Below, in pieces: positions 1 to 64,000 of a DNA stretch of 64,000 nt (its first letter is position 1; the number at the start of each line of letters is the position of its first letter). This stretch comes from Aldrovandia affinis (lineage: Eukaryota; Chordata; Actinopteri; Notacanthiformes; Halosauridae): assembly GCA_029706075.1 (NCBI GenBank), contig JAINUG010000109.1:1392501-1456500 (forward strand). Reading direction: 5' to 3'. The notes under the pieces are model-generated. The model was not told where the DNA came from. It worked only from the letters and a program-made list of their open reading frames with translations, and did no database searches. The position numbers were made by a program, and so were the translations under genes.

Positions 1-420
1 TATAGTTTTTTTTTCTCTCACAATTTACCAGCCAATTCACCCCACTATTTATTTCGATTTGACCTCCATTCATGCTGTATATCCACCTTTGGGTCAAGCT
101 TATATCAATATGGTGTGTTTTGATCTAACCTTTTCCCCATTTTTTTCTCCAACCAGCTCCAATTCAACGAGCTATTTATGCCGATTTGCCCTCCCTCATG
201 CCCCACCTTGGGGCGGATAGCCAAAGGCTGGCAATGATCCACCTTCTCCCGGCCAGAGTCAGACTGACGCAGTAGGCTTTTGAACTGCAACTACAGTTAG
301 CAGCTTGCTGTAGCTTACTTACTGCCTACTGTAGTTGCGGTTCAAAAGCCTACTGCGTCAGTCTGATTCTGGCTGCGAGCCCCAAGCGGGGCGGCTTTTG
401 GCTGTTAGCACGCTACACTA
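1..420 (-). repeat. Decayed SINE tails with a fold-back
   Basis: T-rich starts followed by GC-rich SINE body, twice over (about 1-110 and 115-300), in the minus orientation. Arms at 252-296 and 329-373 are 45-bp near-perfect inverted copies of one another around a 32-bp loop. The arm sequence is related to the SINE at 47485-47529. Confidence 0.55.
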
Positions 421-433
421 CGGGGCCCCCGGA

Positions 434-555
434 GTCACTGTGTTTTAAAGAAAAATAAAGAAAATAACCACACACTGTTTTTCTGCTCCCAAAAAAGTGT
501 TTTAATGAACAACGTTTCAACATGATTATGTGTTTAAATGACCTTGCACATGACT
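434..555. repeat. Dispersed repeat shared with the 3-kb tandem unit
   Basis: The stretch around CTGCTCCCAAAAAAGTG and the ATGAACGTTTCAACATG-like text also occurs at about 35945-36060, 39015-39130 and 42115-42230, with a short inverted piece at 1096-1130. Family not recognised. Confidence 0.5.
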
Positions 556-629
556 CGTCTATCAATGCATTGACCAGGGCCCAATTGTGGACCTGCCCAG
601 ATTCTAGTCTATATATCGCCACCCTTTCA

Positions 630-1090
630 TTTACATTTACATTTTAAGCATTTAGCAGATGCTCTTATCCAGAGCGACTTACAAGATGTGCATTAATACA
701 TGGTAGGAACAGTCATAGTTTGCGCAATAAATCAGTGCAGTAATACAGCGATAGACATTGTTGTAGGCAGCTGCATACCATACCTGTAACGCTGGGAAGG
801 AAAAGGTTAGTAATTTTTTTTTTTTTGAATGAGGAGTAACCAGGGATACATATACAAAAAGTATTGAGCAAGTAGATAGTGGTGATGGCAATTGGCTAGA
901 TGTACAGAATTCGGTGGTAGTGGAGTTTGAAAAGGTGGGTTTTGAGTCTCTTGCGGAAGACCGCAAATGATTCTGCGGTCCTGACCGATTGCGGAAGGCT
1001 ATTCCACCACAGAGGGGTTAGGACAGAGAAGAGGCGAGACCGCGAGGAGGTCCAGGTCAGGTCCAGGGTGATCACAAACCTGTTGCGGTT
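630..1090 (-). mobile_element. L2-like LINE 3' end (truncated)
   Basis: Minus-strand reading shows the end of an L2-type reverse transcriptase (frame with KRLKTHLF-like text), then the 3' tail whose reverse reads as GCTCTTATCCAGAGCGAC and the (TTTACA) run at about 632-645. The same tail ends the plus-strand copy at 29500-30425. Sits in a PITRM1 intron. Confidence 0.7.
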
Positions 1091-1206
1091 GTAACATTCA
1101 TTAAAACTTTTTTGGGAGCAGAGAAGCAGTGTGCATATTACCTTTATTTTTTATGTGTTATCTTTGTATCCTGTACAGGAGTCAGTGTTTTTATCATCAT
1201 CCCAGC

Positions 1207-1376
1207 TTTGTGCAGGCCCCAGGTTTAAGGCCTTATTGAAATGTGTGTGGAATCCTCCAGTGTTGTGCAGGCCCCAGGTTTAAGGCCTTATTGAAATGTG
1301 TGTGGAATCCTAGTGTTGTGCAGGCCCCAGGTTTACGGCCCCTAGTGTTGTGCAGGCCCCAGGTCAACAAGATGTT
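1207..1376 (+). repeat. Minisatellite, about 53-bp unit
   Basis: Units begin near 1209, 1262, 1315 and 1346, each with GTGCAGGCCCCAGGT. The first two are full (AAGGCCTTATTGAAATGTG follows); the last two are shortened. The array ends about 20 bp before a PITRM1 splice acceptor. Confidence 0.85.
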
Positions 1377-1397
1377 TCTCATCTTTGTTTTGAACAG

Positions 1398-1454
1398 AGG
1401 ACGCTTGGCCCGTCGGCAGCTGCTGGATCCGATACAAGTCGAAAACTGGTTTCT
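1398..1454 (+). CDS. pitrm1: PITRM1 exon (first in window)
   Basis: 57 bp in phase 0, preceded by AG at 1396-1397 and followed by a consensus GTAAGT donor at 1455. It encodes 19 residues ending RKLVS. Joined to the next exon this reads RKLVS-EPHFKP, which fits the linker before the last M16 domain. The linker is poorly conserved, so the call rests mainly on splice sites, phase and the RKLV join. The acceptor sits only about 20 bp beyond a minisatellite. Confidence 0.7.
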
Positions 1455-4400
1455 GTAAGTGCTGTCATAATCTAATATGGAATATTGGACATGTGTGCAG
1501 CGCTCATTTTTATTAGTGCGGCGTTTGTCATTTCTCTCCACTGCCGTTCTCTACCACCCACCTCTAACATGTTTTCTATTACCAGCCTCGACTACTGCAA
1601 AATACAGTGTGTTCTTTATTGAAGAATCAATCTCTTTCTCTCTTTTTCTTTCTTTAAAGAATTTACCCCTGATTTTATCCCATTTTCTTCCAATTTAGTA
1701 GCCAATTACATCCTCTATTTTCATGTCAATCCCCCCTCGTATTATGAGTTTGCTGCCGTAGCCCTGTGACCAGCAGTGACAAAGGCGAAGTATCATCTCC
1801 TCTGAAACGGCACTCGCCAAGCTGTCGACCGTAACTGTGGTACTCCAGAGCCACTCCTATACGCAGCAAACTTCCTGTCGGCTTCCCTCCCCCCTCCCTG
1901 GGGCGGACAGCCAATCGCCGCTCCCTGGTGGCACTCCCGGCCATAGCCGATTCTGGCACGAACTGGAGTTGAACCCTGGTCGCAGTGGCCAGCGTCAAAC
2001 GTTGTTACACTACACCACCCGGGAGGCCCTTTCATTCTTTTGCGCAGCTCCCTTTCTTTCCCATAAGGGTGTGGAGTTTTTCCAAAATCTGAGGCAAACC
2101 AAAATTAATGGGAAGGCGGTTTCATTTTCTTTTTCATATTTTTTACGTGGAAGTGTAGCTCTGTCAAAGCCTCCTGAGGTTGACAGTGTGAGCACAGCCT
2201 GTCTTCTCTGGGCAGCCTGTGACGGCCGGTCTCTATGGCCAGGCCATGCTCACTGAGCCTGTACTTTGTCAGAATGTTTTTGTTTGCCGTTTTTCACTGT
2301 GGTTGTCTGCCACAGTATATTCTCTTTTCTGGGCCCGATAGCACTCTAATTTGCTTCGTGCTTTTGTGTGTGTTTTCCAATAGGTGTTTGTGTTGTGTGA
2401 TAGCTTGGTTGATTCTAATTGTTTTTGTTCCTGTCGTGAGGCTGCTGGGTGTTAGTAGATGTTAGTGCAGTCAGTATCAGGATCAGCTGGTTGAGGGGAC
2501 CTTTCTCTGGGCTCAGCTTTTGGCACCACTGTGTTGATAGGTCGCTGCTTTTTAGATGAATCCATAATTTTACTATCCTTTTTTGTATTTCAATTTATAG
2601 TGGATGCTGGCCTTCTGCCCTGCATGCGTTGTTCACCGTTTTCCTCTGTACATGGTGTATGCTTTTGCAGTTCTGTTCTGCTGGGTTTCTGTTTGGTGTT
2701 TTCCAAAATCTTGATCTGTACGCGGACCCCACACTTTGCTGCCATATAATACAATTGGTTGAATTCATGATTTTAATATTTTTCTAATTGATTTTATTTG
2801 AATTTGGTTTTTCTTTCAGTGCCAAGTTGAAGCTTCCTGTTGAGCTTATTTTTAGGCCTAAATGCATACAGCTTGTACAGTGTTCTAGGGTTTGGTGTCC
2901 TATTGTGAAATGGTATTTCCTACCCTGACATCTTTGTTGAAACATAATTTTGTTTTCTTCAAGTACGGTTTCACTCCCTCTCTCCTTACCTCTCTCCCTC
3001 CTGCCCTATCCTCCCTTCTTCCTCTCTCTCTCTCTCTCTCTCTCTCTGTCATTCTCTCTTTGTAGGAGCCACATTTTAAGCCCTGTCAGCTGAAGACATA
3101 TTTCCAGCTCCCATTTCCCGTTAACTTTGTCAGCGAGTGTGTCCGCACTGTCCCCTTTGCTGATCAAGACTATGCCAGGTACCCGCTCCTAAACAAGTCA
3201 CGCTATTGGTCACCTTGTGCCCCTAAACGAGTCATGCCATTGGCCACCTCACGCCCCTTAATGCAGACAGCCCCTTACTCACCCTCTCCTTCACAGTCTC
3301 TGCATACTCGGACGGATGATGACCGCAAAGTACCTGCACGGAGAGATAAGGGAGAAGGGTGGGGCCTACGGGGGCGGAGCCAGAATGGGGCGTAGCGGCC
3401 TATTCTCCTTCTACTCTTACAGGTACATGCAGGTGTTCTAATGCACCTCGGAAGGTGTCACAGACACTGAAACACTTGTCATGTTTCCTGTTTCATTAAA
3501 TGTGCCCATGCAGTTCCATCTCTCTTTACTGTGGGTTAGTCTGTTGGTATATGATGGTGTTCTAATGCAACTTCTGCAGCATTTCATTGTGTAGAGGTGA
3601 ATAAGGTCATTTCTTACTACCCCGGAGATAGAAATGTTACAACTGAAACCCTCTGAAACAGAACCCATGGGACATTTAAGGAAAACTGAGAGCCCTCATT
3701 TAAAGTCTTATTTTAACAATATAATAATACCTGTATGTTGCCATAATAGAGAATTCCTTAAGTGTTGTGTTTCTACTATGGACTTTTAATTCACAAGTTG
3801 GTGCTAACTTGAATGAATCTATTTCATTCAGAATTGAAAGTAGTGCAGTATGGTAAAAGAAAGACATGCTTCTATTCCACTAGCAACAAATGAGTCTGAA
3901 AAATGTGTTGTACTCTTAAGATCAGTAAATTGAATATGATCATGAAGAATTTAATTTCATATTTAGTTTTTAATTTGTATTATATATATATATAATGTTT
4001 TGACTTTGTTTTGTGAGGGGAATTGTTTGATTTGTAAAAATCATGAAGCACCAAAAGATGTATTGTCCTTAAGGTTTTGTTTAACTTATTTTGTTTCTTT
4101 TGACATTTAGAGATCCAAACTCTGTCCAGACACTGTCGGCCTTCAGGAATGGAGTGGAGTGGGCCAAAGCGGGGAACTTCTCCCAGCAGGACATTGACGA
4201 GGCCAAACTCAGCGTGTTCTCTGCTGTGGACTCGCCGGTAGCCCCCTCTGATAAAGGTGACTGTTCCGCTCTGATCAGAGCCCTCGCAGCACTGGTTTAG
4301 ATTGCGCACTCTGCTGTGTGACTGAGCTATCGATGAAGACACACTGGTGTAGATTACGCACTCTGCTGTGTGACTGAACTATCCATACAGATGCATTGGT

Positions 4401-7400
4401 TTAGATTACACACTCACTGTGCTGTGCTGTGGGGGTTGCAGGTATGAATCTGTTTCTGAACGGTGTCTCGGACGAGCAGAAGCAGAGGCACAGGGAGCAG
4501 CTGTTTGCCGTCACTGAGAAGAGCCTGAGAGATGTGGCCAGCAGGTATGAACGTTATGAGCTTGTGAGCAGTGACACTAGAGCAGGAGCAGGCACACCTG
4601 GGCCTGGACTGTGAGAGAGATTTCTGTCCAAGCTCCATTACGAAGAGTCTGAGCCTGAAGCACTGAGTACCTCCAGTGACCTGCGATCATGAAGCCTCAT
4701 CATTAATCCACTTATGTAGTTAGTCCGGATGGTGGCCAGTGGCACCTCCAGAACATTTTAAGTGGGAGGGCCAGATGGGGCCAGTGAAAATCATGGGGTG
4801 GCACACCAAAAAGGCTGCAGCATAGCTGAATTTCAGGGTATGCAGCTTATTAGTATAAAGGTAAGATTATAATATGATATTCGCATGAGATCAGTGAACA
4901 GATTATTAATTTGCCTATTAAATGCCAATTTGAAGGCATCATCTCCAGTAAATCAAGGCAATAGGTAGCCAAAACTAAAAGTATTCATTATAATCCGATA
5001 ACAGATACTGTTTCATGTATATATCCAGGGCCTCATATTTTATATTGTTCACAAGTTATCTTCAATTCTTTGAATCACAGCCTCAAAGAAAAAAATTATT
5101 TCACATTTCAAGATTCTAGGTCGTCAATAATTCTTCAAATGGCTATTCTTGAGTCATTTCAAGTCAAAAGGTGGGTGGATCTGTATCCTATATAATATAC
5201 ATTAAATTATGAATGCCAAAATGTTAATGGTCTGATGTAACTGAAAAATACCACAAATCTGATTTCGTACTCAATTTGTTTATTCCAAAAGTAGTTCAAG
5301 TTGACATAAATGCTGGAAAGTACAAGGTGCATATATCAGAAAAATAACCAACATGGAATTCTATTTCTATAGTTTTATCTCAAAATATACAAAATCTTGC
5401 TTAAACATGCCCTTCTCAAAATTCTGCTTAAATGTCTAAGCCACTCTATTTTTATTTTTATTTATTTTTTATTTATCCTTTATTTAACCAGGGAGTCGAC
5501 ATTGAGATTTGCATCTCTTTTTCAAGTGAGCCCTGGCCAAGAAGGCAGCAAATCCAATTTACAATACAATACAGCACATACAATAAAAACAGCACAACAC
5601 ATAAGATACAATGAGTCAGCAAATTAAAACAGTGCAAAAAAAGCATCAGAGAACTTAAAAGAACAGGCTTCCCAATCATTGGTCTATACAAAATTTTTAA
5701 AAACATGTGCATTCTGCTTCCCCAAACAATTCTCCAATCCGGGTTTTAAAACAACCAATTGATATAAAACGGTCAAGTTTCAGGTCCTTTTGCAGTATTT
5801 TCCAGGCTGATGGAGCAGCATAACTAAAAGCCCTTTTACCAAACTCTGTTCTTGTATTTGGAACAGTGTATGATATAACATTTTGTGATCTTAACCTATA
5901 ATTTCCTAGGTTTGGTAAGGTGAGTAATATGCTTAGATATGTTGGTAGCTGATCCAAGATCGCCTTATATACAAATATGTAAAAATGAATTTGTCTCCTT
6001 ACAGTTAACGATGGCCATCCTGCTAACTGATACAGGGTACAGTGATGTGTAAGGGATCTTGTGTTAGTAACAAACCTTAGAGCTCCATGGTACACTGTGT
6101 CTAGTGGATGCAGATAAGACTTTGAGACGTGCATATACAGGATATCGCCATAGTCCAGTAAAGGTAAAAAAGTAACTGCAACTAGGCTTTTCCTGGCCTG
6201 GAATGAAAAACATGCTTTATTTCTAAAAAAGAAGCCCAGCTTAAGTTTAAGCTTTTTAGTAAGCTGTTGGATGTGGGACTTAAAAGACAATGTTTCATCA
6301 AGATGAAACCCTAAATATTTGTATGATGGCACTACCTCTATTGGCTTCTTTTGCAATGTAACTATCTGAGGCAGTGTAAGACTTTCTTTCTTTGATCTGG
6401 AAAACACCATTAGTTTTGTTTTGTCTGCCTTTAGGACCAATTTAAGCTGAGAAAGGTTTTCCTGGACAACATTAAAAGCTGTTTGCAGCTTGCGGAAAGC
6501 ATCATCTAGAGTGGGAGCAGTGCTATAAATGATGGTATCATCTGCATATAGATGTGCCTTTGCACCATGAATACCTTTACACAGGTAATTTATATAAATA
6601 GTAAACAGTAATGGACCAAGAATGGATCCCTGGGGAACCCCATTACATACAAAAAGCATATCAGATGTCATACCATCAACCTGTACACATTGTGATCTAG
6701 CAGTAAGATAATCAGTAAACCAACCAATCTATAAGCCTCCCTCATATGGGTTCAAATACAAACTAACTTTAGTCTTCAAATGACTACTTGAACAATCTGA
6801 TCACTGAAACCTCTCTAATTCCATATGTATTCTATGATGGACATATTTTCCCTTGCATGTAAATAGTGAGCTGAACACTGTACTCCGGCACATATTGGTA
6901 CTCATTGGTAACAACTCAAGACTCAATACAGCTTTATTCTCCTGTTACTGTGCCTTTTTGCAAATACATCAGCAAAATCCTCCAGATTGATGGCTTTAGC
7001 CCTTCTTGACTCAATGCTTAAATGCTCATTGTACTTCTTAAGTCACTCTTTATTAGCTTAAGCATTGAAAAACTGCATTCATATGCTGCTGTGCTAACAG
7101 GTAAGGCAAGTGTAATAAGTGTAAGTTTGAACAACTCATGAAATACTTTCACACAGGGCTCAATAAACACAATGATCAACTAAATTTGTGGGTGTCTTTA
7201 AGCCACTTCTTTGTTTTAAAGTATTATTTTTAGCTGAGGGACCTCATACCCCAAGTCTTCAATATCACACTTGTATTTTGAGGCAAATGCAATTATGTGA
7301 TCTTTATCACAAAATGTGTCACTGGAATCTCAGTCTGTCTTCCTGCAAGCGGAGATGTGACATAATGTCCATCAAGTCTGCTTGCTTTGACTTGACGCTT

Positions 7401-9308
7401 GACTTGACGTCCAGTGGCAATGTTGCACTTTTGGGCACGAGTCAAATATTGTCCTAGATCTCCACAAAGTATGATTAATCTCTATAGCCATTAAAAGTGC
7501 CTGTGTGAGAATCAACAAGGGTAACTGCAGTTCCAAGGTTCAGTTTTGGTGACTGTAAAATGTCTTGACAGGTGTTTTGCATCTCCAAAAACTTTGGTAA
7601 AGAATAGAATAGAATAGAAGAATAGAATAGCCTTTATTAATCCCGGGGGGACATTTGGTTTGTCACAGCAGCAATGGTACAGGAGTGAAAGAACACACAA
7701 GACATACAGGACATCACAGCATACTGAATAATAAATATATTTAAAAACCAGAGTAAAAACCTAGCAGCTATACAGACATACAGAACATCATAGTATATCG
7801 AATACCAGATGCTAAATACAATAATTTAAAAAATTTAAAAATAGCAAAACAACCTAGCAGCGATCATACTGGAGGTAGTGCAAATCCACCAGATAGACAG
7901 CACATACCAGTGTACTGAAGTACTAAGAAAAACAAATATGAGATATGAAAAGGTTTCAAGGAGTCCAACAAACTTTGTCAATTTGGCCCAACAGACTGGC
8001 CACGGAGACCGGGGTTCATCCCGTCTCGCCAAGCTCTCTTTGGCTGTCCGCCCAGGGAGGGGGAGGGGAGCCCCATTGCTGCACCGGGGTTACGGTCCGG
8101 ACGGCGGGTGAGCTATTTCCTCAAGTCACTACGGTCGGATGCGAACTCACATTACTAGGGGGGCTGAAATAGCGGGTCTGATTGGTCAAATTGAAAATGG
8201 GATAAAATCAGAAACAAATAAAAAATTTAAAAAAACTTTTTCAATTTGGCCCAACAGACTAAGTGCATCCACAGCTCTCTCCCCATTGTGCTCCTGAGCT
8301 ATTTCCTCGGATGATGGCTGGTAGTCTGTCTCTCACAGTTCTACAGGCTACTAGATACCTGCATGTCCCAACGAGTTTCTGAGAGCCTTTGCAACACTCA
8401 AGGGGCCCCATCAAACATGTCTTTCTTTAGCAGCCATACCTGTTGGGGCAACAGTGATAGTGGACACAGCTGGCTCCTTCTGCTCATGTGTCTCTTTCTG
8501 CTCTCTGACCGGCTCCCTCTCACTTTCTTCTCTGTCATCCTCAGCGCTTTCACTATCATCTTGATCTTCTGTCACTTCTCCCCACAGTCTCATCATCTTG
8601 CCTCTCTTCCCGTTACCTTCTTCTTATGGAAGAAGGTTGCTATGTCGATAGCATTACATTTCCTCTTCATGCTAGGCTAACATACACCTGTGCAAATGAA
8701 TTGGTAAAAGCTTAAATATTTTCTGTCTGAATCAGTTTGACAAAAAAACAATGGCAATTGATGATTAATGTTGCATGCTGCCTGCCTGATCTAGCGAATG
8801 TCAGCATTAAACTTTGACTGACAAAAAATACTTTGCTATTCACAAAAAATAGCGTTCTCTTCTTTCAGCACAGCCATCTCGTAATGTAATTTTGCAACGC
8901 GTGCATGAAGTGGCTGGGGGAGGGAGGCTAGGGAATTGCTCGCTCTTGTAAAGTAGCCTTTAATGTCGTGGCCAGTGCCTCGATAGTTCTGCCTCGGTTT
9001 ATCAGATTTTTTTAAAGGGCTTGCAGTTTGGAGTGGCCGGTGTGGGGACCAGTCATTTTTACTCTGCCCCTTGGAGGCGCCACTGCTCCAGGCTTGCCTT
9101 ACCCCTGATATCATTTAGCACTGAGATCCGAGGAGAAAACATTAAAGATTTGTGCATCTCTCTCACAGTTTCTGCAAGAAGTGATATTTTACTTGTGTGT
9201 TTTTGTGTTGACAGGTATCTGGGCGTTGGCCAGAGAACTTGCGGAGTCGCCATTCTTGGTCCAGAAAATGAAAATCTCAAGAAGGACCCCTCTTGGGTGG
9301 TGAAATAA
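1398..9308 (+). CDS. pitrm1: PITRM1 3' end (presequence protease, mitochondrial), six coding exons
   Basis: Spliced C-terminal 212 residues of the M16C metallopeptidase that degrades cleaved mitochondrial targeting peptides in the matrix. Exons are 1398-1454, 3066-3178, 3297-3422, 4111-4256, 4442-4544 and 9215-9308 (stop TAA 9306-9308). All introns are GT-AG and the phases join without a frame break over 639 coding bases. Recognisable family stretches are [20 protein letters not shown] (exon 3), [20 protein letters not shown] (exon 4), the [11 protein letters not shown] block (exon 5) and [20 protein letters not shown] at the C terminus. This is the last M16 domain. The zinc-binding HxxEH motif lies upstream, outside the window, as do the transit peptide and start. 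The last intron (4.7 kb) is swollen by a LINE, a SINE and other repeats. The gene converges on PFKP, the arrangement I know from other vertebrates. Identity is firm; exon 1398-1454 is the least certain piece. Confidence 0.93.
1640..2028 (-). mobile_element. tRNA-derived SINE, near full length
   Basis: Reversed, it starts GGCCTCCCGGGTGGTGTAG (A-box-like), with a B-box-like GGTTCAACTCC about 45 bp on. A GC-rich body follows, then an A-rich tail. Closely related heads occur at 33153, 36236 and 39303. In a PITRM1 intron. Confidence 0.8.
2041..3065 (+). other. PITRM1 intron, remainder
   Basis: No gene or clear repeat was recognised apart from a (CT)n run at about 3020-3048. Short hydrophobic open frames here have no coding support. 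Confidence 0.6.
3066..3178 (+). CDS. pitrm1: PITRM1 exon (start of last M16 domain)
   Basis: 113 bp, phase 0 in and phase 2 out, acceptor AG at 3064-3065, donor GT at 3179. Encodes [20 protein letters not shown] and onward to DQDYA, the conserved entry into the C-terminal M16 domain. A CT-rich run (about 3020-3060) supplies a very strong polypyrimidine tract. Confidence 0.93.
3297..3422 (+). CDS. pitrm1: PITRM1 exon (GGAYGGGA block)
   Basis: 126 bp, phase 2 in and phase 2 out, AG at 3295-3296, GT at 3423. Encodes [20 protein letters not shown] followed by the hallmark [10 protein letters not shown] and YSYR. The residues GGAYGGGA are among the most conserved of the M16C family. Confidence 0.95.
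4111..4256 (+). CDS. pitrm1: PITRM1 exon
   Basis: 146 bp, phase 2 in and phase 1 out, AG at 4109-4110, GT at 4257. Encodes [11 protein letters not shown] through [20 protein letters not shown], a highly conserved C-terminal helix region. Confidence 0.95.
4442..4544 (+). CDS. pitrm1: PITRM1 exon
   Basis: 103 bp, phase 1 in and phase 2 out, AG at 4440-4441, GT at 4545. Encodes [20 protein letters not shown] then [14 protein letters not shown]. It precedes a 4.7-kb intron. Confidence 0.93.
4545..5450 (+). other. PITRM1 last intron, 5' part
   Basis: AT-rich intronic DNA. A stretch near 4735-4850 (AGTGGCACCTCCAGAACA) looks like a worn dispersed repeat. No gene seen. Confidence 0.5.
5455..6725 (-). 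mobile_element. 5'-truncated non-LTR retrotransposon (Jockey/CR1/L2-like RT)
   Basis: A minus-strand frame open from about 6725 to 5697 encodes the second half of a reverse transcriptase. From its start it shows [17 protein letters not shown], then [18 protein letters not shown], then the catalytic [12 protein letters not shown]. Thumb and C-terminal region follow, with [11 protein letters not shown] and [12 protein letters not shown]. The reading frame is about 340 residues long and still intact, which suggests a fairly young insertion. The 3' tail (about 5460-5500) is the common fish TTTATTTAACCAGGGAG end. Endonuclease and the first RT motifs are missing through 5' truncation. Inserted in PITRM1's last intron, antisense to the gene. 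Clade assignment within Jockey/CR1/L2 is uncertain. Confidence 0.85.
6726..7970 (+). other. PITRM1 last intron, middle part
   Basis: AT-rich, no gene. An (AATAG)n-type pentanucleotide run lies at about 7594-7630, followed by CCTTTATTAATCCC, typical of a LINE 3' end. Confidence 0.45.
7998..8233 (+). mobile_element. 5'-truncated SINE with target-site duplication
   Basis: GC-rich SINE body and A-rich tail flanked by near-perfect 27-bp direct repeats (7971-7997 and 8234-8260, containing CAATTTGGCCCAACAGACT). The long TSD indicates target-primed reverse transcription. Confidence 0.8.
8300..8680 (-). pseudogene. Possible hAT-type transposase N-terminus remnant
   Basis: Minus-strand frame starting [18 protein letters not shown] at about 8670, followed by an acidic Glu/Asp/Ser-rich stretch. 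The KRK-DI-FF-KK start is typical of hAT/ZMYM1-like transposases. Nothing else of the protein is visible. Confidence 0.35.
9215..9308 (+). CDS. pitrm1: PITRM1 terminal coding exon and stop
   Basis: 94 bp, AG at 9213-9214. Encodes [20 protein letters not shown] then [11 protein letters not shown] and TAA. The final 16 bp and the 3' flank recur at 42335 onward (see the duplication finding), but the rest of this exon does not. Confidence 0.95.
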
Positions 9309-9416
9309 CAAAAAATCTAAATGGCCTCCTGGCTGGACTATAATACCCAATATATCATAGTGGTATAGGCTACACCATTCTGTTTACTAAAATATAGCAC
9401 TTCAAATCAAGCATAT

Positions 9417-9532
9417 ATATTTGTTTTTCAATTTTTTCTTTATGCTTAAGTTTTTTCCCCATTTTTCTTCCAATTTAATAGCCAATTATACCCTCTTGCC
9501 GCCCTATAGTGGCGGAGCCAAAACTGGTGTGG
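9417..9532 (-). mobile_element. SINE tail fragment private to copy A
   Basis: T-rich start and SINE body fragment flanked by the 13-bp duplication AAATCAAGCATAT (9404-9416 and 9533-9545). Copy B has only one uninterrupted copy of this target near 42447-42459. Confidence 0.75.
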
Positions 9533-9834
9533 AAATCAAGCATATTTTAAGGCAGGGCTGGGAAAGGAGGGCCGTTTCTCTATTTGATGTCAACTTCTGC
9601 TCTGTTATTTAATTATCCCAGTTATTTACATGATATGCCATTTTAGCTAAATGCTTGATGAGCTCACAAGTGACAGTTTAAGACTGTCTTTTGGTGTCCC
9701 AATATGAATCGTTTTACTGTGTAGAATACAGCCAGTTAATTGAGCCAGCGTAGTCGGTGGAAACCAGAACCTGCATACACAACAGCCCAACAGGACTGAA
9801 ATTGCCCACCCCTGTTTTAAGCAGCCTATTAAAA

Positions 9835-9840
9835 AATAAA
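9835..9840 (+). promoter_or_regulatory. Possible PITRM1 polyadenylation signal
   Basis: AATAAA 527 nt after the stop codon. No other cleavage-site evidence is visible, and a second AATAAA occurs near 10072. Confidence 0.3.
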
Positions 9841-10194
9841 ATGACTGACTGGTTGATTTATAATGAATATAAATGATATTGACTGGCCCTGTACATCTGA
9901 GGAAAATCATGTTCATAATTTCATCATTTTAATAAGTAACCAAACTTCTGTTACATACGCACAACACAGCTCACGCTCTGGTACTATATTTGGTTTTCTA
10001 TTAACAAACCTCATCTCGCATTCATTACAAGTATGAAATAATGTTACTGAATGTTTGACCATCGGTATAACAATAAATGTTATTCATAGTCTCTATGATT
10101 GACTTTTTTGTATGCATCTGTACCTAATACAGTGTCTTTATTAAGAAGCATACCTTGATTGTTTGATGTAAACTTTGCAAGTGCAAGTAATGAA

Positions 10195-10303
10195 GTGATT
10201 GCTGAATGAGGTATCATGACACAAAAAATGGGTGGAGCTACATTTTTTTTTTTTTTACAATTTACATTTTTGGTGTCATGATACCTCATTTACCCAATTG
10301 CTA
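10195..10303. mobile_element. Short palindromic MITE-like element (copy A)
   Basis: Inverted ends ATGAGGTATCATGACAC and GTGTCATGATACCTCAT. A counterpart sits at about 43186-43353 in copy B, so it predates the duplication. Confidence 0.5.
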
Positions 10304-11224
10304 AAGTTAAAAGACCTAAACCAGCATCAGCATTCTCACAGATGAGATTAAGCACCCCTGGTCTAGAGAGTATCCAGCTCTGCATCAAGCCTGGACTTGA
10401 ATACCCTGCATCTACTACACAACCTGGCAGACTGCTCCATGCATTAACAACTCAAGGAATGTAAATATTAGGACACATGTTTGCCTCTATACAAGTTTCA
10501 AATGTACTTCTCTCCAGAGGCGATTCTAGGGTTTGACCTTTAGGGGGGCTCAGCCCCCATTGAGAATGTAAGATGTACAGATGCAAAGCACAAGCCTACA
10601 TTTTAAATTAATTTACTGTTTCATTCCCCTAAACAAAAACACCACAATGGTGGTTGCTCTCAAAATTGAAATACCACTATCTATCTGTGGTATTTTTTAA
10701 AATAGATATTAAGTAAAAATGTTTTTTAGAAAAAAATGATTAAACATTTACAAGGGGGCTGAGATGAAAGACAGGGTCTAACATCACCACTGCTTAACTC
10801 AATATGCAAATCTTTACATTGAAAAGGTTAAAAAATAGAAAATTATTTTAAAGAATTACTTAATTGACCATAAATGCTACTATATGAATATAATGCAGTA
10901 TTATATTAGCAATAATTTGTGTTCTGTAAGTGAAATCGGACTGATGCTACTCAAGCTGTTGGACACAAAGCCAATTAATCAATTATTGAAAGGATTTACC
11001 TTAATCTAATGTAGGATTTCTCAACGGGGGCGGTATGGTCCCCCAGTGAGCGTAAAAACTAAGATACTCAGAATGAAACAGTTTTACGCCATTTTGTTGG
11101 ATGACCGAGCAGCAAGACTGGGAGCAGCTTCTGGTTAGTCAATCTAACAGTCTGGAAATCTGATTAAAAAAACATTAAATTGGTTTAGGTTTTCATTATT
11201 ACTATGTGTAATGTTGGGTTTCCT

Positions 11225-12910
11225 CATACAGTAAGTATAAAAATATTCACCCTCTGGCATTTTTCATGTTTTATTTCTTCATGGAATGAAAATTGATTTA
11301 ATTGTGATTTCCTGACACTTATCAACACAAAATACTGTAATGTCAAATATAAAAACAGCTCTAAAGCTTTTTCTTAATTAATTGCAAATAAAAAACACAA
11401 TAATTGATTACATTAGTATTCACTCACTTTGACTTAGACTTGGTAGAAGTACGTTGTGCTACAATTACAGCTGTGAATCTATTTGAGTAAGTCTCTACCA
11501 GCTTTGCACATCTGGACATTGCAATTTTTGCCCATTCTTCTTTACAAAACTGCTTGATCTCCATCAGTTGTGATGGGCAGGGCTGGACTGGGAGAAAAAA
11601 TCGGCCCTGCCATTTCGCGCTCAGACCGGCCCGGCACCCGGTGCGAGCGCCGCATTTTCTGTCGACCGGGGTGCTGCGAATAAATCTGTCGACGCAGGGG
11701 GTGCTGCGCGAAAAGAAGCTGAGACCAGTTCGTTTATATGCGCGGAAAATTTATTGCGCCCCTCGGAACACCCGGTCCGTGGTATAATATATATAAAATG
11801 ATTCTACCGGCCCTACCGAGGCCCTACCGGCCCAAAACTAGACCGGCCCACCGGGCATTTGCCCGGTAGACTATATAGCCAGTCCAGCCCTGGTGATGGG
11901 GACAAGTAGTGAACAGCAATTTTCAAATCTTTCTACAGATTCTTAATGGGATTGAAGTCTGGCCTTTAAAAAAATAAATAAAATTATCATTCCAATGTGG
12001 TGTTTTATGTATGCTTTGGGTCATTGTCTTGCTGGAATATAAATCTCCCAAGTTGCAGGTCTCTTGTGCAGCTGGTTTTCCTCCAAGATTTGTCTATATC
12101 TTGTGCCATCCATTTTGGCCTTTATTTTGACAAGTATTCCAGTCCCCGAATCAGAGAAATCCATAGCATTAGGCTCCTGCCAGGGAAAGTGTTCTTGGGA
12201 TGATGTGCTGTGTTAGGCTTGCACCAAACATTGCTCCTAACGTTGATGCCAAAAAGTTCAATCTTGGTCTTATCAGGCCATAGAATCTTCCTCCACTTGG
12301 TTTCAGTCTCCCACATGCCTTCTGGCAAAGTCTACATGAGATTTCATGTGTTTTCTTCAACAATGGCTTTCTTTTTGCCACCCTCCCATAAAGTGCAGGT
12401 TTGTGAAGCGCCGGCCTATTGTACCATGGACAGTTTCTCCCATCTCTGCTATGGAAAGCTGAGGCCTCCTGGCCTCTTGGTGGTCTCCCTAACAAGTGCT
12501 CTTCTCATACAGATGTTCCGTTTTGGAGGACAGCCTGTTCTAGGCAAATTCACAGTTGTGCCATATTCTCTCCATTTCTTTATGATGGACTTAACGGTAT
12601 TTCAGGGGTTATTCAAAGTCTTTGAAATCTTATATCTTTCCCCAGTTGGTGCTTTTGAAAACCCTTTTCTCTGTTTTGTTTTGAATATTCATGAAAGGTC
12701 TTTATGATGAAGCTCTTGTTTGGAAATGCCCTAACCAGCTGTGGGACATCTCACAGACAGGTGTACTTAATTTGCAATCATTTGAAACACCTTAATTGTA
12801 CACAGGTGGAGTCCAATCAAATAATGATATGACTTCTGAAGACAACTGATTGCACCAGAGTTTATTTTGGTGTGTCTTAGAAATATGATGTGCCTTAATT
12901 ATCATACTGC
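11225..12910 (-). mobile_element. Decayed Tc1/mariner element
   Basis: Starts with ACAGTAAGTATAAAAATATT, the same family end as at 45857. A minus-strand transposase remnant covers about 12700-11940, broken into several frames. The internal segment was later split by a hAT MITE at 11578-11892. Confidence 0.7.
11578..11892. mobile_element. hAT-type MITE (315 bp) nested in Tc1
   Basis: Perfect 14-bp terminal inverted repeats CAGGGCTGGACTGG / CCAGTCCAGCCCTG and a perfect 8-bp TSD GTGATGGG (11570-11577 and 11893-11900). The GC-rich interior has no transposase, so it would be mobilised in trans. Confidence 0.9.
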
Positions 12911-13215
12911 AGGCAATGTGCTTTTCTCACGGGTAACTCAGCTGTGTAATACCAACAAAAGCAGTAATCCTTGAGCTATAACAATAGGTTTCACTACTAA
13001 TAATAGCTAACTAGGCTACACTCATGCCAGAATTAGTGCACACACACCACCACCAAGGCCACAATGCTGCAAGACAGTGGGTCAGCACCGCCGCTGTCCA
13101 GCTGCGAAAACATGACATAAGGGCTTAGCATAATGTGTCCAATCACTGACCAATAAATGTCGAAAGATAAACATCATATAGTATTACATATATGTAACAT
13201 TAGTAACTAATCAAA
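12911..13215. other. Intergenic, nothing recognised
   Basis: No open frame or repeat of known type. Confidence 0.4.
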
Positions 13216-13345
13216 ATGATGCAGGCTACAAAGAAAACATGCAGACAATATGCATTGGATTATTTACAGTTCGGCTTTATTCAGTCTCCATTCAACCCAC
13301 AGCTACCTCTGTGTTTAGTGTGTGAGCAGGTTTTCTCCAATCAGG
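13216..13345 (+). pseudogene. hAT/ZBED5-like BED-domain remnant
   Basis: Frame reading YALDYLQFGFIQSP then LCLVCEQVFSN, matching the YLxFGF...C-x2-C-x-x-V start of ZBED5/FAM200-type domesticated or hAT transposase proteins. The second half of the zinc finger is lost to a frame break. Confidence 0.4.
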
Positions 13346-14314
13346 GTTCCTACACATTTTCTACTTCAAAATGGCCCACCTCCTCCTGTGCTGCCTTTCG
13401 TTTGTGTTTTTTGTGTCTTCTTTCATTCTCTTTTCCTCCTCCAGGTAAACATGGTATCTCTGTCTTGCATAGCCAGCTGACTGTAATAGCTCACTGGTCA
13501 TCCCTACTTTCTTTATACCACCCACATGGTTCAGGTCGTCCACAATCACGGTTCTCTTCATGTTTTCAGTGTTTTTGTTAAAAGAGAATCCTCTCTTTTG
13601 AGTTGAATTTCAGTGCTCTCTGACGTACCTTTACATTTTACGCATATCCTAATGTCAGTGTGAACACAGCCTTATCCACTCATTTAATACAGAATATCTT
13701 GATCACAAAATCACAACTAGCTAACATGGAATGTCTTTGGATTACAATATAGTTACACATTAAGTTTGCACACTGGCTACCCGAAATATACACGAGGCTC
13801 AAGCAGAGCGAGATATGCAGACTGGAGTCGGCTAGCGAATCAGTTAGTTATTGCTATCGGCTAGCCAACTAGATAATGTTCCTTTGGTTGGGTAACTAGT
13901 AGCTAGCTAGTTGTCTAATGCTAGCCATTTCTTACATGCTTATCGTTTTCTACAAGCTAGAATCATTTTTCTCACATTTCATCATTTGTACAAGCAGTAC
14001 TGGTAGCAGGTCTTGCTACCAGGATGCTTTCAGAAGAGAATTGTGTTTTTTCCCTCGCATTTGACTGGTGATAGGAGGTTCACCCATGTTGGATATTTCA
14101 AGTTACTTTTTACCCAATTTATATTTTGCCCTTTTGTCTGATCTATGGTGCCTTGAGAGCCATGTTTGATAACTTGGATTAGAGAGCCAGGTTTATGAAA
14201 AAGTGTCTGTTGTCCACTACTGCCTGTGATAATCTGCGCCGTCTTTCAATTACTCAAATAATTGGTCAATCGAACATTTTCCCTTACTTTGCTCAAACTG
14301 CTCTGAAATGTGTC
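13346..14314. other. Intergenic, no gene recognised
   Basis: Contains GCTAGCTAG-rich text (about 13840-13930) but no coding signal. Confidence 0.4.
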
Positions 14315-14319
14315 ATGCG

Positions 14320-14523
14320 TGTAGTAGATGGGGCTAAAATGGTTTACCCCGCCACCCCTATGGTTGTGTAATGTTGGGCTGATACGGGGTCGCGGGTGGT
14401 TGTGGTTTCTGGGGACTTCCGGTGCTATGGACCGGCTGGGAGTAGCCGGCTAGTGTGGATTAAAGAGTGGCAGTTGCCGTTGAACTGAACCTACCGTCTC
14501 AGTCGTTTGTTCAAGACACGACA
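14320..14523 (+). repeat. Left LTR
   Basis: 204 bp, TGTAGTAGATGG ... CAAGACACGACA. Differs from the right LTR by three substitutions. Confidence 0.95.
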
Positions 14524-14652
14524 TGGTGACAGAAGTGGACGTGCTTTCGGTTTCATCTTCGTAATTGCAGTGATGTAAAATAGAAAAAAAATAAAAATAA
14601 TTCCCCTCTCTCTCGTAGTTACTGACGTTAACGTACTGATCAGCTAGCCACA

Positions 14653-15942
14653 ATGGAGTCACTCACCCCGCCTCCACCGTTGTCGTTGAGTGGAAATTTG
14701 GCCGAGAATTGGCGCAAGTGGGAGCAGAGACTTAATTTGTATTTTGTAGCCTCAGGGCTAACGGACAAATTGGAGGAGAGGAAGATTGCTGTTATGCTGC
14801 ACTGTGTGGGTGAGGACGCGCTCGAAATTTACAACGCCTTGAGCATTCAGTATGCTGATGCTCAGGCCAAGAAAATGGAGGAAGTTTTAACCGCATTCAG
14901 GCAATACTGCGCACCGCGCAAGAACACAGTATTTGAGAGACATCAATTCTGGGCGTACAAGCACAATGAGGAGGCTGGAATTGATAAATTCGTTACGGAA
15001 TTGAGACTGAGAGCACGAGACTGTGAATTTGGTGAGTCAGAGGACCTCATGCTGAGGGACAAAATTGTGTTTAGCATCACAGACCACAGGCTTAGAGAGA
15101 GGTTGCTCTCCACCGCAGACTTGCCCTTGCATAAAGCCATAGACATTTGTAGAGCTAAGGAAGCAGCTACAATGCAGGCAAGGGCCATGGCACCTAACAG
15201 CAGCACAGAGGAGCAGCTTGTGCATGCAGTGAGTAACACAGGCCGCTTTGCAAAATACGCAAAACCCCAGCCTAACAGCGCGCGTGTAGCACTTCAGGAG
15301 GAGTGGCGTACCAGGGCATGTAGAAACTGTGGCAGACTTCACAAACCCAGGCAATGTCCCGCTTATAACATGGACTGTAGGAAATGTGGCAAGAAAAACC
15401 ACTTTGCAGCTGTATGCAGGTCGAACCCTGACGTAGCACTGGTGGAAGCGGAAGCACCAGATGTGAACGCACTGTACATTGCAGGCATCTCACGGGCACA
15501 CAAGGGAAACTCTAGAGACACTGCCTGGAGCTCATCCCTGCGTGTAGGGGGCACCTTAGTCACCTTCAAACTAGACACAGGGGCTGAGGCAAACGTGCTG
15601 CCACTGGCAGTGGCAGAAGGGCTTCCCATGCCACTCAACATGCAGCACACGGACACAGTGCTCGTTGCCTATGGCGGTGCCCGTATTCAGCCGAAGGGCG
15701 TTGTGAAGCTGCTAGTGCAGGCACGGCATAAACAGGCACAGCTTTATTTCTTTGTCACTGATGCATCAGATACACCCCTGCTAGGCAGGCAAGCATGTGT
15801 GCAGCTGGACCTCGTTAGGAGGGTGGAGGCGCTGGCCCGCTCGGCTCCAGCGACAAAACAGGAACTGCTCCAACAATATTCATCTGTGTTTGAAGGGCTT
15901 GGTGAGTTTGTGGGGTGTGGGCGAGCACCACATTTACACTGA
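14653..15942 (+). CDS. gag-protease of the gypsy element
   Basis: Open frame from MESLTPPPPLSLSGNL. It has a capsid-like region (residues about 10-190). Two CCHC zinc knuckles follow, CRNCGRLHKPRQC and CRKCGKKNHFAAVC (about 222-255). The aspartic protease active site FKLDTGAEANVLP is near residue 305, and the flap/end motif PLLGRQA near 375. The frame terminates at 15942 because of a shift near 15915; the continuing pol text (GEHHIYTDPKVPP) lies in another frame. Gag and protease look intact, so this part could still be expressed. Confidence 0.88.
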   Translation: MESLTPPPPLSLSGNLAENWRKWEQRLNLYFVASGLTDKLEERKIAVMLHCVGEDALEIYNALSIQYADAQAKKMEEVLTAFRQYCAPRKNTVFERHQFWAYKHNEEAGIDKFVTELRLRARDCEFGESEDLMLRDKIVFSITDHRLRERLLSTADLPLHKAIDICRAKEAATMQARAMAPNSSTEEQLVHAVSNTGRFAKYAKPQPNSARVALQEEWRTRACRNCGRLHKPRQCPAYNMDCRKCGKKNHFAAVCRSNPDVALVEAEAPDVNALYIAGISRAHKGNSRDTAWSSSLRVGGTLVTFKLDTGAEANVLPLAVAEGLPMPLNMQHTDTVLVAYGGARIQPKGVVKLLVQARHKQAQLYFFVTDASDTPLLGRQACVQLDLVRRVEALARSAPATKQELLQQYSSVFEGLGEFVGCGRAPHLH

Positions 15943-16005
15943 CCCTAAGGTGCCTCCAGTCATACATGGGTGCCGGAGAATTCCCTACTCAGTATATGAC
16001 AAGAC
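15930..16005 (+). pseudogene. Start of gypsy pol, out of frame with gag
   Basis: GEHHIYTDPKVPPVIHGCRR followed by IPYSVYDK marks the region just before the reverse transcriptase. It is cut at 16005 by the LINE and resumes at 19179 as YDRLKDTLDDLQKRGV. Confidence 0.75.
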
Positions 16006-19000
16006 CCCCCATGATGACAAACAAAATTGGAAATACGTTTCCCTCGCCCGGACGCGGGTCACCGGGGCCCCCCCCTGGAGCCAGGCCCGGGGTAGGGCTC
16101 GAGGCGCGCCTGGTGGCCGAGCCTACACCTATGGGGCTCGGCCGGGCACAGCCCGAAGAGCCAACGTAGGACCCCCTTCCCATGGGCTCACCACCCATGG
16201 GAGGGGCCAAGGGGTCGGGTGCAGTGAGAGATGGGCGGCCGAAGGCAGGGGCCTTGGCGGTCCGATCCTCGGCTGCAGAAGCTAGCTCTAGGGACGTGGA
16301 ATGTCACCTCTCTGGCGGGGAAGGAGCCTGAGCTGGTGCGGGAGGTCGAGAGGTTCCGGCTAGATATAGTCGGCCTCGCCTCGACGCACGGCATGGGCTC
16401 CGGAACCAGTCTCCTTGAGAGGGGTTGGACTCTCTTCCACTCTGGAGTTGCCCCTGGTGGGAGGCGCCGAGCAGGGGTGGGAATACTTATTGCCCCCGGC
16501 TCGGTGCCTGTACGCTGGGGTTCACCCCGGTAGACGAGAGGGTAGCCTCCCTCCGCCTTCGTGTGGGGGACGGGTCCTGACTGTTGTTTGTGCTTATGCT
16601 CCAAACAGCAGCTCAGAATACCCACCCTTTTTGGAGTCCTTGGAGAGGGTGTTTGAGAACACTCCTTCCGGGGACTCCTCGTTTTGCTGGGAGACTTCAA
16701 TGCTCACGTGGGCAACGATAGTGAGACCTGGAGGGCGTGATTGGGAGGAACGGCCCCCGATCTGAACCAGAATGGTGCTTTGTTGTTGGACTTCTGTGCT
16801 TGTCACAGATTGTCCATAACGAACACCATGTTCAAGCACAAGCGTGTCCATATATGCACCTGGCACCAGGACACCCTGGGCCGCAGTTCAATGATCGACT
16901 TTGTGGTCGTGTCGTCGGACTTGCGGCCGCATGTCTTGGACACTCGGGTGAAGAGAGGGCGGAGCTGTCAACTGATCACCACCTGGTGGTGAGTTGGCTC
17001 CGATGGTGGGGAGGATGCCGGTCAGGCCTGGCAGGCCCAAACGTATTGTGAGGGTCTGCTGGGAACGTCTGGCAGAGTCTCCTGTCAGAAGGAGCTTCAA
17101 CTCCCACCTCCGGGAGAGCTTCAACCATGTCCCGGGGAGGCGGGGGACATTGAGTCCAGTGGGCCATGTTCCATGCCTCTATTGTTGAGGCGGCTGACCG
17201 GAGCTGTGGCCGCAAGGTCGTCGGTGCCTGTCGCGGCGGTAATCCCGAACCCGCTGGTGGACACCGGCAGTGAAGGATGCCGTCAAGCTGAAGAAGGAGT
17301 CCTATCGGACCTTTTTGGCCTGTGGGACTCCGGAGGCAGCAGATAGGTATCGGCGAGCCAAGCGGAGCGCGGCCCGGCGGTCGCTGAGGCAAAAACTCGG
17401 GCATGGGAGGAGCTCGGTGAGGCCATGGAGCGACTTTCCGAACGGCCGAGGAGGTTCTGGACCACCATCCGGCGTCTCAGGATGGGGAAGCAGTGCACTG
17501 TCAACACTGTGTACAGTGGGGATGGGGCGCTGCTGACCTCGACTCGACGCGTTGTGGGTCGGTGGAGGAATATCAAGACCTCCTCAATCCCACCGACACG
17601 CCTTCCAGCGAGGAAGCAGGGTCTGGGGACTCGGGGTGGGCTCTCCTATCTCTGGGGCTGAGGTCGCCACGGTGGTTAAAAAGCTCCGTGGTGGCAGGGC
17701 CTCGGGGGTGGATGAGATCCGCCCAGAGTCCCTCAAGGCTCTGGATGTTGTGGGGCTGTCTTGGTTGACACGACTCTGCAGCATCGCGTGGACATCGGGG
17801 GCAGTGCCTCTGGACTGGCAGACCGGGGTGGTGGTCCCCTCTTCAAGAAAGGGGACCGGAGGGTGTGTTCCAACTACAGGGGGATCACACTCCTCAGCCT
17901 CCCTGGTAAGGTCTATTCAGGGGTTCTGGAGAGGAGGGTCCGTCGGATGGTTGAACTCGGATTCAGGAGGAGCAATGTGGTTTTCGTCCTGGTCGCGGAA
18001 CTGTGGACCAGCTCTACACCCTCCGCGGGGTCCTGGAGGGTGCATGGGAGTTTGCCCAACCAGTCTACACATGTTTTGTGGACTTGGAGAAGGCTTTCGA
18101 CCGTGTCCCTCGGGAGTCTTGTGGGGGTGCTCGGGAGTATGGGGTACCGGACCCCTTGATACGGGCCATTCGGTCCCTGTGCGACCCCGGTGCCAGAGCT
18201 TGGTCCGCATGGCTGGCAGTAAGTCGGACTTGTTCCCGGTGAGGGTTGGACTCCGCCAGGGCTGCCCTTTGTCACCGGTTCTGTTCATAACTTTATGGAC
18301 AGAATATCTAGGCGCAGCCGGGCGTTGAGGGGGTCCGGTTCGGGTGGCCTGAGGATTGGGTCACTGCTCTTTGCAGATGATGTGGTCCTGTTGGCTTCAT
18401 CGGGCCGTGACCTCCAGCTCTCGCTGGAGCGGTTCGCAGCCGAGTGTGAAGCGGCTGGTATGAGAATCAGCACCTCCAAACCGAGACCATGGTTCTCAGC
18501 CGGAAAAAGGTGGAGTGCACTCTCCGGGTCGGGAGGAGATCCTGCCCCAAGTGGAGGAGCTTAAATACCTCGGGGTCTTGTTCACGAGTGAGGGAAGGAT
18601 GGAGCGGGAGATCGACAGGCGGATTGGTGCGGCGTCGGCAGTGATGCAGACGCTGCATCAGTCTGTCGTAAAGAGGAGCTGAGCCTAAAGGCAAAGCTCT
18701 CGATTTACCGGTCGATCTATGTTCCTACCCTCACCTACGGTCACGAGTTGTGGGTAGTGACCGAAAGAACGAGATCGCGAATACAAGCGGCTGAAATGAG
18801 TTTCCTCCGCAGGGTGTCTGGGCTCTCCCTTAGAGATAGGGTGAGGAGCTCGGTCATCCGGGAGGGGCTCAGAGTAGAGCCGCTGCTCCTCCGCGTCGAG
18901 AGAGGAGCCAGATGAGGTGGCTCGGGCATCTGGTTAGGATGCCTCCTGGACGCCTCCCGGGTGAGGTGTTCGGGCACGTCCCACCGGGAGGAGGCCCCGG

Positions 19001-19178
19001 GAAGACCCAGGACACGCTGGAGAGACTATGTCTCTCGGCTGGCCTGGGAACGCCGGGATTCCCCGGAAGAGCTGGACGAAGTGGCCGGGGAGAGGGAAGT
19101 CTGGGTCTCCCTGCTTAGGACGCTGCCCCCGCGACCCGACCCGGAGAAGCGGTAGAAAATGGATGGATGGATGGATGG
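16006..19178 (+). mobile_element. LINE (RTE-like, with endonuclease and RT) inserted in gypsy pol
   Basis: About 3.17 kb flanked by an imperfect duplication of the gypsy target (AGTATATGACAAGAC at 15991-16005, AGTATACGACAGAC at 19179-19192). An apurinic-type endonuclease is recognisable at about 16285-17000 (LGTWNVTSLAGKEPELV, DIVGL, later TWHQDTLGRSSMIDFVV, STDHHLVVSW). A reverse transcriptase spans about 17680-18750 (DWQTGVVVP, KGDRRVCSNYRGITLLS, FVDLEKAFDRVPRE, VGLRQGCPLSPVLFI, catalytic LLFADDVVLLAS). The C-terminal region WERRDSPEELDE is followed by a (TGGA)n tail at 19159-19178, a tail type seen in RTE elements. Many frame breaks divide the ORF. It is markedly GC-richer than its surroundings. 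Confidence 0.88.
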
Positions 19179-19192
19179 AGTATACGACAGAC

Positions 19193-19883
19193 TGAAAGAT
19201 ACTTTAGATGACCTACAAAAGCGAGGTGTCATCAGCAGGGTCACAAAGCCGACAGCGTGGGTGAGCAGCCTGTGCATCACTGAAAAAGAAACGGCTCCCT
19301 CAGGGTATGCTTGGACCCCAAGGACTTGAACAGAGCCATCCTGCGTCAGCACTTCTCTATACCTACCCCAGAGGACGTACAGGGCAAACTGGCCGGCAAG
19401 ACCATCTTCACAATCCTTGATGAGAAGGATGGCTACCACCAAATCAAGTTGGATGACGAGTCGGCTGACCTTTGCACCTTCAACACGCCGTGGGGGAGGT
19501 ACCGCTTTCACCGACTTCCCTTTGGCATTAAATCGGCGAGTGAAGTATTCCAGCAGACCAACTCAGAGGCGTTTGGGGACATAGAGGGTGTTTCTGTGAT
19601 CGCAGACGACATGATCATAACTGCAGCCACCAAAACAGAGCATGACAGCATACTGCAGAAAGTGATGGACAGGGCCATCCAACTCAATGTCAAGTTCAAC
19701 AAGGACAAAATACAATACATGGTGGGGGAGGTCAGATACATGGGCCACATCATTGGCGCTGCTGGAGTGAAACCTGACGGGTCCAAGGTGGCGACGATCC
19801 AGCAGTTGGCCCCACCTACTGACAGAAGCGCTCCAGAGGTTACTGGGCATGACGAGGTATCTGGCTCAGTACCTGCCAGATGA
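19193..19883 (+). pseudogene. Gypsy reverse transcriptase
   Basis: From RLKDTLDDLQKRGVISRV, then (after a frame shift near 19290) DPKDLNRAILRQHFSIPTPE, ILDEKDGYHQIKLDD, RLPFGIKSASEVFQQ and the catalytic-loop equivalent VSVIADDMIITA near 19590-19625. RT fold motifs are all present, but the frame is lost at 19884. Confidence 0.85.
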
Positions 19884-20040
19884 GTCCACACTGACCGCCC
19901 CACTCAGACAGCTGCTCCGAAAGGACAATGGCAATGGCACCCTGAGCATCATATGGTGTTTGACAAGCTTAAGAAAGCTGTCTCCTCTGCTCCATTGCTG
20001 AGATTCTTCAACCCCAAAGAGGAGATAGTGATCCAGGCGG

Positions 20041-21768
20041 ATGCTTCCAAGGATGGGCTCGGTGCCTGCCTCATGCAAAATTAACAACCAGTCGCCTATG
20101 CATCGAGGGCACTTTCTAGAGCAGAACAAAATTATGCTCAAATTGAGAAGGAACTGCTGGCCATTGTCTTCGCACTCAAAAAAATTCCACCAGTACGTTT
20201 ATGGTGCTGAGGTGAGAGTCCAGTCCGACCACAAGCCCATCGAGGCAATCGTCTCAAAGCCCATCGGGCAAGCCCCCGCTCGTCTGCAGAGGATGCTCCT
20301 CCAAATCCAAAAGTATGACATCCACATCAGCTACACACCTGGGACGGACATGCTCATAGCAGATACCCTCTCCAGGGCCCATCCTCTCACTGGGAGCTCA
20401 GAAGACGGTGACCTAGGTGATGAAAAAGTCATTTATGTGGCCACGACAGACCCCCCGCTAGGGGGCAGCATCACACAGTTGGTGCAGGCGGCGTCCAAGA
20501 CGGACGAGGAAATGCTGCTGTTGAAGGATCTACACACTGGTGGGTGGCCTGACCGGAGGAAGAGCGTGCCGCCCAGGGCCCAACCGTACTGGCCAGTGAG
20601 ACACTCCTTGTACATTGATGATGGACTGGTCATGGTCAACAAAAGAATTGTTGTTCCTAAAAGCCTCAGAGCCGAGGTGTTGCAGCGGTTGCACACTGCA
20701 CACCAGGGCATTCAGCGCTCACTTGCACACGCCAGGGCAATCATGTACTGGCCGGGTCTTAGCAATGATGTACGTGCAATGGTCGATTCATGCTCTTCCT
20801 GCCAGGAACAGCTGCCCAGCAATCAGAGAGAACCGCTCCTGCCGCACCCGGTCCCTGATGCTCCATGGCAGAGGATCGCGGCTGACATCTTTGAGCTCCA
20901 TGGCAGGTCGTTTCTACTGATCACGGATTACTACTCCAAATTCCCAGAAGTGTTGCAGCTGCCAGACAAAACTGCCGGTTCTGTGATAGCGAGGTTCAAA
21001 GCTGTATTCTCAAGACATGGGGTCCCCTTCACGCTGATTGCAGATCACGTGCCTTTCGCGAGTGCAGAGATGGCTCGGTTTGCCAGTACATGGGGCTTCA
21101 AGATCATCCACTCGAGCCCTGCGTTTCCACAGTCGAACGGGATGGCAGAAAGGGCAATTAAAACTGTGAAAGCCATGCTGACAGCTGCTGCTCGGAACGG
21201 GGTTGACCCGCACCTGGCGATGCTGAACCTGAGGAACACGCCAGTCACAGGTATGGCTTACTCACCGGCTCAGCTCCTGATGGGTCGGGTGCTGCGCTCC
21301 AACCTACCGATAAGCAATGCCGCCCTACAGCCTTCCACCCCAGTGAATGTGCGGGAGGGTCTGGCACGTTGTCAGTGGAGGCAAAAGGAGTCCTATGACA
21401 AGACGGCAGCACCGCTCCTTCCATTCTGGACGGGGGAGAGAGTCAGGATGGAGACTGCCCAGGGATGGCAGCCAGCATCCATCGTGAGAGCCAGGGAAGA
21501 GCCCAGGTCCTACGACATCATCACTCCATCCGGCGCTACCTGTCGCAGGAACAGGAAGCATCTCAGGCCTGACAGGGCAGCTAGGCACAACGACCAGCAG
21601 GATGACATTGAAGCGCCCGACAGTGACACAGAGCAGGGTGCTACACCGGTCGAGGCCCCGGAGCCAGGTGCCAATGCTCCAGAGTCTCAAAGTGCCCCAT
21701 GCACCAGATCGGGTCGGCGTATCAAGCCCCCTGTAAGGCTGAAAGACTATGACACTGCTTTTGACTAA
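20041..21768 (+). CDS. Gypsy RNase H (part) and integrase
   Basis: In true frame from about 20187 ([20 protein letters not shown], then LSRAHPL); the annotated beginning is out of frame because of shifts near 20080 and 20170. Integrase follows with a zinc-binding HHCC region ([14 protein letters not shown] ... CSSCQEQ). Its core has the D-D-E residues in [20 protein letters not shown] and [10 protein letters not shown], and the C-terminal [21 protein letters not shown] replaces the usual N-G-P-Q-F after the second Asp. Stops at 21768, 108 bp before the right LTR. Confidence 0.85.
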
Positions 21769-21876
21769 ATGCCTATTGCTTGTAATAGTTTTGCCACGTA
21801 GAGCTATGTATTGTGTTTGTTCTCATTAGCTGTCTGGTGTTGACCGGTTGGTAATGACAGGCTTAAGAAAGGGGGA

Positions 21877-22080
21877 TGTAGTAGATGGGGATAAAATGGT
21901 TTACCCCGCCACCCCTATGGTTGTGTAATGTTGGGCTGATCCGGGGTCGCGGGTGGTTGTGGTTTCTGGGGACTTCCGGTGCTATGGACTGGCTGGGAGT
22001 AGCCGGCTAGTGTGGATTAAAGAGTGGCAGTTGCCGTTGAACTGAACCTACCGTCTCAGTCGTTTGTTCAAGACACGACA
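21877..22080 (+). repeat. Right LTR
   Basis: 204 bp; identical ends to the left LTR, and immediately preceded by the polypurine tract. Confidence 0.95.
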
Positions 22081-22085
22081 ATGCG

Positions 22086-22370
22086 CATAGTTGAGTGAAT
22101 GCACCGTTCTCACCGTTGGCAATGATTCATTTTTGAAGATTCAGAATTACTACTTCATTCCAAAATGTACCGTTGGAAAACCATTTTTTCTCCATGCTTT
22201 GTTTCCTAAATTTTTTAAATATTTTTCCATACTTATCCAGACCTTGAAACAAGGGCAGAGTGATAGGACCCAGTTGCAGAGACGAGTCAGGAGGCAGGAA
22301 TCCAAACAAACGTATTGTTTCATTTAGCATTTAACATTGAAGAGATCTAACAACGTAAAGTTAAAATAAA
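22086..22370. other. Intergenic, nothing recognised
   Basis: AT-rich; no gene or repeat family identified. Confidence 0.4.
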
Positions 22371-22520
22371 GCACTGAAGAAATCAAACAAACCTAAGGTT
22401 CACTAGAACACTGAAGAAAACAAACAAACTTAAAGTTCACTAAAACACTGAAGAAATTTAACAAACTAAAGTTAAATAAAACACTGAAGAAAACAAACAA
22501 GCGAAGCTAAAGCCTATACT
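22371..22520. repeat. Minisatellite, 36-37 bp unit
   Basis: Units start with CACTGAAGAAA at 22371, 22408, 22445 and 22481, with AACAAAC and AAAGTTCACTAAAA inside; about 3.5 copies. Confidence 0.75.
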
Positions 22521-23110
22521 CAAAATGGCTGGACAAACACTGAAGCGAAATAACACAATGAACAACCATTCAAGACAGAGCAAAGATTACATAAAACAGG
22601 CATCTTAAATAAGGTACAAAACAACACACAGGTTAAATTACGCCAGACAATGAAACAATAATACAATTACACAAATGACACAATATGGGAACACTTAAGA
22701 GTCCAATACTGCCCTCTGGTGGCGAACAGCAGCTGTGACAATGGAATTCGGCACTAGCGTTAGATGCCTATGTTCGTCTCAGAGGCAAGTCTGGTGCAGT
22801 GGGGAATACATGGCAGTCAGGTTCTGCGCATCCGTTGTTGCCCCGGTAATTGCAACTACATTGCAGACACTTTCGGGAGTCCGCCGGGTAACATTTGGTG
22901 ACATTTGTGGCTGCGCTGGTGGGAAATACTGCTGGGAGTACTTAGTGAAACGTTGCAGCTGTGCTCACCCAAGTGCACTAATTCCAACGTAAAGCTAAAC
23001 CATTCTTGACATATCCCCCATTGACCTTTATATGTCTGACCCAATAATGGATGCCACCCAAGAGTTCATTGCTCTCTCTCTCTCCTTCTTTCACTTCTCT
23101 CTCTCTCTCT
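22521..23110. other. Intergenic, nothing recognised
   Basis: No coding or repeat signal beyond a CT-rich run at 23071-23115. Confidence 0.35.
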
Positions 23111-23119
23111 CCCTCTCCC

Positions 23120-23460
23120 AGATGAGCCAGGCAGTGAAGTGGCTATCCGCACGCTCTCTGACTCTGGCGCCCATTAGCCTAGCATCAGTGGTGCAGGTTT
23201 GTGTAGGGCGGGCTGTGCCGTGAGTTTAGCGCCAGGCTGTACCAGGACAAGCAGGGCAGAGAGCGGGCGGGGAGCCGGCTCCCATCATCCACCTCTACAA
23301 CAGTGCACTGGACTTCCTGTCCAGCCTGGTCTCCTCCCCCTGCCTGTCAGGCCTCTCCTGGTCCCTGGCTGACTTATTGGTGCCAGAGACCCATGTAATG
23401 CTCCCTCACCTGGACTGGAACTCCCCCGAGCACCTGGCCTGCAGAGAGACAGACCCTGAT
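23120..23460 (+). pseudogene. Unidentified gene-like fragment
   Basis: After a pyrimidine run and CAG at 23119-23121, text reads DEPGSEVAIRTLSDSGAH to a stop. Further on, from about 23273, a long clean frame reads EPAPIIHLYNSALDFLSSLV then LSWSLADLLVPE and LPHLDWNSPEHLACRETDPD. It has balanced composition and a protein-like pattern unlike the flanking transposons. I cannot name the family. It could be a captured exon or the remnant of a gene. Confidence 0.4.
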
Positions 23461-23587
23461 CTTTCCTTTTTCTTTACTAGTGCAATTTCTGATACAGAAA
23501 TTAATGCAGTGCCTACTGGGTACTTTTTGAAGGGTGAGGTTACTTGTGCAAAATGTGAAAACAGTCATGCCCTGCTCCATTACATCT

Positions 23588-25072
23588 CCGCCTGTGGAAA
23601 CAGATGAGGGGGATGTTTTTGAACATGATATTGATGTTGTGGCTGTTTGGTCGATTAAACAGCATACCTACCAGGTAAATCCCATAAAATGTTCCGAACT
23701 AGGTAAAGAGGTGAATTATGTGTTGGAAAACAGAATCGCGGAACTTAGCATTAGTGCATGGAGCTCTCCTTGCATTTTGGTGACAATGACATGGTGCAAT
23801 GACCATGACAAAGACAATGACCATGGTAAAGGATGCGGTAGATATAGTAAGACACTACACAAGAACCAGGATAAATGCCCCGCGTTCAAGTCCACATGCA
23901 ACAGGTGTGGAAAAACAGGACTACTGGTGAGTGAGGTCACAGAGAGTGAAGGGGATGAATGTTATTTTCTGGGCTCAGTTAATAGCACACCCTTATGCGA
24001 CGAATAATGGACAGTGCAATTCAATATTGGTAGCATGCCAGTCATGTTCAAAATAGATACTGGTGCCGATGTGTGTGTCATGAACGAAGACATATTCAAA
24101 ATGCTAAAACCAGAGAGAAAGCAGCTCTGGGTGGTCCACCTTAGTGGTCCTGAGTGGTCCAGGTGGCCATTTTAAATGTGCAGGCCAATTCACAGAACAC
24201 ATGGTTTACAAGGACAATAATTATTCATTCAGTCTTTGTTGTCAGAGGAGAGTGAGTAATTTACTCCCCTGACCAGTAGCACAGGCAATGGGGCTAGTGA
24301 AAAGGGTTTATGAGGTCTGTAGCACCGGAGGAGAGTTTGGCCTACTCAAGATGCCGCCGGGCTGACGCTAAATGCCGAAAAGTGTGTAGAAGCAGAGAAA
24401 GCTAGACTTCCTGGGCTATTAGATCGACACAGACGGTGTACGGCCCAACTCAGCTAAGGTGTCAGCGATCAATGAACTCTCCCTACACAAGAATGTCCAA
24501 AAACTCAAGAGGGTCCTCGGCATGGTCAACTATTTGGGGAAATACGTCCCCAACTTGGCCACAGTGGGCCAACCGATGTATCAACTGCTGAAGTCCAAGT
24601 CAGCGTTGACATGGGGTCCGGCACAACAGTCAGAATTTCATCAGATCAGTGACCTCCTCACAACCTCGCCTGATGTATTATGATGTCCACAAGCCCATGG
24701 CAGTCTCTGCTGAAGCAAGCATCAACGGATCGGTGGCATGCTGATGTAGCTCCACGGCGAGGACTGGAGGCCTATGGCGTACTGCTACCGACATCTGAGT
24801 GACGCCCAAACCAGGTATGCTCAGATAGAGAAGGAGTGTCTGGGCTTGTGAAAGGTTTGAAAAATACCTGTACTGCTCTTAGGGATTCAAGTTGATCACT
24901 GATCATAAACCTCTCGTCCCATTGATGAACTCCAAGGACCTGGACAACGTACCAATCAGATGCCAAAGGTTGATGAGGTATAACCCTACAGCGGAGTACG
25001 TACCAGGCAAGACCCTGGTCATAGCAGACACACTGTCCAGGAGCCCCTCGAGAGACACACAGAACAGCTAAG
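23588..25072 (+). mobile_element. Ruined gypsy-like retroelement
   Basis: In order: a zinc-knuckle piece (CPAFKSTCNRCGKTG, about 23876-23925), protease FKIDTGADVCVMNEDIF (about 24050-24100) and RT C-terminal text KRVLGMVNYLGKYVPN (about 24500-24550). These are followed by RNase H text [18 protein letters not shown] (24890-24945) and [12 protein letters not shown] (25015-25055). Many stops and shifts; no LTRs recognised. A different family from the element at 14320. Confidence 0.75.
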
Positions 25073-25264
25073 ACAAGCACACAGATGTGGAGTGCTATGT
25101 CACATCCATCATTGACAGTATGCCTGCTACTGAACAGAAGATGGACAGCATCCATGCCACCACAGCAGTGGATAACAAGCTACAAATTTTGATCAGGTAC
25201 ATACAGTCTGGATTAGGAGTAAACAATGGGCTAGCCTTATTTTTAATCCTGTACTTCCTATATG

Positions 25265-26110
25265 GGGTAGGGGTTGATCGATTATCGACCAGGCCAATAA
25301 TTGGATCCGATATTCATAATTTTCCAATTATCGGAATCCTTATTTTGTCTGATCTGATTGCCGATTAAATAAATACATTTTAAAATGCGCTCCTTTGGCG
25401 CTGACGACGCCGCTGTCATGGCAGATGGTGTCCGTTTGCCAATTTCTGTCTGGGTGATGTAATCGGGTGATGTCATCGGAATTTTGGACTGTAGTTGCTA
25501 TGCCAACATGACAAGCTCGCATTCCTGAGTGAGAAAACCCAGAAGAATGTGTCCGGGTGACGTCATTTAGCTACGAATAAGCTGTATAGCTAAGTTAGCT
25601 GCCTTGCTACGAACATAATATATGAATTATAATATATAATTATATTATAATTATATAGTCAGCTACCTACAAACATAACAATATGCATTGTCTGTTCAGC
25701 TGTACAGTTAAGTTAGCTGGCTAGCGACGAATATAATGTATGGAAGGTGGCTAGCTACGAATAACAATTGCTTGTTCAGTTGTAAAACTAGCTAGCTGGC
25801 TAGCTAGAAGGTGGCTAGCTACAAATAACAATTACTTGTTCAGTTGTAAAACTAGCTAGCTGGCTAGCTAGAAGGTGGCTAGCTATGAATAACAATTGCT
25901 TGCTCAGCTGTAAAACTAGCTAGCTGGCTAGCTAGAAGGTGATGCTAGTTTTACAGCTGAGCAAGCAATTGCTCAGCTGTAGCCTACCCTCAGGCCTAGC
26001 CTCGACAGCAATGTGCTACCAAAGTGCTCAAGTATGCAGCGCATCAAGGGCAAGGATGCTGGGGAAAAATAAAAGCAAGACCATTACTACAACTAACGCC
26101 ATGGACTGAG
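25265..26110. repeat. Unclassified repeat with minisatellite and hairpin
   Basis: Begins with GGTTGATCGATTATCG-type text seen in fish non-autonomous DNA elements, then GCTAGCTAG-rich DNA. Three copies of a ~64-bp unit (GAAGGTGGCTAGCTA...) start at about 25743, 25809 and 25871. A 27-bp perfect inverted repeat lies at 25894-25920 and 25944-25970. Confidence 0.55.
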
Positions 26111-26114
26111 ATGC

Positions 26115-27284
26115 TTACCCTCATTGCGGCCAGGGGACGCGCTGCTCAGCAAGCTGGACAGCTAAATGTCCTGGACCCCCCTTTGCGGCTATGACAGCTA
26201 CCACTCTTCTGGGAAGGCTTTCCACAAGATTTTGGAGTGTGTCTGTGGGAATTTGTGCCCATTCAGCCAAAAGAGCATCCGTGAGGTCAGGCACTGATGT
26301 TGGATGAGAAATCTGCATTTTAATTCCTCCCAAAGGTGTTCAATGGGGTTGAGGTCAGGGCTCTGTGCAGGCCAATCGAGTTCCTCTACACCAAACTCGT
26401 CTAACCATGTCTTTATGGACCTCGCTTTGTGCACAGGGGCACAGTCATGCTGGAACAGCAAAGGGCCTTCCCCAAACTGTTGCCACAAAGTTGGAAGCGC
26501 CCAATTGGCTAAGATGTCTTTGTATCCTGTAGCATTAAGAATACCCTTCACTGGAACTAAGGGGCCTATCCCAAACCCTGAGAAACAGCCCCAGACCATT
26601 ATCCCTCCTCCACCAAACTTTACAGTAGGCACTAGGCATTCCGGAAGGTAGCGTTCTCCTGGCATCCGCCAAACCCAGATTCGTCCATCAGACTGCCAGA
26701 TAGTGAAGCATGATTCATCACTCCAAAGAACACGGTTCCACTGCTCCAGAGTCCAGTTGCGGTGTGCTTTACACCACTCCAGCCGACGCTTGGCATTGTG
26801 ATGTGAGGCTTGTGTGCAGCTGCTCGGCCATAGAAACATATTCCATGAAGCTTCCGACGCACAGTTCTTGTGCTGGTACTCTGTAGTGAGTGATGCAGCA
26901 GATGATAGGCGATTTTTACGTGCTATGCGCTTCAGCACTCATCGGCCCCGCTCTGTGAGTTTGTGTGGTCTACCACTTCGTGGCCGAGCTGTTGTTGCTC
27001 CTAGGCGCTTCCACTTCACAATAATAGCACTTACAGTTGACCGGGGCACATCTAGTAAGGCAGAAATTTCACGAACTGACTTGTGACAAAGGTGGCATCC
27101 TATGACAGTGCCGCGTTTAAAGTCACTGAGCTCTTTACGAACCATTCTGAATTCGAAATGTTTGTCTGTGGAGATTGCATGGCTATGTGCTGGAGTTTAT
27201 GCACCTGTTGGCAATGGGTGTGGCTGAAACACCTGAACTCAGTAATTAGTAGGGGTGTCCACTGACTTTTGGCCATATAGTTTA
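26115..27284 (-). mobile_element. Tc1-like transposon with nearly complete transposase
   Basis: Two minus-strand frames, 27145-26939 and 26938-26198, together cover a Tc1 transposase. The first carries the helix-turn-helix region (VREISALLDVPRSTVSAIIV, then GRPHKLTERGR). The second carries the DD34E core: [39 protein letters not shown]. They are separated by a frame break at 26938/26939. One end, TGTCCACTGACTTTTGGCC (about 27256-27274), is present; the other end is not clear. Likely non-autonomous now. Confidence 0.85.
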
Positions 27285-27285
27285 T

Positions 27286-28279
27286 CTCAGAAATTGCTGA
27301 TCTCATGGGATTTTCGCAAGCAACAGTCTCTAGAGTTTACAGAGAATGATGCGAAAAACAAAAAACATCCAGTGAGCGGCAGTTCTGTGGGCAAAAACAC
27401 TTTGTTAATGAGAGAGGTCAGAGGAGAAAGGCCAGACTGGTTCAAGCTGACAGGAAGGTGACAGTTACTCAAGTAAGCACGTGTTACAACAGTGGTATGC
27501 AGAAGAGCATCTCTGAACGCACAACACATCGAACCTTGAAGTGGATGGGCTACAACAGCCAAAGACCACACAGAGTTCCACTCCTGTCAGCTAAGAACAG
27601 GAAAGTGAGGTTACAGTGGGCAGAGGCTTACCAAAACTGCACAGTTGAAGATTGGAAAAACGTCTCCTGGTCTGACGAATCTCAATTTCTGCTGTGACAT
27701 GCAGATGGTAGGGTCAGAATTTGGCATAAACAACATGAATCCATGCATACATCCATCCTGCCTCGTGTAAATGGTTCAGACTGGTGGTGGTGGTGTAATG
27801 GTGTAGGGAATGTTTTCTTGGCATTAGACCCCTTAATACCAATTGAGAATAGTTTAAATGCCACAGCCTACCTGAGTCTTGTTGCTGACCATGTGCATCC
27901 CTTTATAGACACAGTCTATCCATCTTCTAATGACTACTTCCAGCAGGATAATGCACCATGTCACAAAGCACACGCCATCTCAAGCTGGTTCTACAAACAT
28001 AAGTTCAGTGTACTCCAGTGGCATCCACATTCACCATATCTCAGTCCAATAGAGCACCTCTGGGATGTGGTGAAACGGGAGATTTGCAACATGAATGTGC
28101 AGCCGAAAAATCTGCAGTAACTGTGTGATGCTATCATGTCAGCATGGACCAGAATCTCTGAAGAATGTTTCCATCACCTTGTTGAATCCATGCCACAAAT
28201 AATTCAGGCTGTTCTGGGGGCAAGGGGGTCCTACCCAGTACTAGAAAGGTGTACCTAATAAAGTGGCTACTGAGTGTAT
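27286..28279 (+). mobile_element. Second Tc1-like transposon, 5'-truncated
   Basis: Reads EIADLMGFSQATVSRVYRE (helix-turn-helix), WSDESQFLL followed by a stop at 27695, then YFQQDNAPCHKAHAI and SPYLSPIEHLWDVVK, so the D, D and E positions are all visible. It ends in AGGTGTACCTAATAAAGTGG (28247-28266). Abuts the previous element and lacks its 5' inverted repeat. Same family as the pieces at 35252, 38325 and 41425. Confidence 0.85.
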
Positions 28280-28321
28280 ATGTGTGTGTCAAGCTTCAGT
28301 TCTTTCTATGAAACCACAGTT

Positions 28322-29010
28322 TGAGGAGCTGATTTAGACATTTTGACCAGTTCATTATCAGAATTCCATCATGAACTGTGACTCGCATTAAATCAAATAT
28401 GTGGTTGAAATAGCGTGCTTGCAACAATTCTGCCCCTGCGAGAATTCATAGTTACACCACTTAATATGTGAAACAGGAATCTTTCAAGGACCTGAAGGCC
28501 CAACAGGTCCAATTAAATCAGGGCCTCCAGGTCCCTGGAAGATGAGCCGGTGGTCACTGAGCGCTCGTACAAGACCCAGGTGAGTCCAGCCATTGCTGAT
28601 ACAGTACTCTTCCCTTACAAGAATGATATTTGTCAACGTTAAAATGTTTTTTTGTTTTCAAACATACTTGGAAGCATGCTGGACGTGCCATGCTCTTGCC
28701 CCTTTTTAGACAAAGAGGAACAGAGAGAAACAGCAACTTAACCGAGCACTGGAAAGGTCCTTATCCTGTGCCCACAATTAAAATGAGGAGCTGAAGGTCA
28801 GAAGCTGAATTGGACATTTTTACCAGTTCATTAACATAAACAAAGCCAAATATTCTGGTGTAGATGCATCTTGGTTTCAGAATTCCATCATGAATTGCGA
28901 CTGGCATGGAATTAAGTACGTGGTAGAAATAGCATGCTTGTGACAATTATGCCCCTGCAAGAATTTATAGTTACACCACTTAATATGTGAAACAGGAATC
29001 TTTCAAGAGA
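28322..29010 (+). repeat. Direct duplication (~200 bp) around exon-like pieces
   Basis: 28322-28487 and 28797-29010 share AGAATTCCATCATGAA..., TTACACCACTTAATATGTG and AAACAGGAATCTTTCAAG. Between them lies text with donor-like ends (see finding). Confidence 0.65.
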
Positions 29011-29499
29011 AAACAAGGAGCTGAAGGTCAGAAGCTGAAATTTGTCAGAATTGTTAATGATGTACGTTTTTAAAAGTTACCTGTGCAATTTTAACCATTG
29101 CAGGTGATCCTGTCAACAAAATAGTCAGCTGCACTCTGCTGAGCTACAGTTTATAATCAATGCCATTTCATATATAAAAAAACGGAAACTCTGAAGGATG
29201 GGCGAGAAGAGCACCACCCAGTGGTCATGGAGAGCACCAACCTACAGGTGAGATCGAGATCACGATCAGTAAGTGTGAAGAGGATGGAACAGGAAGAGGA
29301 ATCGTAGTCTAATACCTGTTACAATTACATATCTCTACACAGTGGACTCCATATGGTCTTATGGCGAAGACTTATGTTTAATTGCTAAAATATAAACACG
29401 AGATAGGCCATTCAACATGCCATAGACAATATCCTTATGTTGTCATTCCATAAAATTGTAACTGGTAGTTAAAGGAGGTTTAAAACCTACAGAAATGAA

Positions 29500-30425
29500 G
29501 GACAAAACCGGCAACAACTCCGTCCCAGTCTGCCAAGAGTCTCGGAGTGACCCTGGACAACCAGTTGTGCTTCTCGAGCCACATTGCAGCGACCTGCCGA
29601 TTCTCCCTCCACAACATCCGGAGGATCCGACCGTTCCTCACCCAAGAGGCCACACAACTCCTGGTCCAGGCCCTGGTGATCTCACGTCTGGACTACTGCA
29701 ATTCCTTGCTGGCAGGCCTTCCGGCCTGTGCCATCAAGCCACTGCAACTAGTCCAGAACGCTGCCGCTCGTCTGGTGTTCAACCAGCCAAAGTTCACCCA
29801 CGTCACCCCTCTACTCTCCTCTCTGCACTGGCTCCCCATCGCAGCATGCATCAGATTCAAATCACTGGTGCTTGCTTTTCAAGCGGCTGGAGGTACTGCT
29901 CCCCCATACCTCCAGTCACTCATCACTTCCTACACCCCAGCCAGACCCTTCGCTCCGCCTCCTCTGGCAAACTGACTGCCCCATCCCTCCGGGCGCCTGG
30001 CAGCCGCTCTTCACAGTCTCGTCTTTTGTCTTGTCTGCCGGTGGAACGACCTTCCGCAATCGGTCAGGACCGCGGAATCACTTACGATCTTCCGCAAGAG
30101 ACTCAAAACCCACCTTTTCAGACTCCACTACCACTGAATTCTGAACATCTAGCTAATTGTCACCACCACTGCCTATTTGTCCAACACTATATACCCCTGC
30201 TTACTCCATTTAATAAAAAAAAATAATAATAATTACTACTAATTACTCAACTTTTCCTGCCCAGAGTTACAGGTATGGTACGCAGCGGCCTGCAATGATG
30301 TCTATCGCTGTATTACTGCACTGATCTCTTGCGCTATCTATGATTGTTCCTACCATGTATTTATGCACATCTTGTAAGTCTCTCTGGATAAGAGCATCTG
30401 CTAAATGTTTAAAATGTAATGTAAA
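29500..30425 (+). mobile_element. L2-like LINE, RT C-terminal end and 3' tail
   Basis: Reads LGVTLDNQLCFSSHIAATCR, SRLDYCNSLLAGLPACAI, VQNAAARLVFN, LHWLPIAACIRFKSLVLAF and later WNDLPQSVRTAESLTIFRKR with LKTHLF, the hallmark L2/CR1 C-terminus. Followed by the 3' tail with CTCTGGATAAGAGCATCTGC at about 30383-30402. One shift near 29975 splits the frame. The catalytic YADD lies in the missing 5' part. Confidence 0.88.
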
Positions 30426-30429
30426 TGTA

Positions 30430-30788
30430 ACATGCTCCATGACTGTGAACTTGTACCTGGCATCGCACACAGCCATCAGGATGAAACTGAAGAATCCCTT
30501 GTAGTTGTGGAAATAACTCCCACTGTTGGCTGGCACACGCACTCTCACATGTTTCCTGTTTATCGCTCCAACACAGTTGGGATAATGCCACAAATACCGG
30601 AAATCCTTCTCGATGTTCTCCCACTGTGCTGCATCAGCAAACACATCTTTCAGCGCAGCCCATATAGCTTTGCACACCTCACTTACTATACAACCAACTC
30701 TTGCAGATACGGCTGGGTATCGTAAAAAAACAATTGATACTGATACCAGTACCTTGAATTTGATACCAATTCTTTTGGTATCATACAA
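30430..30788 (-). pseudogene. PIF/Harbinger transposase fragment
   Basis: Minus-strand frame with FRYLWHYPNCVGAINRKHVR, VRVPANSGSYFHNYKGFF and SFILMAVCDARYKF, the first catalytic region of a HARBI1-like DDE transposase (NCVGAxDGKHV block). Only this ~100-residue piece remains, abutting the L2 tail. Confidence 0.8.
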
Positions 30789-30819
30789 TACTTTTTTTGA
30801 TACCTATATTGTGTGAATG

Positions 30820-31385
30820 AAAGCACATTAGTTATCCAATAGCCTACACATTTCCCCTCCCATTGTATACTGTTTGTTTTGACAAATTAATACAATTAAA
30901 TCATTCTTATAAATGTAAAATGTTTTAATTTGGAAAAGAAGAACCATCTCTCTAATGAGATGACAAAAAAGGCAACAATATGTAACCTAACCTTTGAATA
31001 GAACAACACAAAATAAAACAAATAAAGTTTTAGGTTAGGTGCTGCTCGTTGTTTACTCACAGGTAAATAGCCTTCCCTAATAGAGATTGACTGTGAAAAG
31101 GAGGGTTTTCTACAAAGGTTCTTTAAAGAAAAGTATCGTAATTTGGCATCAAACATTTTCACGTTTCGATGTAAGCTTGAGTAAGCTCGTTCATGAGAAA
31201 CAACGTCATCCCTAGCAACGATGTCAACCCCGCCCTCACTCTTAGCTTGAAAATTGTAGGAATTCCTTAGTATGAGTTTGTCTTTGCAGCTTTGTGAATA
31301 GGTTTTAAGGTGGGACTCCTAACTAAAAGGTTTTAGTGCGATTTAGAAGTACTCCTAGTGGTAAGATAAAATGCTTTGTGAATAC
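30820..31385. other. Intergenic, worn repeat DNA
   Basis: AT-rich; GATACC/GGTATC inverted text at 30735-30805 suggests a non-autonomous DNA element. No gene. Confidence 0.4.
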
Positions 31386-31387
31386 GG

Positions 31388-31560
31388 GCCCAGACCTTTA
31401 TGGTAGCGCTTGGCATTCAGGCCAAATAGTTGTCTCATCAGACCAGAGAATATTTTGCTCTCAGAGTCCTTTAAGTACTTTTTTTTACCAAATTCCAGCC
31501 AGGCTGTCATATGTCCTTTACTCAGGAGTGGCTTCCGTCTAGCAAGACATCTAAAGGAGA
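31388..31560 (-). mobile_element. Tc1 fragment
   Basis: Related to the spacer of the palindrome at 44951-45111 (ACCTTTATGGTAGC, AGAGTCCTTTAAGTAC and GCTTCCGTCTAGC in both). Confidence 0.7.
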
Positions 31561-33122
31561 CCAAAGTCCACACCCACGCCTCATAAACTTGACTGCCAAA
31601 TGACTGACTCAGGTAAGTACAGATACAAACATGTGGGTCAGCTGTACGCCCCGTAGTGCTGGAATGAGTAACATCAACAGCAATGGCAACATGAACATGA
31701 GAGTCAAACCTCTTCAAACCGCTCACCTGGTATCAACAACCCAGACTGTCCTCTCTGCCCTGGCATTAGCTAGGATTCACTGATCTTCAGCCACTTCTTC
31801 ACTACAGCAGTTCTTTGTAATCAATGTCTTTGCTCTTTTACTATGGACTTTTACTATACTGATTTATATTTCCCCTTTTTTACAAAGCCCTTTTTGAATC
31901 TCATTGAGGGTTTGTGGTGCCTGTTAGTTGTCCTTTTGTACCCACACAAATGATCCTCTTCCAGGAGTCCTTGGGGCTTGTGGAGCACATTGGGTTCAGT
32001 GCAGTGTGGGGCAGGGGGAAGGGTTTAGGGAGAGAGGAGGAGCAGGCTGCAGTAGCTGATGTTTCCTGCCACACGTGGAAAAGATCGGGAGAATTTGCTC
32101 CAGCGCTCTCCTGCCCTCCAGCCTCTAATAGCAAAATAAACACCAGGCCTCACTGCAGCCTCTGAGGGTCTGTTTGAAGTTTTTCCACCGGCAGGTTCCA
32201 CTGATGGGCTCTCTGTTTATGAACCTTCCAGTGCCTTTAGCTCCGGATTACAAGACTCTCACAGTGCCAAACTCATGCTAGCCAATCGGATGTCTGTATC
32301 CTGTGCCTTCGGAGCCGACCAGCCATTCAGCTGTCTATATCCTGTGCTCCTGGAGCTGTGGCATCCTATGGGGTGGGTTAGGGGAAAATGGCTGTGTACA
32401 AAATTGCATACTTGCGTCCTGCGTTCTCGTGTACTTGTAAGAACGCACTTCCAAGTACACTCAAAAGAATGCACAACCGAGAGTGCTTAAAATCCATTAC
32501 ATTTGAAACATAATTATACTTGGACATCACCACTGTCAGACCTTCGCAAGAAATACATCCAGAGCAGGTTACATTGAAGCAATGGTGTTGGTGTAAGTTG
32601 CCCGTTAGCTTATTATACGGTTGTGTGGTGAAGGGTTGTTGCTATTGATTAACATAGAAAGTAATCAGGAAACAAAATACCTATATGTGTTGAGTATACT
32701 TGAGTAGCATACATAACAATAATACTTCATTCGCTCCAAAGGTTACTCTGTACATTACGTTTGTTGTTAATGACTCTGTTACCCAATGTCAACAATAAAG
32801 TCAATGATATTTACAACAACACATGATGGGTTTTATTTATCCATTGTAAGATCAGCTTCTTGCACATGACACTGTTGTTTGCTTCAGTCAACTGTCATGA
32901 TTGGTCCATAAATCAACCAAATCAAACGTACATCTCCATCAGTAAAGTTAACTAGATAGCTCTCACAAGATAGTCATTTATTTATTTATTAGTCAACGTT
33001 AGTCCATCTGATACATAGCTATGTTGCTGTGGTAACGTCAGAATTCCAGCTAGCTGGCTATGTTAGAGAAGTGACAACTCAGCTACAGTTAGCTAGCTTG
33101 CAGGCTAATTAGTTAATTTGTG
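31561..33122. other. Intergenic, no gene recognised
   Basis: A 35-bp piece at 32289-32323 resembles SINE-linked text at 33379 (ATGTCTGTATCCTGT, GAGC-GACCAG). Otherwise nothing identified. Confidence 0.4.
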
Positions 33123-33152
33123 ACAAAAATAACATTAAATCACTAACTAGTG

Positions 33153-33370
33153 TGCCTCCCGGGTGGTCTAGTGGTTACAATGCTCAACGCTGGCCACTGC
33201 GACCGGGGTTTGATTCAATCGGTCACGCCACAGTCAGCTATGCCCGGGAGTGTTACCAGGGGCGGCAATTGGCTGTCTGTCCCAGGGGGAGGGAAGCCAA
33301 CAGGAAGTTTGCTGTGCACAGGAGTGGCTCTGTAGTACCGGAGTTACAGTCACAGAGCCTACCAGCCAAT
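33153..33370 (+). mobile_element. SINE with tRNA-like head (also 36236-36450, 39303-39515)
   Basis: CCTCCCGGGTGGTCTAGTGG (A box) and GGTTTGATTC / GGTTCGATTCC (B box) about 35-40 bp apart. Not a working tRNA gene: the head cannot be folded to a full cloverleaf and runs on into SINE body. Confidence 0.8.
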
Positions 33371-33514
33371 CAAATGTCTGTATCCTGTACTTTTGGAGCT
33401 GACCAGTCCCACTCTGGCCCTGGATGGGCTCAGAATTGGCAGGATTTTGTTGATACCAATCTCTCAGGCACTGGGCCGCCCTTTAGAAACAGGGAGCACA
33501 AACTACTCTCTCTG

Positions 33515-33567
<53 letters not shown>

Positions 33568-33780
33568 TACACACTACTCTCTCACACACATACTCATAAA
33601 TACACCTCTCTCACACACAAACACGCACACTCATATATACACTAATCACACACACACACACACGCACACATATACACACTACTCTCACAAACACACACTC
33701 ATACACATGTATACACACTGCTCTGCCACCCCCCACACACACATACACACTACGCTCACACACATATACACACTATTCTC

Positions 33781-33836
<56 letters not shown>

Positions 33837-34207
33837 CACAACACACCCATATATACACTACTCACACACACACTACTCACACACGCCCCATACACACTCA
33901 TATTCATGCACAAACTCCCCACACACACTCACACAACACACGCTGACTCACTCACACCCGTGTACATGCAAACCTAGAGCTTCTCAGTTATTAGTGCACA
34001 ATATTAGTGAGATTTTGTTCCACGCCATACTGCACTCTCTCTGTGTGCATAGTATAGCTGGTAAGACAGCTTCAGAGCATATTGGTGACCTCATTATCGA
34101 TAGCAAATACATCTGTAAAATGGCTAAATGTCTGCTCTCTGTGTGGAGACGTTTGCTTGGCTGTCACAGATGTGGTTATGGCATTCTTCTGCTGGCCACA
34201 TTGGGGT

Positions 34208-34330
34208 GACAGTGTAGTGTAATGGTCAGGGAACTGGCCTTGTATGGTCAGAGGTTGCAGGTTTAAATCTCAGATGGGGCATTGCTGTCGTACCCTTGAG
34301 CAAGGTACTTAACCTGAATTGAAATTATTC
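34208..34330 (+). mobile_element. Second tRNA-headed SINE (also 37282-37404, 40381-40503)
   Basis: AGTGTAGTGTAATGGTCAGG (A-box-like), GCAGGTTTAAATCTC (B-box-like), then CCCTTGAGCAAGGTACTTAA, a body typical of fish V-type SINEs. Confidence 0.75.
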
Positions 34331-34336
34331 GATATA

Positions 34337-35236
34337 CACTACCGGTCAAAAGTTTTAGAACACCCCCATTTTTCCAGTTTTTACTGAAATTTAAGCAGTT
34401 CAAAGTCCAGTGAATAACCTGAAATGGTACAAAGGTAAGTGGCAAACTGCCAGAGGTTAAAAAAAAGAATTTGGGTTACCAAAAACTGAAAAATAATGTA
34501 CATTTCAGAGTTATAAAAAAAGGCCCTTTTCAGGAAACAAGTAATGGGTTAACGTGGGTTAACAGTCACTCTGTGCAAGTTGCCGACTCTGGATCCAGCA
34601 ATAGAGTCCCAGACCATCACGCTTCCTCCTCCATGTTTGACAGTTGGTGTCACACACTAAGGACCCATCCTTTCGCCTACTCGACGGCGTACAAAAAACC
34701 CTGCGTGATGACCTGAAGATTTGGATTCATCGGTCCATAAGACCTTCTTCCAGTCTTCAGTAGTCCACTGGCGGTGCTTCATGGCCCAGGCAAGCCTCTT
34801 TTTCTTATTTTGCCATCTTAGCAATGTCTTTCTTACTGCTACTCGCCCGTCAAACCTGCAGCTCGAAGTCTTCTCTTCACAGTTGAAACTGAGACTTCCT
34901 TACTTCGACCAGTGCTAAGCTGTCCTGTGAGCCGCCTATCACGCAAGCTGTTGACTCTCAAAAACCTGTCTTCTGATTTTGTTGTGGCTTTGGGTCTGCC
35001 AGACCTCTTCCTGTCAGTTTCCTCCAGTTTCCAAGTGCCTTTTGATGGTGTAGGATACTACCCACTGCCAAAAAATGTACATTATTTTTCAGTTTTTGGT
35101 AACCTAAACTTTTTAACTTCTGGCAGTTTACCGCTTACCTTTGTACCATTTCAGGTTATTCACTGGACTTGAACTGCTTAAATTTCAGTAAAAACTGGAA
35201 AATGGGCGTGTTCTAAAACATTTGACCAGTAGCGTG
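34337..35236 (-). mobile_element. Internally deleted Tc1 element (also 37411-38309, 40510-41409)
   Basis: About 900 bp with imperfect inverted ends (CACTACCGGTCAAAAGTTTT and, at the other side, CATTTGACCAGTAGCG) flanked by TA. The minus-strand transposase remnant keeps SVSTVKRRLRAAGLTGRV, KKVLWTDESKFEIF and KHGGGSVMVWDSF but lacks the later catalytic part. Three copies exist only because the host unit was triplicated. Confidence 0.85.
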
Positions 35237-35251
35237 TATACTGTATATATA

Positions 35252-35708
35252 CCCTCAGTGGCCACTTTATTAGGTACACCTTTCAAGTGTAAGGTAGAGT
35301 AGGACCCCTCCCAGAACAGCCTGAATTCTTTGTGGCATGGAATCAGCAAGGTGCTGGAAACATTCCTCTGAGATTCTGGTCCATATTCACATGATAGCAT
35401 CACGCAGTTGCTGCAGATTTGTCGGCTGCACATTCATGTTGCGAATCTCCCATTCCACCACATCCCAAAGGTGCTCTTTTGGACTGAGATCTGGTGACTG
35501 TGGAGGCCATTGGAGTACACTGAACTCATTATCATGTTTGTGGAACCAGCTTGAGATGACGTGTGCTTTGTGACATGGCGCATTATCCTGCTAGAAGTAT
35601 CCATTAGAAGATGGGTACTGTGGCCATAAAGGATGCACATGGTCAGCAACAAGACTCAGGTTGGTTGTGGCATTTAAACGATGCTCAATTGGTATTAAGG
35701 GGCCTATA
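35252..35708 (-). mobile_element. Tc1 fragment of the 27286 family (also 38325-38780, 41425-41882)
   Basis: Starts with GGCCACTTTATTAGGTACACC-type end (TCAGTGGCCACTTTATTAGG), and its reverse reads like the 3' half of the transposase at 27286-28279. Confidence 0.8.
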
Positions 35709-36206
35709 GTGGTGGAGAAGTTCATGAACAACATCACAAATAAGAAGAAGGATCGGAAAGCAGTGCGGCCGCATATCGTGGAGGTACAACCATCTCCGGG
35801 CCATCTGATAATTTCATGAATATTAATAATAGTGATGGATTGCATTTATATAATGCCTTCCATCTCATGATCTGAGGACACTTTATAGTGAAGGGGGAAA
35901 CTCACCCCAACCACCACCAATACACCCACTGACACTGACATTTTTGTTTTAAAGAAAAATTCAGAAAATAACCAGTTTTTCTGCTCCCAAAAAAGTGTTT
36001 TAATGAACGTTTCAACATGATCATGTGTTAAAATGACCAATCACAATCATGCACATGACTGTGAGAGGATTCTGAGTTAGGGGGTTCGGATGGAGCAAAA
36101 AACTGAAACATTTCTGGCACTCCAGGCTTGCCTTACCCCTGATATTGTTTAACACTGAGAATATAATAGGGGTGCATCGGATCATTTTTCGGATCAGCAA
36201 AAAAAG

Positions 36207-36603
36207 ACAAAAATAACATTAAATCACTAACTAGCGTGCCTCCCGGGTGGTCTAGTGGTTACAACGCTCAACGCTGGCCACTGCGACCGGGGTTCGATTC
36301 CATCGGCCACGCCACAGTCAGCTATGCCCGGAAGTGTTACCAGGGGCGGCAATTGGCTGTCTGTCCCAGGGAGGGGGGAGGGAAGCCAACAGGAAGTTTG
36401 CTGTGCACAGGAGTGGCTCTGTAGTACCGGAGTTACAGTCACAGAGCCTACCAGCCAATCAAATGTCTGTATCCTGTACTTTTGGAGCTGACCAGTCCCA
36501 CTCTGGCCCTGGATGGGCTCAGAATTGGCAGGATTTTGTTGATACCAATCTCTCAGGCACTGGGCCGCCCTTTAGAAACAGGGAGCACAAACTACTCTCT
36601 CTG

Positions 36604-36648
<45 letters not shown>

Positions 36649-36854
36649 TACACACTACTCTCTCACACACATACTCATAAATACACCTCTCACACACAAA
36701 CACGCACACTCATATATACACTAATCACACACACACACACACGCACACATATACACACTACTCTCACAAACACACACTCATACACATGTATACACACTGC
36801 TCTGCCACCCCCACACACACATACACACTACGCTCACACACATATACACACTAT

Positions 36855-36906
<52 letters not shown>

Positions 36907-39274
36907 CACAACACACCCATATATACACTACTCTCACACACACACACTACTCACACACGCCCCATACACACTCATATTCATGCACAAACTCCCCACACAC
37001 ACTCACACAACACACGCTGACTCACTCACACCCGTGTACATGCAAACCTAGAGCTTCTCAGTTATTAGTGCACAATATTAGTGAGATTTTGTTCCACGCC
37101 ATACTGCACTCTCTCTGTGTGCATAGTATAGCTGGTAAGACAGCTTCAGAGCATATTGGTGACCTCATTATCGATAGCAAATACATCTGTAAAATGGCTA
37201 AATGTCTGCTCTCTGTGTGGAGACGTTTGCTTGGCTGTCACAGATGTGGTTATGGCATTCTTCTGCTGGCCACATTGGGGTGACAGTGTAGTGTAATGGT
37301 CAGGGAACTGGCCTTGTATGGTCAGAGGTTGCAGGTTTAAATCTCAGATGGGGCATTGCTGTCGTACCCTTGAGCAAGGTACTTAACCTGAATTGAAATT
37401 ATTCGATATACACTACCGGTCAAAAGTTTTAGAACACCCCCATTTTTCCAGTTTTTACGGAAATTTAAGCAGTTCAAAGTCCAGTGAATAACCTGAAATG
37501 GTACAAAGGTAAGTGGCAAACTGCCAGAGGTTAAAAAAAAGAATTTGGGTTACCAAAAACTGAAAAATAATGTACATTTCAGAGTTATAAAAAAAGGCCC
37601 TTTTCAGGAAACAAGTAATGGGTTAACGTGGGTTAACAGTCACTCTGTGCAAGTTGCCGACTCTGGATCCAGCAATAGAGTCCCAGACCATCACGCTTCC
37701 TCCTCCATGTTTGACAGTTGGTGTCACACACTAAGGACCCATCCTTTCGCCTACTCGACGGCGTACAAAAACCCTGCGTGATGACCTGAAGATTTGGATT
37801 CATCGGTCCATAAGACCTTCTTCCAGTCTTCAGTAGTCCACTGGCGGTGCTTCATGGCCCAGGCAAGCCTCTTTTTCTTATTTTGCCATCTTAGCAATGT
37901 CTTTCTTACTGCTACTCGCCCGTCAAACCTGCAGCTCGAAGTCTTCTCTTCACAGTTGAAACTGAGACTTCCTTACTTCGACCAGTGCTAAGCTGTCCTG
38001 TGAGCCGCCTATCACGCAAGCTGTTGACTCTCAAAAACCTGTCTTCTGATTTTGTTGTGGCTTTGGGTCTGCCAGACCTCTTCCTGTCAGTTTCCTCCAG
38101 TTTCCAAGTGCCTTTTGATGGTGTAGGATACTACCCACTGCCAAAAAATGTACATTATTTTTCAGTTTTTGGTAACCTAAACTTTTTAACTTCTGGCAGT
38201 TTACCGCTTACCTTTGTACCATTTCAGGTTATTCACTGGACTTGAACTGCTTAAATTTCAGTAAAAACTGGAAAATGGGCGTGTTCTAAAACATTTGACC
38301 AGTAGCGTGTATACTGTATATATACCCTCAGTGGCCACTTTATTAGGTACACCTTTCAAGTGTAAGGTAGAGTAGGACCCCTCCCAGAACAGCCTGAATT
38401 CTTTGTGGCATGGAATCAGCAAGGTGCTGGAAACATTCCTCTGAGATTCTGGTCCATATTCACATGATAGCATCACGCAGTTGCTGCAGATTTGTCGGCT
38501 GCACATTCATGTTGCGAATCTCCCATTCCACCACATCCCAAAGGTGCTCTTTTGGACTGAGATCTGGTGACTGTGGAGGCCATTGGAGTACACTGAACTC
38601 ATTATCATGTTTGTGGAACCAGCTTGAGATGACGTGTGCTTTGTGACATGGCGCATTATCCTGCTAGAAGTATCCATTAGAAGATGGGTACTGTGGCCAT
38701 AAAGGGATGCACATGGTCAGCAACAAGACTCAGGTTGGTTGTGGCATTTAAACGATGCTCAATTGGTATTAAGGGGCCTATAGTGGTGGAGAAGTTCATG
38801 AACAACATCACAAATAAGAAGAAGGATCGGAAAGCAGTGCGGCCGCATATCGTGGAGGTACAACCATCTCCGGGCCATCTGATAATTTCATGAATATTAA
38901 TAATAGTGATGGATTGCATTTATATAATGCCTTCCATCTCATGATCTGAGGACACTTTATAGTGAAGGGGGAAACTCACCCCAACCACCACCAATACACC
39001 CACTGACACTGACATTTTTGTTTTAAAGAAAAATTCAGAAAATAACCAGTTTTTCTGCTCCCAAAAAAGTGTTTTAATGAACGTTTCAACATGATCATGT
39101 GTTAAATGACCAATCACAATCATGCACATGACTGTGAGAGGATTCTGAGTTAGGGGGTCGGATGGAGCAAAAACTGAAACATTTCTGGCACTCCAGGCTT
39201 GCCTTACCCTGATATTGTTTAACACTGAGAATATAATAGGGTGCATCGGATCATTTTTCGGATCAGCAAAAAAG
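36207..39274 (+). repeat. Tandem unit 2 of 3 (~3.07 kb)
   Basis: Same order as unit 1 and nearly identical outside the CA tracts. A single-base G insertion near 38703-38706 and a shorter CA tract are among the few differences. Confidence 0.95.
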
Positions 39275-39666
39275 ACAAAAATAACATTAAATCACTAACT
39301 AGCGTGCCTCCCGGTGGTCTAGTGGTTACAACGCTCAACGCTGGCCACTGCGACCGGGTTCGATTCCATCGCCACGCCACAGTCAGCTATGCCCGGAAGT
39401 GTTACCAGGGGCGGCAATTGGCTGTCTGTCCCAGGGAGGGGGAGGAAGCCAACAGGAAGTTTGCTGTGCACAGGAGTGGCTCTGTAGTACCGGAGTTACA
39501 GTCACAGAGCCTACCAGCCAATCAAATGTCTGTATCCTGTACTTTTGGAGCTGACCAGTCCCACTCTGGCCCTGGATGGGCTCAGAATTGGCAGGATTTT
39601 GTTGATACCAATCTCTCAGGCACTGGGCCGCCCTTTAGAAACAGGGAGCACAAACTACTCTCTCTG

Positions 39667-39715
<49 letters not shown>

Positions 39716-39930
39716 TACACACACTCTCTCACACACATACTCATAAATACACCTCTCTCACACACAAACACGCACACTCATATATACACTAATCACACAC
39801 ACACACACACGCACACATATACACACTACTCTCACAAACACACACTCATACACATGTATACACACTGCTCTGCCACCCCTCCACACACACATACACACTA
39901 CGCTCACACACATATACACACTATTCTCTC

Positions 39931-39965
<35 letters not shown>

Positions 39966-42333
39966 CACAACACACCCATATATACACTACTCTTATACAC
40001 ACACACTCATGTACACACTACTCTTTCTCTCACACACACACACTACTCACACACGCCCCATACACACTCATATTCATGCACAAACTCCCCACACACACTC
40101 ACACAACACACGCTGACTCACTCACACCCGTGTACATGCAAACCTAGAGCTTCTCAGTACTTCTTAGTGCACAATCTTAGTGAGATTTTGTTCCACGCCA
40201 TACTGCACTCTCTCTGTGTGCATAGTATAGCTGGTAAGACAGCTTCAGAGCATATTGGTGACCTCATTATCGATAGCAAATACATCTGTAAAATGGCTAA
40301 ATGTCTGCTCTCTGTGTGGAGACGTTTGCTCGGCTGTCACAGATGTGGTTATGGCATTCTTCTGCTGGCCACATTGGGGTGACAGTGTAGTGTAATGGTC
40401 AGGGAAGTGGCCTTGTATGGTCAGAGGTTGCAGGTTTAAATCTCAGATGGGGCATTGCTGTCGTACCCTTGAGCAAGGTACTTAACCTGAATTGAAATTA
40501 TTCGATATACACTACCGGTCAAAAGTTTTAGAACACCCCCATTTTTCCAGTTTTTACTGAAATTTAAGCAGTTCAAAGTCCAGTGAATAACCTGAAAGGG
40601 TACAAAGGTAAGTGGTAAGAGGTTAAAAAAAAGAATTTAGGTTACCAAAAACTGAAAAATAATGTACATTTCAGAGTTATAAAAAAAGGCCCTTTTCAGG
40701 GAACAAGTAATGGGTTAACGTGGGTTAACAGTCACTCTGTGCAAGTTGCTGACTCTGGATCCAGCAAAAGAGTCCCAGACCATCACGCTTCCTCCTCCAT
40801 GTTTGACAGTTGGTGTCACACACTGAGGAACCATCCTTTCGCCTACTCGACGGCGTACAAAAACCCTGCATGATGACCTGAAGATTTCAAATTTTGATTC
40901 ATCGGTCCATAAGACCTTCTTCCAGTCTTCAGTAGTCCACTGGCGGTGCTTCATGGCCCAGGCAAGCCTCTTTTTCTTATTTTGCCATCTTAGCAATGGC
41001 TTTCTTACTGCCACTCGACCCGTCAAACCTGCAGCTCGAAGTCTTCTCTTCACAGTTGAAACTGAGACTTCCTTACTTCGACCAGTGTTAAGCTGTCCTG
41101 TGAGCCGCCTATCACGCAAGCTGTTGACTCTCAAAAACCTGTCTTCTGATTTTGTTGTGGCTTTGGGTCTGCCAGACCTCTTCCTGTCAGTTTCCTCCAG
41201 TTTCCAAGTGCCTTTTGATGGTGTAGGATACTACCCACTGCCAAAAAATGTACATTATTTTTCAGTTTTTGGTAACCTAAACTTTTTAACTTCTGGCAGT
41301 TTACCGCTTACCTTTGTACCATTTCAGGTTATTCACTGGACTTGAACTGCTTAAATTTCAGTAAAAACTGGAAAATGGGGGTGTTCTAAAACATTTGACC
41401 AGTAGCGTGTATACTGTATATATACCCTCAGTGGCCACTTTATTAGGTACACCTTTCAAGTGTAAGGTAGAGTAGGACCCCTCCCAGAACAGCCTGAATT
41501 CTTTGTGGCATGGAATCAACAAGGTGCTGGAAACATTCCTCTGAGATTCTGGTCCATATTCACATGATAGCATCACACAGTTGCTGCAGATTTGTCGGCT
41601 GCACATTCATGTTGCGAATCTCCCATTCTACCACATCCCAAAGGTGCTCTTTTGGACTGAGATCTGGTGACTGTGGAGGCCACTGGAGTACACTGAACTC
41701 ATTATCATGTTTGTGGAACCAGCTTGAGATGACGTGTGCTTTGTGACATGGCGCATTATCCTGCTAGAAGTATCCATTAGAAGATGGGTACTGTGGCCAT
41801 AAAGGGATGCACATGGTCAGCAACAAGACTCAGGTTGGTTGTGGCATTTAAACGATGCTCAATTGGTATTAAGGGGCCTATAGTGGTGGAGAAGTTCATG
41901 AACAACATCACAAATAAGAAGAAGGATCGGAAAGCAGTGCGGCCGCATATCGTGGAGGTACAACCATCTCCGGGTCATCTGATAATTTCATGAATATTAA
42001 TAATAGTGATGGATTGCATTTATATAATGCCTTCCATCTCATGATCTGAGGACACTTTATAGTGAAGGGGGAAACTCACCCCAACCACCACCAATACACC
42101 CACTGACACTGACATTTTTGTTTTAAAGAAAAATTCAGAAAATAACCAGTTTTTCTGCTCCCAAAAAAGTGTTTTAATGAACGTTTCAACATGATCATGT
42201 GTTAAAATGACCAATCACAATCATGCACATGACTGTGAGATGATTCTGAGTTAGGGGGTTCGGATGGAGCAAAAAACTGAAACATTTCTGGCACTCCAGG
42301 CTTGCCTTACCCCTGATATTGTTTAACACTGAG
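39275..42333 (+). repeat. Tandem unit 3 of 3 (~3.06 kb)
   Basis: Same order, somewhat more diverged. It lacks a ~10-bp piece (near 40617) and carries an extra CA/CT stretch near 39990-40035. It runs directly into duplication copy B at 42334. Its Tc1 part keeps the longest transposase frame (41134-40715). Confidence 0.93.
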
Positions 42334-42912
42334 ACTGGGTGGTGAAATAACCAAAAATTAAAATGGCCTCCTAGCTGGACTATAATACCCAAGATATCAC
42401 AGTGGTATAGGCTACACCATTCTGTTTACTAAAATATAGCACTTCAAATCAAGCATATTTTAAGGCAGGGCTGGGAAAGGAGGGCCATATCCGTTTCTGG
42501 ATTTCAGGTCAACTTCTGCTCTTGATTATTTAATTAGCCCAATTATTTACATGATCTGACATTTTAGCTAAATTCATGATGAGCTTATAAATGACAGCTG
42601 AAGACTGTCTTCTGGTGTCTCAATATGAAACATTTTACTGTGTAGTGTACAGCCTGTTTTACTGTGCTGTAATCTATAAGGGAACTGCCTGTTTCACTGT
42701 GTGTACAGAACTGTTTTACTGTGTTTCACTGTGCTGTAATCTATAAGAGCATCATTTGCTCTAATATATAAGAGCATAATTTGCTGTGGATTTCATTACT
42801 GTATCTGGTTACCGTGATTGTTTGATATAAACTTTTTTCCTATAATTATTTTCATACTTAGATGGGTGATTTTTGCAGTAAAGTCATCACATTGAAATGC
42901 TTTTTTTAAATC

Positions 42913-42918
42913 TTTATT
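42913..42918 (-). promoter_or_regulatory. Possible PFKP polyadenylation signal
   Basis: AATAAA on the minus strand about 535 nt past the stop codon, in a stretch of copy B that has no counterpart in copy A. Unproven. Confidence 0.3.
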
Positions 42919-43452
42919 ATTACACTCAATAACACTACAATCTGCTGTAGGACTGTATTGCAATGGTCTCACAAATACAGAACACCATCAGAGCTTCACA
43001 ATCGTGGTCGGGAGAAGAACAAAGTGCCATTACACAGTGACAAACGCAACAGACAGGACAACAGGGGGCATTATAGAGCTCTCATGCATTCAGCACGGGG
43101 AGGAGGAACCAGAGTGGAGACCTGGCATTCCTGTGTTGGGTGAATTGCACTAGAGTGGGGGGAGAGAGGAAAGTGCAAGTAAAGAAGTGATGGGTAAATG
43201 AGGTGTCATGACACCAAAAATGCATGGAGCTATTACCTGTCAATCGCTGACTTGTTTGAAGCTTCACAAGAAAACACAATGATTAGTTTGAAACAGTGAG
43301 TTACTGGTAGAATATGCAAGCTTAACTCCTTTTTGGTGTCACCTCATTCACCCAATCCCTAAAGTGAAGGTACTTTTTTTTTTTTAAAGACCTAAGCGGG
43401 CATCAGCATTCTCACAGACATCGCATCTATGGATGCAGGAAGTGGGCGGGGC

Positions 43453-43606
43453 TCAGATGGTGGTGGGGTCTGACTCCTTGGGCCCGCTGCGCACCAGATG
43501 CTCCAACTGGCCGGAGTCGGAGACGTCGTAGCTCGTCTTGTATTTTGCCAAGATCTTCATCAGGGGGCGGAGCTTCAGCCACCACTGCTCCTTAGGAATT
43601 CTGTGA
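43453..43606 (-). CDS. pfkp: PFKP last coding exon and stop
   Basis: 154 bp with acceptor CCTGCAG and stop TGA at 43453-43455. Encodes [37 protein letters not shown] and the tail [13 protein letters not shown]. The body is near-canonical; the tail after QLEH is typically isoform- and lineage-specific. Confidence 0.95.
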
Positions 43607-46600
43607 CTGCAGGGAGGGAGAAAGGAAGGAAGGAAAATCAGTGGCACAATGTTGAATGTAGGTCGGGTTGTCATTCAAAGGGTGTGGGGGTCAATTCCAT
43701 TTCAGGTCTATGTCAATTCAGGGGATATTCATCAAAATTCAATTTGTGAACTGGAAAAATGCCCACAATGTTCTCCAAGGATTATTTTCCCACACTTCAC
43801 TGGATTAAGTGCATTGAACTCCAACTCTGCTGCATTACAAATATGCAATGAAAAAAATACTACAAATATATACAGTGGGAGGGGGCGGCGGATGGTGTAG
43901 CGGTCTAACGTGTGGTGTGCGCTGCCTGTCAGGGACGCGGTTCGAAACCCGTCTCTACCAGACCCCGATCGGTCGGCAGCCCCGATTGGGAGGCCGCCTT
44001 GGGTCCAGGGGGAGGGTGAGCTGGCACGAGTCCGTCGAGGAGAAGGTAAAAAGCGTCCGTGGAAGAATTTCCGTTTGGAAGAGGCGGAAACAATCGGCCC
44101 GGAATGAGTGTCTCACCCCGGAGGACGGGCGGCGGACTCGTGGAGGTGGGTATAATTGGCAACCAAATTGGGAGGAAAAACGGCAAAAAATTTGAAATAA
44201 ATGTTTAAAAATAAATATATATACAGTGGGTTCGGAAAGTATTCAGACCCCCTTAAATTTTTCACTCTTTGTCATATTGCAGCCATTTGCTAAAATCAAT
44301 TAATTTCATTTTTTTTCTCGTTCATGCACACACAGCACCCAATATTGTCAGAAAAACACAGACTTGTAGACATTTTTGCAGATTTATTACAAAATAAACA
44401 CTGAAATATCACATGGCCATAAGTATTCAGACCCTTTGCTGTGACACTTGTATATTTAACTCAGGTGCTGTCCAATTCTTCTGATCATCCTTGAGATGGG
44501 CCTACACCTTCATTGGAGTCCAGCTGTGCTTAATTATATTGATTGGACTTGATTTGGAAAGGCACACACCTGTCTATGTGAGGTCCCACAGTTGACAGTG
44601 CATGTCAGAGTAAAACCAAGCCATGAAGTCCTAGGAACTCTCCATAGACCTCCGAGATAGAATTGTGTTGAGGCATAGATCTGGGGAAGGGTATAAAACA
44701 TTGCTAAAGCATTGAAAGCACCCAGGAGAACAGTGGGCTCCATCATTGTGAAATGGAATAAGTTTGAAACCACCACAACTCTTCTTAGAGCTGGCCGTCT
44801 GGCCAAACTAAGTAACCGGGCAAGAAGGGACATGGTCAGGAGGTGACCAAGAACCCAATGGCCACTCTAAGAGAGCTTCAGAGTTCCTCTGCAGCGATGG
44901 GAGAACCTGGTAGAAGGACAAACATCTCTGCAGCACTCCCATCAATCAGACCTTTATGGTAGCACTTGGCATTCAGCCAAAAATGTCAATTTGTGTCTCA
45001 TCAGACCGGATAATCTTTTTCCTGATGCTCTTAGAGTCCTTTAAGTACCATTTGGCAAACCCAGGTGGGCTGTCATATGCCTTTCACTCAGAAGCAGCTT
45101 CCGTCTAGCCACTACCATAAAGGTCTGATTGATGGGAGTGCTGCAGAGATGTTTGTCCTTCTACCAGGTTCTCCCATCGCTGCAGAGGAACTCTGAAGCT
45201 CTCTTAGAGTGGCCATTGGGTTCTTGGTCACCTCCCTGACCATGTCCCTTCTTGCCCGGTTACTTAGTTTGGCCAGACGGCCAGCTCTAAGAAGAGTTGT
45301 GGTGGTTTCAAACTTATTCCATTTCACAATGATGGAGCCCACTGTTCTCCTGGGTGCTTTCAATGCTTTAGCAATGTTTTTATACCTTCCCCAGATCTAT
45401 GCCTCAACACAATTCTATCTCGGAGGTCTATGGAGAGTTCCTAGGACTTCATGGCTTGGTTTTTACTCTGACATGCACTGTCAACTGTGGGACCTTACAT
45501 AGACAGGTGTGTGCCTTTCCAAATCAAGTCCAGTCAATATAATTAAGCACAGCTGACTCCAATGAAGGTGTAGGCCCATCTCAAGGATGATCAGAAGAAT
45601 TGGACAGCACCTGAGTTAAATATACAAGTGTCACAGCAAAGGGTCTGAATACTTATGGCCATGTGATATTTCAGTGTTTATTTTGTAATAAATCTGCAAA
45701 AATGTCTACAAGTCTGTGTTTTTCTGAAAATATTGGGTGCTGTGTGTGCATGAACGAGGAAAAAAATGAAATTAATTGATTTTAGCAAATGCCTGCAATA
45801 TGACAAAGAGTGAAAAATTTAAGGGGGTCTGAATACTTTCCGAACCCACTGTATATATACAGTGGGTATAAAAAGTAATTACCCCTTTGGCATTTTTCAC
45901 ATTATATTTTCTTACTCCATGGAATCAAAATGGATGTAATTGTATGTAAACTTGCCACTGACCAAAAAACAATACTCTATAATGTCAAATAAAAAACTAT
46001 TTTTGTTAACTAATTACAAATAAAAAAACAGACAATAATTGATTCACTCCCCTTGAATACTTGTTAGAAGCACCTTTAGCTGCAATTACAGCTATGAATC
46101 TATTTGAAGTCTCTACCAGCTTTTCCCATCTGGACACTGCAATTTTTGCCAATTCTTATTTACAAAATTGCTCGAGCTCCAAGTTGGATGAGGAACATTG
46201 GTGAACAGCAATTTTTAAAATGTTCTACAGATTTTCAATGGGATTGAGTTCTGGGCTTTGACTGGGCCACTCCAGATCTTCCCACTTGGTATCAGGGGAA
46301 GGATATAAGAAGATTTCAAAGACTTTGAATATCCCCAGAGCACTGTTAAGTCCATCATAAAGAAATGAAGAGAATATGGCACAATTGAGAATTTGCCACC
46401 CTCAGGCCAAAACAGAGCACCTGGAGCACACCACACTTGTTAAGGAAGCCACCAAGAGGCCTATGGCAACTCTAATAGAGTTGCAGTTTTAATTCATTAA
46501 CAGTCTTAATTAGTCTACCTCCTTGGTCAAGGGGGTGAGCTAATTAGTGAAATCAGGTGGTGTAGTGTATGGTTGGCACAAATACCTGCAGACACTGTGG

Positions 46601-49443
46601 CCCTCGAGGCCGGGAATTTAATAGCCCGGGTCTAGAGAGTATCTTGCACTGTGCCAAGGCTGGACTTCAATACCCCAAATGTCTCTGCATCTACTACACA
46701 ACCTGGCAAGCTGCTCCATGCAGTAACAACTGAAACTTTTTTAAATGATTTTGCTAACAGCTCAAATGTGTAACAAGGATACTAATATGGCTGCTGGTTT
46801 TGAGTTTCTGCAGCAGGTCATTCTTTGTTCAAATAGGAAGAAACTGAGAGCTCAGATTAATAAGAGAGAGGATAAAAATGAGGTGAATTGTCATACACAA
46901 AGTCTGTCTCTTCCTGCAGCTGGAAAACAGGCTGGAAAACGAGGGCACGTCGACGCATTCCCAGCAGGCACGCCGAGTCATCCGTGTTTGCAAACACCTT
47001 CCCTGTGGGCCGGAACAAAACCATCAGTGTGTATCTCAACATACTTACCCCGATATATTCACATCCTGAAACCCAACATACTCACACACTCCCCGACATA
47101 CTCACACACCCTGACATACGCACACACCCCAACACCCTCCCATATGCATGCATTGTTACACATTCACTACACACACAAGCACACACAGTTACATATGGAA
47201 ACTACACAGGATATAGATATACACATGTATATTTTTATGCTTTAACCAAACTTGGGTTAACTACAGGGCACTGGTAGTTTAAGTTAAGGGATGATTGGAA
47301 GGTAAATATCAGGACACAGAATTTTTGCCTCTATACAAGTTACTTTTTTCAATATGCTCATCTTTACATTAAAAATAAAAAATGATTTAGGAGGCCTCGG
47401 GTAGCATCATGGTCAAAGCATTCGCCCCCGAATGCAAGTTGCCTACTGCAGCCGCGGTCTGCCAATTGCCACCCCAGACTCTTGGCCAGAGTCTGACCGG
47501 TGCAGCCAGGTTTTGAACCGTGGCTGCAGTAGACAACTTGCATTCGGGGGTGAATGTTTTGACCATTACGGTAAGGGAGGAGGGATGGTGAGTTGTCACG
47601 GGCTCGCCGAGAAGCATGAAAGGTGTCCCTGTACGGGAGAAATGGGCTTGCCTCCCAGGAGGAGTGGCAAGCTCGTGGAAGAAGGGTAAATTGAAATAAA
47701 TAGAGGGTATAATTAGCTACCAAATTGGGGGGAAAATGGGAAAAATTGAAGAAAAAAAAAAATAAATATTTTAAAGAATTACTTCATTGAACATAAATGC
47801 TATTATATGAATATAATGCAGTATAATATTAGCAATAATGTGTGCTCTGTAAGTGAAATGGGATTAATGCTACTCAAGCTGTGGGACAAAACGCCAACCT
47901 CAATTAATGAATGGATTTACCTTCATCTAATGTCATCCATGGAAAGAGAAAAAATGGCAAAGAAACAAAACAGAAAATCAGATTTAAACTACTTCAGCAG
48001 CCCTGCTGTGACACGCTGGGAAAACGGAAACTGAAGCTGTGTAACTTCCTGGACGAAAGGACATTTTGAAACCATTCATTTCCAGCTTTTCCTTCATCGT
48101 ATTGAAGTATGTGACCATCAAAATGCTGTTATTTGAATGATATGCAGTTAATAAACTCCTTTCATTAAGGAATCTCCCAATCAACTTAAAAGTAAAATGG
48201 CTAAAATAATATGGAACTACAACTCCCATGAGAGCCCAACATTTCATAGCGACCGATGGGACCTGCAGTTGTAGTTCAATTTTGTACTTTTTACGATGAT
48301 CGCCCAATTCCTTAATAAAAGCGTTTGCTTATCACCAAATAATTCAAGGAATAACTCACAGACATTTTTTTCAAAGTTTAAATCATTATTCTTTTTTAAT
48401 ATGATGAAGAAAATGTTGCGTGTCATTGGAAATGAATGGCTCCCGGTCCCCAGTTTCGTCCAGTAAATTCCCGTCAGTAGGGCTGTTGTTACTAGGGCTT
48501 TTCCCCTGCGCATTTCAGCAGAAATCAATCAAACTTTATTGTAAGTACACATCAGATAGTCGCACAAAACAGGCTGTGCTCAGCTGGTCAATGACGTAAA
48601 TGTTAGGGAAGGCATGAGTGCTGCACGAGATCTCTCTCACCAAACTCTATTCGGCGGCACTGCAAAAAGTCATACTACCTGTTTCTTTTGTTTTTTTATT
48701 AAATGAACAATTACCACAGTAGGTTTGGAATTTGAATGTATGAATTCATAGGCTGTGGAATGGGGGGGTGGCGGCACCCAAGCCATGCCCAGATCAACTT
48801 TTGGACATCAGGAAGTTAGACAGCAAGAAAAAAGCAAAACATTGTTTTTTAAATATTTCCGGAAAATGTATAATGAATCTGCCCTTTCCTCTCTGATTAC
48901 TTTATGACATCATACAGGATTAGCATTAAAACCCAGCAGCACATCCGGTACCCACTATGGGAGTTGTGATTGGACAGGGAGTGGGACCTGGCCTCAGCGC
49001 AAAACAATCAAATTTAGCTTCTAACATTAGAAGAGTTTCAAAGAAGTGAGAGGCCTTTTACAATTGTCATTAATAAGCAGTCTTGTCAGAATAATTACTA
49101 TCACCTAACAGTGAAATACGAGCCCTGCGCATCTGGAATTCCCTAGCTAGAGAGAGTACTAGCTAACAGTACTAATTGTGTTTAGTTTTATAAAGCCAGC
49201 TTGCCAGTTAGGTTTGCTAGTCAGCTAGCTAGCTAACTTTTTACAATCATGGGCAATCAAAGGATTATAACAGACCTTGGACATCTCTGAAATAAACGGA
49301 CAAGTGGACAGGTAAGACAAAGGGGCTTTCATTTTTAATCAAAGTGCATGTGTTGATAAATTACAAAGTTTGTTAGGTTAGTAGCTAGTACTAGCCTTAT
49401 CTGGTTGGATTGGTTTGTGTGTAATATCATTCAATAGCTAGCT

Positions 49444-49525
<82 letters not shown>

Positions 49526-52500
49526 AGATACTGATAATCAGTGGTGCAAGGGAAAAGAGCAAGAATGTTTTTTATGTTAGCTAACATCAGTGAAGTTGCA
49601 CAGTGGGAAGCAGGCATGCTTACTGAGTTTTGACCGAGTAGCTAATGTTAGTGTTGCAACTGACTTTCTCTTAAGTATATTATGTAGCTATATTTTCTCC
49701 GGATTGTACATAGAAGTGTTTAAAATGGACACTTTTCTACTTTCACTGTAGAGCTTGGTGTTGTCAGGGTTCATACTGCACTCGGTTGACCGGTCAGTCA
49801 GGATTTGTAGGGTGTAATATTTTGGGTCATACAGTACAGTCATTGTAGCCTACGTACCTATATTATTATTATTAAGTACATTCTGAGATATCTGGCCTTT
49901 CAACACTATAAACCCTTGGTATGTTCAACCAAACCAGCGTCTGACAAAATCTCTATATCATATAATATAATAATATAATAGAGAACAGCTTGTTCGTATT
50001 GCCGCTTTGCCTACTACCTTGTCTGTACGTCTCCTTGAGCTTTTTAGAGATCCACTGCATGGCTTTAGCTGAGATCTTGGTTCCAAAGTTTCGGTCAAAA
50101 GGTGATGGTGCACCTCCCTGCAAGAATACAAAGAGGGGGAAAAAAGACATTTGGTGATATTTTTCACTGAACTGGTGTTTTGTAACACACACACATATGG
50201 TTTTTGAATGTTTTTTGTGAAATGTATGAGGAGAATTGATAAGGCATCAAGCGGAACATGCCATGGCTTTGTTTACCGCACCTGCTGCATGTGACCGAGC
50301 ACGTTCTTCCTGCAGTCGAACACGCCCTTTCCTTCCTCAGTATACAGCTGGTAGATGAAGTCGGTGGTGTAGTTTTCGCTGCTGTTCTCATTTCTGCAGT
50401 GTTACGGTATACAGAGTGAAGTATTAAAAAAAGAGACAAACCTTTTGATACCACCGTCATTTATTTGTTCCTTCAGAAATTTATGTAAAATAATAATAAG
50501 AATATCGTTTCCTTCTACATTTTCACAAAAATCCATTATATTTTCAAAATGAATTTCAAAATGAACGGTGAATAAAACCACACAGCGAATGAACAGACAA
50601 GCACACCCAAAACAAGCATTAAAAAAAGCTATACGCATATATTATCAGAGCATATCGGTGTCATAATCACCGATTCTGATAACTTTGTTGTTAGGGGGTT
50701 TTTGTGGGGTTTTTATCTTGCAAAGCCAAATATTGGCCGATATATCGGTGGAAAAGGTCAATCTATCAAGCTCTCCTCTGTTCCTTTCATTCCTATCAAA
50801 GCATTGTGGTAAAGGTCTCTCTACTCCCACACTGTGTACATGCTTTACCTAAGGACCAAGCCTCTCTGGATACTGGTCTTCATCTTCTGTGTCAAGTGCT
50901 CCACGTTGGACTGAAACATTAAAAACAAAAATAATAATAATTAGCACAAATCGTGTATCACAGCTAGTGCTTCTTCTTTTTAAAATTAGTATGGAAATGG
51001 ACCCTGTCCTCTTAATATTCTAGATTTTTTTCCACAAGCTGTATGAAGCTGTGAAGTTAATGTATTTGCATGTGCTGCATGGTATGGCATTTGCCACATT
51101 CCTCTGAATATGTACTTAATGTCCTGGTGCTGTTACAAGAATATCACAGGTGTGAACCTGTCAGACTGAGGGACGTGGCTCTGACTATGTTTCTAAATTG
51201 CCAACAGGTGGCGCCTTTGTTCCTTGGAACGGTCACCCAGTTTGTGGCTTAGAGATCAGTCCAAAAATGGTTTCAATGTTCTGATTTTCATTTTTTTGGT
51301 ACTCAGAAAAAATCGCAGAGATGACCCAAATTCCATATGGACCTAATTTACTTTGGAGTCACAGAGGTTCTGGCATCAGATGGTTATAGTCAGGGGTGCA
51401 CATAAGTGGTACGCCAGTATGCATTCTGCGTCCTCAAATGTTAATTGTGTACCAAGCAAGACGACAAACTTTTTAAACATAAAAGCCTAAGAGCAAGAAT
51501 CGCAAACAACCAATTAAACGTGCCCAGTCAGAAGGACTGCACTCCCCTGGAATAAAAGTAATCTACAATGTCCAAAAACACAAGTCAAATGAAAAAAGTG
51601 CAAACGTGAGGGTGAGAATCAAAAGTCCAATTCTCCATATTTCTATTTTTCAGAATACGAAACAAAACAAAATCAGAACACTGAAACAATTTTTTTACTT
51701 TACAATATGAATAATGAAAAACTAAATTCTAATTGATAATTGGTAAATGGACTGTTACATACTAAAATGCAAATACAGCAAGAACAATTTACCTTCTTTA
51801 AAAACAAGATTAAAACACACTCAGACAACATTTCTTACTCAATACTCAATATAGGTAACCTGGTGGACAGCATACCTGAGGGATAAATGCTATTTTTTAT
51901 TACAGGGTGGTGTCAGTCAGTGCCAAGGGGTTAACAACCCCCTAAATGTTTTATTATTAACTGCACAGCCCGGAGCGGTTTATTCCACTTATACCATGGC
52001 TACTTGCATGGAAATTGTGAAAATTCTCCATGGAGTTTAGTTTTCTATTTTTAATGAATGTTCAGAAATGTTGGGAATAGTTTTTTCACGTGGAAGTTGT
52101 AGGGTAAAATGTATAAATAAAGATGGAAAAAGTCTGATTTAGCATGTTTTAATTTCAGGCTGTAAGGCAACAAAAAAATACATATTTCAGATGGGTGTAG
52201 ACTTTAAATGGGCACTGGGTATATGTATGTATATATATATTGTGGCATCACAGGGGGACGTGTGGTAGAGGAGTGCTGCATTCCCCTGCTGATCGGTGGC
52301 CACTTCACAAAATGGCCGCCGTTGTACAAACTACAAGCCCCACAATGCAACACGACTCCAGGTGTAGGTGCTTGGGCCACCTAATCAAGGCCAGGATAAA
52401 AAGCCCACACGCAGGACAAAGGAGGGAGGGAGAGAGAGGGGAGCCGAGCACATGGCTGGAAGGAGCTGGAAGAAACAAACCACACCAAGGAAAGTAAACC

Positions 52501-55500
52501 TTTTGAATTGAGAATTGTTTTCTAAGAAGAGGATTATTGCTGGGATGACTTGTAACATTTTTGATTGAGGCATTTTTTGAATGTTTGGATTTTGGATTAT
52601 TGTTTGGAGGAAAGTACCCATTGATGCCCTGAGGAGAAATAAACCTGGACTTTAAGTTTGAACTATCTGTGTTTTGCCTGTTTTTGTGTGTTGTTGCACT
52701 GCCCCACACCGACCTGCCCTGGTCAAACCTCTCATGATGTCACAATATATACATACAGTAATTGTTTTTTATGGCATCAGAAGAGCATGTATTGCACTGT
52801 CTATCCTGGGTATTACCAGCTAAACCAGATCAGCCGTGGGCACCCTGACAGCTTCAGTCACCACCCTGACCTAAACGCTGATTAGAGCTTAACATTCAAG
52901 CAATAATCATTCTCTGGCTATTAATAACCGGCCCATATGTGCCCAACTGGGTCACCTGCTCCCTCTGAGAATAGAAGCCCGTTGACTGTCATCCGTCTGA
53001 TTACCAACCAGGAAATAGCTAGACAAAACCTTCACACACTACTATCTGACCAGGAAACAGCAAAGACACTAACTTCACCTACTACTGTCTGACCAGGAAA
53101 CAGCCAGACACAAGACCTTCACATGCTGCTTTCTGACCAGGAAACAGCCAGACACAAGACCTTCACACACTACTGTCTGACCAGGAAACAGCCAGACACA
53201 AGACCTTCACACACTACTGTCTGACCAGGAAACAGCCAGACACAAGACCTTCACATGCTGCTCTGACCAGGAAACAGCCAGACACAAGACCTTCACACAC
53301 TACTGTCTGACCAGGAAAAAGCCAGACACAAGACCTTCACATGCTGCTCTCTGACCAGGAAACAGCCAGACACAAGACCTTCACACACTACTGTCTGACC
53401 AGGAAACAGCCAGTGCCCCACCTAGGAATTGAACCTGAAATCTTTGTGTTACAAGCCCAGTTCCCTAACCATTATACTATACTGCCACATGGTATGCCAC
53501 TGTCTGGCCAGAAAACAGCCAGACACCAGTGCACAGTACAGGTTGTGGCCTTTAGTTACAGTTTGCACAGATGACTTGCTTTTCATAGTGTGACAGGTTT
53601 AGCACACTTATTGGTACTGTCCTTCAGATGAAATGTTATAACAAGGTCCATTAAAGATCCCATGGCAGAATATATACTTTGTGAGTATAGGGGTGATGGC
53701 TCTCTACATCTGGCCATCTTATTATCCCCTACATCTGATTGGCTACACAATCGCTTGCTTTCCACACCCACTTTTTTTGGTTGCTTTTGCAGTTTGTCTC
53801 TACAAATTAGATATTAGTTCTCACTTGACCTACCTGGTTAATGAAATAAAGGTCAAATAAATCATTATTGGGAGTTTAGGAATGTACTTTTTCATGCTTT
53901 TGCATGTATTTTTGTGCATGAGTTTCATTTGTTTTTATCCTTTGATACATACTCAAATTCTGAAATGTGATTTTTCTGTAGTTCTTTAAGTATTCATGGA
54001 CAGGATTCAGATATTTTTAGGCCAGCAGAAATTAGTCTCTGTCTATACATAGTTAATGCAATGCATCTGATGCTTCTTTTCCAACATTGTCTGCAATGTC
54101 CCTGACAAATAAAGAAATATAAAAATATAAATAAGTTATTAAAAAACACATTGTATTTGCCTCACCTGGAGGTCCCGGATGTCGAAGGGCTCCTCGAAGA
54201 TGTAGGCAGCGTCGGCCCCCGCGGCCAGTCCCCCCACGCTGGCCAGGTACCCGCAGTACCCTCCCATGGTCTCGATGATGAAGACGCGGCGCTTGGTCCC
54301 GCTCGCTGACTGCTTGATGCGGTCGCACGTCTGACACGGACACTCAGAGGAGTCAAGGACGCCGAACACGGCGACAAGTTCACATCACAGAGGTTACACA
54401 TTTCCCGGCTCCGGGCATCAAGAATAAAACCACAGGCAAACAGGTAACGACACACAGACGGGCACTGGCAAACGTACACAAGCACCAGGTCGTAAGTGCT
54501 TTAGCTTTTGCTGACACAAAATGCACATGCACTTTCAGGCTTTAATATTCTGCAGATCTAAGTACAGTCATAAGTCCTACTTTGTCATCACAGGCAGGAT
54601 AGTTTAGTTAACTGATTCAGTTAACACCAGGGGAGCTCCATTTTCACAATACATATTTTATATATTTTTTGCACAGACTTATACCTATTAAATAAGCATT
54701 TTCATGGGAAACTTCAGTTGCTGCTGTGGGTCTATATTCCCATGTGCATCTATTTTCCACCAAGAATTAAGACTCTCCCAGAAAGGGTCACACATCTGTT
54801 CAGAAACACATTTTACCCAGACTGACCTACTTCTTACTGTATAAATGCTTACAAATGAACTGAAGCATTCACAATTTTCACAATTTCATATGCCATTTAA
54901 ATACAAGACTATATATATTAGGGCTGACCCCATTTAGGGCTGAAAATGTATGCATTCACTACTGTAATTCACTTTGGATAAAAGCGTCTGCTAAATGGCA
55001 TATATTATTATATTATTATTATTATTATTTAGTTGACTGGACGATTATTTGATCGATGGGCTGTTGGTCGACCGAGATTTGTTTTGGTCGAGCAGTCGCG
55101 CGAAAATAATAAAAATATATTTTTAAATTCTCCACGCAGCATGAGACATAAAGTTCAAAAATAATCCACTCTGGGTGCTGCGAGTATGGCAGTGAGACAC
55201 ATAGCTAGATTATGTTCTCTTTAAATTATATTACAGTTAAGGTAATAGTAAGAATAATTTCAGCTAATAAAAGTAACATTTTATAATAATTGTGTTTTGC
55301 TAATTGTACAGTTTAAATATTTATAACTAACATGCGTAACACCCCCTTTCATGTAGCCTATATTGTATCCTTCTTGTTTTAGGCACGCGAATGTGCATTT
55401 GCCTAGCCTAAGATTTGCCTACAGTTAAGATTAGTGATATAGCCATACTTTAATTACTCATTTCGATATAACCTAAGAACATAATGTCAAAGAAAAAATC

Positions 55501-58500
55501 TAGAGTATGGCAGCCTTTCGTTTTAATCGCGAACGATCCAAAAACAGTGGAATGTAAACTTTGCAAGCGCCTTTTCCAAGGCAGGGTTTATCGTTAATAA
55601 AACGAGGAGCAGCCTTTTGCCAAAAAATGTGGACATGCTAGTGTTCCTGTGCCATAACATGAAACGACTGGGGAAGTAAGCCATAGGATGGTCTCCGACT
55701 CGAGTAAGTTATTTTCGATAGGCTATAGCAACTTTATGTTCAGCTTTAGGCTACAATTTAAGACATTAGGCTATGTGTGATCATTTGTTTGTTAGCCTAT
55801 TTTTTTGCAAAAGAGATTTTAAATCCCAATGAGACCAACCTTGTTAATTAAATAAAATATAGCCTACGCATTAGAATGTGTTATGGTTGTGGTCCAATAA
55901 AAGCATCAGCCTATTATGTGGCCATACCGCAACTTCACAAGCGCAACGGCAGAATCTGCAAGGGCAGCAGGAAGAGTATTTTTTTCCTTTCAAGTAATCT
56001 TGAACTACGGCTTAACTAAGTTATTAGCCTATTGTTAGTCATTTGTGTCATTCACTTAAGAAAGTTAAAAAACATGAGACAAGCATATAGTTGTATTTAT
56101 TAAAACAAATAGGGTGTGTCATATAGAAGAAAAAAAAGTTTCGACCAATCGACCAATCTGAAAAAACTGTTGGTCGACCAAGATTTGTTTTAGTCGGGGA
56201 CAGCCCTAATATATATATATATTCTAGTGCCAATGGCAACAGGCGATTAAGTAAAAAACATTGATAAAAATGTACTTTATAGGGTTATGTCTAAAAATGT
56301 GAAATGTAACCTGCCAATTAACTCCAGTGAGCTGAAATAATTCTGAACTGCACGATTGGTGATTTGTTTGACATTGAGAAAAGCATTGAGATCTTGCTTA
56401 CCTCCACAAGGGCATTGAGGGATGTGTCAGCTCCGATACTTAGATCGGTGCCAGGCAAATTGTTACTTATGGTGGCGGGCAGCATACAGAGTGGCACGCA
56501 AAACTCCTCATAGTTGGACCGAGCCTCGTACAGCTGGAGCAAAGACTCTAGGGCCTGGAGCAGGCAGCACAGAGGCGATTAGACCACCAGGGGGAGCGCT
56601 CAAGCTCAGAACCGACAGACACTCCTAACACGTGTGTCCGTGTCCTGCTGCGGGTGGCTTTTTCCGTGTGACAGGGGCTTTGGCTTCCCATTGGCAGAGA
56701 GAAGAAGGGGGCGGGGCTGGGAAACGAGAGAGGGGGTTGGCGCTGGGAGGTGGACATCGAAGCGCATGCTGTTGACAGCACAGCTTGGCCTGGTGACGCC
56801 CACGCTCTTTCAAACCCTGGCATATATTCGTTCCACAGGCAGGGGGTGCTGCTGGGCCAGTTATTGGTCAGGACTAGTTGTGTGCAGGCACAGAGACGGT
56901 GCTGAAAGCAGGATGGTGGCCAAGCCGGGTTCAAGCCAACATTTTGCTGTACTCAACAACACTGGTGAATGATTCATGCACTAATGCATCTTTTTTAATT
57001 GTGTTAAAATTATATATTCTATATTATATTAATTCATCCTCTAAATAATTTTGTACTTGAATTCCCTATTGTTTTTATTTATTTTAATTTCTCCCTTTAT
57101 TCTCCCCACCTTGAAATCACCAATTGTGAGTTCTAAGTCAAAAATACTTTGCCATGCTTAATGAAAGAACTATGCAAATAAAATAAAATCAGTAATTATG
57201 GGTAAAATAGCTTAAACACTACATTAGAAAACACAGCATTTTTAAAAAGCCAGTATCATGCAGATAGCAAAATATCCCTAACAGCGTCACATGCAAACGT
57301 GTTAATCACCTGCTATTTCTACTAATATCACCGTGCCTCTACCACAGCATGATATGCTGAGAAACTGGTTTGTGCGCTTGACGGGTTAGTGAAATGCTAC
57401 TGAGCAGAGTAAAATGTTGAGTTCAACCTCAACTTTGACCACGCATCTTTGTGTACAAAATAAGCACAGCAAAGTGCAGGCTCAACAACATTGCAGGACG
57501 TAACATGCCACGCCATAGCATGCCTTGGGTTCTACTTACCTAGAACACTGGCACGGACCTGGGCTTTATTTTCACCAGCAACACCAGCCACAGGACAGCA
57601 ACACAAGGTCTTACCCAATGAAACCTCCTATTCCTCTCCACCATATTCCGGCAAGATGTTACTTTAACATAGCTATATTGTAGCACAATATTCCTATTGG
57701 TCATGTACTATCGTACATGTGCTGACTGTGACTGCCAAGCATGAATATGTGGAAGTAACATGTGGTCCAAAAATTAAGAATTGGTCAAAATTGCATTGGT
57801 CAAATTGATATTTCCAGAATTTGCCTGGGAATTTACCATCAAATTCCCATTAGAGCCTTTGTTCATTTGTATTTTTTTAATTTTTTATTACACAACATCT
57901 TAATGTTGTTGTTTTGTAAATCATTGTGGTGGTCTTGTGTGCTGCTTGATTGCCTGGCCTGTGATGCTGGTAAAAAAACAGGGAGCCCCGAGCCGTGACC
58001 AGTGATCCCAAATTTGGAATGGGCCGGCAGCATTAACGCCGACGGTGTCCCACCCCTCCCAGCGCACACTTACATCGGTTATAGCATTCAGAGCCGTGTC
58101 TGCCCCGATGCTGAGATCTGAACCCGGAATATTGTTGGAGACCGTGGCGGGTACCATAACCATGGGAACGCAGAGCTCGTCATGCGTCCCACGGGCGGCT
58201 AACAATTCCATCAGTCCCAGGTAGGCCTGCAGATCAGAGCCACGTACCGCAGGTGAGAGGAGGAACATGACATACGGCCAAGGGAAGAGCCAGGTCTATC
58301 ACCACGGAGACAGCGTGACACAGACAGGAACACAGGATCACAGGATGGGGGGGGGGGGGGCTTTTAAACATGGAGGGGAATGGAGATGTGGGGGAGAAAT
58401 GACCCTGAAAAAGCCAACTTGTCAAAAAAGTTAAATAGATGCGTAGTATTTTTTGACAAATATTTCCAGTTTCCTTGTGTAATTGGTTCATTTTTCATTT

Positions 58501-61375
58501 CATGTATTTTTTACATTTTGGGTTAGATCTACAGGGTTAGCTCTACTGATGTGACATTCAAAGAACAGAGAATGAAACATGAACCAATTATGATTTTTTT
58601 ATCAATAAAAAGATGTTATAAAAATAACACGACTAAGAGCATTTAATGCTTCCAGTTTTTTTCTTGGAAGTATACAAAATAGCTGTTGATAATGAAAGCA
58701 GCCAGAGCGCTAATGATGCTATAGGACAAGTGGCTATGACAGTGAAACGGCCCCGGTAATACTGCCACTCCACTCAGTGTCCTAATTCCCATGAAGTGGA
58801 AAATGCATCCTCGTTCATGGTCTTTAAAAACAATTAATGAAACCCACAATTGAATGAGGTGGAAAAGGGTCAGAAGAAAAACTGGAGAAAACATGTATGC
58901 AAACTGTATACGAGACATCGCTACAAAGAGAACAGAGCTAAGGAAAAGGGTCATGTTCAACAATAACTCTAAACATTACTACACTAAACTACAATCACGG
59001 AACATCATAAACAGTCTGTTTATAACAATGTACATTTTTCATTTGGCATAATATAGTTAATATTATTTCGTATCCAGAACGTTATCATTAACTTTTATTC
59101 ATTCAGGGATTATTCTCATCTTAAATGTCATACACAGTATGTTTTTACATTCTGTACATACGTAAAATTGTAATCAATGATACATCACAAGCACTCAGTT
59201 TATGAAGAATACACAAAATGTCATCAACGTACCTCAAATCCACCAACTACAAGTAATGCATTGATGTTATGAATTCGCATTTGTTCAGCGATTTTTTCCA
59301 TATGTTTTGCAGGAAGTGTTCTGCAAATGGACACATGATAGTTCATGTAAAATCCTTGTTAAAAAATAGTTTAATGGCACAATACAAATTTGAACACAGC
59401 CGGGAAGAATTCCATGAGGAAATAATAATTATATATATATATATAATATATATACAGTGGGGTCCAAAAGTCTGAGTCCACTACCAAGATCTGTTTGTTT
59501 TCATCATTCATCAAAAACTAACACAAAAGTTTTACTCAGGAGAACAATTTTACCTCTAACTACTTCACTAATCTCTGCTGACCTAATTACAAACAGCTGC
59601 AAAAACGTTTGCAAAGGAAGTGTCCTTTTTCAAGATTAAACCATCTGCAGTAGCAACAAGAACACATAAAGAACCATATTAATTACATCAATATCCGGTA
59701 TGCATTGTTATAAAACTCACACTATGTATAAGGAGTGTCCATGTTTAAAAACTTAAATGAAAAATAAGGTGTCACAACATCTGTTTCTCTGTGCGGTTTA
59801 CAGGACAAAACACCATCTTGACCAGTCAGAATCTAGTCAGCGTATTTAACCAAGCTGTGGTGTAATTCATAATAATGAGCTTTACCGTTTGGTTCCTAAA
59901 AGGGACCCGCCTTGGCCAGTCCAGCCCCCAACATCCCCCCACTTGATCTCCTTAATCTGGGGACAGGAAAGAGACACATTCAGCACAGTGCTGCCAGCAC
60001 CCTATGAGGCCCAGACTGTGAGGCTCAGACTGTGGGCCTAACCTTAGTGTGAAGGCGCTTTATGCACATTATAAGAGATGTTATTTTTACTCATTGTGGA
60101 GATTTTCTTTGACCTGTGAATTAGCGATATGCCTGTAATTACAGACTGACCAAAGAGAACTGCTTTTTAAGATGATCAGTTTGTATGAATACCCAATGGG
60201 ACCAAACTTGGGCAGCCTTGATATACAGTACACAGCTACAGAAAAAAATATACAGTATATATATATACATATATATATATATATACACACAGTGATACAT
60301 TTTTTATTTATATAAACACTTCAGGGGTGGAAGCTGAAAGGGACACTGGTGGTCTGTCACTAAGCAGGAACACACCTGTTGCCATGGAGTTGCAAAGACT
60401 TTGATGTCACACTGCCCTAGTGTATTGTTTGGTTACATAAATTTTCCGGTGAACCAGAGTCACCCGGTGAGAGGGGAGGATTTGTGTTGTTGGTAAAGAA
60501 GATAAGAAAAAAACTGTTTAAAATATGCCATTGTGGTTGATCCGTAAAGATTTGTTCCTGGAGAATCGATGTGATTTAGTCCGTAGTGATTTTGCCCATA
60601 AATGCCTTCTATATTTGTTTGTCGCTCTGGACAACAGAGCAGACATGCGTCTGCTGCATGATCACATATAAATACATGTAAACCTTGTTCCTTGTTTCAT
60701 AAATAATTTTGTAACATGACAGCATATTAGCCTATCTCTTGCTCTAGCTGTGATTGTTCTTGCCATTTTAAGTGCACTTGTTGTAAGGCGCTCTGGACAA
60801 GAGCGTCTGCTAAATGTCTGAAATGTCAAAGTAAATGAGTGCTTCCCTGCCAGAAGAGCGCTAAATCATTTATGAAAAGTCTGTCTTTCAGTCAGGCATC
60901 CCTGTGCCTAGCTGTGTGCCATTGCACCAGGCCCTGTCCCCCTGCCTGAGAGTATCCAGGCCTAGGAGAGGTGTTCCGGGAGAATAATGAGCTTACTGTA
61001 ATCGGAGTCCTTTATCTCCTTGCAAGGACTTATCATCACAGTAAAGGTGACACAGCCGCCACCCGCCCTATCACATGTGCCAACAACTTAACTTTGCCCT
61101 CTCCCATTCGGCCAATCAGCACTCGTTATGCCCCAGTGGCGGAATACTTGTTTTTCTCACATTTTAAAATCAGCATGAATCAACACACTCACTCACACAC
61201 ACACACAATAACAGTAACATCTAAATATAAATGTGATTTAGGGCAGATTCATTACAGCTATACTTCCTCCGCTCTATCAGTAAAGACTTAAATGTGTAAA
61301 TTAATCTTGTATGGCAGTGCTGGAACCGATCTCCCTGTTGCTAGGAAGGGAAAGTACAAGGGAGATGACAGACAA

Positions 61376-61438
<63 letters not shown>

Positions 61439-61726
61439 TTCTTATGTCATTTTAGAATTTCACAGACTTGCCAGATGGCTGTTTGAGCACCTGCATGGAC
61501 GTGTCATTCATGCTGTGTGGAACGTTCCACTGCGAGAACCCAGAGAAATGTGGTTCCTAAAAATCCATAAGTGCCGTACCTGTCCCTTATAGAAGCCCTC
61601 GAACCCATCGTTGATGGCGAACATCTTGTGCCCCTCGGTGATGCCGACTCGGACCGCCGAGCGGACGGCGGCGTTCATGCCTGCCGCTGGGGCACCGACG
61701 TTCATCACTGCCACGTTGAACGTGCT
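43453..61726 (-). CDS. pfkp: PFKP C-terminal half (6-phosphofructokinase, platelet type), with an alternative exon
   Basis: Cytosolic glycolytic enzyme converting fructose 6-phosphate and ATP to fructose 1,6-bisphosphate; acts as a tetramer. In 5' to 3' order the exons are 61580-61726, 59886-59956, 59233-59320, 58074-58226 (or 56402-56554), 54166-54330, 50849-50910, 50282-50393, 50018-50117, 46897-47002 and 43453-43606, totalling 385 residues plus stop with every junction in phase. This is the regulatory C-terminal half, which in animal PFK1 carries the fructose 2,6-bisphosphate and allosteric sites. Landmarks are [63 protein letters not shown] and [14 protein letters not shown]. The catalytic N-terminal half and start lie beyond 64000. 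The P isoform is chosen because the gene converges on PITRM1. The extreme C terminus ([11 protein letters not shown]) is lineage-specific. Confidence 0.94.
43872..44217 (+). mobile_element. Full-length tRNA-derived SINE
   Basis: Head with A box TGGTGTAGCGG and B box GGTTCGAAACC, body with CCTTGGGTCCAGGGGGAGG, and 3' end CAACCAAATTGGGAGGAAAA followed by an A-rich tail. It lies in the PFKP last intron, antisense to the gene. Confidence 0.85.
44224..45851. mobile_element. Palindromic (fold-back) Tc1 element
   Basis: Arms 44224-44962 and 45112-45851 are reverse complements over about 740 bp with few mismatches, around a 149-bp spacer. The outer ends are CAGTGGGTTCGGAAAGTATT and its reverse, flanked by TA. 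Each arm carries the 5' half of a Tc1, including the helix-turn-helix coding region. The spacer is a more distal Tc1 piece. Located in the PFKP last intron. Confidence 0.93.
45857..46500 (-). mobile_element. Truncated Tc1 element (same family as 11225)
   Basis: Begins ACAGTGGGTATAAAAAGTAA immediately beside the palindrome. The following text (GAATCTATTTGAAGTCTC, CAATGGGATTGAG) parallels 11470-11960. The 3' part is missing. Confidence 0.7.
46897..47002 (-). CDS. pfkp: PFKP penultimate coding exon
   Basis: 106 bp, phase 1 in and phase 2 out. Encodes [20 protein letters not shown] then [14 protein letters not shown] and two bases of the next codon. Only the donor written GT^GTATGA keeps the frame into the last exon; using the GT two bases earlier gives an immediate stop. 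The junction codon becomes valine (TDFV-HRIP), where vertebrate PFK1 normally has glutamate. The exon lies inside duplicated segment copy B. Confidence 0.9.
47395..47770. mobile_element. SINE with fold-back head
   Basis: Arms 47409-47458 and 47517-47566 are 50-bp inverted copies around a 58-bp loop. The second copy continues into a full SINE body and an A-rich tail at about 47745-47770. It interrupts copy B text that is continuous in copy A near 10840. Confidence 0.75.
49447..49522. repeat. (GT)n microsatellite
   Basis: About 38 uninterrupted GT dinucleotides. Confidence 0.97.
50018..50117 (-). CDS. pfkp: PFKP exon
   Basis: 100 bp, phase 0 in and phase 1 out. Encodes [20 protein letters not shown] then [13 protein letters not shown]. 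The donor GTAGTA is weaker than consensus. Confidence 0.94.
50282..50393 (-). CDS. pfkp: PFKP exon
   Basis: 112 bp, phase 2 in and phase 0 out. Encodes [20 protein letters not shown] then [17 protein letters not shown]. Acceptor ACTGCAG, donor GTGCGG. Confidence 0.95.
50849..50910 (-). CDS. pfkp: PFKP exon (small)
   Basis: 62 bp, phase 0 in and phase 2 out. Encodes [20 protein letters not shown] plus the split R codon. Acceptor TTTCAG, donor GTAAAG. Confidence 0.94.
50911..52240 (-). other. PFKP intron, no gene recognised
   Basis: AT-rich DNA without clear repeats. Confidence 0.5.
52241..52744 (+). mobile_element. Solo LTR
   Basis: 504 bp starting TGTGGCATCA and ending TGATGTCACA (10-bp inverted ends, one mismatch), flanked by ATATAT on both sides. 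A TATA-like GATAAAAAG lies near 52397 and AATAAA near 52640, in the right order for an LTR. No internal region remains, consistent with LTR-LTR recombination. Antisense to PFKP. Confidence 0.75.
53005..53420 (+). repeat. Minisatellite, ~45-48 bp unit
   Basis: About nine units of the type CTGACCAGGAAACAGCCAGA plus CACAAGACCTTCACA and a variable ACACTACTGT / TGCTGCT end. In a PFKP intron. Confidence 0.92.
53413..53490 (-). mobile_element. tRNA-like SINE head next to the minisatellite
   Basis: Reversed: GTATAGTATAATGGTTAGGG (A-box-like) and GGTTCAATTCC (B box). The cloverleaf is not complete, so a true tRNA gene is unlikely. Confidence 0.6.
53590..53860 (+). mobile_element. V-SINE-like core and tail
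   Basis: CTGTCCTTCAGATGAAATGT, ATTAAAGATCCCATGGCA and the tail ACCTGGTTAATGAAATAAAG resemble fish V-SINE central and 3' domains. Confidence 0.5.
54166..54330 (-). CDS. pfkp: PFKP exon
   Basis: 165 bp, 55 codons, phase 0 to 0. Encodes [40 protein letters not shown] and [15 protein letters not shown]; donor GTGAGG. This is the most conserved exon of the C-terminal half. Confidence 0.97.
54919..56208 (+). mobile_element. hAT element remnant with BED zinc finger
   Basis: Ends TAGGGCTGAC and ACAGCCCTA, with AT-only 8-bp flanks on both sides. Inside, GGTCGACCGAGATTTGTTTT near the left end and its relative near 56170 form long sub-terminal repeats. From 55483 a short frame reads [12 protein letters not shown] then [12 protein letters not shown], a BED zinc-finger start that ends in a stop. 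The rest of the transposase is absent. Confidence 0.75.
56402..56554 (-). CDS. pfkp: PFKP exon, downstream alternative (L-like version)
   Basis: 153 bp, 51 codons, phase 0 to 0. Acceptor context is CTGCCTGCTCCAG and the donor is GTAAGC. It begins [20 protein letters not shown] and contains [19 protein letters not shown], ending SLNALVE. It is a second version of the block encoded at 58074-58226, with 29 of 51 residues identical, the same length and the same phase. The frame is open and no residue of the conserved core is lost, so it does not look like a decaying duplicate. The LLQLYEAR and ATISNN variants recall the liver-type isozyme. It is probably a mutually exclusive exon. Confidence 0.85.
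56555..58073 (-). other. Intron between the two alternative PFKP exons
   Basis: 1519 bp, AT-rich. A GC-rich stretch at 56580-56960 has no supported gene; a SINE-tail-like T-rich piece lies at 57070-57130. No obvious complementary docking sequence was found by eye. Confidence 0.5.
58074..58226 (-). CDS. pfkp: PFKP exon, upstream alternative (canonical P-type)
   Basis: 153 bp, 51 codons, phase 0 to 0. Acceptor context is GATCTGCAG and the donor is GTAAGT. It begins [20 protein letters not shown] and contains [19 protein letters not shown], ending ALNAITD, which reads into TCDRIKQ of the next constitutive exon. This version matches the usual P/M-type sequence. In animal PFK1 this block lines the C-half ligand site that evolved from a former active site. 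Confidence 0.94.
58227..59232 (-). other. PFKP intron
   Basis: A G12 homopolymer lies at about 58348-58359. No gene seen. Confidence 0.5.
59233..59320 (-). CDS. pfkp: PFKP exon
   Basis: 88 bp, phase 2 in and phase 0 out. Encodes [20 protein letters not shown] then ALLVVGGFE. It ends exactly at GGFE, the position from which either of the two alternative 153-bp exons can follow. Confidence 0.95.
59455..59660 (+). mobile_element. Solitary Tc1-type end
   Basis: CAGTGGGGTCCAAAAGTCTG after an AT repeat. No opposite end and no transposase. Confidence 0.55.
59886..59956 (-). CDS. pfkp: PFKP exon
   Basis: 71 bp, phase 0 in and phase 2 out. Encodes [20 protein letters not shown] then [18 protein letters not shown] is diagnostic for animal PFK1. 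Donor is GTAAAG. Confidence 0.95.
60690..60838 (+). mobile_element. L2-like LINE 3' tail
   Basis: GCGCTCTGGACAAGAGCGTC and TGCTAAATGTCTGAAATGTC match the 3' tail type seen at 630 and 30380. In a PFKP intron. Confidence 0.65.
61379..61436. repeat. (CA)n microsatellite
   Basis: About 29 CA dinucleotides, 140 bp from a PFKP exon donor. Confidence 0.97.
61580..61726 (-). CDS. pfkp: PFKP exon (start of C-terminal half)
   Basis: 147 bp, 49 codons, phase 0 to 0. Acceptor AG is complementary to 61727-61728; donor GTACGG follows position 61580. Encodes [20 protein letters not shown] through [11 protein letters not shown], the nucleotide-fold entry of the C-terminal half. Confidence 0.95.
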
Positions 61727-61959
61727 CTGCGAACCACAGAACGCAGTCAGGACACGGTCAGAACACATGACGCCGTGTCCGGGCACCCGAGAACGCTACA
61801 GCACCAGATGGCACCACAGAGCACAGTTCACTCTAGACCTGGGTCAAATGATCAAATTAGTGATGGAAGGATGAGGTAGTCATGACAAGTAGCTGTCAAT
61901 CACTGACTTTTTTGAACCAATCAAAATAATACACATTTGTACGGTTTTAACTCTTTGTG

Positions 61960-62002
61960 GCCAGTGTCAAACGTTGTAACCACTGGACCACGCGGGAGGC
62001 CT
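61960..62002 (-). mobile_element. SINE head remnant
   Basis: GGCCAGTGTCAAACGTTGTA and CCACGCGGGAGGCC match the inverted head at 1990-2027. Confidence 0.6.
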
Positions 62003-62239
62003 GGTTTGAACTCTTTAGATGCCGCTGACACAGTCAGAATTTTCAACAAAACATTATAATAAACAAACGAACGTGCAATCAATATGAAAGAAGAGTTTCT
62101 GTTCTGAATATTGTCTGCAAAAATAGATGTTTTCTTTTAAAACTGTTGGAAAGCTTCAGGCATTCTACCAGTGTCTAAAGGGTTAAAGTATATAATATAA
62201 TATAATATAATATAATTATTAACAAAGGTCTGTTTCGGT

Positions 62240-62358
62240 CAGGGAGTGCTGTTACTGAGGAGAGGAGGAGAGAAAAAGGGAGGGAAGATGAGGAGAGGGG
62301 AGAGGAGGTGAGGAGAAGAAAAGTGAGGGGAGGAGAGGAGAAGATAGGGTAGGGGAGC
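62240..62358 (+). repeat. Polypurine tract
   Basis: Nearly pure A/G over about 115 bp (GAGGAGAGG-type). In a PFKP intron. Confidence 0.85.
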
Positions 62359-64000
62359 TAAATGCTGATATTACCAGTGCATCTCTCACTATTTATGGCA
62401 GGGGTTAACTCCGTAACTCCGCTAAATCAATTAGCTAATTAGTTGTATACACCAACGCCAGTTCACTTGAAGATTAGGCCACAGTACAATGTTTCATATA
62501 GAGACACAATGTCAGTCTTCAGCTGTCATGCATGAGCTCATCAACAAATGAGGCTAAAATGGAAGGTCACATAAATGATTGGGGATATGTAAGAGCAGAA
62601 GTTGGGATGAAATCCAGAAATGGATCCGGCCCTCCGCGCCCCCCCCTAGATCTACAGCCTCAGGTGGGGCAACACTGCACCGGGCTCCAGCTCAGACCCG
62701 AGCGGTCACACCATGAGCGCCGTGCAACAAAACCCCTCCCCCTAGAGTGGGCATCACGCACAGTATGGGGCCGTCTATTCAAACAACATCGGCTCTGCCT
62801 CTTCCTGTCCCTAAAACCTTTTTGTCATCTGATCAACAATGAACCCCATCATTAATAGAATTCCTCATAAAATTAATAATTGAAGGCATAATGCAATAAA
62901 AATTGTGTATATTCAATAAGCCTATTTAATGTCAAGGGAAATGGAAGGTGAATTTCAGAGTTTGAAAGACTGAACTGTTAACCGTTGCGTACCAGAGTTG
63001 CCGGTGCTCTGTACCATCTGGTGAATGACACACAAAATGAATCTCTCGCACGCATCACATTCATAGCACCCTTTCATAACGGCACGTCACCGCGATCCAC
63101 ATAACTTCACGTGCGCTGCTGCCACTGCTGTTAGGCTGCGTTTGCGCTGATACACCGTCACAAACACACCGTGTGCCTGCCCTCTCACGTTGAAGCTGCA
63201 GGGTAGCATTGCTGAGCACCTTTCAAGCTTGGGGAAATATGCCATAGCATCTAAAGCAAGAAGCGCTATTCTCAGTCATTTAAAAAAAAAAATGTTTTCT
63301 TACAACAAGCAAGGCTATAGAATCAATTGAATCATTTTCACGCAAATATATAACAGTGTGTGCTGTTTTCGTTTTGCAGTATTCTCAATGTTAAACAATT
63401 GTCTCACAATCGAGACAAAATATAATTAAATTCAAATGATTAGTATGTAAAGTATATGAATTATTCTCCATCCAATAATTGATTTCTATTTATAATTTAT
63501 CATTATACATATATACATATATATATATATGTATTAAATAATTTATCATTTAAAATTAAGTATAACTATCATATAATTTTGGATGGACCATCTGCAGCAA
63601 AATATGCAGCAAACTATGCCATTTTTTGGCGCTTCAGTTAGTTTTTTAGAGGGTGGGGTGGATTTAAAATCTACAAAATAAAAGTAGCCTACAGCCCCTT
63701 TGGCTCCTGGCTGTGGAACTACAGAAATAGATCAAGATGAGTTTGGCCCATAAGTTATTTTCAATAGAGCCTTCTGCAATAAAATATGCAGCGCACGCCA
63801 TGTTCGAATTAAGGTCAAATCTTTTACTGTACTGCAATTTAAAAAAAAACTGTATTTAGTGCTTGGTGGGTGGGGGTTGATTTAAAATGAACAAAATCTT
63901 GTGGGAGTCCAGAATTAGATGAAGAGTTTGGAGTTTGGCCCGTGAGTTGTTGTATCTATATCTGTCGGGCAGGGCGGCACCTGAGCCATGCAGAAGAGGG
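62359..64000 (-). other. PFKP intron, 5' end of gene not reached
   Basis: No further PFKP exon recognised. 63588-63960 contains two diverged copies of a ~185-bp unit (each with AAATATGCAGC, GGTGGG-TTGATTTAAAAT, and GAGTTTGGCCC). Confidence 0.55.

Follow-up and report, generated by a model that had tools for sequence, protein, structure and literature searches.

Tandem exons 17 and 18 of a deep-sea fish pfkp gene: a probable ancient splice switch in the fructose-bisphosphate site, with a candidate long-range intron stem

The window, a stretch of 64,000 nucleotides (C102:1392501-1456500) from the 1.22-Gb genome of the deep-sea fish Aldrovandia affinis, an elopomorph teleost, carries part of a pfkp gene (Table 1). 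Exons 17 and 18 of this gene, termed A and B, are each 153 bp long with phase 0/0, encode blocks identical at 29 of 51 residues, and are separated by 1519 nt. By equal length, phase, adjacency and homology, they are tandem-duplicated exons. Exon A is bounded by the acceptor ctgatctgcag and the donor GTAAGT, and exon B by cctgctccag and GTAAGC. The block of exon A is identical to that of human PFKP at 42 of 51 residues. A sequence-only reading of this DNA had proposed such a pair in PFKP, free of stops and frameshifts and able to join the same flanking exons in either version. The modelled transcripts bear this out on the minus strand: exons 16 and 19 can be joined in frame through either A or B, both exons lie inside an intact pfkp model, and all four exon combinations of the window gene (22 of the 24 modelled exons each) encode 786 residues with a single terminal stop.

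Table 1. Features of the pfkp locus and of its second copy. Positions are those of the window unless another sequence is named.
Feature	Position	Strand	Description
pfkp portion within window	43453..64000	-	exons 14-24 (61726 down to 43453); exons 1-13 past window end
Exon 16	59233..59320	-	upstream exon, ends GGFE
Stem arm x	58277..58347	-	conserved island, intron 16, 121 to 50 nt upstream of exon A
Exon A (exon 17)	58074..58226	-	canonical 51-residue block AYLGLMEL...ATVSNN...NAITD
m1	57393..57511	-	conserved intron-17 block, HSP E 1.3e-11 between copies
m2	56889..56964	-	conserved intron-17 block, HSP E 0.002 between copies
Stem arm y	56629..56695	-	conserved island, intron 17, 141 to 74 nt upstream of exon B
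CTCF-like motif CCACCAGGGGGAGC	56584..56597	+	30 to 43 nt upstream of exon B
Exon B (exon 18)	56402..56554	-	alternative 51-residue block ALESLLQL...ATISNN...NALVE
Exon 19	54166..54330	-	downstream exon, starts TCDRIKQ
Exon 8 (N1), copy a	extended window 68239-68334 (L016 4239-4334)		beyond window; 96 bp, phase 0/0
Exon 9 (N2), copy a	extended window 67798-67893 (L016 3798-3893)		beyond window; 96 bp, phase 0/0
Exons 8 and 9, copy b	C1114:467528-467623 and 467906-468001		96 bp each
A/B pair, copy b	C1114:479507-479659 and 481071-481223		lengths and phases identical to copy a

The gene was modelled twice in this genome, as copy a in the window and copy b on C1114. The two copies have 24 coding exons each, of the same lengths, and copy b likewise encodes 786 residues in all four combinations. 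Both copies contain a second tandem pair, exons 8 and 9 (N1 and N2), which supply the N-half segment around LNIIIVAEG in two forms and are identical at 16 of 32 residues. The deposited protein of the window gene, P0194 (AAFF_G00021790), contains both exons 8 and 9 together with A and lacks B; the deposited protein of copy b, P0078 (AAFF_G00146190), contains exons 8, 9, 17 and 18 all at once. The donor after exon 19 of copy b, at C1114:482349, is gcaagt (a GC-AG intron), and copy a has gtgagg there. The stretch at window positions 26155-27282 resembles a Tc1/mariner-type transposase, and a similar copy of it occurs in intron 23 of copy b.

Between the two copies, the dN/dS ratio (omega) was 0.155 for exon A and 0.172 for exon B, as compared to 0.037 across the 703 codons that belong to neither alternative pair. 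In A and in B, nonsynonymous changes made up a smaller share of the differences than expected under neutrality (p about 8e-4 each). Exons A and B are thus both under purifying selection, yet freer than the remaining protein, and the recurrence of the pair in the second gene copy together with this nonsynonymous deficit makes it more than a chance likeness. Synonymous divergence was also low in the four alternative exons, 0.35 when pooled versus 0.55 (Fisher p 1e-4), with a per-exon rank test giving p 0.001 and the constitutive exons 16 and 23 being nearly as low, at 0.39 and 0.35. Such a reduction is as expected if splicing signals are carried in the alternative exons. It is very improbable that B is a decaying relic, unused in the window gene and correctly omitted from the deposited model. 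This would agree with P0194 and with residue 33 of the window B, which is L at a usually conserved site occupied by V in 23 of 24 B sequences. Nevertheless, B has an open frame, consensus splice sites, the omega and nonsynonymous deficit given above, and a conserved island upstream, and P0194 joins exons 8 and 9 and is therefore not a careful model.

The protein survey comprised 254 distinct proteins (P0003-P0256) among the matches listed. In deposited proteins, exon B is present in Callorhinchus, Mobula, sturgeon, Amia and many teleosts, as well as in frogs, a salamander, turtles, a crocodilian, birds and squamates. The second exon is therefore neither missing from related fish nor evolving neutrally, the combination that would have told against the original reading. 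No mammal was named among the matches listed in the survey for B, which leaves the literature as the basis of the human case. All 154 proteins among the matches listed in the A/B-ranked survey carry both A and B, a figure that is unusable as a frequency because the ranking sums the scores of both copies and favours double models. In a list ranked on the exon 8/9 region (best 120 of 142), 47 models had A only, 49 had B only, 20 had both, and neither was recognised in 4.

These counts bear on the possibility that B is an extra in-frame exon, either because transcripts with A and B (837 aa) are a real product or because B is a low-level cassette exon. Models containing both, in the numbers just given, are what this reading would predict, the first set having been selected by its ranking. 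Against it, 96 of the 120 annotated models (best 120 of 142) contain exactly one of A and B. Moreover, 16 species in the same best 120 of 142 have A-only and B-only isoforms of equal length, side by side, that differ inside the block only, by 13 to 23 residues: Channa argus, Pseudoliparis swirei, Parambassis ranga, Scatophagus argus, Cottoperca gobio, Cyclopterus lumpus, Anarhichas minor, Acipenser ruthenus, Syngnathus typhle, Nerophis ophidion, Myxocyprinus asiaticus, Onychostoma macrolepis, Denticeps clupeoides, Seriola dumerili, Genypterus blacodes and Mastacembelus armatus. These isoforms are database annotations, not reads, and as a result of the ranking all of them include both exons 8 and 9. 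A protein with a buried effector-site segment twice in a row would also be unlikely to fold. AlphaFold models of a protein with A and B (P0117) and of a single-exon protein (P0160) were both poor (mean pLDDT 52.5 and 55.3) and uninformative on this point. We therefore regard the extra-exon explanation as unlikely. The isoforms of the 16 fish species support the earlier proposal that A and B are alternatives, which may not be strictly exclusive, 20 of the 120 annotated models containing both. In several spiny-rayed fish (P0196-P0240 and others), the two blocks are closer to each other, with 13-16 of 51 residues different as compared to 22 in Aldrovandia; gene conversion between the exons could account for the low difference.

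The exon 8/9 pair has a distribution of its own. Exon 9 matches human PFKP, whereas the likeness of exon 8 is to human PFKL and PFKM. Ray-finned fish, among them Polypterus, sturgeon and Amia, have both exons, and so do basking shark, whale shark and Narcine. Tetrapod models counted by name had N2 alone in 38 of 38 cases among the matches listed, and no tetrapod was named among the best 120 of 142 in the list ranked on the exon 8/9 region; this lack of N1 is one of models and need not hold for the genomes. Of the 154 proteins in the A/B survey (matches listed), 127 had one of N1 and N2, 22 had two copies, and none was recognised in 5. Intron 8 is predicted to fold into a hairpin in both gene copies, with arms at +33..+40 and -57..-64 in copy a and at +36..+43 and -57..-64 in copy b (C1114:467624-467905); pair probabilities are 0.9 or more in each. 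The fold energy of the whole intron is not unusual (z -1.1 and -1.7), and blastn gave no match between intron 8 of copies a and b. As a lead only, the hairpin could hinder the joining of exon 8 to exon 9. In 30-kb stretches searched, the PFKM and PFKL genes of the Aldrovandia genome had one copy of each block per gene and no tandem copies. Two PFKL-like genes, at C1778:6137048-6152233 and 6198339-6210074, lie in opposite orientation about 66 kb apart; their matched exons are nearly identical and one gene has broken matches, so that the pair is either a recent inverted duplicate or an assembly artefact.

Glycolysis is controlled to a large part at PFK1, of which fructose 2,6-bisphosphate (F26BP) is a potent activator. 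Within the swapped block, the core T-(V/I)-SNN is invariant save for the V/I position in 25 A and 24 B sequences. This position, block residue 29, is V in 25/25 A and I in 24/24 B sequences and corresponds to residue 539 of human PFKP, the number being inferred from chain 4xyj (812 residues for a 784-residue protein). The core serine, block residue 30, is residue 529 in PFKL numbering (chain start 500). According to passages of PMC7702303, Ser529 of PFK1 is an O-GlcNAc site, said to block F26BP binding. Residue 539 of human PFKP is named as an FBP-site residue in passages of Lam et al. (PMC7954323). The analysis supports the earlier claim that the block is a piece of the C-half ligand site. 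Since the ligand core and the Ser529 equivalent are kept in A and B, both versions should fold and bind activator. The liver-isozyme flavour attributed to B is real and slight: B matches human PFKL at 31 of 51 residues, human PFKP at 30 and rabbit PFKM at 24. The three human PFK isozymes are unlike in their F26BP and citrate responses, as reported by Fernandes et al. As B is slightly nearer PFKL, the B isoform is predicted from its sequence to shift toward PFKL-like allosteric behaviour.

A mutually exclusive exon event in human PFKP, with V539I in the activator site, is described in passages of Lam et al. 2021 (PMC7954323) and Martinez-Gomez et al. 2022 (PMC9741552). It is like the fish pair in gene and residue, the V-to-I change at 539 falling at block residue 29; based on this match, the fish pair is probably the ortholog of the known human event. 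The A/B pair as such is thus not new, the human event in these passages being already in print. The PFKP passages of the two main texts are without fish or shark exons, the exon 8/9 pair, an intron stem or a PFKL-like character of B. In the literature searched (titles and abstract starts), we found no report of the exon 8/9 pair or of an RNA stem in PFKP introns; these two features are apparently unreported. PFKP is also listed, in part of a review (PMC13343711), among genes with cryptic exons repressed by TDP-43.

The introns around A and B contain elements that may govern the choice. The islands x and y can pair with each other, and in each gene copy 0 of 200 shuffles were as stable. The consensus fold has 33 pairs; the two copies, when folded separately, have 16 pairs in common. 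Covariation support for the base pairs is weak: the two copies, the only ones compared, show two one-sided changes and no two-sided change. Cognate x-y pairs bind better than swapped ones (-34.7 and -31.4 vs -30.9 and -21.5), in one comparison only slightly. Pairing of m1 with m2 was weaker (Z -2.0 and -4.3) and suggests a possible inner stem. None of the seven conserved intron blocks provided a second partner for x or y, that is, a competing stem. An RNA family as an explanation of the introns was rejected: within 54000-59400, the Rfam gathering score was reached only by UnaL2 LINE. This UnaL2 LINE 3-prime element (Rfam RF00436) lies at 54951-55004, in intron 18.

Choice between A and B could instead be made by proteins on single-stranded intron elements, with PTB-like binding to a pyrimidine-rich tract and CTCF pausing, the x-y pairing being incidental. 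The 250 nt upstream of B contain 10 (copy a) and 21 (copy b) PTB-like motifs; exon 10 has 10 and 11, and the other exons fewer. The CTCF-like motif just before B has 2 matches in the window versus 0.06 expected and recurs in the second gene copy, one nt closer to B. By its likeness to the consensus, it is a putative CTCF site. According to passages of PMC8373115, inclusion of alternative exons correlates with CTCF sites no more than about 1 kb downstream, as compared to about 1.5 kb downstream of A here. We regard a protein-based choice as a serious possibility, against which stand the x-y pairing far above shuffles in both copies and the better binding of cognate arms.

Overall, we consider it likely that A and B form an ancient switch of the fructose-bisphosphate site in PFKP and that a long-range RNA stem steers it. 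The pair is documented by its homology and frame, by the selection acting on A as well as on B, by its occurrence from sharks to birds, and by deposited isoforms that differ in the block only; the steering by the stem would act as follows. A transcript would normally take one of exons 17 and 18, swapping a 51-residue segment of the C-half effector site. In the pre-mRNA, x would pair with y; with the stem formed, A would be looped out and the B acceptor would replace the A acceptor relative to exon 16, and with the stem not formed, A would be used. Between tissues, the A/B balance may further depend on the pyrimidine-rich tract and on the CTCF-like site ahead of B. In the protein, V539I and about 20 neighbouring changes would tune the activator response, with B moved toward the liver-isozyme sequence.

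Known systems resemble parts of this switch. In PKM, the swapped exons are 9 and 10. PKM1/PKM2, as treated in passages of PMC7954323, are like PFKP in that a tandem exon swap in a glycolytic enzyme alters fructose-bisphosphate control. In the same passages, one PKM isoform is without FBP binding, whereas A and B of PFKP both keep the ligand core; thus, graded tuning would be expected in PFKP, unlike in PKM. In Dscam-type docking/selector RNA, complementary elements in flanking introns loop out an upstream alternative exon, according to part of PMC6071210. The x and y elements are, in both copies, conserved complementary intron elements placed to loop out an alternative exon. In contrast to the Dscam type, PFKP is a vertebrate gene with a two-exon cluster, one stem found and no competing selector among the conserved blocks; by analogy, the x-y stem may work like docking/selector control, and we do not class it as a member. 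Exons 4a/4b of OGDH are likewise ancient tandem exons in an enzyme of energy metabolism (passages of PMC7969005). There, exclusivity is attributed to a short intron between the two exons with distant branch points, whereas intron 17 of PFKP is 1.4-1.5 kb, and OGDH reporters from ectotherms can also yield double-inclusion transcripts.

Finally, the two pairs may bear on the origin of the isozymes. It is conceivable, if doubtful, that both PFKP exon pairs predate PFKM, PFKL and PFKP: an ancestral PFK would have spliced two versions, and after genome duplication PFKM would have fixed the A type and PFKL the B type, with PFKP keeping both. In unrooted trees of the C block, A+M / B+L came first among three constrained groupings in all runs. 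The sites behind this grouping include E/Q7, V/C23, V/I29 and S/T36, among others; site 18, which is F in most A and B and L in PFKL and PFKM, speaks against it. For the N block, the preferred grouping is the matching one, N2+M / N1+L. The within-PFKP grouping (A with B in the C block) did not differ significantly, with AU p values of 0.065, 0.077 and 0.24 in the three C-block runs and of 0.15 in the N block; each block tree contained two or three PFKL and PFKM sequences only. If this origin were true, isozyme diversity would be splicing diversity later sorted into genes.

The switch lends itself to testing through the stem and the exon 8/9 pair, as they amount to two short elements and up to four isoforms. 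A splice switch in the PFK1 effector site, found from sharks to birds, would mean that PFKP is not one enzyme in vertebrates, and kinetics on the canonical PFKP isoform alone may overlook a regulated form.
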